From a virus: a DNA stretch of 64,000 nucleotides. The position numbers and the translations under genes are program-made. Numbering within the stretch: the stretch's first letter is position 1; each line of letters begins with the position of its first letter. The stretch spans positions 1 through 64,000 of the IMG/VR virus record IMGVR_UViG_3300042881_003464. The stretch is one strand, 5' to 3'. Below the pieces are notes generated by a model that was not told where the DNA came from, did no database searches, and was given only the letters and a program-made list of their open reading frames with translations. This document shows, one piece after another, positions 1 to 64,000 of this stretch.

Positions 1-178
1 GTACAAAATCATACAAGGCGCAGAACAGACCATACGCGGCTCTAGGCCCATTGTGGTGGTAGAACAAAAACCACATGGTACCTACAGTGACAATCAACAT
101 GCGGCCATTGATCTACTGCGTCAGTTTGGTATGAAGAGACTGGATCAAGTCAAAGACGATTGGATCATGGGATACTAA
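1..178 (+). CDS. FkbM-type methyltransferase, C-terminal end (partial)
   Basis: The window opens inside a coding frame (codons from base 2) that ends at the TAA at 176-178, leaving 58 residues. The visible tail contains GAEQTIRGSRPIVVVEQKPH followed by AIDLLRQFGM and ends KDDWIMGY. The pattern of a glycan- or residue-linked 'G-A-E ... R-P-I-V-V-E' strand followed by a short helix is typical of the end of FkbM family SAM-dependent O-methyltransferases, which methylate sugars and small molecules. It is followed 18 bases later by a glycosyltransferase gene, so it is probably an earlier member of the same plus-strand operon. Catalytic motif I lies outside the window, so the family call rests on the C-terminal part only. 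Confidence 0.6.
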   Translation, partial: YKIIQGAEQTIRGSRPIVVVEQKPHGTYSDNQHAAIDLLRQFGMKRLDQVKDDWIMGY

Positions 179-196
179 GCGGCAAAAGGACAGCAA

Positions 197-1138
197 ATGA
201 AAATTGTATTTTTTAGTAGTAGATTCAAAACCAAGCGTGCTAGCCATAGACTACGCGGCGAGCTCATGGCCAATACCTTGGCCAGCATGGGATATGATGC
301 CAGCTGTGGTCGTAGTCTTGAAGGAGTTGATTCTACAACCACTGTGGTGTTTTTAAAAAACTCGCAGCCCACAGACATACTAGAAGCCAAGCAACGTGGC
401 GCCCATACCATATACGATCTCTGTGACAACAAGTTTGACGAAAAACAAGAATACGAACCCTGTTGTGCTGCGGCTGATGCTATCACGGTCAACAGCGAAC
501 AGATGGGCATAAGTGTAAAACAAACCACTGGCAGAGACAGCACAGTGATTCCTGATCCAGCAGAACGTCCAGTGTTAGAGCCTAGATTCGCTCCGGGCAC
601 TGACATTAATCTTTTATGGTTTGGTAGTAGTGCCAGTTTGAAATTTGTGCCCTGGGTTGAACTTTGGCAACAGTTGGAATCTCAAATCAAAAACTATCAA
701 TTCACCATGGTCACTGCCAAGGCTGATCGCATCAAACACAAAATGCAGGAGCGTCAACAGCGTGGTGCTTTTTCAGGCGTTAACTTCAACAGACTACATT
801 TTTTAGAATGGGATTGGCAGTTGCAAGGTCAGCTTTTGGCTTCTACTGATATTGTGTTGATTCCAGTGGTGCATACCAACTATAGAACTGATACCAAAAG
901 CGCCAATAGATTGATTGATGGATTAATCAGCGGCAAATTTGTTATCACCACACCCTTGGCAAGTTACGTGGAATTTGATGCATGGACCTGGCAACAAGAT
1001 GCGATGCAAGGCATCCGCTGGGCTAGAGAACATCCTGGCAAGACTCTAGAAAAGATTCAAGCCGGACAACAGTATACTATTGAAAATTATAGTCCAGCAG
1101 CAATAGCAAAACAGTGGCTAGGAGTGATGCGTGGGTAG
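197..1138 (+). CDS. GT-B glycosyltransferase (GT4-like)
   Basis: A 313-residue protein with the two-lobed layout of GT-B glycosyltransferases: an N-terminal lobe starting MKIVFFSSRF and a C-terminal lobe starting near residue 135 at INLLWFGSSASLKFV, the usual first strand and loop of the donor-binding domain. Near residues 215-255 the sequence STDIVLIPV ... SANRLIDGLISGKFVITTPLASY matches the conserved donor site, where the transferase family has an E/D and a 'xGxPV' loop. It should transfer a sugar from a nucleotide donor in the cytoplasm; donor and acceptor cannot be read. AAAGGA at 185-190 is the ribosome binding site. The gene overlaps the next methyltransferase by 8 bases. Confidence 0.75.
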   Translation: MKIVFFSSRFKTKRASHRLRGELMANTLASMGYDASCGRSLEGVDSTTTVVFLKNSQPTDILEAKQRGAHTIYDLCDNKFDEKQEYEPCCAAADAITVNSEQMGISVKQTTGRDSTVIPDPAERPVLEPRFAPGTDINLLWFGSSASLKFVPWVELWQQLESQIKNYQFTMVTAKADRIKHKMQERQQRGAFSGVNFNRLHFLEWDWQLQGQLLASTDIVLIPVVHTNYRTDTKSANRLIDGLISGKFVITTPLASYVEFDAWTWQQDAMQGIRWAREHPGKTLEKIQAGQQYTIENYSPAAIAKQWLGVMRG

Positions 1139-1754
1139 TCCAAATGATCTGTTGTATATCAAGAAAACCGTGGGCAAAATCAACGGTTCAATCCTAGAAG
1201 TTGGTGCAAGATTCAACGCCACAGGATTCAAAAAGTTTTTTACCGAACCCTGTGACAACTGTTTACACAATGATCCTGTACAGTATTTTGGCACTGATCT
1301 GGAAGCAGGACCGGATGTTGACTATGTCTGCGATCTAACCGCGGATGAAAACACATTACCAAAAAATGCATTTGATTTGGTGTTGTGTTGTAGTGTCATG
1401 GAGCATGTTACCAAGCCATGGGTCATGGCAGAAAAAATAACCGAAGTGGTCCGACCCGGAGGACAACTGTTTATCAGTGTGCCCTGGGCCTGGCGATATC
1501 ATGCGTATCCTGATGATTATTTTAGATTTAGTCATCGTGGCATTGAGTCGCTTTACCCTGAATTTACCTGGAGTAACTTTGCTTATGCTGGCGAGCAAGG
1601 TGGAGACATTCGTTGGGTCAACCCCGGTGAGATTGGCAGAGATAGCAAATGGACTATCATGCACACCAATGATGACGGAAGTCAAAAGAAATATATACCA
1701 TATCTATTGGTAATGATGTTGGGGACTAAAAAAGATGCTGAAACAAGCTGTTGA
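1131..1754 (+). CDS. Class I SAM-dependent methyltransferase
   Basis: A 207-residue protein of the Methyltransf_11 type. Motif I is ILEVGAR at residues 21-27, an acidic residue ending strand 2 is in YFGTDLEAG (53-60), motif IV is FDLVLCCSVMEH (81-92), and the post-motif PGGQLFISVPW follows a helix. The start is GTG at 1131, preceded by GGAG at 1121-1124 with 6 bases spacing; this overlaps the end of the glycosyltransferase gene. The next gene overlaps its end by 20 bases. Substrate unknown; position inside a sugar operon suggests a sugar or lipid-linked glycan. The protein has an extra CxxC (41, 44) that could bind metal, but this is only a short motif. Confidence 0.8.
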   Translation: MGSPNDLLYIKKTVGKINGSILEVGARFNATGFKKFFTEPCDNCLHNDPVQYFGTDLEAGPDVDYVCDLTADENTLPKNAFDLVLCCSVMEHVTKPWVMAEKITEVVRPGGQLFISVPWAWRYHAYPDDYFRFSHRGIESLYPEFTWSNFAYAGEQGGDIRWVNPGEIGRDSKWTIMHTNDDGSQKKYIPYLLVMMLGTKKDAETSC

Positions 1755-2283
1755 TAACTGCAATGGACCTGTGCGCTTACACCTTGGCTGTGGCAGTGTA
1801 AAACTTGCCGGCTGGATCAATGTTGATGGCGAATACATGAGTCATGATCCAGAAGTTATTATACAAGACATAACCAAGCCATTTGAACTAGCGGACAACA
1901 CCGTGGATGAAATACTCACAGTGCATGTAATAGAACATCTCAGTCGGCAGTATGTGATGCCCATGTTCCGTGAGTTCTACAGAATATGCCGTCCTGGTGG
2001 CTCTGTTGCCATGGAATGGCCAGATCTATTGAAAATGTGTCAAGAAGTACTCAAGTACCCTGACTGTTTTTGGACCACAGACAAACGGCTGACCAAACGA
2101 ACACTGTCAGGAATCTATGGAGACTCAGCAAGGTATCCTGATCCTACCATGTTACACAAGTGGGGTTACAGTGCAGAATCCATGTGTCGTCTGTTTCAAG
2201 AAGCAGGTTTTTCTCGCACAGAAGTACAACCCAACCAATTTGGTAAAAGCAGTATTGATTCAAGAGTAGTGGCTATCAAATAA
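1735..2283 (+). CDS. Class I SAM-dependent methyltransferase
   Basis: A 182-residue methyltransferase distinct in sequence from its neighbour. Motif I is LHLGCG at 15-20, followed by GWINVDGEY where the Asp should hold the SAM ribose. Motif IV is in VDEILTVHVIEHL, followed by FYRICRPGGSVAMEWPDL. This arrangement, with 'LHLGCG...GWxNVD', is that of small methyltransferases often found in polysaccharide and lipopolysaccharide loci. It starts inside the previous gene and its TAA stop shares one base with the ATG of the kinase gene (TAATG at 2281-2285), so translation of the two is probably coupled. Confidence 0.8.
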   Translation: MLKQAVDNCNGPVRLHLGCGSVKLAGWINVDGEYMSHDPEVIIQDITKPFELADNTVDEILTVHVIEHLSRQYVMPMFREFYRICRPGGSVAMEWPDLLKMCQEVLKYPDCFWTTDKRLTKRTLSGIYGDSARYPDPTMLHKWGYSAESMCRLFQEAGFSRTEVQPNQFGKSSIDSRVVAIK

Positions 2284-3038
2284 TGGCAGCACGTATTGTC
2301 AAACAGTTTCACGGACACAGTGGCAGCAAGATTTTCTTGATGAACAAGCACGGCCGTTTGTTTGTGCGCAAACAGGGCGATATCGCAAGAAATCTTGATA
2401 GGTATACTGTGTTGACAAAAAGTCTGCCGTCAATTCCCATGCCAGAGATATATCATGTGTTTGATGATACCATAGACATGGAGTATATTGATGGCGTTGA
2501 CATGCGCACTTACCTATTGGATCATGATCCTGAACCATTGTTAGACTTTTTAAAAACGGTTATAACAAAGTTCACTATGATTGTAGAAACTGTAAATTAT
2601 CAATCCACAGTGCAGAAGTTTCTAGAAATGGTAGATCTTGATGTCATGCCATTTACTGCTGAACAACTGCTACTGTCTGTGCCCACTAGAATATCTAAAA
2701 GCTATTATCACGGCGATCTCACACTTGAAAACATACTATGGCATCCTACCAAGGGGTTTTATCTCATTGATGCGCAGAGTGGTATCTGGGATAGTTATAT
2801 CTTTGATATTTGCAAACTTAGACAGGACGTTGAATGTAGATGGTTCTTGAGAAATCAGCCTGCGGATCTTGATCAAAAATTACAATACATTAGACAAGGT
2901 ATACTGCAACAATGGCCAGATGCGGAGAATCCGGCCTTGCTGATTTTGATGCTCATGCGTGTTTATCGTTACTGTGACGAAAACAGTGTGGAACAAAAAT
3001 TTATTTTAGAGGCGATTAGAAACACATGGAAATCATAG
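2283..3038 (+). CDS. APH/choline-kinase-like phosphotransferase
   Basis: A 251-residue protein with the APH kinase fold. GHSGSKIF (11-18) fits the nucleotide-binding loop, K30 in FVRKQG is the likely ATP Lys, and MEYIDG (66-71) matches the hinge. The catalytic loop is YHGDLTLENIL (142-152) with D145 as base and N150 as metal ligand; LIDAQ (161-165) supplies the second metal-binding Asp. The family phosphorylates small hydroxyl compounds such as choline, sugars or antibiotics. Here the gene overlaps a nucleotidyltransferase gene by 13 bases, the order seen in phosphocholine-type loci (kinase then CTP-transferase), so it may supply the phosphorylated substrate for the next enzyme. The actual substrate is not known. 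Confidence 0.72.
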   Translation: MAARIVKQFHGHSGSKIFLMNKHGRLFVRKQGDIARNLDRYTVLTKSLPSIPMPEIYHVFDDTIDMEYIDGVDMRTYLLDHDPEPLLDFLKTVITKFTMIVETVNYQSTVQKFLEMVDLDVMPFTAEQLLLSVPTRISKSYYHGDLTLENILWHPTKGFYLIDAQSGIWDSYIFDICKLRQDVECRWFLRNQPADLDQKLQYIRQGILQQWPDAENPALLILMLMRVYRYCDENSVEQKFILEAIRNTWKS

Positions 3039-4048
3039 TACCAGCTGCTGGACTCAGCACACGATTCCCCGGTATGCGACCAAAGTATACCTTGACTGAT
3101 CACAATGGTTCAATGATGATTGAACGTGCTATTGAACAATATGTCACAACGCACCGTGTGACCATTGGTGTACTTAAACAACACGTTGAATCCTATCCAG
3201 TGTTGCATTATCTCAAAGAAAAATATGGAGGTCAAATCAATACTGTGATATTGGAAGAACCTACAACCGGCCCGGCACACACAGTTCGTGAAATTATAAC
3301 CAGAGCCAATATAAGTCCAAGCAGTGAAATACTAATCAAAGACTGTGATAGCTTTTTCACACATAACAATCCACCTGGCAATTATGTTTGTGTAAGCAAC
3401 ATAGCACAGCATGACATTCTAAAAAGATTATCTAGCAAGAGCTTTGTACGGGTTGATGCACAAGATGTGATCACAGATATTGCAGAAAAACAAGTGATCA
3501 GCGAGTTTTTCTGTGTGGGAGGTTATAAGTTTGCCAATGCTGACACATTCGTCAAAGCCTATGATGAACTCAGTGATCATAACGGAGAAATATTTGTAAG
3601 TCATGTGATTAGACACTGCCTTGGACAAAATCATGTGTTCTTCGCAGAAACCGTGGATCACTATGTTGATGTTGGCACCGCCGAAGACTGGCATGCTTAC
3701 AACGATCTGGCTGTGATTTTCTGTGACATAGATGGCACGATTGTACATGCACAGGCCAGAGAAGATTTTGGTAAACCGCCTGTGCCTTTACCAAACAATA
3801 TAAAATTAGTACAACACATGGTAGCCCAGGGATCGCAATTGGTGTTCACCACAGCCAGACCCACAGAGAGATACCAAGAGATTCATGCCATGCTGGAAGA
3901 TTTGGGATTTAGAGATTTTACCTTGATCACTGGTTTGAAAAATGTAAAACGTATTTTGATCAATGATTATAACAAAGCCAATCCTTATCCAAGAGCCATA
4001 GCTGTCAACATTCCACGAGACAGCGATACCATAGGAGACTTTCTGTGA
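3026..4048 (+). CDS. Nucleotidyltransferase fused to HAD phosphatase
   Basis: A 340-residue fusion. Residues 1-225 form an NTP-transferase-like domain: it starts MEIIVPAAGLSTRF (equivalent of the GxGTR loop), has the metal Asp region IKDCDSF (104-110) and ends with YVDVGTAEDW (213-222), the usual second metal site of sugar nucleotidyltransferases. Residues 228-340 form a HAD domain of the capsule-biosynthesis type: motif I FCDIDGT (232-238), motif II TTAR (275-278) and LINDY (311-315). It may activate a phosphorylated substrate with a nucleotide and separately remove a phosphate from an intermediate. The gene overlaps the kinase upstream and the next gene by 4 bases (GTGA). Confidence 0.72.
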   Translation: MEIIVPAAGLSTRFPGMRPKYTLTDHNGSMMIERAIEQYVTTHRVTIGVLKQHVESYPVLHYLKEKYGGQINTVILEEPTTGPAHTVREIITRANISPSSEILIKDCDSFFTHNNPPGNYVCVSNIAQHDILKRLSSKSFVRVDAQDVITDIAEKQVISEFFCVGGYKFANADTFVKAYDELSDHNGEIFVSHVIRHCLGQNHVFFAETVDHYVDVGTAEDWHAYNDLAVIFCDIDGTIVHAQAREDFGKPPVPLPNNIKLVQHMVAQGSQLVFTTARPTERYQEIHAMLEDLGFRDFTLITGLKNVKRILINDYNKANPYPRAIAVNIPRDSDTIGDFL

Positions 4049-4887
4049 TAGCAGTTTTCTATACCGGAGACATACGTCATAATCAACTTGTGGCTCGTAA
4101 AAATCATCAGCAATTCCTAGATGCTCTTGCGGAAATTGATCACTATCAGGTTTATGATTTCACGAGAAATGATCCCGAGCGTGGGCAATGTCCCTATGAT
4201 CCACCGCCTGAGCAGGCTGATCCTGACAATGTGTATCGTCGTGGCTTTGGTGGAGGAGTCCAGGTCTGGGATTTCATGCGAGGTGTTCAAAGAACAACAG
4301 AACCCGTGGTTATAAGACTAAGAACCGATCTTTGGTTTACTGCTTCAAGTATACAAGTAATCTGTGACGAGATTAAATTGTTAATCAACAACCACGCTGA
4401 CGTTGCATACTTTGGCAGTGATTGGCTTAATGATTCAGTTGGACAGATAAACATGAAGTTGCCTGTTAACATACACATAGATCCACATGTTCAAGATTTT
4501 GTTGTTGCGGCGCGGCGCGATGGAATCAAAGACTTTGACACTGTGATCAATGATATAAATGTACTCAATCCCAACAAACGACGCAGCGGTAACAAGCTTT
4601 TTAGATACATTTTAAAAATGAATGGTCTTGATCAAGTTAGCCGCGCACATAGAATATTGTGTCAACTTTGGTTAATTAGACAAGATTACGGTGATTATCC
4701 CACAGACTCCACTGTGGTTAGAGATTACATTCAAAGCTACATTGTTGATGACAAGGCCAAGGCTGGCAAGAAGAATATGTTGATACCGCATCCCATGCAA
4801 GATGCAGTTAACTGGTGGCGACAATGCCAGGGTTGGGAACCCAAGGAAATAGAAAATCAACGTTGGTGGGATTGGCAGAAACCATGA
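4045..4887 (+). CDS. Putative glycosyltransferase, RTD-motif paralogue 1
   Basis: First of three tandem paralogues; 280 residues, the longest copy. It starts MIAVFYTGDI and contains VYDFT (36-40), VQVWDF (72-77) and VVIRLRTDLWF (88-98). The R-x-R-T-D segment after two beta strands resembles the metal/nucleotide-binding region of WavE-like lipopolysaccharide synthesis proteins and other GT-A-like enzymes; that link is inference from motif shape. A QDFVVAARRDG segment and a SGNKLFRYIL segment recur in the other copies. The start is GTG at 4045, with AGGAG at 4033-4037; it shares four bases with the previous stop. This copy has an extra proline-rich insert near residues 48-62 and a longer C-terminus. 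Confidence 0.55.
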   Translation: MIAVFYTGDIRHNQLVARKNHQQFLDALAEIDHYQVYDFTRNDPERGQCPYDPPPEQADPDNVYRRGFGGGVQVWDFMRGVQRTTEPVVIRLRTDLWFTASSIQVICDEIKLLINNHADVAYFGSDWLNDSVGQINMKLPVNIHIDPHVQDFVVAARRDGIKDFDTVINDINVLNPNKRRSGNKLFRYILKMNGLDQVSRAHRILCQLWLIRQDYGDYPTDSTVVRDYIQSYIVDDKAKAGKKNMLIPHPMQDAVNWWRQCQGWEPKEIENQRWWDWQKP

Positions 4888-5552
4888 TTGGCGTGTTTTA
4901 CATTGGTGAACCAAGATTCGCTGATATTGGGCGTGCCAACCATGAAAAGCTATGGACAAGACTCAAACAGCATTGGCCCATGCACGTCTACGATTATACC
5001 TGGAATCAAGCTTGGCCACGAAATTGTGCCAGCGACCTGGCTGGGGTAGTTCAGGTCTGGGACTTTTATCAAGCACTGTCGCGTGTGTCTGAAAAGTACA
5101 TAATTAAAATGCGTACTGATGTTTGGTTAAGTGATGCCGCAGCTGATGTAGTGTTCAAAGAAATGCAGATGATCATCAACAATGAAAATGATCTTGCTTA
5201 CATTGGCATGGAATTGGTCACGGACTTTGGAACAAACTATAACCGTATTCCTGCACAGGGATTTCCCAAGGTACAGGACTTTGTTATCTGTGCTAATCGT
5301 GAACGCATTGCAGAGAGTGATGCTCCACTATGGGAAAGTCAGAATATCAAAAAACTCAAAAGCGGAAATCGCACATATAGACTGCTCATGCTACCCGAAA
5401 CTCGTGCTTACACAGTGAGAACTCACATGCCATTGATACGTAAAAACTATGATAGTATAGATGAATGGCAGCTCACCTATGATTTTATATCTCAGTATCA
5501 CAAAGCTCAAGAGGCAGTGGCCTGGTGGACACAACACCGTCCCAAAATGTAA
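4884..5552 (+). CDS. Putative glycosyltransferase, RTD-motif paralogue 2
   Basis: Second paralogue, 222 residues from the ATG at 4884, which overlaps the stop of the previous gene (ATGA). A longer reading frame exists upstream, but its first 23 residues have no counterpart in the sister copies, whereas MIGVFYIGEPRF aligns with their starts. Shared blocks are NHEKLW (19-24), VYDYT (35-39), VQVWDF (56-61), KMRTDVWL (75-82), VQDFVICANRE and SGNRTYRLL. Same inferred role as the first copy. Lengths, order and shared blocks show tandem gene duplication followed by divergence, as expected if each copy uses a different sugar or acceptor. Confidence 0.55.
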   Translation: MIGVFYIGEPRFADIGRANHEKLWTRLKQHWPMHVYDYTWNQAWPRNCASDLAGVVQVWDFYQALSRVSEKYIIKMRTDVWLSDAAADVVFKEMQMIINNENDLAYIGMELVTDFGTNYNRIPAQGFPKVQDFVICANRERIAESDAPLWESQNIKKLKSGNRTYRLLMLPETRAYTVRTHMPLIRKNYDSIDEWQLTYDFISQYHKAQEAVAWWTQHRPKM

Positions 5553-5570
5553 TTCTAACGGTATAACAAA

Positions 5571-6245
5571 ATGATAGCAGTAATATACATCGGTCCTAAC
5601 AGATTTAGAGATTTCACACGCAACAATCACGAAACCTTGTTCAACGAGTTGCGATCAAATTGGCCCATTGGCGTATACGACTTCACTGCTCCTGTGATAG
5701 ATCGCAGCAGGATGAATTATCAAGGCACGCCGGACACTCAGGATGTATTTGATTTTTATCTTGGCGCTGTGACCACTCAAGCTAAATTTGTCATCAAGTT
5801 AAGAACAGACGCTTGGTTTACGGCCGCTGCTAATCAAGTCTTGATACAGGAATTCTCAAACATTGTCAACGAAGATCTAGATCTATGTTTTGTTGGCATG
5901 GAACTCAGTGAAGACTACGCAACAGACTACACCAGATTAGTAGTAGATAAAACAGTGAAGCTACAGGATTCAGTGGTCATGGCCAACATGAGCAAAATTA
6001 ATCCTGTTGATGTTGCCCTGCCCAATCTCATGGATGATCGTAAAGCCGTTAGCACTAATCGAGCTTTCCGGCATCTTATCGCTGCCACAACTCAAGTGGT
6101 CACTGTTCATACTCAGCTGCCCTTGGTAGTAGACGATTATCTTGATCCTGATGACAAACAGATTACCCTGGCCTACATCAACACCTACGGTGAGCGTATG
6201 CCAGCTGCTCGCACCTATTGGACTCTGCGCACTCCTAGGACCTAG
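5571..6245 (+). CDS. Putative glycosyltransferase, RTD-motif paralogue 3
   Basis: Third paralogue, 224 residues. It starts MIAVIYIGPNRF and keeps NHETLF (19-24), VYDFT (35-39), DVFDFY (58-63) and IKLRTDAWF (75-83). The region equivalent to QDFVVAA has become QDSVVMA, and SGNR has become STNR. It is the last gene of the plus-strand glycan operon, separated from copy 2 by 18 bases. Its end overlaps the end of the convergent minus-strand gene by 11 bases, so the operon has no room for a dedicated terminator here. Confidence 0.55.
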   Translation: MIAVIYIGPNRFRDFTRNNHETLFNELRSNWPIGVYDFTAPVIDRSRMNYQGTPDTQDVFDFYLGAVTTQAKFVIKLRTDAWFTAAANQVLIQEFSNIVNEDLDLCFVGMELSEDYATDYTRLVVDKTVKLQDSVVMANMSKINPVDVALPNLMDDRKAVSTNRAFRHLIAATTQVVTVHTQLPLVVDDYLDPDDKQITLAYINTYGERMPAARTYWTLRTPRT

Positions 6246-6447
6246 GACGCTTGGGTGGCTCAGGTGCCAACATTTTTTTCAATATCAGCATCACCCGACC
6301 TTTTTCTCTTTCAGCGAGAAGTTTGACCATGATTAACTTATCATCATAACTCTTTGCATTGTCCAAGAGATCTGATGGTATTGTCATTTTCTTTTTGGCT
6401 TTTTTTGCTTTTATAGGTTCATCATCTTGTTGCATCTGGAATTTCAC
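6235..6447 (-). CDS. Small basic protein, unknown
   Basis: A 70-residue protein from GTG at 6447, or 66 residues from ATG at 6435; neither has a clear ribosome binding site and translation is likely coupled to the membrane protein upstream, which it overlaps. The N-terminal part is rich in lysine (KAKKAKKKM). The second half, with SYDDKLIMVKLLAEREKGRVMLILKK, is a predicted amphipathic helix pair whose spacing resembles the C-terminal helices of the flagellar ring protein FliF that bind FliG. That resemblance is weak and only a suggestion. No function can be assigned. Confidence 0.5.
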   Translation of the reverse strand: MKFQMQQDDEPIKAKKAKKKMTIPSDLLDNAKSYDDKLIMVKLLAEREKGRVMLILKKMLAPEPPKRPRS

Positions 6448-7213
6448 AATCTACCCATTTAAGGTTTTGATAATATTCATATGGCCAAGTGCCTTTAGGC
6501 AACAAACATCTACCCAAGTCAGGTCGGTTGTCTATTCGAATTTGCACCACGGCCCATATCAACCACGTGATATACAGTATACCTACACTGGTTATACTCC
6601 AACACATAAGTTTATAATTTCGTTGTCGCCGGGCTCGACGTGCTTTTTTCTCCTTTAGATCATTTTTACGCATTTCTAATGCAATAGCACCTGCTTGCTC
6701 TTTGCCTACCACTTTCATCATGGCTTCAACTTCGGTCCATAGAGCACCTAACTCCGGCGGACTTTGATAAACCATGATTTCACGCAGTTCATCGCCCATA
6801 GCTTGAAGTTGTTTTTTAAGAAGCACACGTTGTAATGCACGTTTACCTAGACTATCTTCGCCATGATAGACTTCGGTTTTACTGCGACGTTCTTCTTCTT
6901 CAAACACCGCATTGCATTTGTGAAGGTTATCAAAGTAAACACCTAATTGTTGCCCGATCTCTGTATAGATGTTGGTGGTCTCGCCGCCTTTTTTGTTCAG
7001 CTCAATTACGCGATTTTTTTCTGCTATGTATTGGTTGCGTTCCGCAACAGTGGGAGGATGATCTTTGTGCTTGCGATGGAATTGGTCGTCAAGGTCCTGC
7101 AGAACATCTTTGATGTCCCCGGCTGCTCCCTTGATATCTTTATAAAGCTTGCATCCTTCTTTTACAAGCTTTACTGCTCCGTTGGCTAGGGCAAAGAGGG
7201 TTAACGGATCCAC
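6422..7213 (-). CDS. Membrane-anchored protein, unknown
   Basis: A 263-residue protein not recognised by function. The first 180 residues are helical and charged. A very basic stretch, EKKARRARRQRNYK (188-201), directly precedes one strong membrane segment, roughly residues 202-224. By the positive-inside rule the long N-terminal part should be cytoplasmic and the last 38 residues, which hold two cysteines (C236, C256), outside. It sits at the point where two oppositely directed glycan clusters meet and has its own late-promoter-like element, TATAAATA at 7265-7272. It may act on the host membrane late in infection, but this is inference. Confidence 0.65.
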   Translation of the reverse strand: MDPLTLFALANGAVKLVKEGCKLYKDIKGAAGDIKDVLQDLDDQFHRKHKDHPPTVAERNQYIAEKNRVIELNKKGGETTNIYTEIGQQLGVYFDNLHKCNAVFEEEERRSKTEVYHGEDSLGKRALQRVLLKKQLQAMGDELREIMVYQSPPELGALWTEVEAMMKVVGKEQAGAIALEMRKNDLKEKKARRARRQRNYKLMCWSITSVGILYITWLIWAVVQIRIDNRPDLGRCLLPKGTWPYEYYQNLKWVDCEIPDATR

Positions 7214-7264
7214 TTTGCTTGACCCCTTTATTGTTATTATTATAGGGTTCTATTGACCCAATGA

Positions 7265-7272
7265 TATTTATA
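7265..7272 (-). promoter_or_regulatory. T4-type late promoter element TATAAATA
   Basis: The minus strand reads CCTATAAATATCATT here, an exact match to the T4 late promoter -10 element. The TAA inside it is also the stop codon of the gene ending at 7268. The membrane protein gene starts 52 bases downstream, and a second TATAAT-like hexamer lies between them, at about 7230. Confidence 0.65.
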
Positions 7273-8167
7273 GGAAGGGTAAGAATTTCTGGAATACCAG
7301 CCCGCGACGGCTTTCTTCGTCGCTCCAGTGGCAGGCTGCAAGATCGTAGATCCATTGCTCACGGGCAAACCAACGGGGCTGAGCAAGCTCGTCTAGACTG
7401 TGGTGAGATACGTCCCAGCATACCGAGCTACGATCGTCAACTAACAGAGGAACTCCTGCTAGAATAGATGCCACCCCCGAGCTAGAATTAAACACACAGG
7501 CACTTTGAGCATCGGCTAGATCATCAGCCAATGATCTTGTTTTACTAGGACTGATCATTACATTTAAATTTGCTAGGTCTGTAAGATCAATTTTTTTACC
7601 TGGATGGGGTCGAACTAAGATTGGTAGGTCAGTCACACGCCTTAGTTCATTTATTTTGTTACGTGTCCATTCAACTGGATTAAGACCTTTCATACTCCAG
7701 CCGCCGTCTCGTTGCATCAGCAACAAAACATAGTTGCCACCATTACGCCAAGGATGTAGTTGAAGATTTAGGTCTTGACTGATAGTAATCCATCTACTGG
7801 CATCACTGTTGCGATTGGCATATTCAGCTGTGTCATAAAACACACCATTGAGACTGTAGCGTAGATATTTGCCAGTGCTATCATGAAACTTAAATGTACT
7901 AGCATCAATGGCCATGACATGATTATTGGTACGCTTTTGTTCTTTTACCACTGCATGTCTAAGACGAATGTTGGGTCCATCTTGAAGTGGACTTGGCCAA
8001 CCAAGTATCACCGACAATCGTGCAGGCCTTATGTTGTAACTACGTTCAATTACAACTGATGCTCCTTGACTTCGGGCGCCGTCGGCAAAGGCCTGCAACA
8101 CATCAATCTTGCGACTGGGTGTTTGTTTCTGTAAACTACTGAAATAAACTACAACATCAATCGTCAT
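7268..8167 (-). CDS. Capsule/polysaccharide-synthesis-like GT-B protein
   Basis: The product is about 299 residues from the ATG at 8167, which overlaps the end of the previous gene; a longer frame to 8236 exists but would read through the neighbour. It starts MTIDVVVYFSS. The C-terminal half has LVRPHPGKK, then SLADDLADAQSACVFNSSSGVASILAGVPLLVDD, the pattern of the nucleotide-sugar or polyol-phosphate binding site in capsule polysaccharide and CDP-glycerol transferase-like proteins. The same pattern recurs in the second half of the preceding gene, so the two are related modules. Likely a cytoplasmic glycan transferase; donor unknown. Confidence 0.55.
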   Translation of the reverse strand: MTIDVVVYFSSLQKQTPSRKIDVLQAFADGARSQGASVVIERSYNIRPARLSVILGWPSPLQDGPNIRLRHAVVKEQKRTNNHVMAIDASTFKFHDSTGKYLRYSLNGVFYDTAEYANRNSDASRWITISQDLNLQLHPWRNGGNYVLLLMQRDGGWSMKGLNPVEWTRNKINELRRVTDLPILVRPHPGKKIDLTDLANLNVMISPSKTRSLADDLADAQSACVFNSSSGVASILAGVPLLVDDRSSVCWDVSHHSLDELAQPRWFAREQWIYDLAACHWSDEESRRGLVFQKFLPFL

Positions 8168-9803
8168 TGAGAATCCGCCAAGCAGTACCATCACGCATTT
8201 CAGGTTCAGTAAACTGACAATATGCCAGATGCGCAAGCCATTCCTCTACTTCATCCAGTGTTGGAATAAAAGGATTCTCAATATCTTTTACTGACTGCGA
8301 ACACACGGGTGCTGCGGCACTTGGTCCAAGCACAATGGCCGGCTTTCCAAGGCAAATGGCCTCAACGGCTGCAATTGAACTAAAGGTAACCAAGCAATGC
8401 ACGTTTCGCTCTAGAGCCATTTCCATTGTGTCCGTGCTCTGTCTAACACTTCTACTGGCTTTGTTTCGAATAATGATCTCTCTATCAGTGAACAGTTTGA
8501 TCTGAGCCACAGTTTCTTCAAGCCATCGATCTAGGTCAATATCATAACACATCAGCAATTTTTGACTAGGTGGTGCCAGTAATATATTTGAACCTGGACG
8601 GAATTTACGCACTTGCCATCCTGTGGCTGACAATCTATCTCTTGGACGATGTTTTACTTCTCCAAGATACTGCATGTTGTTTTTGGTTATACGGTGATAT
8701 GTTTTTTTCCTACCGTTGCCAAAGTAACCAGTGTCAATATAGTAGAAATCTCTGCCGGTTTTTCTACAGGCATCCATGTGTTTGCGTTTGGTTACTCCAC
8801 GTACCACTATAGGTGTTTTACTTTCACTGGTTTTGTCCCAAACTGAAATCTGTCCGCCTGAACCAATGATAAAACTTTTCAAGAACGGATCATAATTTTG
8901 TCCTTTTGCTTCCAGTTTGTCGCTGGCTTCTTCTTCGGTATCTGCTTCAACAGCCACGCAAGCCTTGTTGTCTAACATTGCTAGTTCCTTGATGATACGC
9001 TCATAACCTGAATCTTTGTAGTAATTTCCTGCAGGATCATGGCGATAGTTAATAATTTTGTTAAACAGTGCTACCACGGGATCAGGTAAAGCATCAAATA
9101 ATTTAGGAGGTGGTTGCAACTGTTGGCTCTGACGCATTTGATTTAGTGCATCACCGTAGTACCATCCGTATGGAACACCACGTGCTTCTGGATGCCAAGG
9201 ACCGCCTTCGGTAAAGTGTATGGCCTTGATATCAGTGTTTAAAATTGTGGGATCAGTATGACCAGGTATAAACTGCCACTCTAGTCCCAAACCGCCAATT
9301 TCATTGCCTGCGGCCCACTCAAATCTGTGCAAAAAGTTTGGTTTAGCCGCGTGAATATATTCCGGGGTGAGTTCCTTGGTTCTATCATGACTGTTGTTCC
9401 ACAGCATTAAACTGCTCCAGCACTTGCGTCCATACACAGCATTGGGTCTACCATCTAGTCTGTTTTCAGACTGAGGTTTGTAAGGAGTTTTCACAACCAT
9501 GACTGCATGTTTGTGATCCATGGATTGAAAAATTTCACGTACATCGCCTAGAAACACATAGTCAGGATCCACATACAAACTCCAGCCCTGATAATTGCTT
9601 AGATGTGGTACAGCAAATCTAGTCAGAGTGGTTTCAGTTGTGGCAGCGTTATCTTGTTTCCATATGATTTTTTGGTCTTCAAGATCTTTTTTACGTAAAA
9701 AACTCACGTGCAGCGGAATAGTGCTATGCTTGAGCAGAGTATAACGACAGACTTCTGCGGCTTCTTGTTGTGCTGGATCCCACCCAATAAAAACTTTCCA
9801 CAT
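8157..9803 (-). CDS. Two-domain glycosyltransferase (GT8-like + GT-B-like)
   Basis: A 548-residue protein from ATG 9803, two bases after the previous stop; an upstream frame to 9863 overlaps the neighbour and is not used. Residues 1-240 resemble family 8 transferases: MWKVFIGWDP start, TRFAVPHL, then the metal motif VDPDYVFLGD (D79, D81), and a C-terminal HFTEGGPWH-type segment. Residues 330-548 carry a second domain ending in VTFSSIAAVEAICLGKPAIVLG, like the polysaccharide-synthesis protein encoded next. A single chain with both transferase types could add two sugars in sequence. The fusion is seen directly; activity is inferred. Confidence 0.62.
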   Translation of the reverse strand: MWKVFIGWDPAQQEAAEVCRYTLLKHSTIPLHVSFLRKKDLEDQKIIWKQDNAATTETTLTRFAVPHLSNYQGWSLYVDPDYVFLGDVREIFQSMDHKHAVMVVKTPYKPQSENRLDGRPNAVYGRKCWSSLMLWNNSHDRTKELTPEYIHAAKPNFLHRFEWAAGNEIGGLGLEWQFIPGHTDPTILNTDIKAIHFTEGGPWHPEARGVPYGWYYGDALNQMRQSQQLQPPPKLFDALPDPVVALFNKIINYRHDPAGNYYKDSGYERIIKELAMLDNKACVAVEADTEEEASDKLEAKGQNYDPFLKSFIIGSGGQISVWDKTSESKTPIVVRGVTKRKHMDACRKTGRDFYYIDTGYFGNGRKKTYHRITKNNMQYLGEVKHRPRDRLSATGWQVRKFRPGSNILLAPPSQKLLMCYDIDLDRWLEETVAQIKLFTDREIIIRNKASRSVRQSTDTMEMALERNVHCLVTFSSIAAVEAICLGKPAIVLGPSAAAPVCSQSVKDIENPFIPTLDEVEEWLAHLAYCQFTEPEMRDGTAWRILNDD

Positions 9804-9804
9804 A

Positions 9805-10491
9805 TTAATTGAGTCCTTGTTGAGTGCAATAGTCTGTGTAGATACGTTCCCTGTGCCATTCATCTGCCATGGGAGTCAGTGCAAAATCATGAAAGCAGGG
9901 AGTGCCCAAAGTGTAGTGTAGTAACTTGGCATCGGGGTTGGCACCGTATTCATCAGGTAACCAGTTCCATTCTTTTGGTAACTCACCGATGTCATCGTCA
10001 TCTAACCAGGTAAATCTGTGTAACTGTGCCCCTGATGCTTCTTGAATGAACTCGGGAGTAATTGTTTGATTTTTAGGATGACCGCAGTTCCAAAGTATCA
10101 CACTGCTCCAGTTTTTTCTTGGATAGTTTTGATTACGACTACCAAGGTACTTTTCTGTCATGCGAGTTTGGTAGTTGTGTTTTACAACCATTACCGCTCG
10201 ATTTTCATCACGCAGATTCCAAAGATTAGCAATATCGTCTCGCAACAACATGTCGCCATCCATGAATATAGCCCATCCAGAATAGTCTGTGAGAAACGGA
10301 GTCAGAAAACGACTGTAGATAAATTGGTTGCTACCATCAGCATGTGTTTCAGTATAGCCACCAAGATTTTTCAATGCCAAGGGAGTAATTGAAACAGGCT
10401 GCGAGCTATGACGAATAATACTGTTTGCACAAACGTGATAGGCAACTGCTTCGCGGGGGTCAAACCCGATAAAAATTGGAATGGATTTCAT
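9805..10491 (-). CDS. Family 8-like glycosyltransferase
   Basis: A 228-residue protein from the ATG at 10491. It has the N-terminal IPIFIGFDPRE, the region YSRFLTPFL and the metal-binding DxD motif in IFMDGDML (D78, D80), followed by WSSVILWNC and the C-terminal block LLHYTLGTPCFHD. These are the features of GT8 retaining transferases, which use UDP-sugars. It shares its layout with the first half of the next gene. A perfect inverted repeat containing a TAAATAT element lies immediately upstream and could control its expression. Confidence 0.68.
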   Translation of the reverse strand: MKSIPIFIGFDPREAVAYHVCANSIIRHSSQPVSITPLALKNLGGYTETHADGSNQFIYSRFLTPFLTDYSGWAIFMDGDMLLRDDIANLWNLRDENRAVMVVKHNYQTRMTEKYLGSRNQNYPRKNWSSVILWNCGHPKNQTITPEFIQEASGAQLHRFTWLDDDDIGELPKEWNWLPDEYGANPDAKLLHYTLGTPCFHDFALTPMADEWHRERIYTDYCTQQGLN

Positions 10492-10494
10492 AAC

Positions 10495-10519
10495 GCCGAT
10501 ATTTATTGTCAATATCGGC
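10495..10519 (-). promoter_or_regulatory. Inverted repeat enclosing a late-promoter-like element
   Basis: Perfect 9-base arms, GCCGATATT at 10495-10503 and AATATCGGC at 10511-10519, flank a 7-base loop. On the minus strand the sequence TTGACAATAAATATC spans the loop and arm, so a -35-like hexamer and a TAAATAT element are both inside the repeat. No U-run follows on the minus strand, so it is not a typical terminator. The GT8 gene starts three bases beyond it. Confidence 0.5.
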
Positions 10520-10526
10520 GCAGAAT

Positions 10527-11354
10527 TTAGATTTTGAGCAGGTCTTCTAAATTGTAAAGTCTGGGCAGATAATCGCTGGGATTATCTAGTACGCTGGCTT
10601 CTAAGTCGCCGCTGCGACGCGGTCCCACGTGAACTTGAAAATCGCAGTTGTTCACACGTTTGAACATGTCTATCATTTCTTGTACAGTGATGCCTGTGCC
10701 GTGTCCAAGATTTTCTAACCCATTTGCTGGACGATCAATGGCTCTAATCAAGGCATGACAAATTTCATTCACATGCACATAGTCACGCAAGCATGTGCCA
10801 TCTCGCGTACGATAATCTATTCCATTGAGTTTGAACTCGCCGGTATCACGGGCCTTGATCAGGTTCATCATTAGCCCATCTGGATTAGTAGGTGGAACAC
10901 CATCAGATCCAATAACATTGTAGAATCTAAATATTGTGTATGCACGTTCACGTTCTTGGCACACTTGTCGCACAACGTCTTCAGCTGCACGTTTACTGAT
11001 ACCATAGGGACTGGCCATGCCCGCGGCCGCACCTGTGCTTGCAAGTATGAAATTTTTGTAGCGTAGATTTAGTACATTGTATGTTCCAACAATGTTGGTT
11101 TCATAGTACCGCCAGGGATCACGTACACTGGCACCTACGTTCACAGATCCTGCTAGGTGTATCACTGTGTCAAACTCTGGCATTAGGTCATTGGTTAGAT
11201 GTCTAATATCCAATGGAAGAAACTGGTGTGGAGCCACATGTTCTGGAGCACGACGATCAAGACCATGTATCTCATGGTCTGTGAGTTTTTTAAGCAGTTG
11301 TACTAGATGACCGCCAATGTAACCAGAGCAGCCAGTGACTAAAATTTTTTTCAT
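10527..11354 (-). CDS. NAD-dependent sugar epimerase/dehydratase (GalE-like)
   Basis: A 275-residue extended short-chain dehydrogenase. The NAD-binding loop is TGCSGYIGG (7-15), the acidic ribose-binding residue is in GLDRR (31-35), and the catalytic set is S107/T108 with Y117 and K121 in SPYGISK. RFYNVIG and RDYVHVNE are conserved substrate-side blocks of UDP-glucose 4-epimerases. It is somewhat shorter than the usual 330 residues. It probably interconverts a nucleotide sugar used by the GT8-type enzymes downstream. Its start overlaps the cupin stop by 4 bases. Confidence 0.8.
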   Translation of the reverse strand: MKKILVTGCSGYIGGHLVQLLKKLTDHEIHGLDRRAPEHVAPHQFLPLDIRHLTNDLMPEFDTVIHLAGSVNVGASVRDPWRYYETNIVGTYNVLNLRYKNFILASTGAAAGMASPYGISKRAAEDVVRQVCQERERAYTIFRFYNVIGSDGVPPTNPDGLMMNLIKARDTGEFKLNGIDYRTRDGTCLRDYVHVNEICHALIRAIDRPANGLENLGHGTGITVQEMIDMFKRVNNCDFQVHVGPRRSGDLEASVLDNPSDYLPRLYNLEDLLKI

Positions 11355-11695
11355 TTTGTGAATCCCACAGTTTCTCGTTCAATATCGTTGTGATCAAACT
11401 CAGCCCAATACAGTTCAAATGCAATGGTATCTTCCAGTGCTTCAAACTGATGGTACTCGCCTGGTGATACCTTGGTGTACATGCCATCCATGAGCACTGT
11501 TTCATCAACTAGATCATAGTTGTTTTTCCAAACACGAATCAACAGAGCACCTTGTTCTACAAAGAAGCCATTCCATTTATGACGGTGCTTGTGTTTTGAA
11601 CATACCCCGCCTTTTTTGATTTCTATGCGATGAAATTCCAAAACCCCATTGGCTTCGAGTAATTCAGTTTGTCCCCAGACTTTGCCTTCTATCAT
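11351..11695 (-). CDS. Single-domain cupin
   Basis: A 114-residue cupin. Metal ligands are visible in SKHKHRHKWNGFFVEQG (H35, H37, E47) and in GEYHQF (H82). Such proteins are related to the C-terminal domain of mannose-6-phosphate isomerase or act as sugar isomerases/epimerases. It is the first gene after a consensus sigma70-type promoter and has GGAG upstream of its ATG. The promoter serves this gene, the epimerase and the following transferases. Confidence 0.7.
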   Translation of the reverse strand: MIEGKVWGQTELLEANGVLEFHRIEIKKGGVCSKHKHRHKWNGFFVEQGALLIRVWKNNYDLVDETVLMDGMYTKVSPGEYHQFEALEDTIAFELYWAEFDHNDIERETVGFTK

Positions 11696-11716
11696 GTGTG
11701 TTCTCCTGTGGTAATA

Positions 11717-11745
11717 ATTATAACACCAGTTTTAGGATCTGTCAA
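11717..11745 (-). promoter_or_regulatory. Consensus sigma70 promoter
   Basis: The minus strand reads TTGACA (11745-11740), 17 bases, TATAAT (11722-11717): both hexamers and spacing match the bacterial consensus exactly. The cupin gene starts 21 bases downstream with GGAG in between. The -35 box overlaps the stop codon of the radical SAM gene. Confidence 0.85.
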
Positions 11746-13892
11746 TATTCTAGCAGTTGTATTTCTTGCCGCATCTGCTCTAGCAGTCTATCAGTTCTAC
11801 TAGCGCCGTACTCATGTGAAAAAACATCTGCTCGATGCTGTAATACCTTGCGCCAAAACGGTGCTTGAAATCTCCAACCAATACTGGCATTGGAATAGAA
11901 TCCAGGTGCGGCTATTGATTGTAATTGTCCTTGGTCTCTGTACTCACTATGATGATAATAAAGGTCAATGTTCTTGCAGATGTCTATGCCGTCAATAATC
12001 AAAGATTCTACCAATATGCGTTTGTCTGCGATAATGTTTCCATCTTGGTCAACTTCTGTGTCCTGGCCTGGTTGCTTGTTGTTCATGCCAAATTCTATAA
12101 AGTGATCCGCACGACCATAATCATAATCCAGCTGCAAGGTCACAGTGTGTTTGCCATGAGAAAGAAGACTTTCATAGATAACTTTGTCATTATACCTCAC
12201 AAAGAATCTTGGATCTCCATTACAAGAGTTAGCTTCAACTGTGAATGTGATTTCAGTGCTGGGGAAAAGCTGCTGTAGTCTACTATGCAAAAAATCATCA
12301 ACTTGATCCAGCAAGGCCACTGACTTATCACAAACCTTGTAATCAGAGGGCAACAAAGGTTGGTAAAAGTCTGCCCACTGATCACGTAGATCAATCATAC
12401 CTTCAATCACAGGAGTCAAGGTTTCATTGGCATTGAATGCTGATATATGCAGCATCTTATAGATCTTCCAAGTTGCGTATAATCTAGAAAATCTTGCCCG
12501 AGCAGTGAATGATGGATTTTTGTCGCTGTACCATAACATCACCCAATCACCTGTTTCCTTGTGTATGCCACTGTACTGATAGCGACTTGCGGGTGTGTTT
12601 TCTAATACCATGAAACCAGAGTTACTAATCAGCCCTGTGACTGTGCCTTTGGCATGATATCTTGCTAATTTAAGAATCATATCAACACTGTCAACAAAAT
12701 CTTCATATAGTTCACTCCAGTGTCCCACAATAGTGTTGACCTGTACTTGTATACCACAACGATCCATTTGTTCGAGCTCGTAGAACAGACCTTCCACGGT
12801 GGTCTTTTTTTGCATGAACTCAAGCACACGATTGCTACCTGACTCAGCGCCAATCACAAGAGATTCGCAACCACTGGCTGCTAGTAAATCAAAAAAAGCA
12901 GGCTTGATTGTGCCTGGTGGTCTGGCTATCCAGTTTCCTGCCCAGCGTATGCGTTGATCATGGGATTTCTTGGCATTGTATTCAGCGAGATGATTGCACA
13001 TCTCTCTAAGACTTTTCATGTTGCCATTGGCAATACTATCTTGCAAAGCAAAACTAAAAACATTGTACCTATCACGTAGATATATCATCTCTTCGGCAAG
13101 ACGCACACCGTTTTTGCTTTGAAACTTTACAAAATGCGCTCCTACATCACAAAAATCACAACTACGCACGCAGCCTTTGCTGCTGACCACAGGTAACTGT
13201 CTAAAACCAATTTCTGCGTTTCCATAAAAGTCAAAATCATAGTCATCAAAATTGCTAAACGGATAAGACAGATCAGGTAACGAAGGTTGCTTGCGTGACG
13301 TGTCTTCTACATCTAATCTTCCACTAAGCAAATCAATAATAGCATCTTCTGCATCACCAATAACCACTTGATGCACCAATCTACGTCGTTTCATGATTTG
13401 ATAGAATTCTAGATACTTTTCAGTTGGTTTGATTAAATTCTTGATAGCGACATTGTGATGCACACTACAGCCTTTGCCACCTAGTACCACTTGAAAGTCA
13501 TGATCATGTTTGTTTAGTCTTTCACATAGATCAAAAGTAAATCTGTGCTGATGCCCACTGAACACACTGATACCAAGGTACCTGCACTGCACGGTGTGTA
13601 TCTGTTCAATACAGTACTGATAAAATTTTTCAATAACTTCAAAATGCTGATGATTGTTATCAAACGCAGTTACCCAGGTACTCATGACCTCCACACGGTC
13701 AATTTCCGGAAATTGATTCATAAACTGATCAAAATCCACAGCCAGATCTCTGGTTACAATACTGTAACCATGAGACTGAGCTATACCTTTGAGCACAGCT
13801 GGCCCACAAGGAGGATAGCTCATTTCTGAATAGGGCACACTGATCAAAAGCATGTCAATTGGCTTTTGATCAGCGACGCTGGACTGGTGCAT
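11742..13892 (-). CDS. Radical SAM enzyme with cobalamin-binding-like N-terminus
   Basis: A 716-residue protein. Residues 10-200 resemble a B12-binding domain (LLISVPYSEMSYPPCGPAVL, VVLGGKG, VIGDAEDAI). The radical SAM core begins with SSKGCVRSCDFCDVG, giving the CX3CX2C cluster ligands C241, C245 and C248, and continues with ESLVIGAESGSNRVLEFMQKK, typical of the family. Residues 545-650 form an extra beta-rich module (FFVRYNDKVIYE, HTVTLQLDYDYG, IADKRILVESLIIDGIDI) that looks like a small carbohydrate- or ligand-binding domain. It could methylate or rearrange a sugar or other carbon centre. It is flanked by cytidylyltransferase-cupin and cupin genes. Confidence 0.75.
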   Translation of the reverse strand: MHQSSVADQKPIDMLLISVPYSEMSYPPCGPAVLKGIAQSHGYSIVTRDLAVDFDQFMNQFPEIDRVEVMSTWVTAFDNNHQHFEVIEKFYQYCIEQIHTVQCRYLGISVFSGHQHRFTFDLCERLNKHDHDFQVVLGGKGCSVHHNVAIKNLIKPTEKYLEFYQIMKRRRLVHQVVIGDAEDAIIDLLSGRLDVEDTSRKQPSLPDLSYPFSNFDDYDFDFYGNAEIGFRQLPVVSSKGCVRSCDFCDVGAHFVKFQSKNGVRLAEEMIYLRDRYNVFSFALQDSIANGNMKSLREMCNHLAEYNAKKSHDQRIRWAGNWIARPPGTIKPAFFDLLAASGCESLVIGAESGSNRVLEFMQKKTTVEGLFYELEQMDRCGIQVQVNTIVGHWSELYEDFVDSVDMILKLARYHAKGTVTGLISNSGFMVLENTPASRYQYSGIHKETGDWVMLWYSDKNPSFTARARFSRLYATWKIYKMLHISAFNANETLTPVIEGMIDLRDQWADFYQPLLPSDYKVCDKSVALLDQVDDFLHSRLQQLFPSTEITFTVEANSCNGDPRFFVRYNDKVIYESLLSHGKHTVTLQLDYDYGRADHFIEFGMNNKQPGQDTEVDQDGNIIADKRILVESLIIDGIDICKNIDLYYHHSEYRDQGQLQSIAAPGFYSNASIGWRFQAPFWRKVLQHRADVFSHEYGASRTDRLLEQMRQEIQLLEY

Positions 13893-13893
13893 T

Positions 13894-14658
13894 TTATTCT
13901 AGTGGTTGTCTTTGTATATCTTGTTCAACACAGTCGTCACCAAACTGAATTTCTATTAACTTTAAAGGTTCATCGGTGTGATTGCACAGCATGTGCCATT
14001 GATTACGAGAAATCCACGCATACTGATGTTCACTAAAGGTGCCTATTAGGTCTTGATCGCTGCTGTTGTCCAAGGTATACACCGAAGCTTCACCCGAGGC
14101 CACAAACCAAAACTCTGAACGGTTCTCGTGCTTTTGCATGCTCAAACAGGATTGTGGATTCACAGTGAGTTCTTTTAATTTGGTTCTTGATCCAACTTCG
14201 TGTAACACACGATAATAGCCCCAGTTTCTGGTGGTACGAGGCTTTTTCCAGTCTTCTAGTATCCAACTACTGGAGTTCTTTTTGTCTTCTCCGCCAACAC
14301 CAAACACAAACTCTACATCATCGAACACCATTTCTGGTATGTTGTCTGACGTACGATCTCCGCCATTGGCAAATATCAAATGATCATTAGGGTAACGTTG
14401 CTTGACTTGACGTATAGCATCAATACTGGAATTGTCGTGATCATCAAATGCTATCACCTCATCTGTCATGTGCAGATTATCCAGTATGGTCATGCGTTCT
14501 TGCCAGGTCATAAATGGACGACCTTTTTTGCGTGTGAGCCACGCATCAGAGTTTAGACCTACAATCAAATGATCGCCCAGGTGTTGAGCATGATTGAGAT
14601 ATGATATGTGCCCAGAATGAACTGGGTCAAAGCCACCGGTTACGAGTACAATTTTCAT
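13894..14658 (-). CDS. Cytidylyltransferase fused to cupin
   Basis: A 254-residue protein from the ATG at 14658. Residues 1-140 are a nucleotidyltransferase of the RfaE/TagD type: GGFDPVHSGH (8-17) holds the HxGH signature and GLNSDAWLTRKKGRPF the conserved loop after it. Residues 155-250 are a cupin (LSMQKHENRSEFWFVASGEASV, HMLCNHTDEPLKLIEIQFG), like the C-terminal domain of mannose-6-phosphate isomerase/guanylyltransferases. It should make a CDP- or ADP-linked sugar or polyol. A frame reaching 14763 overlaps the UvsY-like gene and is not used. Confidence 0.75.
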   Translation of the reverse strand: MKIVLVTGGFDPVHSGHISYLNHAQHLGDHLIVGLNSDAWLTRKKGRPFMTWQERMTILDNLHMTDEVIAFDDHDNSSIDAIRQVKQRYPNDHLIFANGGDRTSDNIPEMVFDDVEFVFGVGGEDKKNSSSWILEDWKKPRTTRNWGYYRVLHEVGSRTKLKELTVNPQSCLSMQKHENRSEFWFVASGEASVYTLDNSSDQDLIGTFSEHQYAWISRNQWHMLCNHTDEPLKLIEIQFGDDCVEQDIQRQPLE

Positions 14659-14666
14659 GTGGGTAT

Positions 14667-15119
14667 TTACACCCGAACATCTTCCATGCCCGCAGTTCTT
14701 AGTCTCACAATGTGACCAGCCATCCACTGCTTGCTGTCTAGTCCTTTCATGATACCAAGCCATTTGTTACGCAAGAGAGCCACTTCGTTGATAATAGTCT
14801 CAAAATCGATGACCTCATCCTCACCATCTACGTATTTTTCAGCGTCTCGGCTGGTAAGTTGCCGAGCATAAGCTTCAAGATACTTTTGAAAATGGCGTCT
14901 GCGGATCTTGCGTAACTGTATGTTGAGATAGTTCAGCACTGCTTCTATCTCTTGCAGTTGATTAAACCTATGTTCGGTTATACCTGGTAGAGCCGTGATA
15001 TTCTTCTCAACTATGCCAGACAAACGGCAGTCTTGTTTGGCATCAGCTAGTTCAGATTCATAGTATTCAATGAAGTCTGGAATAGCACTGAGATCAGAAA
15101 TTATGCGATTATACCACAC
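14667..15119 (-). CDS. uvsY: UvsY-like recombination mediator
   Basis: A 150-residue, largely helical, basic and acidic protein with the pattern LNYLNIQLRKIRRRHFQKYLEAYARQLTSR and ALLRNKWLGIMKGLD near the C-terminus. In T4-like phages a small protein of this size and composition, UvsY, loads UvsX on gp32-coated single strands. The call rests on size, composition and position: it is in the same run as uvsX, separated only by a small acidic gene. Length is close to T4 UvsY (137). A direct sequence match could not be checked. Confidence 0.55.
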   Translation of the reverse strand: MWYNRIISDLSAIPDFIEYYESELADAKQDCRLSGIVEKNITALPGITEHRFNQLQEIEAVLNYLNIQLRKIRRRHFQKYLEAYARQLTSRDAEKYVDGEDEVIDFETIINEVALLRNKWLGIMKGLDSKQWMAGHIVRLRTAGMEDVRV

Positions 15120-15122
15120 AGA

Positions 15123-15374
15123 TTACCATTCGTCGTTGTCTTCTTCGTCGTAGTCTTCTTCTTCGTCATCATCGTAGCCTTTTTCAGTGTCAAGATATTC
15201 CATCAAGGCCTGCTTGATGTCTCTATCACTTTTAAAAGCATCTTTGATATCGTCAACGTCTTCATCGTTGTTGATCAACACAGCTACCACAAGTTCCGCT
15301 GCTTCTGCGCGATCACTTGGTGGTATGTGTCTTTTGATTTCATACCATAGTTCACTTACCACTGTTGAATGCAT
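15123..15374 (-). CDS. Small acidic protein
   Basis: An 83-residue protein. Residues 1-65 look folded (IKRHIPPSDRAEAAELVVAVLINNDEDVDDIKDAF); the end is a run of Asp and Glu (DDDEEEDYDEEDNDEW). GGAGGAG just before the ATG is a strong ribosome binding site, placed in the last codons of uvsX. The acidic tail could mimic DNA or bind recombination proteins; acidic tails of this kind, as in gp32, are known for protein contacts. Unknown function. Confidence 0.6.
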   Translation of the reverse strand: MHSTVVSELWYEIKRHIPPSDRAEAAELVVAVLINNDEDVDDIKDAFKSDRDIKQALMEYLDTEKGYDDDEEEDYDEEDNDEW

Positions 15375-15375
15375 G

Positions 15376-16434
15376 TTACTCCTCCACTGTTGCTTCAGTG
15401 GTACTTAGTTCTTCGGGTTGATTTTTAAAGTCTGCCATTATTCGATCAAGGCAACCATCTTCGTTTGATTCCCATGCCTTGCGAAACTGCTTGATAATCT
15501 CACCATCAGTGGTAGTAAAGGCCAAGCGGTTACCATCTTTCTTAAGCAGTCCGCGCTTTTCAGCAAGATCCACTAGACCACTGTAGGGATTCATACCTGT
15601 TTCGTATGGAATCTTGACCTGCACGCCTTCAAATGGTTTAGCATAACGAGTTTTCATGACCTTGCATGCTGAACGAATACCCATGACATCTGAAATCTTG
15701 TTGCCATCTTCGTCCTCTTTTAGCTTGAGTTTCTTCATGGCAACCACAATACTTGATGCGTAGATAAAGCCCTGTCCGCCGCTGATCTTATCATCTGGAT
15801 CAAACATATCTTGGCTGGCGTAGGTATGGTTAGTACATACTAGACCTACGTTGTAGCTACCAAACATGTTCACACAGTTTCGCACCAATGCAGTAAGAGC
15901 TTTTGGCTTTCTTCCTAGATCGCCCTTGAGATCACCCGAGTCAAATTGATTGATATCGGTTGGTGTTAACAGCATGCCCAGTGAGTCAATAACAAAAAGA
16001 ACCTTGGGTCGTTCTCCGTCAGGCAGAGTTTTATACTCTCCCATGAAAGTACTAATTGTTTTAGCCACATCGTCAATCATGGCCATGCTGAGTTTGAGTA
16101 ACTTGCTTTCATCTGTGCTCACTCCCAGTGCATGTAACCATGCTTCGTCAAGAGCGTTTTCACTGTCAATAAGAACCACATAGATACCTTGTTCCTGTGC
16201 GTTCTTGATGATATTACCTGAACAAATGTAACTCTTGCCTGCGCCGGATTCACCAGCAAACACAGTGACCTTGCCCAAGGGCACACCCTTGTTGAAATCT
16301 CCTGATATCAAATAGTTCAAGGCATAGTTACCTGTTGAGATCCAGTCTGTGGGATCGTTAAAACCAATAGACAGTCCGTCAATGCTCTTGGTTATCTCTT
16401 TGCGAAACTTGCTTACATCAAATGGCTTGGGCAT
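15376..16434 (-). CDS. uvsX: UvsX recombinase (RecA family)
   Basis: A 352-residue RecA-type ATPase. Walker A is GESGAGKS (61-68), Walker B is VLFVID (145-150), and the QxxxxFDSG and VGLVCTNHTYASQ blocks that follow fit the family's L1/motif region. It catalyses strand exchange in recombination-dependent replication and repair. The ATG at 16434 is preceded by AGGAGAACTT, so the ten extra codons upstream are not used. Downstream come the small acidic protein and the UvsY-like gene, the expected partners. Confidence 0.92.
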   Translation of the reverse strand: MPKPFDVSKFRKEITKSIDGLSIGFNDPTDWISTGNYALNYLISGDFNKGVPLGKVTVFAGESGAGKSYICSGNIIKNAQEQGIYVVLIDSENALDEAWLHALGVSTDESKLLKLSMAMIDDVAKTISTFMGEYKTLPDGERPKVLFVIDSLGMLLTPTDINQFDSGDLKGDLGRKPKALTALVRNCVNMFGSYNVGLVCTNHTYASQDMFDPDDKISGGQGFIYASSIVVAMKKLKLKEDEDGNKISDVMGIRSACKVMKTRYAKPFEGVQVKIPYETGMNPYSGLVDLAEKRGLLKKDGNRLAFTTTDGEIIKQFRKAWESNEDGCLDRIMADFKNQPEELSTTEATVEE

Positions 16435-16442
16435 AAGTTCTC

Positions 16443-17273
16443 CTAGTATTCTAAAATTGTACACGATGGGTTGGCGTTTTGCAAGCTGACTCGTGCCATT
16501 TTACAAGCTTCCCATCCCTGTTTAAAAATTGTGGGTTCATAACAAAAAACATTACTGACCCAAACCACACTGTTGGGCTCAAGTGTTGGTGCTGTAAATA
16601 AATCCATGAGTTTGAATTCTACTGGCATACGGTGCCAGACAGGCCAAAAACTCTTGATGTCTTCTGGAACTGTTCTGCTACCCATGACATCACCAGTGAC
16701 TTCAATATGATCAGCTATGTATGGACTGGAGTGTAGTTGCCGGGCAAAATCCAGCTGTCGTTGATTGCAATCGTATACAACAACCTTGTGAAAGTCACCA
16801 TCACGAAACATTCTCATGGTTTTCCAACCGCTGGCTAGACCATACAACACACTACCACTCAATGACCTTGGTTCATAATGTTCGGTATTGTCCAAATAGA
16901 TTAACTTAGAACTGCGTAACACTGTGCGATAGAGATTTTCCAAGATATACAGTTGTTTACTGCCCTGATCATAGGGAGGACGTTGATGCATTTCATAACT
17001 GTAATCTAATGTAAACTCTATTAGATCAGGATCTCCAATCATGTTGTTTTGCACTGTCCAATCCCAATCACGAGATCTAAAGTCAGTGGTTACAAATTCG
17101 CCACTGGCAATGATCACTCCATTTTGATCATTGACTTCTTCTGGGCTTTGTACTGTTACAATGTCGTCGGCCCAGGCAGTGTAACGATTGTTAGCATCAA
17201 ACATCACTTTGGTCTGCGTAAAACGCAGCAGTTTAGGATGCTGATGCCGATCAACTATAAAAACTTTTTTCAT
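16443..17273 (-). CDS. Conserved phage protein, possible methyltransferase-like fold
   Basis: A 276-residue protein from ATG 17273, not recognised with certainty. The segment KVVVYDCNQRQLDFARQLHSSP (about residues 180-200) looks like the strand, acidic residue and helix that hold the SAM ribose in class I methyltransferases, and it follows SVLYGLASGWKTM. However, a clear glycine-rich motif I is not evident. It overlaps the 2-oxoglutarate oxygenase gene by 23 bases and ends 8 bases before uvsX. Confidence 0.5.
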   Translation of the reverse strand: MKKVFIVDRHQHPKLLRFTQTKVMFDANNRYTAWADDIVTVQSPEEVNDQNGVIIASGEFVTTDFRSRDWDWTVQNNMIGDPDLIEFTLDYSYEMHQRPPYDQGSKQLYILENLYRTVLRSSKLIYLDNTEHYEPRSLSGSVLYGLASGWKTMRMFRDGDFHKVVVYDCNQRQLDFARQLHSSPYIADHIEVTGDVMGSRTVPEDIKSFWPVWHRMPVEFKLMDLFTAPTLEPNSVVWVSNVFCYEPTIFKQGWEACKMARVSLQNANPSCTILEY

Positions 17274-17880
17274 AGCTTCTACGAACAATACCAGGTTTGA
17301 GTGGTGCATGTACTATCAAATGCAAACGCCATTCTTGAGATTGATTAACCGCGAAATGCCTACAACTGGTATCAATCACAAAGCCGCGACCCGAGGCAAA
17401 AGGTATGGTGCCATGATCTAAAAACTGCACTCTACAGTTGTCAGGATGGTCAATGGCAAGATTACATTCAAACAGTTGTCGTTGTTTACGATCAACGTGT
17501 GGCAAAATGTAACCATCTGGTGCCAACCACATGAATCTAATGCGCCCGGCAAGAGCTATGATCCAGTGTTGTTCTAAAAATGCCTTGGTTTGCGAACACA
17601 ACTGACCAATATCAGTCCATGCCATTTGGCCTTGGTCACTGCTGGTAGCCGTGGCTGATTCTCCGTACAAGCATAGGCTGTGCCAGCCTTGATTACCATA
17701 ACCCAAAACACTGTCTGTTTCACGATGTTCTACTCTACAATCAAACACCTGTGCAGCTTCTTGTGATATTAAATCACGTGGTATATCAATATCAAGTTCT
17801 AGCCAGGCCAGTCCAGAATTCAAAAGTATCCAGTCATCAGTGGGTCTATAAGGCAAAACTGATTTTATTAGAGGATTCAT
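17251..17880 (-). CDS. Aspartyl/asparaginyl beta-hydroxylase-like 2OG oxygenase
   Basis: A 209-residue protein with the double-stranded beta-helix signature of Fe(II)/2-oxoglutarate oxygenases: GYILPHVDRKQRQLFECNLAI (H128, D130), then GFVIDTSCRHFAVN (H175) and the 2OG-binding R185 in SQEWRLHLIVH. This is the layout of aspartyl/asparaginyl beta-hydroxylases, which hydroxylate protein side chains; relatives hydroxylate free amino acids. It lies between gp32 and UvsX, unlike the usual T4 order. The substrate may be a phage or host protein. Confidence 0.72.
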   Translation of the reverse strand: MNPLIKSVLPYRPTDDWILLNSGLAWLELDIDIPRDLISQEAAQVFDCRVEHRETDSVLGYGNQGWHSLCLYGESATATSSDQGQMAWTDIGQLCSQTKAFLEQHWIIALAGRIRFMWLAPDGYILPHVDRKQRQLFECNLAIDHPDNCRVQFLDHGTIPFASGRGFVIDTSCRHFAVNQSQEWRLHLIVHAPLKPGIVRRSYEKSFYS

Positions 17881-18622
17881 TGTTTGTAAACAGATATCGC
17901 AACTTGGTCAGTGTTTTCACATCGTCATCAAAGTTGCCTATTCGCATGTTGCGACCAACTTCAGATATGTTGTGTAGAGCACACCAATTACTGTAGTTTT
18001 CTGGACTGGTCCACATCATGGGTCTAGCCAGCGAGATTTCTAGTTTGCCTGACAGCATGTCAAAGTTATTGGTATCAACTTCAAATGCATCTGAGTCATA
18101 GTTTGAAAACTTTTCCCAGGTACTGCGACCTAGATTGTCAAAGCCCAGCATAATATGACTAGTAGCATGGTCTAAAAACTTGGCGCCAAACTTATTGGCT
18201 GTTTGCCAAGGATGTAGATCGTAGTTTTGATACTGCCATGAAAAACAGCTTTCAAGACGGTGTATGTCTTCATTAATACCCCGCCATGCACGTTCTAATT
18301 TCAGTTGCTGCAATAACAGTGGCAATTTTGGCCAACGTTGTCCAGCTAAAACCCAATCCCTGTGCAACTGATTCAACTGCTTTTGATCAAATAGGTCACT
18401 GGGCCATTGGCTGATCAATGGTGGCAGTGCTGCTGTGATTCCTTGTATGGCATCGATGTTGCTTTGTAGCGACTGTCTAATAGCGTGAGCCTCGCTGACT
18501 TGGCTACAGAAAAAACTATTGTCAGTGCCTAGTTTGCCTAGCCAGTATAGGAATAGGTCTGGCCAGACCACACGGAATTTGACTTCTTCTCCGGATGGTA
18601 GCCAGACCAGACGTGCTTGCAC
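17846..18622 (-). CDS. Conserved phage protein, unknown
   Basis: A 258-residue protein with no motif I recognise. It has mixed helical content with many Trp and aromatic residues (RVVWPDLFLYWLGK near 18-31; LERAWRGINEDIHRLESCFSWQYQNYDLHPW in the middle). It is three bases downstream of gp32 and overlaps the oxygenase gene by 35 bases, so it is part of the gp32 transcript. Position suggests a role in DNA metabolism or in what the oxygenase does. Confidence 0.6.
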   Translation of the reverse strand: MQARLVWLPSGEEVKFRVVWPDLFLYWLGKLGTDNSFFCSQVSEAHAIRQSLQSNIDAIQGITAALPPLISQWPSDLFDQKQLNQLHRDWVLAGQRWPKLPLLLQQLKLERAWRGINEDIHRLESCFSWQYQNYDLHPWQTANKFGAKFLDHATSHIMLGFDNLGRSTWEKFSNYDSDAFEVDTNNFDMLSGKLEISLARPMMWTSPENYSNWCALHNISEVGRNMRIGNFDDDVKTLTKLRYLFTNNESSNKISFAL

Positions 18623-18624
18623 GA

Positions 18625-19653
18625 TTAGTTAGACTTTTGGCGAGCCCGAATCATGGCCAAGATATCTTCGGCCTTGTTGCCGCCAGCAGCTGGTTTCACC
18701 ACTGGTGCTGTGGCAGCTGGTACGTCGTCTTCGTCGTCAACAGCGGCTGTGACACTACTGGCAACTTTTGTTTGCACACCTCCACCGCCAGAAATTGGTC
18801 CAGAGGTACCACCACCTCCGCGTGCTACTGGAGTATCTTCGTCAACATCAGTGGCACCGCTGGGTGCTGCCATGCCTGCTGGACGGTAGTATTGACCCCA
18901 ACGGTCAGGATCAAATGGCTGTCCATCAACTGATGCTTCGAACATTTCTTTCATGACCTTGAGTTCAACTTCGCCTGGTTTCTTGGGCAGGAAGCTGGCA
19001 AGGTCAAACAAGCCAAACTTTTCAATTGCTTCTGCTTCTTCAGCAGTTAGTGAGCTTTCTTTGCGACTCCACTTTGAAGTGTTGTAGTCTGCGTAACCAC
19101 CCTTTTGTGTCTTGGCAATACGGAAGTCAAGACCGGCTGCATAGTCGGTGGGCATCTCAGTGAGCTCGGTGTCCATGAGTGCTGCCTTGATGATTGTAAA
19201 AATCTGAGGCCCAATGATAAAACGACGGATTGGGTTTTCGGGTGTTTTGTCTTCGCTCAGTGGATTCTCACGCACAAAGCCTTGAAACACATAACTGCGT
19301 TTCTTCCAGTATTTGCGACCCAGTTCTTCAAGACTTTTGTCTTTGAACCAAGGACGTACTTCTGCCAAGATTGGGCAGGCTTCGCCCCACATTTCTACGC
19401 AAGGTACCTGTACATAGGTTTGCTTGCTGTCGGCTTCGCCTTTGATGCCGTTAAATGGCAAGCGGATCATTGCACGCTCTACCCAAAAGAAAGTGTTCTT
19501 TGAGTTGCCATCAGGAAGGAAACGCACCAGTGCGCTGGTTCCTTCTGCTATGTTCCAATGTGGGAAAATTGCGTTGTCGCCACCGCCGGATTGACCGCCT
19601 TTGTTCGACTCTGCGGCTTGAAGTCGTGCGCGGATTTCTGCTAATGAGGCCAT
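18625..19653 (-). CDS. 32: Single-stranded DNA-binding protein gp32
   Basis: A 342-residue gp32-type protein. The N-terminus MASLAEIRARLQA is the self-association segment, followed by the OB-fold core (FPHWNIAEGTSALVRFLPDG, then WKKRSYVFQGFV) and a long flexible C-terminus with poly-Gly and an acidic cluster (DDEDDVP), which in T4 contacts replication and recombination proteins. In T4 gp32 a zinc ion is held by one His and three Cys; here VPCVEMWGEACPIL has only C85 and C93, with Leu96 where the third Cys would be. AAGGAG precedes the ATG. Confidence 0.88.
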   Translation of the reverse strand: MASLAEIRARLQAAESNKGGQSGGGDNAIFPHWNIAEGTSALVRFLPDGNSKNTFFWVERAMIRLPFNGIKGEADSKQTYVQVPCVEMWGEACPILAEVRPWFKDKSLEELGRKYWKKRSYVFQGFVRENPLSEDKTPENPIRRFIIGPQIFTIIKAALMDTELTEMPTDYAAGLDFRIAKTQKGGYADYNTSKWSRKESSLTAEEAEAIEKFGLFDLASFLPKKPGEVELKVMKEMFEASVDGQPFDPDRWGQYYRPAGMAAPSGATDVDEDTPVARGGGGTSGPISGGGGVQTKVASSVTAAVDDEDDVPAATAPVVKPAAGGNKAEDILAMIRARQKSN

Positions 19654-19736
19654 AATGTTTTCTCCTTTAATATGCCTAAGTTTTGCCTAATATGCCTTGC
19701 GGCATGTGCCTATACACTCAATAAAAAAGCGCATAC
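19654..19736 (-). promoter_or_regulatory. gp32 mRNA leader with tetraloop hairpin and repeats
   Basis: The leader between the probable start site (~19736) and the ATG is about 83 bases. Its RNA contains AUGCC-GCAA-GGCAU (19705-19692), a perfect 5-base stem with a GNRA tetraloop, and two copies of GGCATATTA (minus strand; 19696-19688 and 19676-19668), the second adjoining the ribosome binding site. T4 gp32 represses its own translation by binding a structured leader; this element may serve the same purpose. Confidence 0.5.
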
Positions 19737-19754
19737 ACACAGAGTATATGCGCT
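19722..19754 (-). terminator. Rho-independent terminator
   Basis: On the minus strand AGCGCATA (19754-19747) pairs with TATGCGCT (19735-19728) and is followed at once by a run of T (19728-19723). It lies downstream of the gene ending at 19784 and upstream of gp32, and should end the terminase-region transcript. Confidence 0.75.
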
Positions 19755-19772
19755 ATTGCTACTGCGTGTCAA
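19743..19772 (-). promoter_or_regulatory. Sigma70-type promoter of gp32
   Basis: Minus strand TTGACA (19772-19767), 18 bases, TATACT (19748-19743). The expected start is near 19736, inside the loop of the terminator hairpin. RNA begun here contains only the 3' arm of the hairpin. Confidence 0.65.
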
Positions 19773-19783
19773 TGTTATTTAGT

Positions 19784-21199
19784 TCACATTTTGCCTATTA
19801 AACTTTTTAATCTTGCCAATTCTGACTCTTTCATGATACTCACGCCAGTTTCATTGGGGTTTCCCTCAAATGTGGCTAGATTGTCTGCTTCATCCACTGC
19901 GGGCTGTGATGCTTGTTTGTCGTCTGTGGTCTGTAATCTTACCAAAACTTCTCTAATGTCATTGTTACTGGTCATCTGTTCTAGACGCTGCATGATCAAA
20001 GGCTTGGCGTCAGCTTCAGGATCTCTTGATGCTAGATCTCTAAGTTCATCATACAACTGATCATCACCAAGCACACCGTCAAGTTGTGATATCACAGGCT
20101 CAGCGTCTGCTCCCACGGGTATAGTGGGTTGTGATAGTAGATCCACTAATTGTTGTTTGGCTTCAGGATTATCTGGTGTGTGCCAAATACCTTCGGCAAC
20201 GTTGGCTATCCAGGTTTCAAAGATTTCAGCTTCACGTGGTATTGATTCCTGTTGCTGGAGTGATACCAACAAAGGCAGTGCTTGTTCAATACGTTGGTCA
20301 AGAGTTTGTTCAATAAACAGTTGACGAACTTCTTCCACAAGCTTTTCTTCGGGCTTGATTTCCATTGGTTGCCAGTTTTCAAAGTAGTTGGCATAGCCCC
20401 TATGACTTTGTAGGCTTTTTAAATTTTGACGCAGAGTGGTATAGTAAGTGTTGCCCTGTTCAGCTAACGCACCTGCTTGACCTTCTAGAATGCGTCCTTG
20501 ATTGGCCTTGCGAAATCTTGATAGGATTGATAGGCTTTCAACAATACCAGCGATATGTACGCCACGAGGATCATAAGGACGGCCACCTTGACGCACATGC
20601 TCTAGCATGGCTCTACCCCCGCCAAGATTGCGGAATGGCAGTTTGAATCTTTCTCCGTCGGCAGTTTCAATAAACAGACTTTCTACATAACGATATCTTG
20701 CATCGTTTTCACCAAGAGTTCTGTTGTGTTTGATTACCAATCTTGCCTGTGTGGCTTCGCCCATGTAACTGACCTTGCGTGTGCCATAATAACTTTCAAA
20801 CAGGCCCTCTTTCACAGTTGATAAATTGGTGAGTGCAAACTTCAGCCTATTGATGTTTTGTGGAGTAAAGTTCATGAAATTTTTACTGGCAAACTTCTTT
20901 AGGTGTCTAAGGAACTGAAACCACTCTTCTTTATCAGCGTCCTCCATACCACGTCCCAGATTATCGCCAAAATACAGATTTAACACATTGTCGCTGTCAA
21001 TAAGAATTTCCGCTGTGCCGTAGTCTTTGCCAGATGAGCTGGTCCAATCAAACACAAACAGTTTGCCTTCGCCGATGTCCACTTCACCAGTCTTGGGATC
21101 AACTGGATTTTTACCTGTTTTAGGATCTAAAACTTCGGGATCAAGTCCGCGACTGGTCAACAAATTGTACAGATCTACAGAAATATTGGATGCGCTCAT
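19784..21199 (-). CDS. Conserved T4-like phage protein, unknown
   Basis: A 471-residue protein I do not recognise by function. Residues 1-60 contain the repeated tract DPKTGKNPVDPKTGEVD and LFVFDWTSSSGKDYGTAEILID, then a helical region (KEEWFQFLRHLKKFASKNFMNFTP) and a beta-rich middle (ARLVIKHNRTLGENDARYRYVESLFIE, GERFKLPFRNLGGGRAMLEHV). The last 200 residues are acidic and helical. It is last in the packaging/virion transcript, after the terminase, and is closed by a terminator. A virion or packaging-related role is possible but not shown. Confidence 0.6.
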   Translation of the reverse strand: MSASNISVDLYNLLTSRGLDPEVLDPKTGKNPVDPKTGEVDIGEGKLFVFDWTSSSGKDYGTAEILIDSDNVLNLYFGDNLGRGMEDADKEEWFQFLRHLKKFASKNFMNFTPQNINRLKFALTNLSTVKEGLFESYYGTRKVSYMGEATQARLVIKHNRTLGENDARYRYVESLFIETADGERFKLPFRNLGGGRAMLEHVRQGGRPYDPRGVHIAGIVESLSILSRFRKANQGRILEGQAGALAEQGNTYYTTLRQNLKSLQSHRGYANYFENWQPMEIKPEEKLVEEVRQLFIEQTLDQRIEQALPLLVSLQQQESIPREAEIFETWIANVAEGIWHTPDNPEAKQQLVDLLSQPTIPVGADAEPVISQLDGVLGDDQLYDELRDLASRDPEADAKPLIMQRLEQMTSNNDIREVLVRLQTTDDKQASQPAVDEADNLATFEGNPNETGVSIMKESELARLKSLIGKM

Positions 21200-21209
21200 A
21201 GTCTATTAT

Positions 21210-22775
21210 TTAGCGGGCCAAGCTAATGAAGGGCATGGGTTCAATCACTACATCACCATGGTCGCGTACATGCTGATCTAGCTCGCTATGATAGGTCTGC
21301 AAAATCTGCAACATGCGCACCACTAAAATAGTGGCCATGATCAAGTCATCATGTTCGCCCACTTTGGCACAGTATGTGTTGCCCGAAGCCACAAAGTTTT
21401 TGAATTCGCTAACCAAGGGCTTGCTGTTGATTTTCATACGCCCAGATTCTATTAGATTTTTCAACTTTGCACAGGCCGCTAGTTTGCTTTTATTGGTGGT
21501 GTTAAAGCCCTTGCGCGATCGCCGCTGTCCTGGGCTGTTGGTGTCACTTAGAAAATAACCTGATATCTTGTCTTCTCCCCACTCATTGATAGATATCAAT
21601 GCTGCTTCACCAATGGTATTGTTTTCCACACTGTAATATATGTTCTGTGGGTCTTTTACAACGTCATAAAGTTCTTCAATAATACCAGCCATGATACGGA
21701 TCTGTCCGGGTATGTCTGTTTGATTGTGACGCCATTCTGCTACTTGTATTGTGGTGTTGGCTTCAAACACTTGTATTGCCGCTGGATCTCCGCCAGTGCC
21801 CAGACTGGGATCAAGGCCCACGCAATATATCTTGTTGGGATCTATGTTTTTGTACCAACGCACTTGCCCAGACTTACGAATGGGCTCCAGGCCTTCAAGA
21901 TCCAATAACTTGATCGAGGATATTAGCGTTTCATCGTTGATGATGAATTCGCATTCCATTTCACGACGAAATCGTTCTTCGCCTAGCGCAGCTCTTTGTT
22001 GTGCTGCCCAGGTTTCGTCACGGTCAGGATGCTCTTGCCAGCGAGATCTAAAGGCCTTGAATCCGTTGATACCAATGGGAGTAGGATTCCCAAATGAGTC
22101 CTCGCACTTGTTGGCACCTTTCCAAATTTCTGCAAATTGATCTTCATCTGAGTTAGGTGTGCTTGTTATAATTGCTTTACCACCTGTGGCCAGTGTGGGT
22201 GCAATAGAGGTCCAAAATTCTCTAGCTATAGTTGGACGTACAAACGCAAACTCATCAGCATACAGCAGTGAAATACTCATACCACGACCAGTGTTTTCTG
22301 TAGTGGTTTGTGATACAATGCGGCTACCATTTTCAAATTCTATGCTGCCTTTGTTGTAGTTGACAACACCTGCTCTGATATGATCTGGACAGGCTTCATA
22401 ACCAAAACGCACTCGCTGCATGATTTCCTGCGCTCCTAGATACTTGTGAGCTGCTACCAATATGGTGCTGTCTGGAATAAACATGGCGTACCAAAGTAGA
22501 TAACCTGCTGCCACTGTGCTTTTGCCAGTCTGTCGAGGCATCATGGAGATGCTAAAGCGATTTTGATGATATGTGTCAATCAAACGCTTTTGATAAGGAA
22601 ACGGATGCAATAGCATGCGTCCCTTGACTGGATGTTGAATAAAGAAAAAATTGTCAAGAAAATAATGAGGGCCGTTGACTTGATCAGCGCATTGGGCGAA
22701 TTCCGTGAGTTCGCCCTGACTGTACATCATGGGCTTGTGTGCTGGTTTTATTAGTACTGATTCTAAAGTGCTCAT
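21210..22775 (-). CDS. 17: Terminase large subunit gp17
   Basis: A 521-residue terminase from ATG 22775. The ATPase half has Walker A PRQTGKST (80-87) and Walker B LLYADEF (170-176), with the coupling segment TSTPN (205-209). The nuclease half has VGLDPSLGTGGD with D322, SVENNTIG and the last acidic pair in GEHDDLIMAT, the RNase H-like metal site. It packages DNA into the prohead and cuts concatemers, with gp16 as small subunit. Length is a little below T4 gp17 (610). The extra nine codons upstream overlap the neighbour and are not used. Confidence 0.92.
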   Translation of the reverse strand: MSTLESVLIKPAHKPMMYSQGELTEFAQCADQVNGPHYFLDNFFFIQHPVKGRMLLHPFPYQKRLIDTYHQNRFSISMMPRQTGKSTVAAGYLLWYAMFIPDSTILVAAHKYLGAQEIMQRVRFGYEACPDHIRAGVVNYNKGSIEFENGSRIVSQTTTENTGRGMSISLLYADEFAFVRPTIAREFWTSIAPTLATGGKAIITSTPNSDEDQFAEIWKGANKCEDSFGNPTPIGINGFKAFRSRWQEHPDRDETWAAQQRAALGEERFRREMECEFIINDETLISSIKLLDLEGLEPIRKSGQVRWYKNIDPNKIYCVGLDPSLGTGGDPAAIQVFEANTTIQVAEWRHNQTDIPGQIRIMAGIIEELYDVVKDPQNIYYSVENNTIGEAALISINEWGEDKISGYFLSDTNSPGQRRSRKGFNTTNKSKLAACAKLKNLIESGRMKINSKPLVSEFKNFVASGNTYCAKVGEHDDLIMATILVVRMLQILQTYHSELDQHVRDHGDVVIEPMPFISLAR

Positions 22776-22779
22776 GCCA

Positions 22780-23007
22780 TTATTTACTAATGGGCTTTTC
22801 ACCGGTTAGATAAGGCAGGCTGAACCATAATTGGAACCATTCAGGAGTGCCTGGTTGGATATTGTGTTTGCGTTGCAGTTCTGCTTTTTCGTTGCCAGTG
22901 ACGCTGATGTTAGATCCTTCAGGTGTATATGCTGTCATACGAGCAGCATTGCCAAAAGGCCTAATACCACTGAGTTGTTGTAGCCGTTCTAGAGTCACTG
23001 GCACCAC
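22780..23007 (-). CDS. Small conserved protein next to terminase
   Basis: A 75-residue protein beginning at GTG 23007 (or a nearby in-frame GTG), overlapping the nuclease gene. The C-terminal part ELQRKHNIQPGTPEWFQLWFSLPYLTGEKP reads like a short conserved helix-loop of phage proteins, usually next to terminase genes. Unknown function. It has no good ribosome binding site, so coupled translation is likely. Confidence 0.55.
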   Translation of the reverse strand: MVPVTLERLQQLSGIRPFGNAARMTAYTPEGSNISVTGNEKAELQRKHNIQPGTPEWFQLWFSLPYLTGEKPISK

Positions 23008-23429
23008 GACTGTTTGGCTTCACCGTAATACTCACGTGCGTAACCATTTTGAATTAGCATAGCACGTAGACTTTGTCCATCTAGGATCATGTCACCCAGC
23101 ACACGACCGCCAAACTTATCCCAACCATAGAGTATCACTTGGCGTTTTAGACTTTTAGCCACTGCATTCTTAGTAAAAGCCGTGGCAGCTTGTCCACGTT
23201 GGTCTTCACTGGCACACTGCGCACGATGACCTTTTTCAGGGGTGTCTACACCATAAACACGCACAGCTAGTTCTGGTTTGAGTGGTGCAGGCAAAAATGG
23301 AGCTGATATTACAACTGTGTCACCGTCATTGACTCTAAGAACCTGTGCGTCGTATGTGACGCCCTGTGGCGCCTTTTGAGCAAACACAAAGCCAGGAAGC
23401 AATATTAAAATAGTCAAAAGTTTTTTCAT
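22995..23429 (-). CDS. Secreted SNase-type nuclease
   Basis: A 144-residue protein with a signal peptide (MKKLLTILILLPGFVFA, cleavage near residue 17) and a thermonuclease fold. Active-site residues line up with staphylococcal nuclease: D35/D37 in NDGDTV, R57 in VRVYGVDTPE, D62, E65 and R109 in GRVLGD. It may cut DNA or RNA in the periplasm or outside the cell, for example to degrade competing DNA or to help entry. The signal peptide is the odd feature for a phage nuclease. One Cys near residue 72 and one at the C-terminus could form a disulfide. Confidence 0.78.
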   Translation of the reverse strand: MKKLLTILILLPGFVFAQKAPQGVTYDAQVLRVNDGDTVVISAPFLPAPLKPELAVRVYGVDTPEKGHRAQCASEDQRGQAATAFTKNAVAKSLKRQVILYGWDKFGGRVLGDMILDGQSLRAMLIQNGYAREYYGEAKQSWCQ

Positions 23430-23430
23430 G

Positions 23431-24345
23431 TTATTTCCAAATCTCGAATTGAATGTTTAGGCTAGTGTTTGAAGCTGCCCAATAAAATGTAGATTGCCAC
23501 CACTCGTAAGCACTATTGTTTTGATTATTCGTAACCAATAATCTAAATCTTGTGCTGTCATAAGGCACTACCATGATTTGATTGTTCCAATGACCAGGCT
23601 GCACAATACCCCCAACAGTGGGAATATGATGTTGACACATACCATGGACATCGCCTGTCCAGGCATTGACACCATTATACAGAGGATTATAGGTGGTGTT
23701 GAATACTACACCTGTGGGTAAAGATAACAGGTAGGCCCCTGAACCTTGATTCCCGCCTTGAAAACCTAGTTTGTAAGTTAAACGTAGTTTATCTCCAACT
23801 GTCTGCGATTCAATGCGCTGTACAGTTCTTGTGCCTGTGGTAGGGGCGGTAACCGTTGCTCCAAGAGTAATAGTGTTTTGTACTGTGGTATTACTGATGC
23901 CTAATCCCGCTGGTCCAGTATCACCTTTTGGTCCTTGCGGCCCTGGTGCACCAATATCACCGGTGTCGCCTTTTGGTCCTTGTGGTCCAATTGCCCCAGT
24001 ATCACCCTTAGGTCCCTGTGGTCCTTGGATGCCTTGCGGTCCAGTGGAACCAGTGTCACCTTTTGGTCCTGGTGGTCCAGCATCACCTTTAGTGCCAGCT
24101 ATGTTATTTTCTGAAAATGTTAAATTGTTGCCATTAAATGCTGTGGTTTGTTCTGTGCCATCAGGAAAAATTAGAGTTCCATTGTTTTGAAATCTCCAGG
24201 TTTTATTAGATTCATCATTGGAATTAACAACAATATCAACATTACCTGATGATTTTAAGGCTGCATGATTGGTAGTAATCTCCATGCGATTATGGATATC
24301 ATTGGTACTTGGACCCATAATAGATCTACCTGCATTGAAAGCCAT
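23431..24345 (-). CDS. Collagen-like virion protein
   Basis: A 304-residue protein with about 22 uninterrupted Gly-X-Y triplets near the middle (GPKGDTG and [10 protein letters not shown] units), flanked by beta-rich ends; the C-terminal third ([29 protein letters not shown] onward) resembles a receptor-binding tip. Such proteins form homotrimers and are commonly tail fibres or head fibres. It lies just downstream of another structural-type gene with a 1-base gap. Exact virion site unknown. Confidence 0.75.
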
Positions 24346-24346
24346 A

Positions 24347-25975
24347 TTATGTCATTTCCTGCCATTCAATGCTGGCGTAAATGTCTTGATTCTGTCCGGT
24401 AGTGGCCATGGTGATCACATACTCATAGGGTACGCCAGTGAATGGTTCACGTTCCAACTGATAGACAAATGAGAACTGTTCTTGTGTTGGAGCACTAGCA
24501 CTTTGATTGGTGCTGTTGATAAAACTCTGTTCCACAATGTCGCCTGACACCAAGGCTGTGGGAGCTAGGTTGTATTGTACTGCACTGTCAGCGGCTGAAT
24601 CAACCCAAGTACCACCAGACGTAATGGCATATTTGTAAACTCTAAACTGGAAAAAGCTCTGAGCCAAAGGTACAATACTGTAGTTAATGGGCACAACCAC
24701 CGCGTCCAACATAGTGGGTTTGAGTCTAATGGCTATCACAGGTACAAAACTCACATCATTGGGCAATCGTCGAGGAGTTCCTATCAAGTGTGAAGCAGCT
24801 CGCGGATTGCCCAACAACTGATAACCACCTTCTGAAATCACACTGGAGCAGATTTGCCGCAGGCTACTGGGCGATGCCGTAGTGCCAGTGTTGGTGATTT
24901 CCAAACGCAAAGGCAGCGTGGCTGTGGTGGTATAGGTTGTGGTGTTATTGACGAATGCTGTACTAGGCACGTTGGCATGATGGAAATGATGACATTCAAC
25001 GTAGTTGCCATCGATGATAAATCCTACCCGCACCGTTCCCACACCTAACCATTCAATGTCACAGAACCAGATCTGGTCTAGGGCTGTATTAAGTTCAATA
25101 CCACTTGGATTACTTGCGCCACCTAATCCAGACAATGTATCTACGTTCCAGTTAGCCTGTAGTACTCTATCTTCCACAATGGCACCCGAACTGTAGCTAC
25201 GGATCACCATGTAAAGATCAGTACCGGTGACTTCAAAGTATATGCCATTCTGAGCACCAAAATAACCCACACGCTGGCGCAGATTGACTTTGGCTTCATT
25301 CATACAGAATGACTGATAGATCAGCAGACTCTTGCCAGGTTGATAGGTAAAAGTTCTAACAGTTTCTCTAAGCACTTGGTCGCCAGATGCTGTGCCCACT
25401 GAACACAAAAATGAACTGGAGTTGGCATTGTAGACCACATTGGCAGTGGCACCAGTAATAGATGAACTGAACTGTTCATGATCATAATATCTAGCCTGTG
25501 TATCAAATATAGTAACAGGATTGCTGACACGCAAGCGGCCAAACGCATCTTTGAGTCCATCACCAAATGAACTTATGGCAACATTACCACCGGTGACATT
25601 GGCATTGACTGTGCCATCAACAGTGATTGATCCACCACCATCAACAACTGTGACGTTGCCGGTAATACCAGCTAGGTTGCCGTTTATTCCCACATTGCCA
25701 GATGTGATAGCTACGTTGGTATTGCCAGTAATGACCCATGGACTGGTGCCTTGGTACACAGTTACATTACCTGAACTTACTGTGACCGGCAGTGTGTTGC
25801 CTGAAATATCAACGTTGCCAAGACTACCAATAGCAACATTGCCCACTGACACGTTGCCAATAATAGCAGCATTGGTACGCACAAACACCTGGCCTGTGGC
25901 TGCATTAAGCTCCAGTGCCTGCGTGATGTTACGCAGGTACCACGGTGCTACTTCACTTGGATTTGGCTCAGCCAT
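24347..25975 (-). CDS. Conserved virion structural protein
   Basis: A 542-residue beta-rich protein. The first 150 residues hold many GNV-containing repeats ([22 protein letters not shown]). A conserved block, [18 protein letters not shown], follows, a motif recurrent in large phage virion proteins, then a globular domain. The type fits a tail fibre or head decoration protein. Its ATG shares the last base of the previous stop (TAATG). Confidence 0.65.
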
Positions 25976-26361
25976 TATCGTGGATATCCTTTAAAACCTT
26001 TTACCACACTTTTGTTGTTGACAAAATTAGGTTCTTGGCTCTCTGGTGAGCTCACCACTTTTTTACCACCAGGCGTATTGGTCATTTGCAAAGCTTTATC
26101 GATTATTTTTCCAATACCACCGTTCATGCCCACTACCACTGCATTTTTACCAAATGCTGCTTCTGCACTCCACTCCGGTTTGTAAGGATTTACGTCATCT
26201 GGTTTGGCATCTGATCGAGCTCTGGCCACTGCCACACCCATTCTGTAGGTTTGATAAGGATCGCTGCTTTTTAATCCTGGAAGATTATACGCATATCTCA
26301 TGGGTTCGGCTGATTCAGGGGGCAGTTCCCGCTGCTCACGTATGAACTCACGAGCTCTCAT
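25975..26361 (-). CDS. Putative internal head protein with CTS-like N-terminus
   Basis: A 128-residue protein beginning MRAREFIREQ. T4 internal head proteins begin MKTYQEFIAEA, the capsid-targeting sequence cut after the I-x-E by the gp21 protease; here EFIRE gives the same EFIxE core. The body is basic and the C-terminus is GFKGYPR, a tail shared with the next gene, which ends AFKGYPR. The two genes overlap by 4 bases. A packaged internal protein that is matured by proteolysis is a reasonable inference. Confidence 0.55.
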   Translation of the reverse strand: MRAREFIREQRELPPESAEPMRYAYNLPGLKSSDPYQTYRMGVAVARARSDAKPDDVNPYKPEWSAEAAFGKNAVVVGMNGGIGKIIDKALQMTNTPGGKKVVSSPESQEPNFVNNKSVVKGFKGYPR

Positions 26362-26729
26362 CTTGGATAACCTTTAAAAGCCCGGATAGGACTTTGTTTG
26401 TCGGTACTAGGAGGCTCCTCGGAGTCCATGTCACCGTTGTTGAGATCGTGCCAATCAGCACCGGCTGCTTTGTAGGCCATCTTCAACATGTCTTGTTCTT
26501 CTTTGGTATAGGGATGTGCGGTTTTGTGTTTGCCTACCCAACTGAGTTTGTTAAGCTCAGGCACAAAAGTTCCATCTGTAGAAGCCAAGGCCATCATCAC
26601 ACGATTGAGTGTGTAATCGCTGTTCCACTTATCGCCGTCACTGAAAATGTTCAATCCGCGGGTGGGGAATCGTTTGCCTTTGCTGAGTTTGGCATTTGTT
26701 GCTTCTTTGATGAATTCTTTGGCTCGCAT
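26358..26729 (-). CDS. Putative internal head protein with CTS-like N-terminus
   Basis: A 123-residue protein beginning MRAKEFIKEA, the closest match in the window to the T4 capsid-targeting sequence, with the EFIKE|A core. It continues KGKRFPTRGLNIFSDGDKWNSDYTLNRVMMALASTDGTF and LSWVGKHKTAHPYTKEEQDMLKMAYKAAGADW, and ends AFKGYPR like its neighbour. The middle is a different sequence from the neighbour, so the shared ends may be sorting or processing tags rather than traces of gene duplication. Confidence 0.55.
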   Translation of the reverse strand: MRAKEFIKEATNAKLSKGKRFPTRGLNIFSDGDKWNSDYTLNRVMMALASTDGTFVPELNKLSWVGKHKTAHPYTKEEQDMLKMAYKAAGADWHDLNNGDMDSEEPPSTDKQSPIRAFKGYPR

Positions 26730-26739
26730 GCTGCTCTCT

Positions 26740-27036
26740 TTACAAGGACATCACAGCAGCGTTACCAGAACTTTCTGTGCCTAGTTCACTGATACTGGCG
26801 TTGCCGCCAGCAATGGTAATAAAGTTGCCTACTCCCACAAACATATCCATGCTGCTGTTAGCAGGTATGATCACTGCATTGCTATAAATTGTGTCGCTGG
26901 TCACACCAGCATTGGCCACATTTGCTACGTTGACCTGAAAGGTAACCGCATTGGTGCCTGTGTTGATTTGTACTTTGTCGGTGCGCCATACCACATTGGT
27001 CTGTGCTCCGGTATAAACATTTACTTGACTGGCCAT
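26740..27036 (-). CDS. Small beta-rich virion-like protein
   Basis: A 98-residue protein with alternating beta pattern: VNVYTGAQTNVVWRTDKVQINTGTNAVTFQVNVANV, ending TIAGGNASISELGTESSGNAAVMSL. No charged patches, Cys or signal. It resembles small phage structural or decoration proteins in composition, and similar short beta proteins occur in the tail-fibre region here (53219-53548). No specific role can be given. Confidence 0.55.
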   Translation of the reverse strand: MASQVNVYTGAQTNVVWRTDKVQINTGTNAVTFQVNVANVANAGVTSDTIYSNAVIIPANSSMDMFVGVGNFITIAGGNASISELGTESSGNAAVMSL

Positions 27037-27050
27037 ATTTTATTCCTTGA

Positions 27051-28565
27051 TTACCACTTACGGCAACTCCAATAGCGTGCTTTGGTTTTTGGTCCCGGAT
27101 TCTCGCAGCGATGGCGTGCTCTAAAACTGCGACGACGTGCAGGATTTGATTTTTTGATACGCATGGTTTTGTCGCCAAAGTTTACTTTTTTCACATTGCC
27201 TGTTGTGGGATCTTTGACATATACCTTGAACTTTTTAACATCGCCTGCTGTAGGCTTGTTGAGTTGAACTTCGCGTCCTTGATATTTCGCTTCATCCATA
27301 TCAACTTCTTCAAGCTCTCTAGCTAGATTTGATTCAATGTAGTCTGCTGCTGTGTCTACATAATCAGCTGCTTTGTTGATCTTGGATTGTACCCACTCTG
27401 GCATGTTTTCGTTGTCATCTAACATACCTGTGAGTCTGCGAGCAGCTCTTACTATGGTCTGCAGATCGTCTTTGGCCATGTCGCCTTCATAATCATACTC
27501 ACCTTGATCTGCTATGTTTGGTTCTTCACAATCACAGTTTTCTGCCATGTCAGAGATACCAGACAGTTTACGAATGCGATTCATTTCTTCAAGATCTTCG
27601 TTGCTCTTGTTGCCCCAGTTCTTGGCGCCTTTTTTGCGGCATTGTACCAAGGCACCTGATGCGTAGGCCGACGGCCATACTTTGTAGCGACTGCGTACCT
27701 TGTGATAGCAAGCATCTTGTTTTTCAGCTAAGGCCTCGTCCTCGTACATAGGACCTCCGCAGTGGGGACAGGCTTGTTCACTAACAGGCACACAGTTTGG
27801 CACCATGCGGTCGCCTTTTTTCTTCATGCCTTGTTGTTCATAGCCATCCCAGCAGCGTTCGTCTAGTTGTTCTTCGTTGGTTTTCTTTGTGGCTACATTG
27901 ATAGCCTTGCCACTGCGTTCTGGATTAGGATCTTCTCTGCGTTTGCGGCTAGCGGCCGACGCACGGCCTTTTTTACCCAGTGCATGTGCCTTGGCCTGTG
28001 GCAAACACTTAGGCTTGCCTTCTGAATCATCACCACGAGCACAGTCGCCACGTATCTTACCGTCTGGACCAAAACGCACCCATTTTTGTTTGAACCAATT
28101 GCGTAGATTTTCTTCCATAGTACGTGGCACAATGTATCCCTGGTTTCTTCCCAGATGAAATTCGCCTACGATATCTCCGTCCCAGGTCTGTGCTACCACA
28201 TGCACTTGATTTTTTCCTAGGTGAGTATCTGCGCCCATGCTTTTGACTTGATCCAGCCAGCTGTCATAATCTGTTACTAGCTTTTTTGCCGGCGCAACTT
28301 CTGCTACTTCTTCTTCGGTGTCGTAGTCATATTGATCAACTTCAGTGCCATCAACATCAATCATTTTGTCTTCAAAGGCACCAATAGCCTCCAGCAACTC
28401 CAACACAGTGTCGTCGGCTAGCAGAGTAATACTATCGTGATCATGCTCAATGATTTCGCTTTCTAACAGTACCTCTTCACGCAGATTGAACGCAAACAAA
28501 TCGCCCGTTACCGGACGATTTTGTACTTGTTGTTGCTGTTCAAAGTAATCACGCAGTTTTTTCAT
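27051..28565 (-). CDS. Conserved multi-module phage protein, unknown
   Basis: A 504-residue protein from ATG 28565, beginning MKKLRDYFEQQQQ. Modules seen: acidic N-terminal part; around residues 160-220 a basic block KWVRFGPDGKIRGDCARGD followed by KPKCLPQAKAHALGKKGRASAASRKRREDP; a CPHCGGP zinc-like motif; a segment CYHKVRSRYKVWPSAYASGALVQCRKKG; and a very basic C-terminus (KSNPARRRSFRARHRCENPGPKTKARYW). The middle block is a recurrent phage domain of unknown function. The basic ends suggest DNA contact, perhaps packaged in the head. Confidence 0.6.
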   Translation of the reverse strand: MKKLRDYFEQQQQVQNRPVTGDLFAFNLREEVLLESEIIEHDHDSITLLADDTVLELLEAIGAFEDKMIDVDGTEVDQYDYDTEEEVAEVAPAKKLVTDYDSWLDQVKSMGADTHLGKNQVHVVAQTWDGDIVGEFHLGRNQGYIVPRTMEENLRNWFKQKWVRFGPDGKIRGDCARGDDSEGKPKCLPQAKAHALGKKGRASAASRKRREDPNPERSGKAINVATKKTNEEQLDERCWDGYEQQGMKKKGDRMVPNCVPVSEQACPHCGGPMYEDEALAEKQDACYHKVRSRYKVWPSAYASGALVQCRKKGAKNWGNKSNEDLEEMNRIRKLSGISDMAENCDCEEPNIADQGEYDYEGDMAKDDLQTIVRAARRLTGMLDDNENMPEWVQSKINKAADYVDTAADYIESNLARELEEVDMDEAKYQGREVQLNKPTAGDVKKFKVYVKDPTTGNVKKVNFGDKTMRIKKSNPARRRSFRARHRCENPGPKTKARYWSCRKW

Positions 28566-28567
28566 CT

Positions 28568-30829
28568 TTAGCCTTGATACTTTTTCCAAAGTTGTTGTTC
28601 CAACATACCCTGACGCTTGGGATCAACATTGATCACAGGCACAGTGGTTTGACCAGTGCTCTTGGGCTTGTTGAGTCCACCTGCCAATCCTTTTGTAATA
28701 ACTTCGGTGTCAGCAGTGACTTCATCAGGACTGTTGGCCAAATCTTCTTCCACATGATCACATGCACAGGGATTCTGTCCACAGTGTGGGCATGTTTCAC
28801 CGTGATCGCCTAGTCCTGCCATTTTCAAAAGCATCAACAGTTGTTCTGCATCTTGATCCGTGGCACTGATACTAAGTGTTTTGCTAGGTCCGCCCTGGCT
28901 GTCAGTATTCATGCTGGTGCTGATCTGCATGCTTTCTGCGATCATGCCCTCTAGTTCGCGATTGAAACTGTCATAAATTCCTTTGCCAAACTGCATACCA
29001 CCTGAACTCTTGGGTGTGCTGTCCTTCTTGGCTGGTGATTTGTTTTCTTCAGTGGCTTTTTCTCTGACGCCCATGGGTGCCATTACTGGTGCAACGCCGC
29101 CTGATGTGGTCATTTCATCAGTTTTCTTTTTCTTTTCAGGCAAGCCCTTGTGTTTGGTTTTAGCAAAGTCTTTTGTGTCACCTTTTTTCATTGTGCTAGC
29201 AACTTTTTTCAGTTCCTTGCTGGCGCCGGGAATCTTCTCGCCTTTTTGCATTGCATGAGCCATGCCCATGAAACGCTGTTGTGCTTTGCTTACTGCTTTT
29301 TCTCCAAGCTCTTCTTCGCCTACTTTCTTCTTGGTGTAAGCAGTGCGATCTGCTTTACGACTCTTGGCTGTCACACGTTCTTGACGTGGCTTGTCCGCGG
29401 TGTATTTCTTTGGACGTCCACGACCACGCTTTTCACCTGCGGCTGGTTGCGCACGTTTTTTCTTTTCGTTACCCCACTCATCGTAGTCGTCATCGTTGCC
29501 GCTGTCGTCACGATCACTGCGATGGCCATACTTCTTATGAATATTACGATCGCTTTCTGGATCACTGTGTTTCACAGTTTTAGCAGCGTCTTTTTGCGCG
29601 GCCTTGATCAAATTAAGATCAAGCTCATTGACTTTTTCCATGTCACCGTCGCCGTCTAGGTCAGCTTTCTTTAGACCAGCAGCACGAGCCTTGGCAAGAT
29701 TGCCAGTAAACAAATTACCTTCGTCTACGCCTAGTTCATCTTCCAGCTTGCTCATGATCCACTCATATGGATCACCTGTGCGTGCCTTGGCAATACCATA
29801 GGGCATTTCGTCACGATAGTGATCGTATAGTGCGCTGTACAGCTCATCAGTTAGTTCTCCGCTGCGCTTGAATTGTTCAATGTCACGACTCATGCTACGC
29901 ATGATATTATCAAGACCTTCGCTCATTTGTCCTAGACGTCGCTTGGCTTTTTCAAGTCCCGCACGTCCAGTAGGACTTCGGCTGGCTTCGTCATCAAGAT
30001 CTTTTGTGCTGACTTTCCAATCACCACCTTTGGCCTTGCGTTGAAACGCAGGTACTTTGCTCTTGGCAGGTGAATCCTTGTATTCGCCTTCCGCCATACC
30101 TTTATCTCTTTTAAGTGCTGCTGGTGTTGCACTAGTATCATAGTCCCAGCTTGACCGTTGTCCGGATTTATCAAGATCTCTGGCACCTTTGCTTACTGCT
30201 TGACTATACCCAGAGGCACGTTTATCTGCCAGACGCCCAAATTTTCCTTCAGGATCTGCTCTTCGATTTCCTTGAGCTGCTGCCATGGCTCTACCGCCAG
30301 CCCAATTGCGTTGCCCTTTAGCCTTGTCTGCATAACTTGTTAAGGTATCTGGACTTAGTTCGTTAACTTGTTCTTTTTTATGTTTTTTTGCGTCTTGTGC
30401 GGCTTTTTTCATTGACTCTTTTTTGTTGCCATCTTTGTCAAGATCAATGTAATCTGGCTTTGCGGCTTCCTTCATGTTCTTCTTGACGTCTTTGGCAGCT
30501 GACTTCATGGGCTCTTTCTTGTTGCCATCTTTGTCAAGGTCAAGGAAGTCAGGCTTGCTTTCATCCATCTTGTCATGCTTTGCACGAATCTGCGCCATCT
30601 TCTCTTTACTGGCACCTTCGCGGCCGGCTTTTTGTAATGCTGCCATGCCTTTTTCGCCATATTTCTTTTTACCAAGGTATGCTTGTAGACCACTTTCTTC
30701 TACGGCCTCATCAATGCGAGACTGGAGTCCGTTGAGTTTTTCAACTTGATCAGCTGCGGTCTGTGTCGCTTCACTGGACTCCAGTGCGCGGAATTTATTA
30801 AGGATGTCATAGATGTCGTGTTGGTTCAT
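28568..30829 (-). CDS. Large charged multi-module head-associated protein
   Basis: A 753-residue protein dominated by Lys, Asp and Glu. Two near-identical blocks, KPDFLDLDKDGNKKEPM and KPDYIDLDKDGNKKESM, and later KKADLDGDGDMEKV carry D-x-D-x-D-G loops like EF-hands. KRGRGRPKKY is an AT-hook-like DNA-binding motif. SKAQQRFMGMAHAMQKG followed by TKDFAKTKHKGLPEKK matches DUF3008. CPHCGQNPCAC is a cysteine-rich cluster near the end. The mix of DNA-binding and Ca-like loops fits an internal, DNA-associated capsid protein; the function is not established. Confidence 0.6.
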   Translation of the reverse strand: MNQHDIYDILNKFRALESSEATQTAADQVEKLNGLQSRIDEAVEESGLQAYLGKKKYGEKGMAALQKAGREGASKEKMAQIRAKHDKMDESKPDFLDLDKDGNKKEPMKSAAKDVKKNMKEAAKPDYIDLDKDGNKKESMKKAAQDAKKHKKEQVNELSPDTLTSYADKAKGQRNWAGGRAMAAAQGNRRADPEGKFGRLADKRASGYSQAVSKGARDLDKSGQRSSWDYDTSATPAALKRDKGMAEGEYKDSPAKSKVPAFQRKAKGGDWKVSTKDLDDEASRSPTGRAGLEKAKRRLGQMSEGLDNIMRSMSRDIEQFKRSGELTDELYSALYDHYRDEMPYGIAKARTGDPYEWIMSKLEDELGVDEGNLFTGNLAKARAAGLKKADLDGDGDMEKVNELDLNLIKAAQKDAAKTVKHSDPESDRNIHKKYGHRSDRDDSGNDDDYDEWGNEKKKRAQPAAGEKRGRGRPKKYTADKPRQERVTAKSRKADRTAYTKKKVGEEELGEKAVSKAQQRFMGMAHAMQKGEKIPGASKELKKVASTMKKGDTKDFAKTKHKGLPEKKKKTDEMTTSGGVAPVMAPMGVREKATEENKSPAKKDSTPKSSGGMQFGKGIYDSFNRELEGMIAESMQISTSMNTDSQGGPSKTLSISATDQDAEQLLMLLKMAGLGDHGETCPHCGQNPCACDHVEEDLANSPDEVTADTEVITKGLAGGLNKPKSTGQTTVPVINVDPKRQGMLEQQLWKKYQG

Positions 30830-30832
30830 GTG

Positions 30833-31429
30833 TTATCTCGCATTAGATTTTACTGATGGTAACTTGTTGGTGCCAGTAATAGCACTTTTGTTGCCCATGG
30901 GCAGATCATTGGTTGTTTCAGCAGGAGGTGTTTTACCACCGGCCACTGAAAACTTGCTCCGGTATGAGTTTTTTAGCACCTCATGATCGTGTGGGTCAGC
31001 TGCATAGTCCTTGCTGAGAGCCTTTTGTTCACGACTGGGTGCTGGGTAATCGGTATTGGTCAATAGACCATCGTTGTTGTCAATTGCTTCGTATTCTTGA
31101 CCCATGCTTTGAGTGTAATCTTCGGTATGCATCACTATACGATTGGGATCAAGGCCTGTGAGTTGTGCCAATTGTTTGATCTGTGGCTCAATGGCAGGAT
31201 AGCGAAACTCCACATCCACAAAACTCACTCGCTCATTTTTGAATTCAGGAAAATCAGTGGGCAGCGGTAGCACTGGTGTGCTCTTAGCGTCGCTCATTTT
31301 CACAACTTCAAACTGCGAGAGTTTGTTTTTTAGATCTTGAAAAAAACCAGGGGGTGTTTCACCGCACACTTTGATGCGGTAGTTGTAGGTTTTTTCGCTT
31401 TCTATTAGATATTCTTTGAAATGTCTCAT
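30833..31429 (-). CDS. Conserved phage protein with CTS-like N-terminus
   Basis: A 198-residue protein beginning MRHFKEYLIESEKTYNYRIKV; LIES offers an L-x-E site like the processing sites of T4 prohead protease. A beta-type segment follows (ERVSFVDVEFRYPAIEPQIKQLAQLTGLDP), then VMHTEDYTQSMGQEYE and a basic C-terminus. A TAAATAC late element lies 18 bases before the ATG, inside the stop of the gp16 gene, which fits late expression. Likely a virion or core protein. Confidence 0.58.
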   Translation of the reverse strand: MRHFKEYLIESEKTYNYRIKVCGETPPGFFQDLKNKLSQFEVVKMSDAKSTPVLPLPTDFPEFKNERVSFVDVEFRYPAIEPQIKQLAQLTGLDPNRIVMHTEDYTQSMGQEYEAIDNNDGLLTNTDYPAPSREQKALSKDYAADPHDHEVLKNSYRSKFSVAGGKTPPAETTNDLPMGNKSAITGTNKLPSVKSNAR

Positions 31430-31447
31430 GTCATGATCCTATAACAG

Positions 31448-31453
31448 TATTTA
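31448..31453 (-). promoter_or_regulatory. Late-promoter-like TAAATA element
   Basis: Minus strand GAATAAATACTGTTATAGGATC. Its TAA is the stop codon of gp16 (31451). The downstream gene starts at 31429, about 18 bases away, with AGGA between. Confidence 0.5.
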
Positions 31454-31924
31454 TTCTTTTTGCTGGTTTTGGTTATTGGCCAATATTTGTCTCAGCAATT
31501 CATTACGATCGATCAACTCGCCTTGGGCAGTGGGTACCTCTGCTGTTCCACTGTCGCGATCCATTTTCAACTTTTTGAGTTGTAAATCAATCATTTTGAG
31601 CTTTTTGTTCATCTTGGCAGTTTTGGCAGTGATAGCATGTCCCAGCATGTTGCTGGCAACACCAAAAATTTCACTGGCAAATCTGGCTTCAACGCTCATG
31701 CCAAGATCCATAAGGTTGTTGTAGCTCTCCATGGCGGATTTGGCTAGCTCGTCCATTTCACCATCACTGGCTTCTAGGCCTCGTACTGCTGGCAGAGCAG
31801 CTTCAATTTTGTCTATAGTGGCCAAGGTATCAGTGGTAACAGGCAGGGACTCAGCGGTGTCAGTGGGCACATCTGAGTCAGGTTCGCTGGGCAAATCAAA
31901 CAAAGATTCAAGTTTGCGTGTCAT
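31451..31924 (-). CDS. 16: Terminase small subunit gp16-like
   Basis: A 157-residue helical protein. It has an acidic, disordered N-terminus, a long helix (SMEARFASEIFGVASNMLGHAITAKTAKMNKKLKMIDLQLKKLKMDR) and a Gln-rich C-terminus (LLRQILANNQNQQKE), the organisation and size of T4 gp16 (164 residues), which assembles as a ring and regulates gp17. gp4 is immediately upstream and gp17 further downstream in the same run. The assignment is by size, composition and context. Confidence 0.65.
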   Translation of the reverse strand: MTRKLESLFDLPSEPDSDVPTDTAESLPVTTDTLATIDKIEAALPAVRGLEASDGEMDELAKSAMESYNNLMDLGMSVEARFASEIFGVASNMLGHAITAKTAKMNKKLKMIDLQLKKLKMDRDSGTAEVPTAQGELIDRNELLRQILANNQNQQKE

Positions 31925-31956
31925 GCCATATTTACCGGCATAGATTTAGGCAGGTC

Positions 31957-32388
31957 CTATTTGGACCCGTTGTGAAACATGTCGTCTTCTGTGATAACTC
32001 TAAAAGTAAGACCCTGCCTACGACACCATTTGGTAGCTGCATCCCATTTGGCATAATTCACAGCCACAGCAGCGCGATCTCGGGCGCTTTGTTTGCTTTC
32101 AATTACGCTTTGTTTTTTGGGTTTGATTTCTATTACTTCGGCTCGGACTTGGTTGTCCTTGGTTCTATAAGTGATAAAAAAGTCTGGAACATAGATGGTC
32201 TGTTTGCCACTGAGTGGATTGAGATAAGGAATGCTTATGCTTTCACTGGCCCACTGAAGTATGTTGTCGTTGTTATCACAAAATGCCATAAAAGCAAACT
32301 CCCATCCTGATCGGTATCTTGGTTTGCTTTTGCCCACGTACTTGGTGGGATTTTTTACTTCATAAACACCTTGTGCCCAACGTTTCAT
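31957..32388 (-). CDS. 4: Head completion protein gp4 (nuclease-like)
   Basis: A 143-residue protein with a TnsA-type nuclease core: YRSGWEFAF (E30), VPDFFI (P68, D69) and EVIEIKPKK (E87, K89) form an E...PD...ExK active site. In T4, gp4 (also called gp50/65 product in older maps) completes heads after packaging; the marine relatives have the same YRSxWE motif. Size fits (T4 gp4 about 150 residues). Start ATG overlaps the end of the previous gene by four bases (ATGA). Confidence 0.78.
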   Translation of the reverse strand: MKRWAQGVYEVKNPTKYVGKSKPRYRSGWEFAFMAFCDNNDNILQWASESISIPYLNPLSGKQTIYVPDFFITYRTKDNQVRAEVIEIKPKKQSVIESKQSARDRAAVAVNYAKWDAATKWCRRQGLTFRVITEDDMFHNGSK

Positions 32389-32744
32389 GGTATAACATTT
32401 CTAGCCACATATTTGTTAGGCAACACACGTGCCTGAACACCCAGCAGCGTAGCTGAACTTTGAAGTCCATTTAGATAGTAAGCCAACACCGAAGTTAGTT
32501 CAGGTTGTCCATACCGTTGAAGTTCCTGCAATAGGTCCATGACATTGATGCCTGACTCTCCGCTGACTCTAAACAGTGTGGTAGTAAAGTTCGCAGCAGC
32601 TTGGTCAGTATTAAACACAGATCTCATGTAGGAAAACACAGCGTCGTACTGTGCAACTGGAATGCTGGAATCAAAGCCATAGAATTCATCAAACACTCTC
32701 ACAGTTTGATCAATTTTTAAATTTGGTTCGTTGACTGATGCCAT
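32385..32744 (-). CDS. Conserved small tail-region protein
   Basis: A 119-residue protein beginning MASVNEPNLKIDQTVRVFDEFYGFD, with a helical middle and a C-terminal LQSSATLLGVQARVLPNK. Not recognised. It lies between the tail-tube-like gene and gp4, with a 10-base gap before it, so it is expressed with tail and head-completion proteins. A structural role in tail or neck is likely by context only. Confidence 0.5.
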   Translation of the reverse strand: MASVNEPNLKIDQTVRVFDEFYGFDSSIPVAQYDAVFSYMRSVFNTDQAAANFTTTLFRVSGESGINVMDLLQELQRYGQPELTSVLAYYLNGLQSSATLLGVQARVLPNKYVARNVIP

Positions 32745-32754
32745 GGTTTAATGT

Positions 32755-33927
32755 TTATCGCTTGGGTGGAGTTGGGAAGAATACACTGTCACTCTTGTTG
32801 ATAATGGCTCTTGTGGCGCCTGGTGCACCTGCACGAATAATATCCTTGGCTGAACCAGTGGCTTCTTCTCTGATAATGCCGCCAATGTCTGCGCCTTTGA
32901 AAGTACCGTAGGCAGTGCCAGCTTTTTGAACCGCACCAAGAATGCCGGCTGTGCCACCACGTTGCAGATCGCTGATGATACCAAGACCTGTGTCCAACAA
33001 ACCACCTTGACCCAATACACTGGCTGTGCTGCCAGGGCGTGCCAAAGGACTGCGTTGAGTATCATATCTTGATGGGTCAGCAAAACCTTTGACGTTGACA
33101 TCGCTGTCTGTGGGTTGATCCGATCCTGCTGGCGATCTAGATCCTATAGCACCACTGTAATACTTCACTGTTTCGTACTGAATGGTCATTTGATGCTGCA
33201 TTGGACCTGAATCACTGTAATCAAAGGTATCATGATTCCAGGCTGTGATCACAGGATTGATAAGCACATAACTCACAAACTTGTGTTGATTTAGACCATA
33301 GATTCTAATGTCTCTGAAAAACGGCGGTTTACCGCTGGTGTCAGTGCCATTGCTAAACGCCGCAGGATTTTGATAGCTTTCACCAATAAAGCCCCAATCA
33401 TTACCGTTGCGAGTGTTTTGATAGATATCTCTACCATTGTAATCAAATCCACTGCTGACATTTTCCGCAAGTCCATTGGTTCCTGCTGTACCTGCTCCAC
33501 CATTGTAGGCTTGACTAGGATCTTTGTAGTAGTAACTGAAATAGTTGTACCACATGTTTCTCACAAGATCACTACCGTCATCATGAAATGTAACAGTCAC
33601 AGGTTGATAGTTGATCTTGGTTTGCACCAGTCGTTTACGGTTGTATTGATTTAGAGTGTTTACTGCTAGTTCGTACTGCGGAAGTTGAATGTTTTTAACT
33701 GTTAAGCCAAGATTAGAAACGTCGGTGTTACTAAAAGCACCAGTGGGACCAAACATTTGTGGTATGTTGGCCGCATTGATTGTGAAGCTTACATGATAAA
33801 GAAACTTAAAACGAGGAGCCAGCTCGTATCCGTTTGTACGGAATACTTTGCTGGCATGTTTGTAGTCTCTAAAGGAATCAACACCAACGAATCCTTTAAG
33901 GAAGTCTTGACCCCAAGAAGCTGCCAT
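32755..33927 (-). CDS. Tail tube-fold protein (gp54/gp48-like)
   Basis: A 390-residue protein whose first 250 residues resemble the gp19 tail tube fold: FLYHVSFTINA, LTVKNIQLPQYEL, NQYNRKRLVQTKINYQPVTVTFHDDG and MWYNYFSYYYKD are blocks shared with tail-tube-related baseplate proteins of T4-like phages. The C-terminal third is Gly-rich and low complexity. Its size, and position next to gp19, suggest the tube initiator or cap of the baseplate (gp54 or gp48); the two cannot be separated without alignment. Confidence 0.65.
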   Translation of the reverse strand: MAASWGQDFLKGFVGVDSFRDYKHASKVFRTNGYELAPRFKFLYHVSFTINAANIPQMFGPTGAFSNTDVSNLGLTVKNIQLPQYELAVNTLNQYNRKRLVQTKINYQPVTVTFHDDGSDLVRNMWYNYFSYYYKDPSQAYNGGAGTAGTNGLAENVSSGFDYNGRDIYQNTRNGNDWGFIGESYQNPAAFSNGTDTSGKPPFFRDIRIYGLNQHKFVSYVLINPVITAWNHDTFDYSDSGPMQHQMTIQYETVKYYSGAIGSRSPAGSDQPTDSDVNVKGFADPSRYDTQRSPLARPGSTASVLGQGGLLDTGLGIISDLQRGGTAGILGAVQKAGTAYGTFKGADIGGIIREEATGSAKDIIRAGAPGATRAIINKSDSVFFPTPPKR

Positions 33928-33934
33928 CTATGGT

Positions 33935-34576
33935 TTACGCTGCTGGAGCGCCCGTTAGTGATCCAGTGATTACATCGCCAACTGTTCGTCCAATGGTTGC
34001 GCCAACGCCAGAACCAATTGGTGTCTGCAGAGCATTGTCAAATGCCATGGTCATAGTAATTGTTACAGCTTCGCTTGATCCATAGTTTAGATCATTGTAG
34101 TTGACGCCTTTTAGGTAGCAACCGTAAATTTCCCAGGTTTCAAGAACCACTGGAGCACTGGTACCATTGCCGCCGTCTAGGATCTCGCAACGTGTGGTAA
34201 ATTTATAATCAATACCAGATGCAGCTGATGCCTGTTCCATGAAATCTAGTTGTTTCTGTAGTTGCTCACCAACACGTTTTTGAACATTACCACCTGCATC
34301 GTCACGTAGGTTAACTGTGACGTCACTCCAGCTGTGCTTGCCAGCTAGTTTCAAAGTGCTGTTATAGATTGGCACCAAGATTTCCTCAAAGGTAACCTCG
34401 GGGCGGGTAAAATCAATAACCTGCTTGGTAAGTTCAGTACGCGGTGTGCTCACACCCAAACCTTCAAATATCACTCTAAAGCGATACTTTAGTTTGGGCA
34501 TTAACAGGCCCTGGGTCGATGAACTTTGATCGCTGGCCAGTGGCACTGTCATTCTTGTTAGCGATGATACGGCCAT
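33935..34576 (-). CDS. 19: Tail tube protein gp19
   Basis: A 213-residue protein with the full tail tube pattern: start MAVSSLTRMTVPLASDQSSSTQGLLMPKL has the typical N-terminal arm, then YRFRVIFEGLGVS, RPEVTFEEILVPIYNSTLKLAGKHSWSDVTVNLRDD and MEQASAAS, which read like the cyanophage gp19 block. T4 gp19 is 163 residues; the extra 50 are at the C-terminus. A late-type TAAATA element and AGGAG lie before its ATG. Confidence 0.88.
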   Translation of the reverse strand: MAVSSLTRMTVPLASDQSSSTQGLLMPKLKYRFRVIFEGLGVSTPRTELTKQVIDFTRPEVTFEEILVPIYNSTLKLAGKHSWSDVTVNLRDDAGGNVQKRVGEQLQKQLDFMEQASAASGIDYKFTTRCEILDGGNGTSAPVVLETWEIYGCYLKGVNYNDLNYGSSEAVTITMTMAFDNALQTPIGSGVGATIGRTVGDVITGSLTGAPAA

Positions 34577-34595
34577 GTTTATCTCCTATATACAG

Positions 34596-34601
34596 TATTT
34601 A
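34596..34601 (-). promoter_or_regulatory. Late-promoter-like TAAATA element before gp19
   Basis: Minus strand CATAAATACTGTATATAGGAG; the hexamer ends 20 bases before the gp19 ATG at 34576, with AGGAG between, matching the spacing at the other late genes in the window. Confidence 0.6.
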
Positions 34602-34638
34602 TGGCACAACAATCCTGGAAAATCATGTCCATATTCTA

Positions 34639-37600
34639 TTAGATAGCCTGTGCTGATGCTGTTTGTCCAGCACTGATTTCACCAGTGTTCTTGATTCGCA
34701 GCGGAATGTAGATAAATTCAACTGCTTTAACAGGTTCAATAGCAATATCTACATAGAGCTCGTTACGATCAATTGTGGCTGGTGTGTTGTTGCTGAGATC
34801 GCATACCACAAGATAATCATATACACCACGCTTGGCCACAAGGTCAATCATGAGACTTTCACAGCTATTCTTGATTTCGTCTCGTGTGATTTGATCATTT
34901 GGTTCAAACAAGAACTGTTTACCAATTTGCTCTAGTCTGCCACGGATAAATGCAACCAAACGGGCTACATTGATACGATTTAGAGCAGAGCTAATGCTGG
35001 TAGCTGTCTTATTACCAAAGTTAGTGATGCCCACACCTGGAATAAAGGTAATTGGGTTGATAGCGTTTTCATACAACACATCTCTCAGGCCTTGACGCAC
35101 ACCAAGTTGTACAAACTCACCAGTTTGAGCATTGATATAACCAATGCGATCTGCATTGTCTACTAGACCACGACGTGTACCAGCAGGTGCCATCCAGGGG
35201 AAAGCCACTTCGTCGTTACGAATAAATGTACGCAGCATCATGTGAGTAGCTGGCTGCACAATTGGGTTGCCGCTGAGATCAGTAGTCTGACAGCTGGGAT
35301 AGAACGTTGCCATGTATTGATTAGCAGTGTTCAATCCATCACCAGTAGGCAAGCCTTCACCGTTGTTGTCAGTTACCCAATCAGTGATACCAGTGCCTTC
35401 TGGACTTAGACGCAGAGGTGTGTCAACCAACACAAAACCAGTGTTGTTACGCTCGTTGTTTAAGGCCACCATGTTCACAGCAAGTTCTGGATACTGTGGA
35501 GTAGCAATCAGCTGATATACCAACTGTTCTTCACGAAGTTGTGTGTTTGAATCAATGCCTGCTTTCAATGCCTGTACGACCAAGGCACGCTGTGCTTGAC
35601 GTCCCATGTATGGGCTACCGTCGTTCTTAAGTCCGCTGGCACTAACCCATGCATTTCTTTCAGCTGGCAGAGTTACATCTGGATAGTCAGTTGGGTTGAA
35701 GTAATTGACTGCAAATCTCTTGACATTGAATCCCGAACGACGTGTGTTAAACAACAGCATGCCTGTGGGATATAGATCAGGATCAGGTGCATCAAGATCC
35801 AGATAATCCGAAGTCAACAGACTCACAATACTTGGAATAGCATCAGTGATTGGATTCACTGATCCATTTGTGCCCCAACGTGCATCTGCAAATAGAATAC
35901 CATTTTCTGTGGTTTGATCAGCGTTGCTGATCTTGACCCATTGATCTTCACCATCAACATTTTCCCAGCGGTAGAGCTGTGGATAGTTTTCTAGGTCGCT
36001 GGTATCAATCCAAAGATCACCATACACCAGTGGACTCTGAGCCACATCATTTTGTGTGGTTGGAGCTGTGGTGCTGAACTGTGGACCAGTTGCATTGGTC
36101 AAGCTTAGGTTAAAGCCTCGCACATCATTGGTGACGTTTTGATAACCTTGCCATCCGTTGTCACCATTGATCATGATATCTGCTTGATCAACAGCGGAAT
36201 AGTACCATAGACGTCCATTGGCTGGATCTTGATCAGGTGCGTTGTCGCTGGCTGTGTAGTCAAACTCAACCCAGTTGCTCAAAGTATATGAACCATCTGG
36301 GTTGGCTCTAGCATTGATTGACTGGTCAAAACCAGCAGTCAGTAGAGGTGTACCGCTGACATCTTCAACCACTATCACACCGCCTAGTGCATGTGTAAGA
36401 ACCATTTGACCATTGGCGTTTACCGAAGCCGACACCTTGGGCACGTTGGCTGCACTCACAGCAGTCACAAAAGCTGCTGGGGTAGATCCATTAATAACCA
36501 CTGTCACAGGGTTTGTTAATGTATCGCTGTTGGCAGTGCTGGCTTGAATTGTAAATGATGTGCCATTGATAAACACTGGATCAATTTCGCTACCTGTGGC
36601 ATTGGTTGGTCCTGTGGCCAGGCGTTTTAGAATTTCTAGTGTAAATGTTTCGTCTTGTTCAACATTGGTAACTGCATAGGTTGAGTTAGCAGGAATATTT
36701 TGTCCACCGCCTGCAGGATCAAGTGCTTTGTTAGCAGCTTGGTCGCTGGAATAGATTGGACAGCCTTGCTGAACAAATGCGCCCAACACGCTGTCATAGC
36801 GTTTGATCACAAGATTAGCACCAAGATTGCTTGCAGTTGTTTTGTTCCATACACTGCCAGTGGCCTTGGGCTCAGCATCAGTTTCACGCCAGCGAGGTAC
36901 CTGGAAGTTAGGACTCTGTTGTAGTGCAGGAGCATAATATGATCTTGGAGTAATTCCAAGTTCGCCCAGCGGATTGCCTGTTACATTGTACAATGTAACA
37001 ATACCACCATTGGCTGTTGAACCATCACTTGTGGCCTGACTATCTGCATAGATTGTCAAGCGTCCGTCAACTTCTGCGGCTGTAACACCAGTGATGCTAG
37101 CAGCATTGATAGCAGTTACCACGTCAGTGATTGTGTTGTTTGGTGCCACTGAAATATTGATTGGCACATCGTTTACTGTGAAAACGGTGTTTGGAGTCAG
37201 TGATACTGGAGCCAGGTTACCCTGTACAGTTGGCCAGCTCAGTTTCCATGGATCACTACCAACCAATACCCAGTCATTCACTGAGTTCTTGTAGTAAACA
37301 GGATTGTTCGCATTCAAGGCATTGATAGCATAGCTACCAATTGTGCCAATTGATTGAAGTGGCAGTGTGCTAGGTGCTGGCTCAAGCTGATCAGTGCTTG
37401 TGATCACAATCGGAGTGATTTCACTAAAGGTGCCTGTGGCCAGGTTCCATTGGAAGATGCCCCAGCGAGTGGTTGCTGTGTCAAACCAGAAAGTGCCATT
37501 GTCAGGATCGCCAGTGGGGCGTACCAGTGTAGCAGTGAGTTCTGCTAGGTCAACGTCAGCACGCTGAACATAAGCACGGTTACTGATACCCAGGCATGAA

Positions 37601-37893
37601 TATGCAGCCATTAGGCCATATTCATTGAGTTCGTATCCATTGATTGGTGTTCCAGCTGATGTTTGATAGAAGAATGGTACACCAAAAGTAGCGGCTAAGT
37701 CACGCTGACTTGTGATAGTGTACACACGGTTAGCGTTTGCCGCTAGTGTTCCAGGTGCTACGCCGACGCCAGTGCCAGAAATTTTGTTCTGGGCAGTGGC
37801 TATCATGATAAACGGTACGGTATTGGTGGCTGCAGGGATGTAGTTACTTTCGTCAATAACGGTAACTTCTACGCCAGGTGATGTAAGTGCCAT
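34639..37893 (-). CDS. 18: Tail sheath protein gp18
   Basis: A 1084-residue sheath protein. The N-terminus MALTSPGVEVTVIDESNYIPAA and NTVPFIMIATAQNK is the sheath N-terminal arm, with the YFNPTDYPDVTLPAERNAWVSASG and TAISSALNRINVARLVAFIRGRLEQIGKQFLFEPND blocks near the end forming the conserved C-terminal core that polymerises. T4 gp18 has 659 residues; the extra 400 lie in the middle, made of beta-rich Asn/Thr-rich repeats (residues about 130-620), and probably form outward domains on the sheath. Confidence 0.9.
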   Translation of the reverse strand: MALTSPGVEVTVIDESNYIPAATNTVPFIMIATAQNKISGTGVGVAPGTLAANANRVYTITSQRDLAATFGVPFFYQTSAGTPINGYELNEYGLMAAYSCLGISNRAYVQRADVDLAELTATLVRPTGDPDNGTFWFDTATTRWGIFQWNLATGTFSEITPIVITSTDQLEPAPSTLPLQSIGTIGSYAINALNANNPVYYKNSVNDWVLVGSDPWKLSWPTVQGNLAPVSLTPNTVFTVNDVPINISVAPNNTITDVVTAINAASITGVTAAEVDGRLTIYADSQATSDGSTANGGIVTLYNVTGNPLGELGITPRSYYAPALQQSPNFQVPRWRETDAEPKATGSVWNKTTASNLGANLVIKRYDSVLGAFVQQGCPIYSSDQAANKALDPAGGGQNIPANSTYAVTNVEQDETFTLEILKRLATGPTNATGSEIDPVFINGTSFTIQASTANSDTLTNPVTVVINGSTPAAFVTAVSAANVPKVSASVNANGQMVLTHALGGVIVVEDVSGTPLLTAGFDQSINARANPDGSYTLSNWVEFDYTASDNAPDQDPANGRLWYYSAVDQADIMINGDNGWQGYQNVTNDVRGFNLSLTNATGPQFSTTAPTTQNDVAQSPLVYGDLWIDTSDLENYPQLYRWENVDGEDQWVKISNADQTTENGILFADARWGTNGSVNPITDAIPSIVSLLTSDYLDLDAPDPDLYPTGMLLFNTRRSGFNVKRFAVNYFNPTDYPDVTLPAERNAWVSASGLKNDGSPYMGRQAQRALVVQALKAGIDSNTQLREEQLVYQLIATPQYPELAVNMVALNNERNNTGFVLVDTPLRLSPEGTGITDWVTDNNGEGLPTGDGLNTANQYMATFYPSCQTTDLSGNPIVQPATHMMLRTFIRNDEVAFPWMAPAGTRRGLVDNADRIGYINAQTGEFVQLGVRQGLRDVLYENAINPITFIPGVGITNFGNKTATSISSALNRINVARLVAFIRGRLEQIGKQFLFEPNDQITRDEIKNSCESLMIDLVAKRGVYDYLVVCDLSNNTPATIDRNELYVDIAIEPVKAVEFIYIPLRIKNTGEISAGQTASAQAI

Positions 37894-37921
37894 GTTGATG
37901 GTTCCTTTTACAAGTTATTGA

Positions 37922-37927
37922 TATTTA
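37922..37927 (-). promoter_or_regulatory. Late-promoter-like TAAATA element before gp18
   Basis: Minus strand CGATAAATATCAATAAC, 29 bases before the gp18 ATG at 37893, with AAAGGA close to the start. Confidence 0.6.
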
Positions 37928-37960
37928 TCGGAAACACCAAAAACTGCTGAGATACGTTGC

Positions 37961-37972
37961 CCTTTGCAAAGG
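37961..37972. promoter_or_regulatory. 12-base perfect palindrome between divergent genes
   Basis: CCTTTGCAAAGG lies between gp18 (minus) and the HNH-like gene (plus). Its position in the only divergent gap of the tail region suggests a protein-binding site, but no function is shown. Confidence 0.4.
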
Positions 37973-37991
37973 TCCGCTAGTAAATACTCAC

Positions 37992-38339
37992 ATGAAACGT
38001 CCTATATGCACTGTGTGCCAACAAAGACCTTGTGCCGTGAATTATCATAGTCAAGACACAGTACACTATCGTAGCAAGTGTGATACTTGTTCGAGAAAAC
38101 ACAAGAAACTCAAGCCAAGAGAGCCCAAGTGGAAAAAGCAGGGATACAAAAAGAAATCAATCTGCGACTTGTGCGGATTCAAAGCCCGCATAGCCAGCCA
38201 GATCCTAGTGTATCACATAGACGGGGATCTAAACAACGTAGAACACCGCAACCTTCGCAGTGTGTGTAGAAACTGTGTAGAGGATATCAAACGGCAAGAC
38301 CGTCCTTGGCGGCGTGGTGATCTTGAACCAGACTTTTAA
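37992..38339 (+). CDS. HNH-type zinc finger protein
   Basis: A 115-residue protein with two Cys4-type knuckles. C6/C9 and C30/C33 form the first; C58/C61 and C92/C95 frame the HNH-like core VYHIDGDLNNVEHRNLRSVCRNC (H75, D77, N81, H85). HNH proteins are DNA nucleases, often mobile; a short one could also be a DNA-binding regulator. It is a lone plus-strand gene inside minus-strand tail genes and its end overlaps the dNMP kinase gene by 53 bases, which fits insertion. It is preceded by TAAATACTCAC, only 6 bases before the ATG. Confidence 0.62.
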   Translation: MKRPICTVCQQRPCAVNYHSQDTVHYRSKCDTCSRKHKKLKPREPKWKKQGYKKKSICDLCGFKARIASQILVYHIDGDLNNVEHRNLRSVCRNCVEDIKRQDRPWRRGDLEPDF

Positions 38340-38961
38340 GCTGCTGGTAAAGATCTTGTATAGAACCATTGTTGTCAAGCTCAGCATCAAACCGCTGTCC
38401 TATCCAGGCCCACTCGCTGTGATGTACGTCTGGAAAACGCTGCGCCATGAGTTCATGGGCGTCTTCCAGTAACCACTGATCGTCTTCTCCAGTGGTATTT
38501 TCCTTGAGCGCACACTGGTACCATTTGGGCAGGTCGCCGCGTTTGATCCAATAGATGCGTCCACCGGCCCTGCGAATTGCAGCTATTTCATTAGGAAAAC
38601 GCACGTCAGAAATCACCACGTGATCACTGCTGGTGTGAAGTTTGTTTTCTAAACTGGCTATCCAGATGTCATCATGAAATCCCTGGCGGCACACTTCTGT
38701 GCCCCAGTTTTGCAATATCCAACGAGGAGTTAGATCCGGCATGCCTAATCTCTGGCTCCACCAGGGATCAACTTTTTCTCTCCAGGCTCGACTTTCTGCT
38801 GTGCGTCCTTCCAACATCACTCGATCCCAGCCAAACACCGCACTCACAGCATCTTTGAGTGTGTTTGCAAAACTGTCACGTCTAAAACCATGAAAGTTTA
38901 CCAAATAATCAGCAGCAGTGTCTTTACCTGACCCAATTAATCCCACGAACCCTACTATCAT
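38287..38961 (-). CDS. 1: Deoxynucleoside monophosphate kinase (T4 gp1-like)
   Basis: A 224-residue kinase. P-loop GLIGSGKDT (7-15) begins the protein, as in T4 gene 1 dNMP kinase (241 residues), which phosphorylates dTMP, dGMP and hydroxymethyl-dCMP. The block VVISDVRFPNEIAAIRRAGGRIYWIKR matches the family's substrate region. It overlaps its upstream gene by 4 bases (ATGA). Together with the DexA-like exonuclease it forms a nucleotide-recycling pair inserted between tail and neck genes. Confidence 0.82.
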   Translation of the reverse strand: MIVGFVGLIGSGKDTAADYLVNFHGFRRDSFANTLKDAVSAVFGWDRVMLEGRTAESRAWREKVDPWWSQRLGMPDLTPRWILQNWGTEVCRQGFHDDIWIASLENKLHTSSDHVVISDVRFPNEIAAIRRAGGRIYWIKRGDLPKWYQCALKENTTGEDDQWLLEDAHELMAQRFPDVHHSEWAWIGQRFDAELDNNGSIQDLYQQLKSLVQDHHAAKDGLAV

Positions 38962-39524
38962 GCCATGTCCTTTATACCAATACGCCGGAGTGTTTCTTGC
39001 AGTAAATCAATCTGTCTGCGACAGTCGTCAAGAGCATGGTGGCTTGCGGGCCGGTGCGCTTGATTATTAATCAACATTGGAGCAACTGGTGTGTCGTTAA
39101 ATTTTTCATTGGGCCACAGCATATACACAGTACGGCAGTCTCGTACCTTGTAGTACTGCCAGGGCAAGGGCTTTTGATAGCTCTTGTACGCATGCTCCAA
39201 AATAGTCATGTCAAAGGTTGGCCCATTGGCCCAGATAGCACTGCTTTTCCAAATAAGTTTGCCCAGTTCGTCCAGCACTTGGTCCAGAGGCTTACGATTG
39301 TCTTCAGCAAAGGCTTCTTCTCTAGCAAAGTCACTTTGCTTGGCCCACCAATCCAGTGTTCCTTGTTCTATGCTACGATTGGATTGACTTTCAAGATCCA
39401 CCCTGGCATAGTAGTTAGAGTCGTAGTAACCCTGTCCTAGGGGGTCAAAGGCCTGTGCTGCCACAGTAAGGATTGTGGCTTCTGGAGCGGTGGCTAGAGT
39501 TTCTATGTCAATCATGAGATGCAT
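38958..39524 (-). CDS. dexA: DexA-like 3'-5' exonuclease
   Basis: A 188-residue DEDDh-type exonuclease: MIDIETL (D6, E8), WANGPTFDMTIL (D105) and HHALDD (H162, D167). T4 DexA (exonuclease A) has the same signature and degrades single-stranded DNA; RNase T-like enzymes are also possible. The gene has its own sigma70-type promoter, with -10 box ending only six bases before the first ATG (39524). A second in-frame ATG at 39515 gives MIDIETL. Confidence 0.72.
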   Translation of the reverse strand: MHLMIDIETLATAPEATILTVAAQAFDPLGQGYYDSNYYARVDLESQSNRSIEQGTLDWWAKQSDFAREEAFAEDNRKPLDQVLDELGKLIWKSSAIWANGPTFDMTILEHAYKSYQKPLPWQYYKVRDCRTVYMLWPNEKFNDTPVAPMLINNQAHRPASHHALDDCRRQIDLLQETLRRIGIKDMA

Positions 39525-39530
39525 AGAAGT

Positions 39531-39558
39531 ATTATAACAGAAGTTGTGGTAAAGTCAA
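39531..39558 (-). promoter_or_regulatory. Sigma70-type promoter before dexA-like gene
   Basis: Minus strand TTGACT (39558-39553), 16 bases, TATAAT (39536-39531). The expected start site is near 39524, so the first ATG would be at or next to the 5' end of the transcript. Confidence 0.7.
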
Positions 39559-39566
39559 AGACTAGA

Positions 39567-40328
39567 TCAACCAATCACCCAGGTCAAGGGCTGTGATCCG
39601 TCTACGTAGTTTTTGAGCTGTTCGACCAAAGCATCCATTTGTGTCTGTGCTTCGGCTTTCATTGCTGTACCGTTGAGTGTGGTGCCGCCACCGGGTCCTG
39701 CTATGGTGGCAAATTTTTCACGAGCCTCGCCTACCATCATTTTGCTGGCAGCTACCATATAGTCCCTAATCCATTGACTGATTTGATAGTCTGACAACAG
39801 TTGCACCTCGGGCTTGAGTTGATACACCCACAGCAACACCTGTTCTCCGGAGCCTTTGGGATCACGTATCAGTTGCAACTTCTTGGTCACAGGATTCCAG
39901 GTAAAGTTGATAAAGCCACCAAACATACGTGCTGCTAGCTCAACATACTGAGTGTAAAAATCGTATGTGGCTAGGCCGCCGCTTTGGTTGAAGTTCATGA
40001 GATAAACCTGCATCTGAGCCTGGCTAAAAGGATCAAAAGCCGAACTAAAAGGTCCAGTGGCAATACCAAATGTTCTACGAAAGATCTGCTTGACCTGTAT
40101 CACTTCTTGGGGCAAGAAATACTCGTTTTGATCTGTGATCAACTCCATGAAGATGTAACATTCTTCATAGGCATTTTGCGCACGTTGTCTGTAGGTTCCT
40201 ATGGTTCGCTGATAAGCAGCCTCATAATGTGCTGGATCAAGCTCAACATCAATCATGAAATTGCCCAGCTGAAGCTGTGTATACTCAATTAGTTCTTGTT
40301 TTTTGGTTTCTAGGCTACCCTCGTGCAT
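39567..40328 (-). CDS. 13: Neck protein gp13
   Basis: A 253-residue neck protein. Conserved blocks are ELIEYTQLQLGNFMIDVELDPAHYEAAYQRTIGTYRQR, YFLPQEVIQVKQIFRRTFG, SDYQISQWIRDYMVAASKMMVGEAREKFATIAGPGGGTTLNG, which is the gp13 pattern of marine T4-like phages. gp13 joins the head to gp14 and the tail. A TAAATAC element, followed by AGGAG, stands upstream. Confidence 0.8.
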   Translation of the reverse strand: MHEGSLETKKQELIEYTQLQLGNFMIDVELDPAHYEAAYQRTIGTYRQRAQNAYEECYIFMELITDQNEYFLPQEVIQVKQIFRRTFGIATGPFSSAFDPFSQAQMQVYLMNFNQSGGLATYDFYTQYVELAARMFGGFINFTWNPVTKKLQLIRDPKGSGEQVLLWVYQLKPEVQLLSDYQISQWIRDYMVAASKMMVGEAREKFATIAGPGGGTTLNGTAMKAEAQTQMDALVEQLKNYVDGSQPLTWVIG

Positions 40329-40345
40329 GATCGCTCCTGATCCAG

Positions 40346-40351
40346 TATTTA
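40346..40351 (-). promoter_or_regulatory. Late-promoter-like TAAATA element before gp13
   Basis: Minus strand CCGGTAAATACTGGATCAGGAG, 17 bases before the gp13 ATG. Its TAA is the stop codon of the gene ending at 40349. Confidence 0.55.
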
Positions 40352-41503
40352 CCGGATTCGCAGCAGCAGCAAGTTCTCGTTTCCACGCCCATTGAACTTG
40401 GTTTCAGTGCTCTTGATATCTTTGAAATACTTTCTAGCAGCAGGAGCACCACCGCTCATCAGCGCCTTGATTTGCTCAGCTGGTTTACGCAGAGTTTTCT
40501 GTATGCTGTTTGTGGCATCATAGCCCAGTATAGCACTGTTCTTGACCGACAAGCTTTGTACATGACTGTCGGCCACAACATGAATCAGCTTGCGTTTTTT
40601 GCTGTCATACAACCAAGCTTCAGTGGCGCCAACTAACTTGGTCACAGGTTCCGAAGTAAGCTTGAGCTCTGGAAACTCTTTGAGGTACTTGAACTTGGCA
40701 GTGAGTTTTTCTGCACTCACTGGCTTTTTCTTGCGTGGTTTTCGCTCTACTTTTTTAATCTGCACATAACTGTCGCAGTCTGCTAGTACCTGCTCCGCAA
40801 ACTTGACTAGATTGCGTAGTTGTATTTTGCCAAAGCGACCGTAACCTTCGGCTAGTTGTGCATCTTTGCCTAGCACAGCTTCTGCAAATTCATCACGATG
40901 CTTGATCCAACTGTCTCGCACCACGCTGATATGCTGTGGACTGATGTTCATGCCGCGCAGTAGGTTTATGGGTTTGTGTTCTGCTGTGATCTTAACATCA
41001 TTGGCAATCACTGCATCTAGCATGCCTTCTAGTTCGCCTGCTACTTCCGCGGCTTTTTCGCGCAGCCTGTCTTGAATGTTGGGCTTGCTCACAGACTCTT
41101 CCACTTCTTCTACTACCTGTTTGACAGATTTAGCAGCAGCGATCAAATCAGCAATGTGAGTGTCTAGTTTTGCTCGTTCATCGGCCAAGAGTTCTAGCCC
41201 ACGTAGATTCATTCGGCTCAGCCAACCTATGGTGCAGCTAACAGATTGTTCGGGCACTCGCCCCAAGGCCTTAGCATCAGCTGATCTATCATTGCGTGCC
41301 AGCCAATCAATCAAGAGTTCTTTGGCTTCTTTTTTGCCAAAGCTATAGTGATACCATCCAAATGCCCGACTCAAGCTACTAACTCTGTTGTCGCTGTCCG
41401 GCTGCACTTTCCATTCTGGTTCTGACCCAGTGTACTTGACATCAGATTTTGAAGTCATTGCTTTGAGTGGGCGGTTTGTTTTCACAGATTTTGTAGCGTT
41501 CAT
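40349..41503 (-). CDS. Conserved phage structural-type protein
   Basis: A 384-residue Lys-rich protein. The C-terminal part EAWLYDSKKRKLIHVV ... SIQKTLRKPAEQIKALMSGG ... ETKFNGRGNENLLLLRI is strongly patterned like a widely conserved marine T4-like phage protein. The middle is helical and charged. It has a consensus-type promoter 27 bases upstream and a perfect GGAG site before its ATG. Function unknown; possibly a virion protein because it sits in the neck module. Confidence 0.6.
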   Translation of the reverse strand: MNATKSVKTNRPLKAMTSKSDVKYTGSEPEWKVQPDSDNRVSSLSRAFGWYHYSFGKKEAKELLIDWLARNDRSADAKALGRVPEQSVSCTIGWLSRMNLRGLELLADERAKLDTHIADLIAAAKSVKQVVEEVEESVSKPNIQDRLREKAAEVAGELEGMLDAVIANDVKITAEHKPINLLRGMNISPQHISVVRDSWIKHRDEFAEAVLGKDAQLAEGYGRFGKIQLRNLVKFAEQVLADCDSYVQIKKVERKPRKKKPVSAEKLTAKFKYLKEFPELKLTSEPVTKLVGATEAWLYDSKKRKLIHVVADSHVQSLSVKNSAILGYDATNSIQKTLRKPAEQIKALMSGGAPAARKYFKDIKSTETKFNGRGNENLLLLRIR

Positions 41504-41529
41504 AGTAGCTCCGTATTCAACACCTAGTA

Positions 41530-41558
41530 ATTATAGCATTCCAAGCTTATTTGGTCAA
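41530..41558 (-). promoter_or_regulatory. Sigma70-type promoter
   Basis: Minus strand TTGACC (41558-41553), 17 bases, TATAAT (41535-41530), 27 bases before the ATG at 41503. The -35 box lies inside the imperfect inverted repeat TTGGTCAACCAA, which could bind a repressor. Confidence 0.8.
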
Positions 41559-41595
41559 CCAAATTGATAGGTGCTCTACACCTGGGCTTGTCCGG

Positions 41596-41601
41596 TAAAT
41601 A
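41596..41601 (+). promoter_or_regulatory. Late-promoter-like TAAATA element before gp14
   Basis: Plus strand CCGGTAAATACTACGAGGAAC, 18 bases before the gp14 ATG (41620); the GAGGA that follows is the ribosome binding site. Same spacing as gp13 and gp19, but on the opposite strand. Confidence 0.55.
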
Positions 41602-41619
41602 CTACGAGGAACAGCCAAA

Positions 41620-42996
41620 ATGCCCAGATTAAGCCTATACCGCCCAAATCGCACCCGCGACTATCAGTTTTTGGACCGAACCATTTCGGAACAATACACC
41701 GTGGGCGGACTAGATATCTACCTACACAAGTATCTAGGCCCCAAGGTTACGGGCGATAGTTCAACAGACACTCAGCACGATGCTACCATGCCAAACTACG
41801 CAGGGGAAAGCCCGCTGTTTATTCAAGATCTGCTGTTGTTGGAAAACCGCGACAGAGCCTATGATCCAGATGTGTATGTGATGCGAGGAGTCTATCGCGC
41901 TCAAGACATTGATTTTGATCTAACCCAGTTTGGTTTGTTTTTAAACAATGACACACTGTTTGTGACTTTTCATTACAATGACATGATTGACAGTTTGGGT
42001 CGCAAGATCATGAACGGTGACGTACTGGAAGTGCCAAATCTACGTGATTACCATCCACTGGATTCAAACATTCCACGAGCACTGCCCAAGTTCTACGTGG
42101 TACAGGATGCTGCTTTTGCCAGCGAAGGTTTCAGTCAAACTTGGTTGCCACACCTTTGGCGTGTAAAAGCCACACCCATGGTCAATGCTCAAGAGTATCA
42201 AGACATACTACAACAGCCATTTGAACCAGAAAACGTCTGGGATCCAGGTAATTTTTATCCAGCCGGCAGTATTGTGAACTATGACAATGTTTACTATGTG
42301 GCTCTTAAAAACACACCTGCGGACATAGACATCACAAATACTGAATACTGGGCTGAAAAGAGTCGTATCAACACACTGGCGGATAGTGCTTCAACTCGCA
42401 ACAAAGATCTTGAGATTAATGATGCTATCTTGGTACAGGCCGAAGAAGAAGTACCAAAGAGTGGTTACGATACAGTAAAATTCTACATTCTGCCTACTAA
42501 CCCTGATGGATCGCCTGCTGATCCTAGCACTTATACTGCTGACTACACACAGACTGACGCCAGTCGTACTGTGAGCAATGAAAATCTAACACCAAGAGCA
42601 GATGGTTATACATCAGGTTATCTCACTGGTGATGGTATCGCGCCCAATGGTTTGCCTGTTACGCCCGGAGTTCGTTTTCCTTTACAGGCTGAAGTTGGAC
42701 AGTATTGCCTACGTCTAGATTACTTCCCTAATAGATTGTTTAGATTCAACGGCAGTCGTTGGGTAAAGATCGAAGAGGTTGTACGCACCAACCTTACACC
42801 TGGTGCGGACAACAATACCTTGCGTTCAGGCTTTGTGAACAATACATACACTGTGAACAGCACTGATCTTGGTCCAATACCCAGTAGACAAAGTCTTAGT
42901 CAAGCCCTTAAACCTAGAGCTGATAATGGAGATCAAGGTGGTAATAAAACGCCTAAGCCATATCCGCCTACCAAGCCCGGACAACCATCAAGTTAA
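41620..42996 (+). CDS. 14: Neck protein gp14
   Basis: A 458-residue neck protein, longer than T4 gp14 (256). The diagnostic block is TLFVTFHYNDMIDSLGRKIMNGDVLEVPNLRDYHPLDSNIPRALPKFYVVQD, followed by TWLPHLWRVKATPMVNAQEYQDIL; these are the hallmark of gp14 in T4-like marine phages. The insert near residues 205-250 (WDPGNFYPAGSIVNYDNVYYVALKNTPADIDITNTEYW) looks like a carbohydrate-binding-type module. It starts the plus-strand gp14-gp15 pair; gp13 is opposite in direction. Confidence 0.82.
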   Translation: MPRLSLYRPNRTRDYQFLDRTISEQYTVGGLDIYLHKYLGPKVTGDSSTDTQHDATMPNYAGESPLFIQDLLLLENRDRAYDPDVYVMRGVYRAQDIDFDLTQFGLFLNNDTLFVTFHYNDMIDSLGRKIMNGDVLEVPNLRDYHPLDSNIPRALPKFYVVQDAAFASEGFSQTWLPHLWRVKATPMVNAQEYQDILQQPFEPENVWDPGNFYPAGSIVNYDNVYYVALKNTPADIDITNTEYWAEKSRINTLADSASTRNKDLEINDAILVQAEEEVPKSGYDTVKFYILPTNPDGSPADPSTYTADYTQTDASRTVSNENLTPRADGYTSGYLTGDGIAPNGLPVTPGVRFPLQAEVGQYCLRLDYFPNRLFRFNGSRWVKIEEVVRTNLTPGADNNTLRSGFVNNTYTVNSTDLGPIPSRQSLSQALKPRADNGDQGGNKTPKPYPPTKPGQPSS

Positions 42997-42999
42997 CCT

Positions 43000-44448
43000 A
43001 TGCAACAGTTCTTTTATGACGGTCAAATACGCAGATTCTTGTTGCAGTTCACAAGAATTTTTTCAAACTTCCAAGTGGAGTTTGGACAGAATCTAGCAGG
43101 AGTATCACCACCAGATACCTTGTATCGTGTGCCTGTGCGTTATGGTGATTCTAGTCGTAATGCGCAGACCATTATTCAGCAGAACTCTGCAAACAGCATG
43201 CCCAGCACGCCAATCATGACGTTTTACATTTCTAGTCTTGATTATGATCGTGGCAGAATCCAAGAACCAACCTTTGTTGACAAAATCAATGTAAGACAGC
43301 GTTACTACGACACAGACAGTGACACCTATGAGGTCACCCAAGGCAATGCGTTTACGATTGAACGTCTAATGCCTGTGCCCTACAAACTTACTATTACTCT
43401 GGATATCTGGACCAGTAATACCAACCAAAAAATGCAGATACTTGAACAAATACTGACCTTGTTCAATCCTGCTCTAGAAATACAAAGTACAGACAACTAT
43501 ATTGATTGGACCAGTTTGAGTGTGGTTGAACTTGAGTCAGTGTCCTGGAGTTCGCGTACCATTCCCATGGGCACTGAAGATCCTATTGATATCTGTAGTC
43601 TTAGATTTGGTTTGCCAATTTGGATTTCAAGCCCAGCAAAGATCAAAAAACTTGGTGTTGTGGAACGTGTTATTGCCAGCATCTACGATTCACAAGGCGA
43701 TGCTTCCAATGCAGTTATTGACAGCGATCTACTGTTAGGCACTAGAGTCAAGGTCACACCATATAGCTATCAGGTACTGCTGTTGAATGGACAGTTGCAG
43801 ATACTACAACCTCAAGATGTGATATCACAACCTATTACCAGTTTGACCCCACCCGACTCACCAGTGGACGATGAACTAGTATGGCCCAGCGTGATCAACT
43901 TGTATGGCGTACTGCGTCCGGGTATCAGTTATGTAACCTTGGACAATCCTTGGGATCCAGACAGTTACATTGTTGGCACTGTGGCACTTAATCCAGCTGA
44001 TGATAGATTTTTGCTGTTTAACATTGATCCAGATACAGTGCCACAAAACACACTGCCACCAATTGATGCAGTGATCAATCCTTTGAAAAGTGCGCCTGGA
44101 GACGGACTAGATTCCAGCATGACTGGACAACGTTACTTGTTTACCGAGGCCACTGGCAGTGCGGAGAACTACACCACCCGCACGGATCCCTTTGGTGATC
44201 CATATAGTTTTGATGCTAACCCAACTGCCTGGAGAGGTATAAACGGTCAGCCTTTGATTGCCAATGCCAATGATATCGTTGAATTTGATGGTCAACGCTG
44301 GCGTGTGGTATTTGACAGCCAAAGCCTGGCGGATGTACAATACGTGACAAATATCACTACTGGAATACAGTACAAATGGACAGGCGAAGACTGGGTAAAA
44401 AGCTATGATGGATTGTATCCGGGGGGATCGTGGAATCTAATTCTCTAA
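43000..44448 (+). CDS. 15: Tail completion / sheath stabiliser gp15
   Basis: A 482-residue protein. The start MQQFFYDGQIRRFLLQFTRIFSNFQVEFG and the blocks RVPVRYGDSSRNAQTI, YKLTITLDIWTSNTNQKMQILEQILTLFNPALEIQ match gp15, which caps the tail after sheath assembly. T4 gp15 has 272 residues; the extra C-terminal half is beta-rich (SYVTLDNPWDPDSYIVGTVALN). It is 3 bases downstream of gp14 and overlaps the Nudix gene by 19. Confidence 0.78.
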   Translation: MQQFFYDGQIRRFLLQFTRIFSNFQVEFGQNLAGVSPPDTLYRVPVRYGDSSRNAQTIIQQNSANSMPSTPIMTFYISSLDYDRGRIQEPTFVDKINVRQRYYDTDSDTYEVTQGNAFTIERLMPVPYKLTITLDIWTSNTNQKMQILEQILTLFNPALEIQSTDNYIDWTSLSVVELESVSWSSRTIPMGTEDPIDICSLRFGLPIWISSPAKIKKLGVVERVIASIYDSQGDASNAVIDSDLLLGTRVKVTPYSYQVLLLNGQLQILQPQDVISQPITSLTPPDSPVDDELVWPSVINLYGVLRPGISYVTLDNPWDPDSYIVGTVALNPADDRFLLFNIDPDTVPQNTLPPIDAVINPLKSAPGDGLDSSMTGQRYLFTEATGSAENYTTRTDPFGDPYSFDANPTAWRGINGQPLIANANDIVEFDGQRWRVVFDSQSLADVQYVTNITTGIQYKWTGEDWVKSYDGLYPGGSWNLIL

Positions 44449-44927
44449 ACGCAGTTGGTGTGTTGTTTTTCAGCGTACACACACGCCGATATCTATATGT
44501 TATGCGTAATGATGTGCGCCATCCCAACACCTGGGGACTGCCTGGTGGCAAATGCGATGCAGGCGAAAGTCTGTTAGACACCATACATCGTGAATGTAAA
44601 GAAGAACTTAATCTAGATTTTGTAAACGCAAAATTTTTACCGCTTGAGAAATGGACATCGGGGGATCAAAGTTTTAGCTATCACACTTTTTTCTGTCAAG
44701 TTGATCAAGAATTTGTACCAGTGCTCAATGACGAGCATCTAGGTTATGCTTGGATAGATAGTGGAATATGGCCTAAGCCCATGCACCCAGGTCTTTGGAA
44801 CACCATGCACATGCAGGCTATTCAAGAAAAAATTGCTACACTAGAAGAAAACTTAGAGTCTACCAACTACTACGTTGATGACTCCCGTCCCTCCCTGGGA
44901 TTCCTCCAAAGCCTTGCCAATAACTGA
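44430..44927 (+). CDS. Nudix hydrolase
   Basis: A 165-residue protein with a full Nudix box at residues 40-62 (GKCDAGE ... RECKEEL), where G-x5-E-x7-RE-U-x-EE is complete except for N61 in place of Gly. TWGLPGG precedes it. Possible substrates are nucleoside diphosphate sugars, Ap4A or dNTPs; the relation to GDP-mannose mannosyl hydrolases is suggested by the sugar genes in the phage. It starts at GTG 44430 with GGGGGG nearby, inside the end of gp15. Its end overlaps the opposite gene by 75 bases. Confidence 0.7.
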   Translation: MESNSLNAVGVLFFSVHTRRYLYVMRNDVRHPNTWGLPGGKCDAGESLLDTIHRECKEELNLDFVNAKFLPLEKWTSGDQSFSYHTFFCQVDQEFVPVLNDEHLGYAWIDSGIWPKPMHPGLWNTMHMQAIQEKIATLEENLESTNYYVDDSRPSLGFLQSLANN

Positions 44928-45866
44928 TCCAATACTGGGATTGGCGTCGGCTCTAGCATAACCATTGCCTGCGCTGACCATTAGATCACCTTTGCTCACC
45001 GGACCAATGACCTTGGTTGGCACTTTGCCCATCAAGGCCACAGGAGTGGCATTTGGCGCATCCATAACAGAGTTCATGATATAAGCGGGATCAGTAGACA
45101 CTACTCCTGCTACTCTACGATCACTGTCAACTACGCTGATAGTGACATCATTGGGTCCACCAAAACTCAAAACAGTACCAGGTTCGTAATATTCATCAGC
45201 TTGATACATCTCTGCCAAGTCAGCGTACTGTGCTGATGTGGCCTTGACAAACGCAGTGTTAAAGTAACCAGAACTGCTGCCAATGTTTCCCACAGCATTA
45301 CTGCCACCATTTATAATAGCAGATACAGCATTGTTAGAGTTCACTGTTAGAACTCCAGCTGTGGTTAGATTGCCGCCTGTGATGTTGCCTGTGATCTCAG
45401 CAAGACCTCCAGCATAGATATTGCCCGCAATGCCAGCACCGCCTGAAACTCTCAAGGCGCCTGAAGTTGTGCTGGTGCTGTTTGTGGTTGCAGCTACCAG
45501 TGCTGAATTTACATTAGCCAACCCTGTCACAGTAATATTACCGCCTGTGATATTACCTGTCACACTGGCAATGCCAGTGGTTATTAAGTTTCCACCTGTG
45601 ACATTTGCAGTGGCAGTGACATTACCACCTGTAATATTACCTGTGATGCTGACCAAGCCCACGCCCTGTATAGTAGGGGATGTGAGTGTTTTGTTGGTCA
45701 AAGTTTGCGCACCATCTGTGCTGACCAACGCTGTCCCCCCTGCGGTGGTACCGTCATGTACCCGCACAGTGTTGATAGTTGTATCAACTGTGATTTCGCC
45801 CACAGCACCTGTAAAAGCGTTGTTTTGCGAAGTTGTTCCACGTCTAAGTTGTACTTGTATGGCCAT
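44853..45866 (-). CDS. Tail fibre protein with self-cleaving-type C-terminus
   Basis: A 337-residue protein. The N-terminus MAIQVQLRRGTTSQNNAFTGAVGEITVDTT is a recurrent phage tail-fibre N-terminal module. Residues 90-190 contain NITGGN/V repeats as in the giant fibre. The C-terminus contains SAQYADLAEMYQADEYYEPGTVLSFGG and AGVVSTDPAYIMN, a domain found at the ends of phage fibre proteins that may act as chaperone or auto-processing unit. A TAAATATC element precedes it. Confidence 0.65.
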   Translation of the reverse strand: MAIQVQLRRGTTSQNNAFTGAVGEITVDTTINTVRVHDGTTAGGTALVSTDGAQTLTNKTLTSPTIQGVGLVSITGNITGGNVTATANVTGGNLITTGIASVTGNITGGNITVTGLANVNSALVAATTNSTSTTSGALRVSGGAGIAGNIYAGGLAEITGNITGGNLTTAGVLTVNSNNAVSAIINGGSNAVGNIGSSSGYFNTAFVKATSAQYADLAEMYQADEYYEPGTVLSFGGPNDVTISVVDSDRRVAGVVSTDPAYIMNSVMDAPNATPVALMGKVPTKVIGPVSKGDLMVSAGNGYARADANPSIGSVIGKALEESQGGTGVINVVVGRL

Positions 45867-45884
45867 TTGATCGTTCCTGTTAGA

Positions 45885-45890
45885 TATTTA
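45885..45890 (-). promoter_or_regulatory. Late-promoter-like TAAATA element
   Basis: Minus strand CTAAATATCTAACAGGAACG, ending 18 bases before the ATG of the fibre gene at 45866. Confidence 0.5.
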
Positions 45891-45896
45891 GTTTGG

Positions 45897-46202
45897 TTAG
45901 GAATTATCAGGTTTTGGGTACTTGGCTTTGATAGCGGCTATCTGTGTGTGCCAAGCATCAAATCCACCGTGAAACAGGGTATCCAGCTGATCTTCTATTT
46001 TTGGGTATTCTGCTCGACGCTGTCTAGCATAGTTTTGGTCATCGTAGAGTTTTTTGAGTCTAGCCATTTCAGCTTCACACTCAGCGCGACTTGGGGCTGG
46101 GCTGGAATCTCGCCAGTCAAGTCCTACATAATCGTCCCCGGTTAGAGCCCACTGCGCTCCAGGACGCAAACTCAATAGAGCTGCTGCTAAATCATATGCC
46201 AT
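45897..46202 (-). CDS. XkdW-like tail fibre assembly protein
   Basis: A 101-residue protein. The motif YPKIEDQLDTLFHGGFDAWHTQIAAIKAKYP at the C-terminus resembles the conserved end of XkdW-like or fibre-assembly proteins, where 'YPxIEDQLDxL' recurs. The N-terminal half has PGAQWALTGDDYVGLDW, also seen in such proteins. It lies between receptor-binding-like genes, in line with a helper in fibre assembly. Confidence 0.6.
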   Translation of the reverse strand: MAYDLAAALLSLRPGAQWALTGDDYVGLDWRDSSPAPSRAECEAEMARLKKLYDDQNYARQRRAEYPKIEDQLDTLFHGGFDAWHTQIAAIKAKYPKPDNS

Positions 46203-46203
46203 T

Positions 46204-46776
46204 TTAATCTCCTAATCTTTCTACAAAATAATCAACCATGCGTCCAATGTCACCTGTGGTGTTGCCGCACAGTGCTGAATAGTTGGTCCATCCTGGATTA
46301 CCACCACTAAAATCACTGGTAACAGTTTTACCAGCTGTTGACCATTGTTGCAGTTGATAGGTAGCGGAAGTGCTGTCAACTGTGTAAACAATACTGTAGT
46401 TTTCATTATGGCTGTCTTCGCTACCAGTTCTTGCACTGACTCCCACTGCCACACTGTTTCCTGCCTTGGTCACTGCTAACACTGTCCATACGTCTCCACC
46501 ACTGGCTTGCCTATAAGCTGTGTACACTCTATAGGTACCAGTGTAGGCATGTGTCCAGGTTGATGTAGCAGTGTTTACTGTTATATTTTGGCTTGGTCCA
46601 GCATTATTAAACAACATCTGTGTGCCTGTGCTACCAGTACTAGAAATAGTCAATGTAACTGCTGCATCATTCACAGCATAGTACATACTGGCATAGGCGG
46701 TACGACCAATGTTTTGTGTTGGTATGGTAAAATTACCCGTTGTGGTAGCTAGGTTGTTTACTCTTAGTGTGCTCAT
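46204..46776 (-). CDS. Short receptor-binding-like tail protein
   Basis: A 190-residue beta-rich protein starting MSTLRVNNLATTTGN. Its N-terminus shares the pattern MSTxxxNxxQ/L with the next upstream paralogues, suggesting a shared attachment segment. The body is different from its neighbours (YRQASGGDVWTVLAVTKAGNSVAVGVSARTG). Its start overlaps the upstream stop by four bases. Probably a receptor-binding tip module. Confidence 0.55.
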   Translation of the reverse strand: MSTLRVNNLATTTGNFTIPTQNIGRTAYASMYYAVNDAAVTLTISSTGSTGTQMLFNNAGPSQNITVNTATSTWTHAYTGTYRVYTAYRQASGGDVWTVLAVTKAGNSVAVGVSARTGSEDSHNENYSIVYTVDSTSATYQLQQWSTAGKTVTSDFSGGNPGWTNYSALCGNTTGDIGRMVDYFVERLGD

Positions 46777-47294
46777 GCTACTACCTCTATTAAAGTAACT
46801 GTGCTTATTCCTCTTTTACCTGTGGTGTTATCTGCATCACTTACACTGCGATTGATATAGATCGCATTGGTATTGTCATTGTTTACGTAAAACTGATAGG
46901 TCAGCTGACTGGTTGTGTTTGGGGAATCAAGGTATGAATAAACAAAGGTGTTTGATTGATTACTATCAGAAGCCAGTGCCATGCCCATGGAAACTCGCTG
47001 CCTGCTGCCTGCGCCATCACCTAGACCAATATTAGTCGTTCCTCTCTTGAACCAACCACCATATGTAGTGCCAGTAGATGAATACATTATGTGACCTAGA
47101 ATTAAGATCTTGTTTGTAGATGCTGTGGGAGTTATATTAGCAGCCAAACCTGTTACCAGTAGTTCTGTGCCGTTAGCAGCAGCCACAAAAGTATCAGTTT
47201 TCACTGTTTGAACCACTTGTAGAATACTGCCGGTGGTTTGCAGTATGGTCTTGCCAGTTAAACTTTGCACTTGATTCAGCAGTAAAGTGCTCAT
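46773..47294 (-). CDS. Short receptor-binding-like tail protein
   Basis: A 173-residue beta-rich protein starting MSTLLLNQVQSLTGK. It continues ILQVVQTVKTDTFVAAANGTELLVTGLAANITPTASTNKILILGHIMYS, a pattern common in small phage tip proteins, and ends ITLIEVVA-like (VTLIEVVA). The four-base overlap on both sides places it in a translationally coupled chain. Confidence 0.55.
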   Translation of the reverse strand: MSTLLLNQVQSLTGKTILQTTGSILQVVQTVKTDTFVAAANGTELLVTGLAANITPTASTNKILILGHIMYSSTGTTYGGWFKRGTTNIGLGDGAGSRQRVSMGMALASDSNQSNTFVYSYLDSPNTTSQLTYQFYVNNDNTNAIYINRSVSDADNTTGKRGISTVTLIEVVA

Positions 47295-47866
47295 TGTTCT
47301 ATCTCCATTATTGTTCCTGTGCTAACTTGATATTCATGCGAATCACCTTGGTTTAAACTTCTATTTAAGTTAAATGTGAACTGTGACCCGTTTGCGGATC
47401 TTATGGCAGGAGTATAGGTCCTAGCCGCAGTAGATCCTGAAATTTCGCTGTATAGAATATACCAGTTTTGCGGAGTGCTACCATCATCACCGTCATACAT
47501 AGACGGCACATATCCGCTCCAACGCTGATTACCTGCTTGACTGTTGTAACCCTGATAACCAGCGGTAGTGATCAAACTGTCATTTTTGTGTATTACCCAA
47601 ACATTATCGTTGTTTACTTCGCCGCATATCATCCATTCTATGATCAACAAACTATTTGCATATACAGGAGTAAACGGCATAGCCAATGGGCCAATTAGTG
47701 TGCCATCACCCGAGGGAAATGAGCTATAGGAACTTACAGCATCAGCCCGAGTCAGAGTAGTTTGAATTATTCTACCTGGAAAACTAAACACCGAACCGTT
47801 GTTCATGGTAATAACGTTGCCGTTGTTAGCAGGGCCTTGAATTTGATTTACTGCCACTGTGCTCAT
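47291..47866 (-). CDS. Receptor-binding-like tail protein, paralogue B
   Basis: A 191-residue protein starting MSTVAVNQIQGPANNGN. Its body, from FPGRIIQTTLTRADAVSSY through SLLIIEWMICGEVNNDNVWVIHKND to GTIMEIEQ, matches the C-terminal domain of the large gene at 48444-49982 and the next gene at 47863-48447. These three are clearly one family with diverged surface residues. Confidence 0.6.
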   Translation of the reverse strand: MSTVAVNQIQGPANNGNVITMNNGSVFSFPGRIIQTTLTRADAVSSYSSFPSGDGTLIGPLAMPFTPVYANSLLIIEWMICGEVNNDNVWVIHKNDSLITTAGYQGYNSQAGNQRWSGYVPSMYDGDDGSTPQNWYILYSEISGSTAARTYTPAIRSANGSQFTFNLNRSLNQGDSHEYQVSTGTIMEIEQ

Positions 47867-48447
47867 GGTACTATCTCCATTACTATACCGTTACTAACAG
47901 CGTTCTCTTGATTGTCTTGGCCGGCACTAGCAGCTACCCTGTTGAAGAAAAATGTATAGGCAGCCCCATTTTCACTGGATCTCACCGCAGGTGCATAGGT
48001 TCTTGAATTAGTATTACTTGGCCTAATATAATATTGAATCCAATACATGGTGCCGGTACTGTCAGTGTTGTTGTCATACCAAGATGTAACATATCCACTT
48101 TGCAGATTCACGTTGCCAACCACATTGTTAAATCCTTGATAGCCTGAATCTGTGATCAATGCACCGTCGCGATGGATCAAAAAGTTTACGTTATGATTGC
48201 TTTCACCTGCAATGCTCCAACGAAACAGCAGATAGTTGTTGGCACTTTTTGGAGCAATGGTTAGATTCAAATCAGTTATGGTTGTACCTATACCCGAGTT
48301 GGGAGCGGAGTAAGTGGTAATTACGTCCGACCGTGCCGTGCGCACTTGTATCACTGATCCACCGGGTCTAATGTTTGTAGCTGAAGGAACTGAGATGGCT
48401 GTCTGTCCGTACACAGGTGACACATTGCCTACAATAATCTTGCTCAC
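47863..48447 (-). CDS. Receptor-binding-like tail protein, paralogue A
   Basis: A 194-residue protein starting MSKIIVGNVSPVYGQTAI. It shares RPGGSVIQVRTARSDVITTY, LTIAPKSANNYLLFRWSIAGESNHNVNFLIHRDG and VMEIVP with its two neighbours. Overlaps them by four bases on each side. The family ends in MEI(V/E/A)(P/Q) in all three, a likely tip motif. Confidence 0.6.
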   Translation of the reverse strand: MSKIIVGNVSPVYGQTAISVPSATNIRPGGSVIQVRTARSDVITTYSAPNSGIGTTITDLNLTIAPKSANNYLLFRWSIAGESNHNVNFLIHRDGALITDSGYQGFNNVVGNVNLQSGYVTSWYDNNTDSTGTMYWIQYYIRPSNTNSRTYAPAVRSSENGAAYTFFFNRVAASAGQDNQENAVSNGIVMEIVP

Positions 48448-49982
48448 TGTGCAATCTCCATTACGTAGCCTGCGCTGACTGAGACTTCGTATGAATCTTG
48501 TCCGCTGCTACCATAGGTTCTGTTAAGACAAAAACTTGTGCTGCCGGCATTGGCTATTGCAATGGCAGGTTGATAGGTTCTAGTTTGAATACCATATGCT
48601 GGTATCAAATATTGAATACATAGGTTAGACATTGTAGAGTTATCGTCTCCTCGATCGTATCTTGACATAGCATAACCTGCAAAGTTAGCCAGTCCTTTTT
48701 GATTGTTAGTACCTTCAAAACCTGGTTGCACAATTACCTGTCCGTCTTGAAAAATTCGCCAGACCGTATCGTGATTTACTTCGCCGTTTATCATCCAACG
48801 ACACAAAATCAAACTAGTAGGACTTTTAGGAGTAATAGTAAGGCCAAGTTCACCTATGGCAGTGCCAGGACCGGCCGGTACGGAATAAACTGTTCTATTG
48901 TCTGTTCTAATATACTTGACCTGTATGATAGTTCCCGGCACAGCCACCACACCACCGTTGTCTACAGGAATCTTCTGATCTTCAGCGGTTAAAGGATATC
49001 GTACAACCACAATACCGGAACCACCGTTACCACCTTGGTTGTTGGCATTGTAATGGCTTCCGCCACCACCACCTCCGCCGGTGTTTGTGCCTCCATTGCC
49101 GCCCGGAGTATTGGTCTGCGAGCCAGTGCTGCCTCCACCGCCCGGACTGCCATTGTTGTATCCCAGTCCGCCTGAAGTGGTTCCTACTGCTCCGCCGCCA
49201 CCGCCGCCTATGCCACCGTTACCGCCATTGATACTGTATCCCGAACCACCTCCACCACCGCCCCAGTAGTAACCAACGCCAAGAATGTCACTGTATTTTC
49301 CAGGTCCACCATCGCTGAAAAAAGTGGAAGGAATACCAGCACCACCTGCACCACCACCGCCGCCACTGTAATACTGTCCGCCACCTTGGCCACCTGCATA
49401 GCCTTGTCCAGCAGTACCAGCACCACCAGATCTTGTGCCACCGTCACTGTATCCGCTGGCGCCACCACCTGAACCACCACTGTTGCCTGTGGGTCCTGGT
49501 GTGTATTGATAGTAGCTGCTGCCGCCGGCTCCTCCGCCCACAGCGGTTAGACCAAAAATTGAAGAATTGCTGCCATTGTAGGCCGGTTGTGTGAATTGAT
49601 GTGCGGTAGGCTGTCCTGATGTTCTTCCTGCAGGCCATTGACCTCCGCCAGGCGCACCTTGACCGCCTGCACCCACAACCACCATGTAGTCGCCGCGACT
49701 CACGGTAAACTTGCCTGTGAGAACTCCGCCTCCTCCACCACCACCGCCCATGTCCATACCACCGCCACCACCACCACCAACAATTAGGTAGTCAACTATG
49801 CCATTGGTTCCTGGACTGTTCACACTAAACCTACCATTAGCAGTAAAAATTTGAACTTGATACTGCACGCCATTTACAGTTATGGTATTGGTAATATCAC
49901 CGCCGTGAGCGTTTACAGGCACAAATGAGCTGGCTGCTGTGGTGTTTGCTTGTATGTTTCCAACTGTGAGTATGCTAGGCAT
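48444..49982 (-). CDS. Glycine-rich adhesin with paralogous tip domain
   Basis: A 512-residue protein. The N-terminal attachment part (MPSILTVGNIQANTTAAS) and a beta domain are followed by about 250 residues that are extremely rich in Gly (runs of 6-8 Gly), like the polyglycine II-helix region of T4-type Gp38 adhesins. The last 170 residues (PGTIIQVKYIRTDNRTVYSV to GYVMEIAQ) are the same domain as in the two following genes. This looks like an adhesin head fused to the local receptor-binding family. Confidence 0.68.
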   Translation of the reverse strand: MPSILTVGNIQANTTAASSFVPVNAHGGDITNTITVNGVQYQVQIFTANGRFSVNSPGTNGIVDYLIVGGGGGGGMDMGGGGGGGGVLTGKFTVSRGDYMVVVGAGGQGAPGGGQWPAGRTSGQPTAHQFTQPAYNGSNSSIFGLTAVGGGAGGSSYYQYTPGPTGNSGGSGGGASGYSDGGTRSGGAGTAGQGYAGGQGGGQYYSGGGGGAGGAGIPSTFFSDGGPGKYSDILGVGYYWGGGGGGSGYSINGGNGGIGGGGGGAVGTTSGGLGYNNGSPGGGGSTGSQTNTPGGNGGTNTGGGGGGGSHYNANNQGGNGGSGIVVVRYPLTAEDQKIPVDNGGVVAVPGTIIQVKYIRTDNRTVYSVPAGPGTAIGELGLTITPKSPTSLILCRWMINGEVNHDTVWRIFQDGQVIVQPGFEGTNNQKGLANFAGYAMSRYDRGDDNSTMSNLCIQYLIPAYGIQTRTYQPAIAIANAGSTSFCLNRTYGSSGQDSYEVSVSAGYVMEIAQ

Positions 49983-50753
49983 TTAGGCTATGGTCCAAAA
50001 AGCTCCGCTGGCCACGGTCACAGTGACATTACTGTTAATAGTCACAGGCCCTGCACTGAAGTTGTTGTAGCTAGTGGGCAAGGTAGTGTTCACGGTGATA
50101 TTAGCAGGATTCTGTTGATATCCAGATGTGTTTAAGAATTGTCCTGGAGTAGTGCCATCAGCACCATAAACGCCCATGGCGTTGCCCCCGGTATCTCTCA
50201 ATACCACATTGCCAAGAATTATGGTATTGCCAGCCATCCAAAGATTAGCCCATCGCAACGAGCTACTGCCAAGACTGTAGACATTGTCAGCGATGGGAAC
50301 AAAATTAGCCTTGAGAGTGGTATCCCCGTTTGAAAACACCGCAACATTTGAATTACCTGCGACAGAAATAGCAATGTTGCCATTGGCTGTGGTCACTGCC
50401 ACGTTGGAATTTCCGCTGACTATGTTGCTTACAGTAACGGCCACTCCTGTAATACAGGCACCGTTTCCCAAGAGAAAATTAGCTGATACGTTGCCAGTGG
50501 CAGTAATATTACCAAGTGAGCTTACCTGATTAGCATTTAACCAATCACCTGTGACGTTGCCAGTGGCAGTTACTGTGCCGGATGCAGTGATTGATGTAAA
50601 CGCTCCGGTGTTGGCCTGTACATTACCGATTGGAGTGTTGTTGATTGATGATGTGGCCAACAATGCCCAGGCACTGCCGTTGTACTGCCAGGTTCTGTTG
50701 TTATATGTATAAAGGTCACCAACTAAGGGCGAGCTAGGAAAATCTAATGGCAT
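49983..50753 (-). CDS. Tail fibre protein
   Basis: A 256-residue protein with an N-terminal phage tail-fibre module (PLVGDLYTYNNRTWQYNGSAWALLATS), GNVTG-type repeats like those of the giant fibre, and a C-terminal block (TTLPTSYNNFSAGPVTINSNVTVTVASGAFWTI) common at fibre ends. It begins one base upstream of the adhesin start, so both are expressed together. Confidence 0.6.
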   Translation of the reverse strand: MPLDFPSSPLVGDLYTYNNRTWQYNGSAWALLATSSINNTPIGNVQANTGAFTSITASGTVTATGNVTGDWLNANQVSSLGNITATGNVSANFLLGNGACITGVAVTVSNIVSGNSNVAVTTANGNIAISVAGNSNVAVFSNGDTTLKANFVPIADNVYSLGSSSLRWANLWMAGNTIILGNVVLRDTGGNAMGVYGADGTTPGQFLNTSGYQQNPANITVNTTLPTSYNNFSAGPVTINSNVTVTVASGAFWTIA

Positions 50754-50778
50754 AGTTCTAGTCTTTCTCCGATGTAGT

Positions 50779-51018
50779 TCACAAAGAGTTTACCTCTTGT
50801 GCTTGCTGGGTTTCTTGTGATTTTTCATCAGGTCCCCATTTTCCAACTGGACAACTGGCTCTTGCCAAAGTGGTTTTCATTGGCATATAGCAACTGCATT
50901 TTTGACAGCGTTCTGATCCAAGCCAATTTAACTTTTTGTCAGGCATTCCATAGAACTCGCATGATTCACAAATGGTCATGCGTGCTGCGCTGACTGTTTT
51001 ATCTACTAAGATATGCAT
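50779..51018 (-). CDS. Small zinc-ribbon-like protein
   Basis: A 79-residue protein with C17/C20 in ICESCEFYG and CQKCSCYMP, and ASCPVGKW: five cysteines in two knuckle-like groups, probably binding zinc. Such small Cys-rich proteins are common next to phage fibre genes; function unknown. Its start overlaps the end of the next upstream gene. Confidence 0.6.
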   Translation of the reverse strand: MHILVDKTVSAARMTICESCEFYGMPDKKLNWLGSERCQKCSCYMPMKTTLARASCPVGKWGPDEKSQETQQAQEVNSL

Positions 51019-51391
51019 TCAAAACCTCTTGATCGATTTCACCGTCCCCGGGCACTGCCATGGGTAACCATGTTGTCATTTGTTGTTCATTGTTAACAAT
51101 TCTAGCGTTTCGTAACACCGTACCATCAATGCTGTCCTTGACATGGCGTAAAAACTCTGGATCAAGTCTGTCAAACAACCATTGAGTTAAGAGATCTTTG
51201 GTTACCTGTTCAACTGGCACAAAATTTGGTTGATTAGGATCATGTTCAAGAGGTGTGGTACCTGCCACCGATGCATAGACTCCATTGGGATTTTTCCCCG
51301 TATAAACCCATGAAATATCACGAATCACCCATTTGGTGCCTTGATCAATCACAGTTAAATTAAAACCAGTTATGTTAAACTTGTAAATCAT
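50999..51391 (-). CDS. Conserved fibre-associated protein
   Basis: A 130-residue protein. WVIRDISWVYTGKNPNGVYASVAGTTPLEHDPNQPNFVPVEQVT is strongly patterned, followed by a helical DLLTQWLFDRLDPEFLRHVKDSI. I do not recognise a function. Its place between two fibre proteins and the four-base overlap upstream suggest it helps assembly of the glycine-rich protein encoded just before it. Confidence 0.5.
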   Translation of the reverse strand: MIYKFNITGFNLTVIDQGTKWVIRDISWVYTGKNPNGVYASVAGTTPLEHDPNQPNFVPVEQVTKDLLTQWLFDRLDPEFLRHVKDSIDGTVLRNARIVNNEQQMTTWLPMAVPGDGEIDQEVLNAYLSR

Positions 51392-52317
51392 GATGGAACT
51401 CTATATCTAATTACAACTATACCTGCTGTACCTGCGCCTTGACTACCGCCAGTTGCTCCTGTGCCATATCCACTACCGGCCCATCCAGCCCAGGTATAAC
51501 TAGGTCCTGCTGCGGTGCCGCTTTGCCCGCCGTTGTTGCCATTGGCTGAATATACCACTGATACTCCTGATGCTACGTTGCTACCACCGCCGCTGGTATT
51601 GCCGCCATTTTGTCCGTTGCCACCAAACCAACCACCGCCACCAGCTCCATATCCACCGCCATCACCGCCGCCATATCCAAAGCCGGCTTGGCCTGATAGT
51701 GTGCCTGTGTTGCCAATTCCTTGCACGTTGCCGCCGCACGCTGGCGAATCATTTGCTGGTCCTTCATTTGATCCACCACCTCCGGCACCGCCTCCTGCTA
51801 CCACTCTAGCGCCGCTTAGATCCACTGTGGAGAAAAATAAACCGCTAAGGCCACCACTACCACCGCCACCTCCTGAACAACAGCTGGAGCCAGCAGCGCC
51901 GCCTGCTGCGCCAAAATTAGCACCTGCACTACCGTTGCAACCACCGCAGCAACAGCCAGTGCCACCACCTCCACCACCGCCTACACTTGCATACCAAGTG
52001 CCTGCTACCGCAGTGACATTGGCTACCATGATTGCACCAGCTCCGCCACCTGCACCATTGGGACCATCATTTCCGCCAGCTCCGCCACCTGCACCCACAC
52101 ACAGCACTTCTAGAGTGTTGAAATCTGATGAACCTGTGCTGGAGATCGTAAAAGTTGTGTTGCCTGTGGAAGTAAAGGTATGCACTTTGTAATTAAACCC
52201 GCCGCTGGACACTGTGCTTTCAGTGCCACCTGTGGCCACAATCGCGCTGATGTTGGTGGTCATTGTGGCGTTGGCCATTGTGTATTTTTGCGATGTTCCA
52301 ATCAATCCAACAGTCAT
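51388..52317 (-). CDS. Glycine-rich adhesin with cysteine clusters
   Basis: A 309-residue protein with a beta N-terminus and about 200 residues very rich in Gly, with the unusual clusters GCCCGGCNG and SSCCSGG, making at least seven cysteines in a short span. It ends IVVIRYRVPS, the same end motif (IVV(V/I)RY) that closes the Gly-rich region of the other adhesin. Likely a host-recognition tip like T4-type Gp38. Confidence 0.62.
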   Translation of the reverse strand: MTVGLIGTSQKYTMANATMTTNISAIVATGGTESTVSSGGFNYKVHTFTSTGNTTFTISSTGSSDFNTLEVLCVGAGGGAGGNDGPNGAGGGAGAIMVANVTAVAGTWYASVGGGGGGGTGCCCGGCNGSAGANFGAAGGAAGSSCCSGGGGGSGGLSGLFFSTVDLSGARVVAGGGAGGGGSNEGPANDSPACGGNVQGIGNTGTLSGQAGFGYGGGDGGGYGAGGGGWFGGNGQNGGNTSGGGSNVASGVSVVYSANGNNGGQSGTAAGPSYTWAGWAGSGYGTGATGGSQGAGTAGIVVIRYRVPS

Positions 52318-53219
52318 CTTATGTACACCTCTACTCTGGCTGAACGATTAATACCAGTTGTGTCTTGACAACAATTAATTCTGTCCCCGGCACTAAAACT
52401 TCCAAAACTTGAATCCATGCCTATGCCACCGCTGACATCGTCAGAACCTGGGGCACCGCCTGACGCCAAAGTTGATGGTCCTGTGTAATTGCCTTCGCCG
52501 TTTTCATTCCATCCAAATCCCCACCTAACATTTGCTTGAGTGCCATAATTTTTATTGTTTTTAAAGTTGAATCCATAGAAATTGATATCTGCCTGACTTG
52601 AAAAAATACCATTGCCCCAGTTAGAAGAACTTTTTGCCAGACCTGTAAAATACCCGCCATAATTACCAGAATCATTTACTGTACCAGTATTATAAGTACC
52701 TTGGGTATTAAAGAAGTTAACAAGTGTAGTAGCTGTGCCTGCAAAAAAATTGTTTTGTAACCAACTCCAACAACTGTAAGGATTAGATCCTAGGCCACCA
52801 CCATTGGTACCAATGTCCGGCCAAAGAGCCATGATGTCTTTAGCAGCAAAGTAATTCATGGTATTAAATTTAGCATCCCCATTGTTGCGATTATTTTCTG
52901 TGGGGTTGAGTGTGTTGATAGTGTTCCAATAGTTTGCGCTGTAATTAAATGTGGTTCCTGTTGTGGCTTTCATGGCCATCATCCAGCCTCCACCGTTAGC
53001 CGAAGAGTTCATCAAACAGTAAACTTCGGTGGGCCCAACAGTGGGCAAATTTATCCAGTAGACTCCGTCGGTGTTTGTTCCTGTAAGCGATTTGATAGCA
53101 GCAGCACTCACAGCGGCCTTGGCCGCTGATGAACCATCGTTTAATACTTGTCCAATAAAGTATGGTCCACCTTGAGCTCCAATGGCTATGTTGGCATTAC
53201 CTAGGAACTTCACTGACAT
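52314..53219 (-). CDS. Fibrinogen-like domain protein
   Basis: A 301-residue protein whose middle and end match fibrinogen/ficolin-type C domains: SLTGTNTDGVYWINLPTVGPTEVYCLMN, GGGWMMAMKATTG, NYWNTINTLNPTENN and VRWGFGWNENGEGNYTG. Fibrinogen-like domains bind sugars or acetyl groups in animals and are rare in phages. Here the domain would be a receptor-binding tip. It overlaps the next gene by one base. Confidence 0.68.
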   Translation of the reverse strand: MSVKFLGNANIAIGAQGGPYFIGQVLNDGSSAAKAAVSAAAIKSLTGTNTDGVYWINLPTVGPTEVYCLMNSSANGGGWMMAMKATTGTTFNYSANYWNTINTLNPTENNRNNGDAKFNTMNYFAAKDIMALWPDIGTNGGGLGSNPYSCWSWLQNNFFAGTATTLVNFFNTQGTYNTGTVNDSGNYGGYFTGLAKSSSNWGNGIFSSQADINFYGFNFKNNKNYGTQANVRWGFGWNENGEGNYTGPSTLASGGAPGSDDVSGGIGMDSSFGSFSAGDRINCCQDTTGINRSARVEVYIR

Positions 53220-53548
53220 TAGGTAATCTCCGACCCAAACACATTAACAGCAATGTTTGCAGTTGAGCAGTTTGCTCTTATGGTATCTCCTGCTCCCAAG
53301 GTCACACCAAGAGTCAACGCTAGACTATTTTGAGTACTCACAGCAATGTTGTTGGCAATCTGCTGACTGGCTGTCCAGGTAGCATTACCTACATGCACAG
53401 ACAATGACACGTTGCTTGTAGTGGCACCAAAATTTGCACAGGTAATCGTGCTGACCACTGCTTGGGTGTTAGCTGGCACGGTATACACAGTGGTCAAAGT
53501 TGTTGCACTAGGGTTTGACTGTCCTAATATTTTATAGTTTGTTGGCAT
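53219..53548 (-). CDS. Small beta-rich tail protein
   Basis: A 109-residue protein (MPTNYKILGQSNPSATTLTTVYTVPANTQAVVSTI ... NVFGSEIT). Alternating beta pattern; similar to small tip or decoration proteins of phages. It starts two bases after the giant fibre stop and ends next to the fibrinogen-like gene. Confidence 0.55.
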   Translation of the reverse strand: MPTNYKILGQSNPSATTLTTVYTVPANTQAVVSTITCANFGATTSNVSLSVHVGNATWTASQQIANNIAVSTQNSLALTLGVTLGAGDTIRANCSTANIAVNVFGSEIT

Positions 53549-53549
53549 T

Positions 53550-56500
53550 TTACATTCCTGCTAATAAAAATGGGTTGAGTATACCAGCACCTGAAATGTT
53601 GCCAGTAATTGATACATTACTTACGGTCATTACAGAAGTATCAATAGAAATTGGGACACCTGTACTACCTGCTGCGTCTTGATAGAACACACGGAAGCTA
53701 TTTGCAGAGTTGACGTCAATATTCCAGGTTGAGTTGCCTTGCCCTGTAAGCCCTGAGACCCCTTTCCATCCTAGAACAACCTGTCCACCTTCTGGTGCCC
53801 CTGTGAAAGAATTTATTATGATGTTGTTGTTGGCGCTTACTAAACCAGTGGTGTAGATTCCATTGTCAGAAATCACCAAAACATTTGCCGACGAACCAAC
53901 ATTTGCTGCGATGTTTCCGCTTGAAGTTGTGACTCTTAGGTTAGATGAGCCGCTGTTGATATTTGCTACGCTAGTAATCACACCTGTGAGCAATGCGCCG
54001 TTACCAAAGATGTAGTTTCCTGTAACGTTGCCCGTAGCCGTTAATGCACCTGATGCGATAACATTGTTGGCATAGATATTGTTCCACTGTAGACTTGAAC
54101 TACCAATGTCATAAGAAGCATTAGCTGCGGGCAACAAATTAGCACTAACGTTGCCAAAAGGATTACCGTTTTCAATACTGTACACAGAAGCCATCTGTGC
54201 CCACTGGCTACCAGATCCATCGTCAAAGTATAGATACAGAGTACCATCAACAACGTCAATCCATTGATCACCAATGCTGGGATTAGGAGGTGCTGAAGCC
54301 CCAACTGTGAGTGTACCACCAGCTGCTAATCCATATTCAAACACCCCTAGATCGTATGCTGATGTCACTGCATCTGTGATCAAGCCATTGTCTGTGATGC
54401 TGGTGGTTCCTTGAGTAACCAAGCCGGCATCGCCACCTGCACCCCATAGTGTACCATCATTGGTGCTGCCAATGATACTGATCACTATGTTACCAGTGAC
54501 AGCATTGCCCAACATGTTGATACCGTTGCCACTTTGTAACTGTAGATTACCTGAGCTATTGCTGGCGATCAGTACTGCATTACCTGTGCTGTTGCCTGTA
54601 ACATTACCTTGTAAATTGATTATACTGTACACCGACGATGCTGTGGCGATGCCTGTCATGTTTACCGCATTACCAAAATAGTAATTGGCAGTGATGTTAC
54701 CGCTGGCCACAATACCCGATGTATCAATATTTCCTGTCACATTGGCGTTGGCAGCTTCAAGCATACCAACCTGAAAATTACCATAACTGTTCACAGTGAC
54801 CAGTTCATTGGTAATAGTAACATTGGTAGCTGCAATCAGTCGGTTGCCGCTGTTGTCATAGCCAACAAAGGCAGATTTTTCTGAGCCAGAGTAATACCAA
54901 AGCTGAGTTCCGCGATCTTTACCATCATCTACTGTGAGCGGCGTGTTATTAGCGCCACGTCCTAGGCCAATTATGGGATCTTCAACGTTTAGTTCAGTAA
55001 CGTTTACATAGGTTGTGTTGCCAGATACTGTTAGGTTGCCACCAATCACAGCATCACCAGCAGTGACCAAATTGCCGCCTGTGACATTGCCAGTGGCTGA
55101 TACTGCGCCTGTGGTACTAATGTTTCCACCAGATAGGTTGCCAACCGCTGTGGCATTGCCTGTGACCTCTAGTGTGGCCACATTTGCCAAACCAGCTGTG
55201 GTAATGTTACCACCTGTAATGTTACCAGTGGCGTCAACTGCTCCTGTGGTGGTGATATTAGCTCCGCTGACATTGCCTGTGGCAATCACAGCAGCATTTG
55301 ACAGCACATTTGCACCCGTTATATTACCATTGGCTGTGATGGCTGTGGTTGCACTCACAGCACCATTGGCAAAGAAGTTTAATGCAGTAACATTGGCAGT
55401 GGCATTGATTGATCCACCTGTGGAAATATTACCAGCTGCCAAATTACCAGTAGCATCAACGTTGCCGCTGGTCACTAGATTTCCGCCTGACACATTGCCT
55501 GTGGCTAGAACCACACCAGTGGTGTTTAGATTACCACCGCTAACATTGCCAGTCGCAGATATTGTATTAGCTGTTACAGCATTTGATGCTGATACATTGT
55601 TGCCACTGACATTTGCGCTGGCCACTAGATTAGCAGCGTTTACACTGCCAGTTACATTGGCTTCTCCTGTGACATATAGACCTGTGTTGGCAAACACAGC
55701 CACATTGCTAGTGCCATCAATGTTGACTGTGGCATTGCCATTTGCAGACACAATTTTTACGTTGCTCGTACCATTTGCAATTAATGTGGTGTCAATGCCA
55801 GTGAGCAGGGCACCGTTGCCAATAAAGTAGCTGGCATGCACGTTGCCAGTGACCACAACTTGTCCAGAAGAAATTAAGTTTGCACCAGAAATATTAGCAG
55901 TGGCATTGATGTTGCCTAGACTGTTTACGTTGCCAGCACCTACATTGCCTGTGGCCTGTACTTCTTCAGTGGTTGAAATATTACCGCTGACAATCAAAAA
56001 TGACAGAGTACCAACTTGTGTAATGTTGCTTTGGACTCCGTCTGTGACTGTGTTAGCTGTGTTTGCATGACCAGTGATATCTATACCATAGGTGCCAGAC
56101 ATTCTAGCACTTGGCACTGTGCCTGACGCTAGACTTGATGCATTTGCGTTACCAATGAATTCTGCTGCTGTGACTTTGTTGGTTACACCAAGGTTACCAG
56201 AAACATTGGCCCCGTCTGTAGTAATAGCAAACACATTGGCTACACCACCCACATTGGCAAGAATGTTACCGCCAGAGCTTTCAATTCTTAGATTTGAAGA
56301 GCCATCGTTGATATTGGCCACACTGGTAATCACGCCAGTCAACAGAGCACCGTTGCCAAGAATATAGTTGCCGCTGACATTGCCCGATGCGGTGACATTA
56401 GCTATGGCATAAACATCAGTCCCTGATTCAATGTAGTTTGCATAGACATTGGCATTGGAAATCAAGTCATAAGAAGTTTCAATTGCCCCGTTGGCTCTAA

Positions 56501-59500
56501 ATATCCATGAATGCTGATTTCCTGCTTGTGTATTAGTCTCAATGTTCACGCCGGTATAATTCACATACAACCAGGCGTAGTCATCATTACCAGCAGGATT
56601 CAAATTTGCAATATTGCTGGTCCAATACAACTGTGCATAATTGTTTGAATTGATGCTGACATATTGACCATCTGCCGGTGTGATCCACAGTGGCGCAGAC
56701 TCAGTTTTGATATTAGCAGTAACGTTATTACCAAGTATCAGACCTTGGTCAGTTATAGTAATGACATTAGCTGTGCCGTTGACATTGGCTTGAATGTTGC
56801 CGTTGGCAGTTTCAATTCTTACATTTGATGTGCCATTGTTTATGTTAGCAACTGATGTAATGATGCCTGTTAGATAGTAACCGTTGCCCAAGAAGTAATT
56901 GCCGCTGATGTTACCATTGGCTGTGAGATTACCACTCAAGGTCATGCCTTGAACATCAATGTTGCCTGTTAATGTTACTAGATTGCTGGATTTATCAAAC
57001 TGGAAAGCTGTGACTGAATTCGCAATACTGTCATCATTAAACACCACACCACGATTAGGACCTTGTACAGCAAGATTACCTGAAATGTTACCTATTAGGT
57101 TGCCAATAAAATATGGAGCAGTTACATTGCCTGTGGCATACACAGGCCCTGATACAGCAAATCCGTTACCATGTTGGAATCTACCTATCTCATCACCGGT
57201 GTTTGCACCACCGGTTGAGAATATGATATCATTGTTTTCCAAGGTGCTGAGCACAAGATTACCGCCGCCGGTGGTGGTGTTTCCCGCAACATAAAGATAA
57301 CCATCGTTAACACCCTGTAATGCAAACGCAGGCTGGTTATAACCAGAACTGTTGATACCCATGTCAATATAGGTATCGTTGTCAGTGCCATTGTCAGCAG
57401 TGGCTACAAAGTCTGTGCTGGCCGCGGATCCGTTGTCTTTGTTTTGTGCTACTAATTGTACATAATTGTTAGCACTGCCAGCATATTGGAGGTTGGCATA
57501 GGCAGCACTAAAACTCAAATCTTGACCAACACGTACATTACCAATTGCACTTAGATTGCCTGAAATATTAGCAAATCCAGTTACAGTGAGATTGCCAGTT
57601 GCCACAGTGCCCGCAATGTTGGCCAATCCATTGCTGTTAATGTTTCCACCTGTGATATTTCCTGTTGCGTTAATTGTTGTGGCTGCTAGAAAACTGTTGG
57701 CAGATATATTGTTGGCGGTGATGTTGCCATTGACAATCAAACTTGTACCAGTGGCTGCTCCAATATTGGGCGTTGTCAAATTTGCACTGGCCTTGACAAC
57801 AATATTACCAGTGCCATCAAACGCTGTGGTATCGTTGTCTACCTTGGCTGTGATAATTGTGCCTGCTACATTTATGCCATTTCCACCAGTGTAAACCTGT
57901 GTGCTGCTAAACTGAGCAAATGCAATGTTGCTGGTACCAAAAGTAATTACACCGGTTGGCGAATCAACGATGTAGGCTGAGCCTTTGTTGACGTTACCTG
58001 ATGACACATAGAAATAATCATTGATAGCAAGTGTATTAGCACTGGCTACCCCATAAGTATCAGTATCTGAACTACGAGTAATCACTGTGGCGTTAGACCA
58101 AACATAGACACCGTTTAGTACCGCATTCGCTTCGTCTTTTACTAAGATTCTTGTGTTTGCTGTTTGTACATTTGCCGTATCAATCAGGTTAAATGATCCG
58201 GTTGTGGTAATTGTAGCGCCTACTCCGTTACCTGCTCCGTTGGGCTGTGAATAGGTAATTGTGCCACCTGTGGTGGTAGCCAAGTTAGCAGTGGTAGCTG
58301 CTACTACTGCCTCGTGATATGAGATAGCAGTACTCACCAAGTTATCAACATAGATCTTGGTTGCTGCATCTTGATCTTGTATAGGATTTGCAACACTGTT
58401 AATATAGTTGTTATCTAAGACAATGTTGCCAGTGCCTCCTGGATTCAACTCAATGTTATTGTTGCCGCTTGTGGTAATTACAATACCAGTAGAGCTGTTG
58501 ATATTGGCTGTGACAATATTAGCAGCAATCACATTAGCGGTGGTGTTTATGTTACCAGTTGCAACAACTTGTCCACTGGTAATTAGATTACCACCTGTGA
58601 CATTGCCAGTAGCAACAACTTGCCCAGCAGTGTTTAAATTTCCGCCAGTGACATTACTGGTTGCTGTCACGGCACCACCAACTGTTAAATTGCTGGTTAC
58701 ATTGGCATAACCTGCCACATCAAGATTACCTTGGCCGTCTTTGCCAACTTGCAAATTATTCTCAATGCCTACACTGCCAATTTCACCGTTGTTGACCAAT
58801 ACAATAGCAGTGTCACCGTTTTGGCTGTAAATATAACCGCCATTAACAATGATGTTACCACTGATCAAACTAACATTACCTGGTTCAAACAACAAGCCAG
58901 TGGTAGTTCCGGTGGTTATTTTGTTGCCAAGAATCTCAACATTGGCAGCGGCAATGATGTTGTTGCCATAGATGTTGCCAGTGACATTGGCTAAGCCGGC
59001 TGTGATCAAGTTACCACCAGTTATGTTACCTGTGGCTATTAGTTGTCCTGTGCTGCTGACATTGCCAGCATTGACATTGCCGCTAATATTAGCAGATGTA
59101 GCTGTGATTAGCTGTGTGGCAGATATGTTGTTGCCTGAAATATTAGCCGCACTTGTAATACTACCAGTAGCATCAATCAATCCAGCAGTGATTAAGTTGC
59201 CACCAGTAACATTGCCGGTAGCTGTGATCACGGCGTTTGAAACTAGATTTCCTCCAGTAACAGTGCCGTTGGCATTGATCAACCCTGCTGTGGCAATATT
59301 ACCGCCAGATAAGTTTCCTGTTACAGTTAAGGTTTGAGCAAAGGTCACAGGACCTGACACAGACATTGCACCAATGTTGGCGTTGCCTGCCCAGACATTT
59401 CTCCATTGGAAAGTGCTGGTTCCCAGTGTGTAGGTATTGCTGAATCTTGGATTTGCACTACCCCAAATAACCAAATTGTTTGTGGCAGGTGTAAGATTCA

Positions 59501-62483
59501 GGTCTGATCCACCAAGACTGCTGACATAACCAGTGATCAAGGTACCAGCAGCATTGGTCAAACTAATAGTAGGACCGGCTTTGTCAAACGTAAACAAAGC
59601 ACTGCTTGATATTAGACCATTGTCATTGAACATGACCTGTCTATTTGCTCCTGCTGCAACAAAATTGCCAGATATGTTGGCACTGCTTGTGATATTGCCT
59701 GTGGCTGACACTATGCCAGCCGTGATTAAATTGCCACCAGTGATGTTACTAGAGGCTGTGATCAAACCTGGTGTAGTGATATTACCGCTGGCTATGTTGC
59801 CAGTAACATTTACATTGCTGGTGATGTTGCCTGTGAAACTTGTAGTACCGGTTACTGCTAGAGTACCAAGATTAGCAGTACCAGCGGTTGTGATATTTCC
59901 ACCAATGATATTGCCAGACGCTGTGACCACATTGGACGATTTGTCAAAAGTAAACGCAGCACTACCTGCTAGAACATCGTTGTCATTGAACTGTATTTGG
60001 GTGTTCGCACCACCGGCATCAATGTTACCTTGGATATTTCCAATAAAGGTGTGCGCTGTAACATTACCAGTAAACGTGGCAGCAGTGGCTAGTACATTGT
60101 TAGCATTGACATTGCCGCTGGCTGTGACGTTTTCTGTGGTGACATTTTTAACAAAAGCGTTGCCAAAATAAGACGTAGCGTTACCAATTGAACCAGTGGC
60201 ATTGGTGCCAAAATTAACAATAGCCTGTGGTTGATTTCCAGTCACTGCCAGGCGGTATGCACCAGCTAGACCATTTTCGTTGTTGTAATTTAAAGTGAGA
60301 TTTCTTGAGCCGTTTGGTCCCAATAGATATCCACTGCCGCCAATTTGCACACCACTCAAAGCATCATAGCCGGTATCAGGAATCAGACTAATACTGCCAT
60401 TGTTGGTTATACGAGAATTAGATCCTGTTCCTGTCCAGCCAAATTGAGCTGCTGTGATTACATTGCCGGCGCTGACGTTGCCTGTGGCTGTGGCAGTTTG
60501 AATTGATAGATTGCCTGCTTCAACGTTGCCAAAATTATTAACAGTGACTATCTCACCGGTGATTGATACATCTTTGGCCAACAGCAAGTTACCTGAACTG
60601 TTGTCATATCCAAAGAAAGCAGATTTCTCACTGCCAGAATAATACCAAAGCTGAGTGCCTCTATCTTTACCATCATTGTTGGTCAACGGAGTGTTGTTGA
60701 CGCCTCGACCAAGAGCAATTATAGGATCTTCAACATTTAGGTCTTCAACGTTTACATAGACTAGATTGCCATTGACACTAAGATTACCATCAATCTGTGC
60801 ATCTGAAGTTACAGTTAGAATACCACCAACCAATAGGTTACCAGCTACATCAATTGAGTTGGCGGTGACCTTTCCTGTGGTGTTTATATTTGCGCCACTG
60901 ACATTGCCAGTGGCCACAACCTGTCCTGTGGTGTTTATATTTCCGCCACTGACATTGCCTGTGGCTGATACCACACCTGTGGTGTTGATGTTTGCACCAC
61001 TGATGTTGCTAGAACTAGTGATGGCACCCGTAGCAGCAACTTGACCTGGTGTACTGATGTTGCCGGCAGCAACATTGCCAGTGATGTTTAGATTACTAGT
61101 GACATTTCCTGCGAAGCTTGAAGTATTGGCTACAATCAAAGTGCCAAGATTGGCAGTGCCAGCGGTAGTGATATTACCACCAGTGATGTTGCCTGTGGCT
61201 GATACAACACCCACGGTGTTAAGATTGCCACCAGTGATGTTACCTGTGGCTGATACAACACCCACGGTGTTTAAATTAGATCCTGTGACATTACCCAAAG
61301 CACTGACTAGACCAGTGGTGTTGATATTAGCGCCACTAACATTGCCTAGAGCACTTACAACTCCAGTGGTGTTAAAGTTGGCTCCGCCCACATTGCCTGA
61401 AGCTGATAGCACTCCAGCAGTGATCAAATTACCACCAGTGATGTTGCCAGTGACAGATGCCACGCCAGAGGCATTCAAAGACACTGCTGATAGATTAGCA
61501 GATGCAATTAGATTGGCAGCTGATAGATTTCCAGACACAACTGCTGCATTGGTACTTTTGTCAAAGGTAAAACCATTGCTGCTGTTGGCCAAACCAGAAT
61601 CATTAAACACCACACCTGTGTTGCTGCCAGGCACTGTGAGGTTGCCACTGATATTACCTGCGAAATTGCCTAGGAAATATGAAGCAGTGATATTGCCAGC
61701 AGCAGTGATGGTACTATCAGATACAGTGACATTGCCAGTTTTTAAAATGTTACCAGTGATATTGCCAGTGGCCAGCACAGTGAGTGATGACACTGTGTTA
61801 CTTGCTGTTAAATTAGTGGTGTTAACTGTGACTGCATTAACGTTGCCAATGTTGGCAGTGCCATTGGCAGCTGAAATTGTACTGACTGTTAGCAGTGGAG
61901 TTGATACTAGACTTGACGCGGTAACAGTGTTAGCCTGAACATCAGTTGCCACCAAACTCTGTGACACATTGATATTGCCATTTAGATTTAGACCACTGGG
62001 AGTCACAGTAACTACATTGGTACCAGTGACTGTGAGAGTGATATTGCCGTTTACATTGGCAATGCTTAGATTGGTGTTTCCCCAGATCAATGCGCGAGGA
62101 GCTTCGGCAACAATACCTGTTAACAGACTACCATTACCAATAAAGTAGTTGCCAGTGATATTACCTACGCTATCAAATCCACCTGTGCCTAGATATAATG
62201 TGTTGTAACGTGCGCTGGGAGTGCCAAGATCATACACATTGTCCAGTCTTGGCATCACTGTGCTGTTGGTTTGTACTACCCCAATTCCGCGAGGCGCAAG
62301 TATTATGTTGCCATTGAGCTGGGAAGTAGAAATCGTGTTGTTGGCAATCTGTATGTTGCTGCCAACAGGACCAGCCTGATAAATTTCAGTGAAATTCTCG
62401 TTGGTCTTAATAAACGCAGTGCGTAATGGATCACCATCACCATTGTCTGGCTGCGATCCTACGTTGATTATTTGCTGTGCCAT
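53550..62483 (-). CDS. Giant repeat tail fibre protein
   Basis: A 2977-residue protein. The N-terminus, MAQQIINVGSQPDNGDGDPLRTAFIKTNENFTEIYQAG, is a T4-type fibre attachment segment. Nearly the whole body is built of 17-residue units of the form xGVVSATGNITGGNLNT, in blocks separated by globular inserts. One insert is present twice (VNVEDPIIALGRG ... DGKDRGTQLWYYSGSEKSAF), another, near DNA 57880-58340, holds a TRILVKDEANAVLNGVYVW-type domain. The repeat forms a long beta-helical fibre; the inserts may be branching or enzyme-like units. Confidence 0.75.
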   Translation of the reverse strand: MAQQIINVGSQPDNGDGDPLRTAFIKTNENFTEIYQAGPVGSNIQIANNTISTSQLNGNIILAPRGIGVVQTNSTVMPRLDNVYDLGTPSARYNTLYLGTGGFDSVGNITGNYFIGNGSLLTGIVAEAPRALIWGNTNLSIANVNGNITLTVTGTNVVTVTPSGLNLNGNINVSQSLVATDVQANTVTASSLVSTPLLTVSTISAANGTANIGNVNAVTVNTTNLTASNTVSSLTVLATGNITGNILKTGNVTVSDSTITAAGNITASYFLGNFAGNISGNLTVPGSNTGVVFNDSGLANSSNGFTFDKSTNAAVVSGNLSAANLIASANLSAVSLNASGVASVTGNITGGNLITAGVLSASGNVGGANFNTTGVVSALGNVSGANINTTGLVSALGNVTGSNLNTVGVVSATGNITGGNLNTVGVVSATGNITGGNITTAGTANLGTLIVANTSSFAGNVTSNLNITGNVAAGNISTPGQVAATGAITSSSNISGANINTTGVVSATGNVSGGNINTTGQVVATGNVSGANINTTGKVTANSIDVAGNLLVGGILTVTSDAQIDGNLSVNGNLVYVNVEDLNVEDPIIALGRGVNNTPLTNNDGKDRGTQLWYYSGSEKSAFFGYDNSSGNLLLAKDVSITGEIVTVNNFGNVEAGNLSIQTATATGNVSAGNVITAAQFGWTGTGSNSRITNNGSISLIPDTGYDALSGVQIGGSGYLLGPNGSRNLTLNYNNENGLAGAYRLAVTGNQPQAIVNFGTNATGSIGNATSYFGNAFVKNVTTENVTASGNVNANNVLATAATFTGNVTAHTFIGNIQGNIDAGGANTQIQFNDNDVLAGSAAFTFDKSSNVVTASGNIIGGNITTAGTANLGTLAVTGTTSFTGNITSNVNVTGNIASGNITTPGLITASSNITGGNLITAGIVSATGNITSSANISGNFVAAGANRQVMFNDNGLISSSALFTFDKAGPTISLTNAAGTLITGYVSSLGGSDLNLTPATNNLVIWGSANPRFSNTYTLGTSTFQWRNVWAGNANIGAMSVSGPVTFAQTLTVTGNLSGGNIATAGLINANGTVTGGNLVSNAVITATGNVTGGNLITAGLIDATGSITSAANISGNNISATQLITATSANISGNVNAGNVSSTGQLIATGNITGGNLITAGLANVTGNIYGNNIIAAANVEILGNKITTGTTTGLLFEPGNVSLISGNIIVNGGYIYSQNGDTAIVLVNNGEIGSVGIENNLQVGKDGQGNLDVAGYANVTSNLTVGGAVTATSNVTGGNLNTAGQVVATGNVTGGNLITSGQVVATGNINTTANVIAANIVTANINSSTGIVITTSGNNNIELNPGGTGNIVLDNNYINSVANPIQDQDAATKIYVDNLVSTAISYHEAVVAATTANLATTTGGTITYSQPNGAGNGVGATITTTGSFNLIDTANVQTANTRILVKDEANAVLNGVYVWSNATVITRSSDTDTYGVASANTLAINDYFYVSSGNVNKGSAYIVDSPTGVITFGTSNIAFAQFSSTQVYTGGNGINVAGTIITAKVDNDTTAFDGTGNIVVKASANLTTPNIGAATGTSLIVNGNITANNISANSFLAATTINATGNITGGNINSNGLANIAGTVATGNLTVTGFANISGNLSAIGNVRVGQDLSFSAAYANLQYAGSANNYVQLVAQNKDNGSAASTDFVATADNGTDNDTYIDMGINSSGYNQPAFALQGVNDGYLYVAGNTTTGGGNLVLSTLENNDIIFSTGGANTGDEIGRFQHGNGFAVSGPVYATGNVTAPYFIGNLIGNISGNLAVQGPNRGVVFNDDSIANSVTAFQFDKSSNLVTLTGNIDVQGMTLSGNLTANGNISGNYFLGNGYYLTGIITSVANINNGTSNVRIETANGNIQANVNGTANVITITDQGLILGNNVTANIKTESAPLWITPADGQYVSINSNNYAQLYWTSNIANLNPAGNDDYAWLYVNYTGVNIETNTQAGNQHSWIFRANGAIETSYDLISNANVYANYIESGTDVYAIANVTASGNVSGNYILGNGALLTGVITSVANINDGSSNLRIESSGGNILANVGGVANVFAITTDGANVSGNLGVTNKVTAAEFIGNANASSLASGTVPSARMSGTYGIDITGHANTANTVTDGVQSNITQVGTLSFLIVSGNISTTEEVQATGNVGAGNVNSLGNINATANISGANLISSGQVVVTGNVHASYFIGNGALLTGIDTTLIANGTSNVKIVSANGNATVNIDGTSNVAVFANTGLYVTGEANVTGSVNAANLVASANVSGNNVSASNAVTANTISATGNVSGGNLNTTGVVLATGNVSGGNLVTSGNVDATGNLAAGNISTGGSINATANVTALNFFANGAVSATTAITANGNITGANVLSNAAVIATGNVSGANITTTGAVDATGNITGGNITTAGLANVATLEVTGNATAVGNLSGGNISTTGAVSATGNVTGGNLVTAGDAVIGGNLTVSGNTTYVNVTELNVEDPIIGLGRGANNTPLTVDDGKDRGTQLWYYSGSEKSAFVGYDNSGNRLIAATNVTITNELVTVNSYGNFQVGMLEAANANVTGNIDTSGIVASGNITANYYFGNAVNMTGIATASSVYSIINLQGNVTGNSTGNAVLIASNSSGNLQLQSGNGINMLGNAVTGNIVISIIGSTNDGTLWGAGGDAGLVTQGTTSITDNGLITDAVTSAYDLGVFEYGLAAGGTLTVGASAPPNPSIGDQWIDVVDGTLYLYFDDGSGSQWAQMASVYSIENGNPFGNVSANLLPAANASYDIGSSSLQWNNIYANNVIASGALTATGNVTGNYIFGNGALLTGVITSVANINSGSSNLRVTTSSGNIAANVGSSANVLVISDNGIYTTGLVSANNNIIINSFTGAPEGGQVVLGWKGVSGLTGQGNSTWNIDVNSANSFRVFYQDAAGSTGVPISIDTSVMTVSNVSITGNISGAGILNPFLLAGM
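61164..61469 (-). repeat. 51-base tandem repeat array in giant fibre gene
   Basis: Six units of 51 bases, each coding a 17-residue repeat (residues 339-440 of the fibre). Two units are nearly identical in DNA: the segments starting at 61177 and 61228 match over about 45 bases with 51 bases spacing. Similar units occur at about 55030-55560. Confidence 0.8.
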
Positions 62484-62506
62484 CTCTGTCCTAGTTCCCG
62501 ATTTAA

Positions 62507-62512
62507 TATTTA
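62507..62512 (-). promoter_or_regulatory. Late-promoter-like TAAATA element before the giant fibre
   Basis: Minus strand GATAAATATTAAATCGGG, ending 23 bases before the giant fibre ATG at 62483. Confidence 0.55.
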
Positions 62513-62534
62513 TCGTGAACAGAGATTTGGCATT

Positions 62535-64000
62535 TTAGCCGGTAGAATATCGGCGTATGATTTGCCTTGGATAAGCTAGACCTGCACTAGGGCGTAGCCA
62601 CCAGCGTTTTTGAGGCCAAACGTTGCCATTTATGGGTCTATCGTTGTAGTAGCCCATGAACAGATTCTGAGCTCCTCGCAGGCCTCTTTCACTCACAGGA
62701 CCCGGTGGCAGTGGGGTTCCAAAGTCTGGAATCACACCTTCTTGCGCATAGTATCGAGCCCAACGATAAGCGTCCATTTGGCTCATGTTGGGGTATATCT
62801 CGCACAGAGAAGCAATAATACCCATGACTTGTGGACTAGCCATGCTGGTACCAGTGAGTTTTGACATGAAAAAACTAGCATTTCTTGGGTCAGGTACTCC
62901 GCTGGTATATGGTGCCATGATACCAGTTCCTGGTGCCCAGACTGTGATTCCACGGCCTGCACTGGATGTTTGTTGTACCTGCTGATTGACAGTTTGATCA
63001 ATGTTACCTGTAACTATTACACCTTTGAAGCTGTCTGTACCTGGAGTACCTGTTTCAGTTGAAGCTGGTACTGGAAATTGATTATGATACCTTGCAGCGT
63101 AAAGCACAACAGTGCCAAAAGTAGCATAGGCCACATTTAAATTGTTGTTAAAATCAGGATCTCCGCTGAGTACACCTGCTTCGCCCCACTGGTTACCTGC
63201 TGCTGCTCCCCAGATTATACCCTCGTTCATGCCATCAATAATAGCAGCTGAAGCTGCTGCATCTTGCAGAGTATAGAAAAACAGAATAACACCATATACA
63301 TTGGCATATTCAGCATAGACCTGAATACCGCCATTATAGAAGTTGGTTAAAGTCCAGTTCCCGTTGTAAGTGGCCTGCAACGACGTTTGGCCCGCAGGGG
63401 GACTGGCAGGATGATTCTGTATCGTGCCCCGGTAATCAATTCGATTACACATCAAGATGTTGTTGCTTCTTGCGAATGTGTTGCCAAACAAACCAAAACT
63501 CATGTTTACCACAGTGGGATTTTTGATACCTGTGACAGGATTACGAGTTTTAACGCTGTTGTGCCAATAGCGAATATAGTTTACCAGCTGTGTTAGGTTT
63601 GGAGTGCTAGTGCCATTGGTTTGTTCACCATAGGGCGAAATATTGTAAATGGTACTATCTCTGGCCCATCCACAGGTGTTACCTGCCATGATACCACCAA
63701 CGTTATAACCATGTCCGTTGTTGCCTGCAGAACCTGCACCATAGTTATACACACCTGCTGGTTGTCCTGTCACAGCTGGGTTGTATGCCCACCAGTTAAT
63801 CTGATTGATTCGTGATCCGCCCGACCCATCGGCATTTCTGGCATATTCTGGATGATTTCTATCCATGTTGCCATCAAATACCACTACGTCAACATTTTTT
63901 CCTGTGCTGGTCAATGTGATAGTGGCACTTTTATTTGGCTCAGATCCGTCACTGCCCCAGTTTGGCAACGTGGTCCTGTTCCAACAGCGCAGCAGACCCC
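62535..64000 (-). CDS. Subtilisin-like serine protease (5' end outside window)
   Basis: At least 488 residues, open at the right edge; the reading frame continues without a stop to the last bases and reads LLRCWNRTTLPNWGSDGSEP, so the true start is outside. Numbered from the TTG at 63968, the S8 triad is D32 in VVFDGNMDRNHPE, H86 in GHGYNVGG and S375 in GTSMASP, with the oxyanion Asn in AAAGN (255-259). Phage subtilases are uncommon; it may mature fibre or adhesin proteins encoded just downstream, or attack host surface proteins. Confidence 0.85.
   Translation of the reverse strand, partial: GLLRCWNRTTLPNWGSDGSEPNKSATITLTSTGKNVDVVVFDGNMDRNHPEYARNADGSGGSRINQINWWAYNPAVTGQPAGVYNYGAGSAGNNGHGYNVGGIMAGNTCGWARDSTIYNISPYGEQTNGTSTPNLTQLVNYIRYWHNSVKTRNPVTGIKNPTVVNMSFGLFGNTFARSNNILMCNRIDYRGTIQNHPASPPAGQTSLQATYNGNWTLTNFYNGGIQVYAEYANVYGVILFFYTLQDAAASAAIIDGMNEGIIWGAAAGNQWGEAGVLSGDPDFNNNLNVAYATFGTVVLYAARYHNQFPVPASTETGTPGTDSFKGVIVTGNIDQTVNQQVQQTSSAGRGITVWAPGTGIMAPYTSGVPDPRNASFFMSKLTGTSMASPQVMGIIASLCEIYPNMSQMDAYRWARYYAQEGVIPDFGTPLPPGPVSERGLRGAQNLFMGYYNDRPINGNVWPQKRWWLRPSAGLAYPRQIIRRYSTG

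Follow-up and report, generated by a model that had tools for sequence, protein, structure and literature searches.

How can a gp32-like gene that lies directly behind co-directional virion genes be transcribed on its own account, when the -10 box of its apparent promoter also forms part of a terminator hairpin? The question arises in a stretch of 64,000 nucleotides (the window), positions 1 to 64,000 of IMG/VR record IMGVR_UViG_3300042881_003464. The source record is a virus contig of 171,839 bp, a distant kin of the phages PA5oct, 121Q and RaK2, to whose gp32 proteins its own is 44-52% identical. The genes concerned and the ribosome-binding site of gp32 are:

18625-19653, minus strand: gp32-like single-stranded DNA-binding protein, 342 aa (phrog_1192, E 1.7e-63)
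19667-19662, minus strand: gp32 ribosome-binding site, AAGGAG
19784-21199, minus strand: gene directly upstream of gp32 and co-directional with it, virion structural protein by a weak match (phrog_13484, E 4.7e-10)
21210-22802, minus strand: terminase large subunit, farther upstream and co-directional (phrog_36964, E 7.6e-114; Terminase_6N/6C)

The gp32-like protein matches Pfam gp32 slightly below the curated cut-off (E 1.8e-5). A UvsX-like recombinase gene lies downstream of gp32, and an aspartyl/asparaginyl beta-hydroxylase-like gene (17251-17880, minus strand; PF05118, E 1e-14) sits between the two. We found no tRNA near the element upstream of gp32, no match to an Rfam RNA family at the gathering threshold, and no extra copy of the element elsewhere in the 64-kb window.

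Sequence analysis of the region between gp32 and its upstream neighbor reveals a promoter and a terminator that share bases:

19767-19772, minus strand: -35 element TTGACA, with TTGA invariant in 44 aligned relatives
19743-19748, minus strand: -10 element TATACT, common to the hairpin 5' arm, from the sequence and the alignment of relatives
19744-19754, minus strand: terminator hairpin 5' arm, AGCGCATATAC
19743-19739, minus strand: terminator hairpin loop, 5 nt
19728-19738, minus strand: terminator hairpin 3' arm, GTGTATGCGCT, inside which the predicted sigma70 start falls
19723-19727, minus strand: terminator U tract, TTTTT

TTGACA and TATACT match the consensus at 11 of 12 positions across an 18-nt spacer and constitute the top promoter-like site within 12-27 kb. 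The site has the marks of a sigma70-type promoter, namely TTGACA, a spacer in the range of 16-18 nt, a TATAAT-like hexamer and a conservation separate from that of the hairpin. The hairpin in turn has an 11-bp stem including five G-C pairs, the longest terminator-like stem within the same 12-27 kb, and it forms the stable G+C-containing hairpin with a U tract directly after it that is expected of an intrinsic terminator. The segment from 19790 to 19710 has a folding energy of -28.4 kcal/mol; dinucleotide shuffles average -16.8 ± 2.7, and none of 200 reaches the native value (z -4.3). Measured from the -10 element, the sigma70 start is predicted at 19738-19734, 5-9 nt past the hexamer and within the 3' arm; consequently, the local transcript would lack the 5' arm. 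The overlap of the -10 box with the 5' arm, as claimed in the original prediction, is therefore real, and its coordinates were right to within a few bases: the 5' arm extends to 19744 rather than to 19747, so that the bases shared with the -10 element are 19748-19744.

Within the 172-kb genome this overlap is unique, occurring at 1 of 22 terminator-like sites, and none of five terminator-like sites in 50 kb of T4 has one. A survey of about 1.0 Mb of relatives returned 51 promoter/terminator overlaps (30 distinct); the five listed all precede gp32, and the remainder match the gp32 element's own sequence. We can thus reject the nesting of promoters and terminators as a general habit of these phages, given 1/22 in the own genome and 0/5 in T4. 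A chance overlap of promoter and hairpin is likewise ruled out by this uniqueness and by the conservation and covariation in relatives described below. Outside the window (G000:C1 149503-149450, minus strand), a terminator tail is followed without a gap by the -35 of the neighboring promoter (TTTTTTCTTGACC), which is a simpler means of separating adjacent units. We also note a family of promoters preceding genes at G000:C1 144-170 kb, again outside the window, with a consensus near GGTTGACCA, 17 nt, TATAAT; their -35 ends in C, from which the TTGACA of gp32 differs, and they are possibly phage early promoters.

Immediately next to this promoter lies one further motif:

19776-19781, minus strand: TAAATA, core of a T4-type late promoter, invariant in the 44 aligned relatives of the window's own class (class A, below); predicted late start about 19770

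The motif sits 3 nt upstream of the -35. In this genome TAAATA is about 12-fold denser between genes than within them (0.83/kb intergenic vs 0.07/kb coding), it typically lies about 25 nt before structural genes, and a gp55-like late sigma gene is present (87827-88642; phrog_12791, E 3.8e-62). The genome thus has both TAAATA before late genes and the cognate type of sigma factor, while activity at this particular site is predicted. That TAAATA generally accompanies sigma70 promoters on their upstream side can be rejected, since it is absent from most sigma70-like sites in the genome. In T4 late promoters, TATAAATA occupies -13 to -6. Applying this geometry to 19781-19776 places the late RNA start at about 19770, which would include the whole terminator. 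The predicted 50-nt late RNA folds the terminator hairpin at -17.6 kcal/mol, and RNA from about 19770 would be terminated after about 45 nt. Judged by its sequence, the late promoter is likely a part of the gp32 element.

Three gp32 proteins and two DNA patterns served as queries for relatives and yielded 146 distinct regions, each including 150 nt or more upstream. These regions split into 80 of class A, 49 of class B and 17 of class C; the classes were defined on the first 77 loci, and since the contigs of these loci also supply many of the later ones, the repeat is only partly independent. In class A, to which the window belongs, TAAATA lies 32-33 nt before the -10 in 80/80, the -10 is paired in a hairpin in 76/80, a U tract follows in 75/80, and the promoter spacer is 17 nt in 78/80 and 18 nt in 2/80. 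The exceptions L025, L072 and L077 have a degenerate stem or tail. Class B places TAAATA within the spacer, 13-15 nt before the -10, and still pairs the -10 in 47 of 49 regions, with a U tract in only 4 of the 49. Class C has a separate strong hairpin soon after TAAATA, plus a different promoter-like stretch downstream. Six of these relatives (L054, L068, L146, L244, L249 and L267) have a further promoter-like motif, GTAGNAAACACNGAC...GTGTATAATAA, whose -10 adjoins an inverted repeat; it is possibly a different kind of phage promoter, and in L244 and L267 it stands in tandem with a class A element.

The association with gp32 is exclusive among exact matches, since two element patterns, searched in 2.9 million viral contigs, gave 36 hits (21 + 15), all of them before gp32. 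Eight cultured relatives were inspected individually (PA5oct, 121Q, RaK2, Munch, XaC1, Phosso, Atu_ph07 and Vibrio 2.275). Like the window, they carry a gp32-like gene after a co-directional gene, and promoter-like stretches are found upstream of it in these phages also; none of the eight (0/8) has a -10 in a terminator hairpin on inspection.

Is the shared sequence maintained as promoter, as terminator, or as both? Paired positions were counted in class A only, as MAFFT aligned the hairpin arms of the class B TACAAT group wrongly; for class B we relied on folding and on permuting the arms. In the 44 aligned class A regions, both partners of a pair are changed in 7 cells, where shuffling gives 1.5 ± 1.0 (0/500), with relatedness kept in. 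The covariation extends to stem pairs outside the -10, where C-G gives way to U-A and A-U to G-C, and a U-G wobble pair is retained in 39/44, which suggests that the pairing occurs in RNA rather than in DNA. Native arms also form more stable pairings (-12.95) than arms exchanged at random among relatives (-10.46 ± 0.30, 0/400), and pairing is better with the own partner in class A and in class B alike (0/400 permutations each), results that sequence relatedness inflates, as it does the Fisher result given below. The first T of the -10 is unpaired in 20/44 class A regions, as is the last (20/44), and both are invariant or nearly so. Since these Ts are kept where their partners fail to pair, the promoter is constrained independently of the hairpin; the conservation of the outer stem and the U tract outside the promoter shows that the terminator is constrained independently as well. 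The site upstream of gp32 is therefore a real, conserved composite element, in which TATACT forms part of a covarying 11-bp hairpin ahead of TTTTT.

We regard a compact insulator that sorts transcripts by their start site as the best explanation of this element, and as probably correct. A sigma70-type promoter would drive gp32, with its -10 hexamer doubling as the top of the terminator 5' arm. Polymerase arriving from the virion-gene/terminase operon would make both arms and the U tract and stop near 19723, and polymerase starting at TAAATA, 3 nt ahead of the -35, would do the same. Polymerase from the sigma70 promoter would start past the 5' arm, form no terminator and read into gp32, with the gene expressed mainly from this promoter and shielded from late transcription. 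We infer from the sequences compared where both RNAs start, that termination actually occurs and that the amount of gp32 is affected.

An insulator against read-through predicts terminators confined to loci with co-directional upstream genes. In fact, U tract terminators are found at 70 of the 104 loci whose upstream gene is co-directional and at 0 of the 14 whose upstream gene is divergent (Fisher 9e-7, relatedness uncorrected). Classes A and B alternate about ten times on the gp32 tree, at least five of these changes being forced by well-supported branches, so that the association of the U tract with co-directional genes does not reflect one event; exchange of upstream regions by recombination among these relatives is possible. 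The claim that the segment isolates gp32 from upstream transcription thus survives in part, as something we infer from this comparison. The original prediction had overlooked TAAATA at 19781-19776, whose late RNA would also end at the terminator, and the relatives with TAAATA in the spacer and a -10 hairpin that lacks the U tract. Going by these class B sequences, termination is not the sole function of the hairpin, and insulation alone gives no explanation for a late promoter retained ahead of the terminator.

Three other readings have to be weighed against insulation. The hairpin may primarily be a 5'-terminal structure of the gp32 mRNA, protecting it from decay or offering gp32 a landing site, and serve only secondarily as a terminator in the window's class, a reading that we consider plausible if somewhat short of an even chance. 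The predicted late RNA opens with the hairpin in 29 class B loci (median start +1, median -9.3 kcal/mol), and with another, stronger one in 8 class C loci (start about +3, median -18.4); just 1 of 20 other late promoters of the genome has a hairpin at the predicted RNA 5' end. RNA from the sigma70 promoter would also begin with a hairpin, through re-pairing of the 3' arm (below), and the repeated alternation of the classes fits this reading too. However, the late start sites are predicted, in the window's class about 16 nt of late RNA precede the hairpin, and the conserved U tract that follows it is unneeded for mRNA protection. Lacking the U tract, the class B hairpin has, or had, another role, probably at the 5' end of the late mRNA; a 5' hairpin on the gp32 mRNA may itself be useful, with class A adding termination of upstream and late RNA. 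Outside the window (G000:C1 about 154124-154050, minus strand), the late core TATAAATA of a GroES-like gene (MKLKPLHDRVIV, recognized by eye) is followed immediately by a strong hairpin (-15.3 kcal/mol), a possible second case of a late mRNA with a 5' hairpin.

A late shut-off is compatible with the insulator, and both may hold. Late polymerase at TAAATA would occlude the sigma70 promoter while its own RNA terminates, so that gp32 synthesis stops late and an RNA of about 45 nt is left. The constant placement of TAAATA in all class A regions, its marking of late promoters in a genome with a gp55-like sigma, and the terminator hairpin folded by the predicted late RNA speak for it; the element would, however, insulate without it, and we advance this shut-off as a tentative proposal. 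The inverted repeat could instead be a DNA operator bound by a dimeric repressor over the -10. A dyad over the -10 and the start region is in the classical operator position, and it persists without a U tract in class B. Yet the gap between half-sites runs from about 3 to 8 nt among relatives, where a dimeric repressor would call for a fixed spacing, and together with the conserved U-G wobble and the U tracts of class A this favors RNA pairing, leaving the operator an improbable reading.

Returning to the insulator, its local transcript would lack the terminator 5' arm, in agreement with the original prediction. This RNA is not predicted to be structure-free. Two leader features are relevant here:

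19711-19719, minus strand: segment able to re-pair with the 3' arm in sigma70-started RNA (alternative 5' hairpin), with moderate support from relatives
19692-19705, minus strand: stem-loop in the leader, ATGCC-GCAA-GGCAT, with TAGGCA repeats on either side; its stem covaries among relatives

In sigma70-started RNA, the former 3' arm would re-pair with 19719-19711, and the first paired base falls within 4 nt of the start in 78/80 class A and 48/49 class B relatives. Among relatives, the energies of the alternative hairpin are modestly better than shuffled and better than permuted ones; the leader of the window as a whole folds no better than shuffles (z -0.3). These pairings could make the gp32 leader a three-segment RNA switch decoded by the start site: (I) segment 1, the -10 box, would pair with segment 2 in RNA started upstream or at the late promoter, and (II) in sigma70-started RNA, segment 2 would pair with segment 3. 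One form of the switch, with TAAATA 32-33 nt before the -10 and a U tract, would terminate late RNA; the other, with TAAATA 13-15 nt before the -10 and no U tract, would place a flush 5' hairpin on the late mRNA. Flipping between A and B, a shift of the late promoter by about 18 nt, would then decide late gp32 synthesis. We put this switch forward with some reserve, as a possibility that may well fail. The second leader feature is a candidate RNA operator through which gp32 might regulate its own synthesis, and can be compared with the T4 gene 32 pseudoknot; in the region 19712-19673 (minus strand), the stems of relatives read ATGTC/GACAT, ATCTAA/TTAGAT and ATTTAAG/CTTAAAT.

The closest described arrangements are those of T4 I-TevI, e (lysozyme) and segB and of Aeh1 mobE, in which a promoter lies in the region of a hairpin 5' arm, so that upstream RNA forms the hairpin and local RNA does not; there the ribosome-binding site is masked by the hairpin, and a late or middle promoter serves as the local one (PMC2988022, PMC3014915). 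As with I-TevI and e, the window promoter is placed so that local RNA misses the hairpin 5' arm. Unlike in those cases, the hairpin ends at 19728 and the ribosome-binding site at 19667-19662 is not hidden. The logic is the same, with T4 nesting acting on translation and the nesting in the window predicted to act on termination. T4 gene 32 itself has middle and late promoters and a structured leader for autoregulation; its promoters lie inside segG, and no terminator/promoter overlap is described for it in these two papers (PMC2988022, PMC3014915).

In E. coli, the frd terminator overlaps or abuts the ampC promoter region, and in B. pseudomallei nlpD1-penA a new promoter just upstream of a terminator leads to anti-termination of penA (PMC6045580). 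The local ampC transcript traverses the whole terminator as an attenuator, whereas the predicted window start at 19738-19734 lies beyond the terminator 5' arm. The penA promoter is mutation-born, whereas that of the gp32 element is conserved across many phages. Little beyond ampC and penA was found on promoter/terminator overlap, and in the part of the literature covered no terminator arm is described that contains a conserved -10 box.

In sum, a promoter, a terminator and a late-promoter core can fit into about 50 bp, so arranged that the start site alone would decide which transcripts reach an essential replication gene. The alternation between classes A and B is the most interesting feature of the element. 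Nesting, here probably applied to termination, is conserved and apparently convertible, which makes it directly testable whether phages shut gp32 off from late transcription. As a design, the gp32 element would be a minimal insulated promoter.
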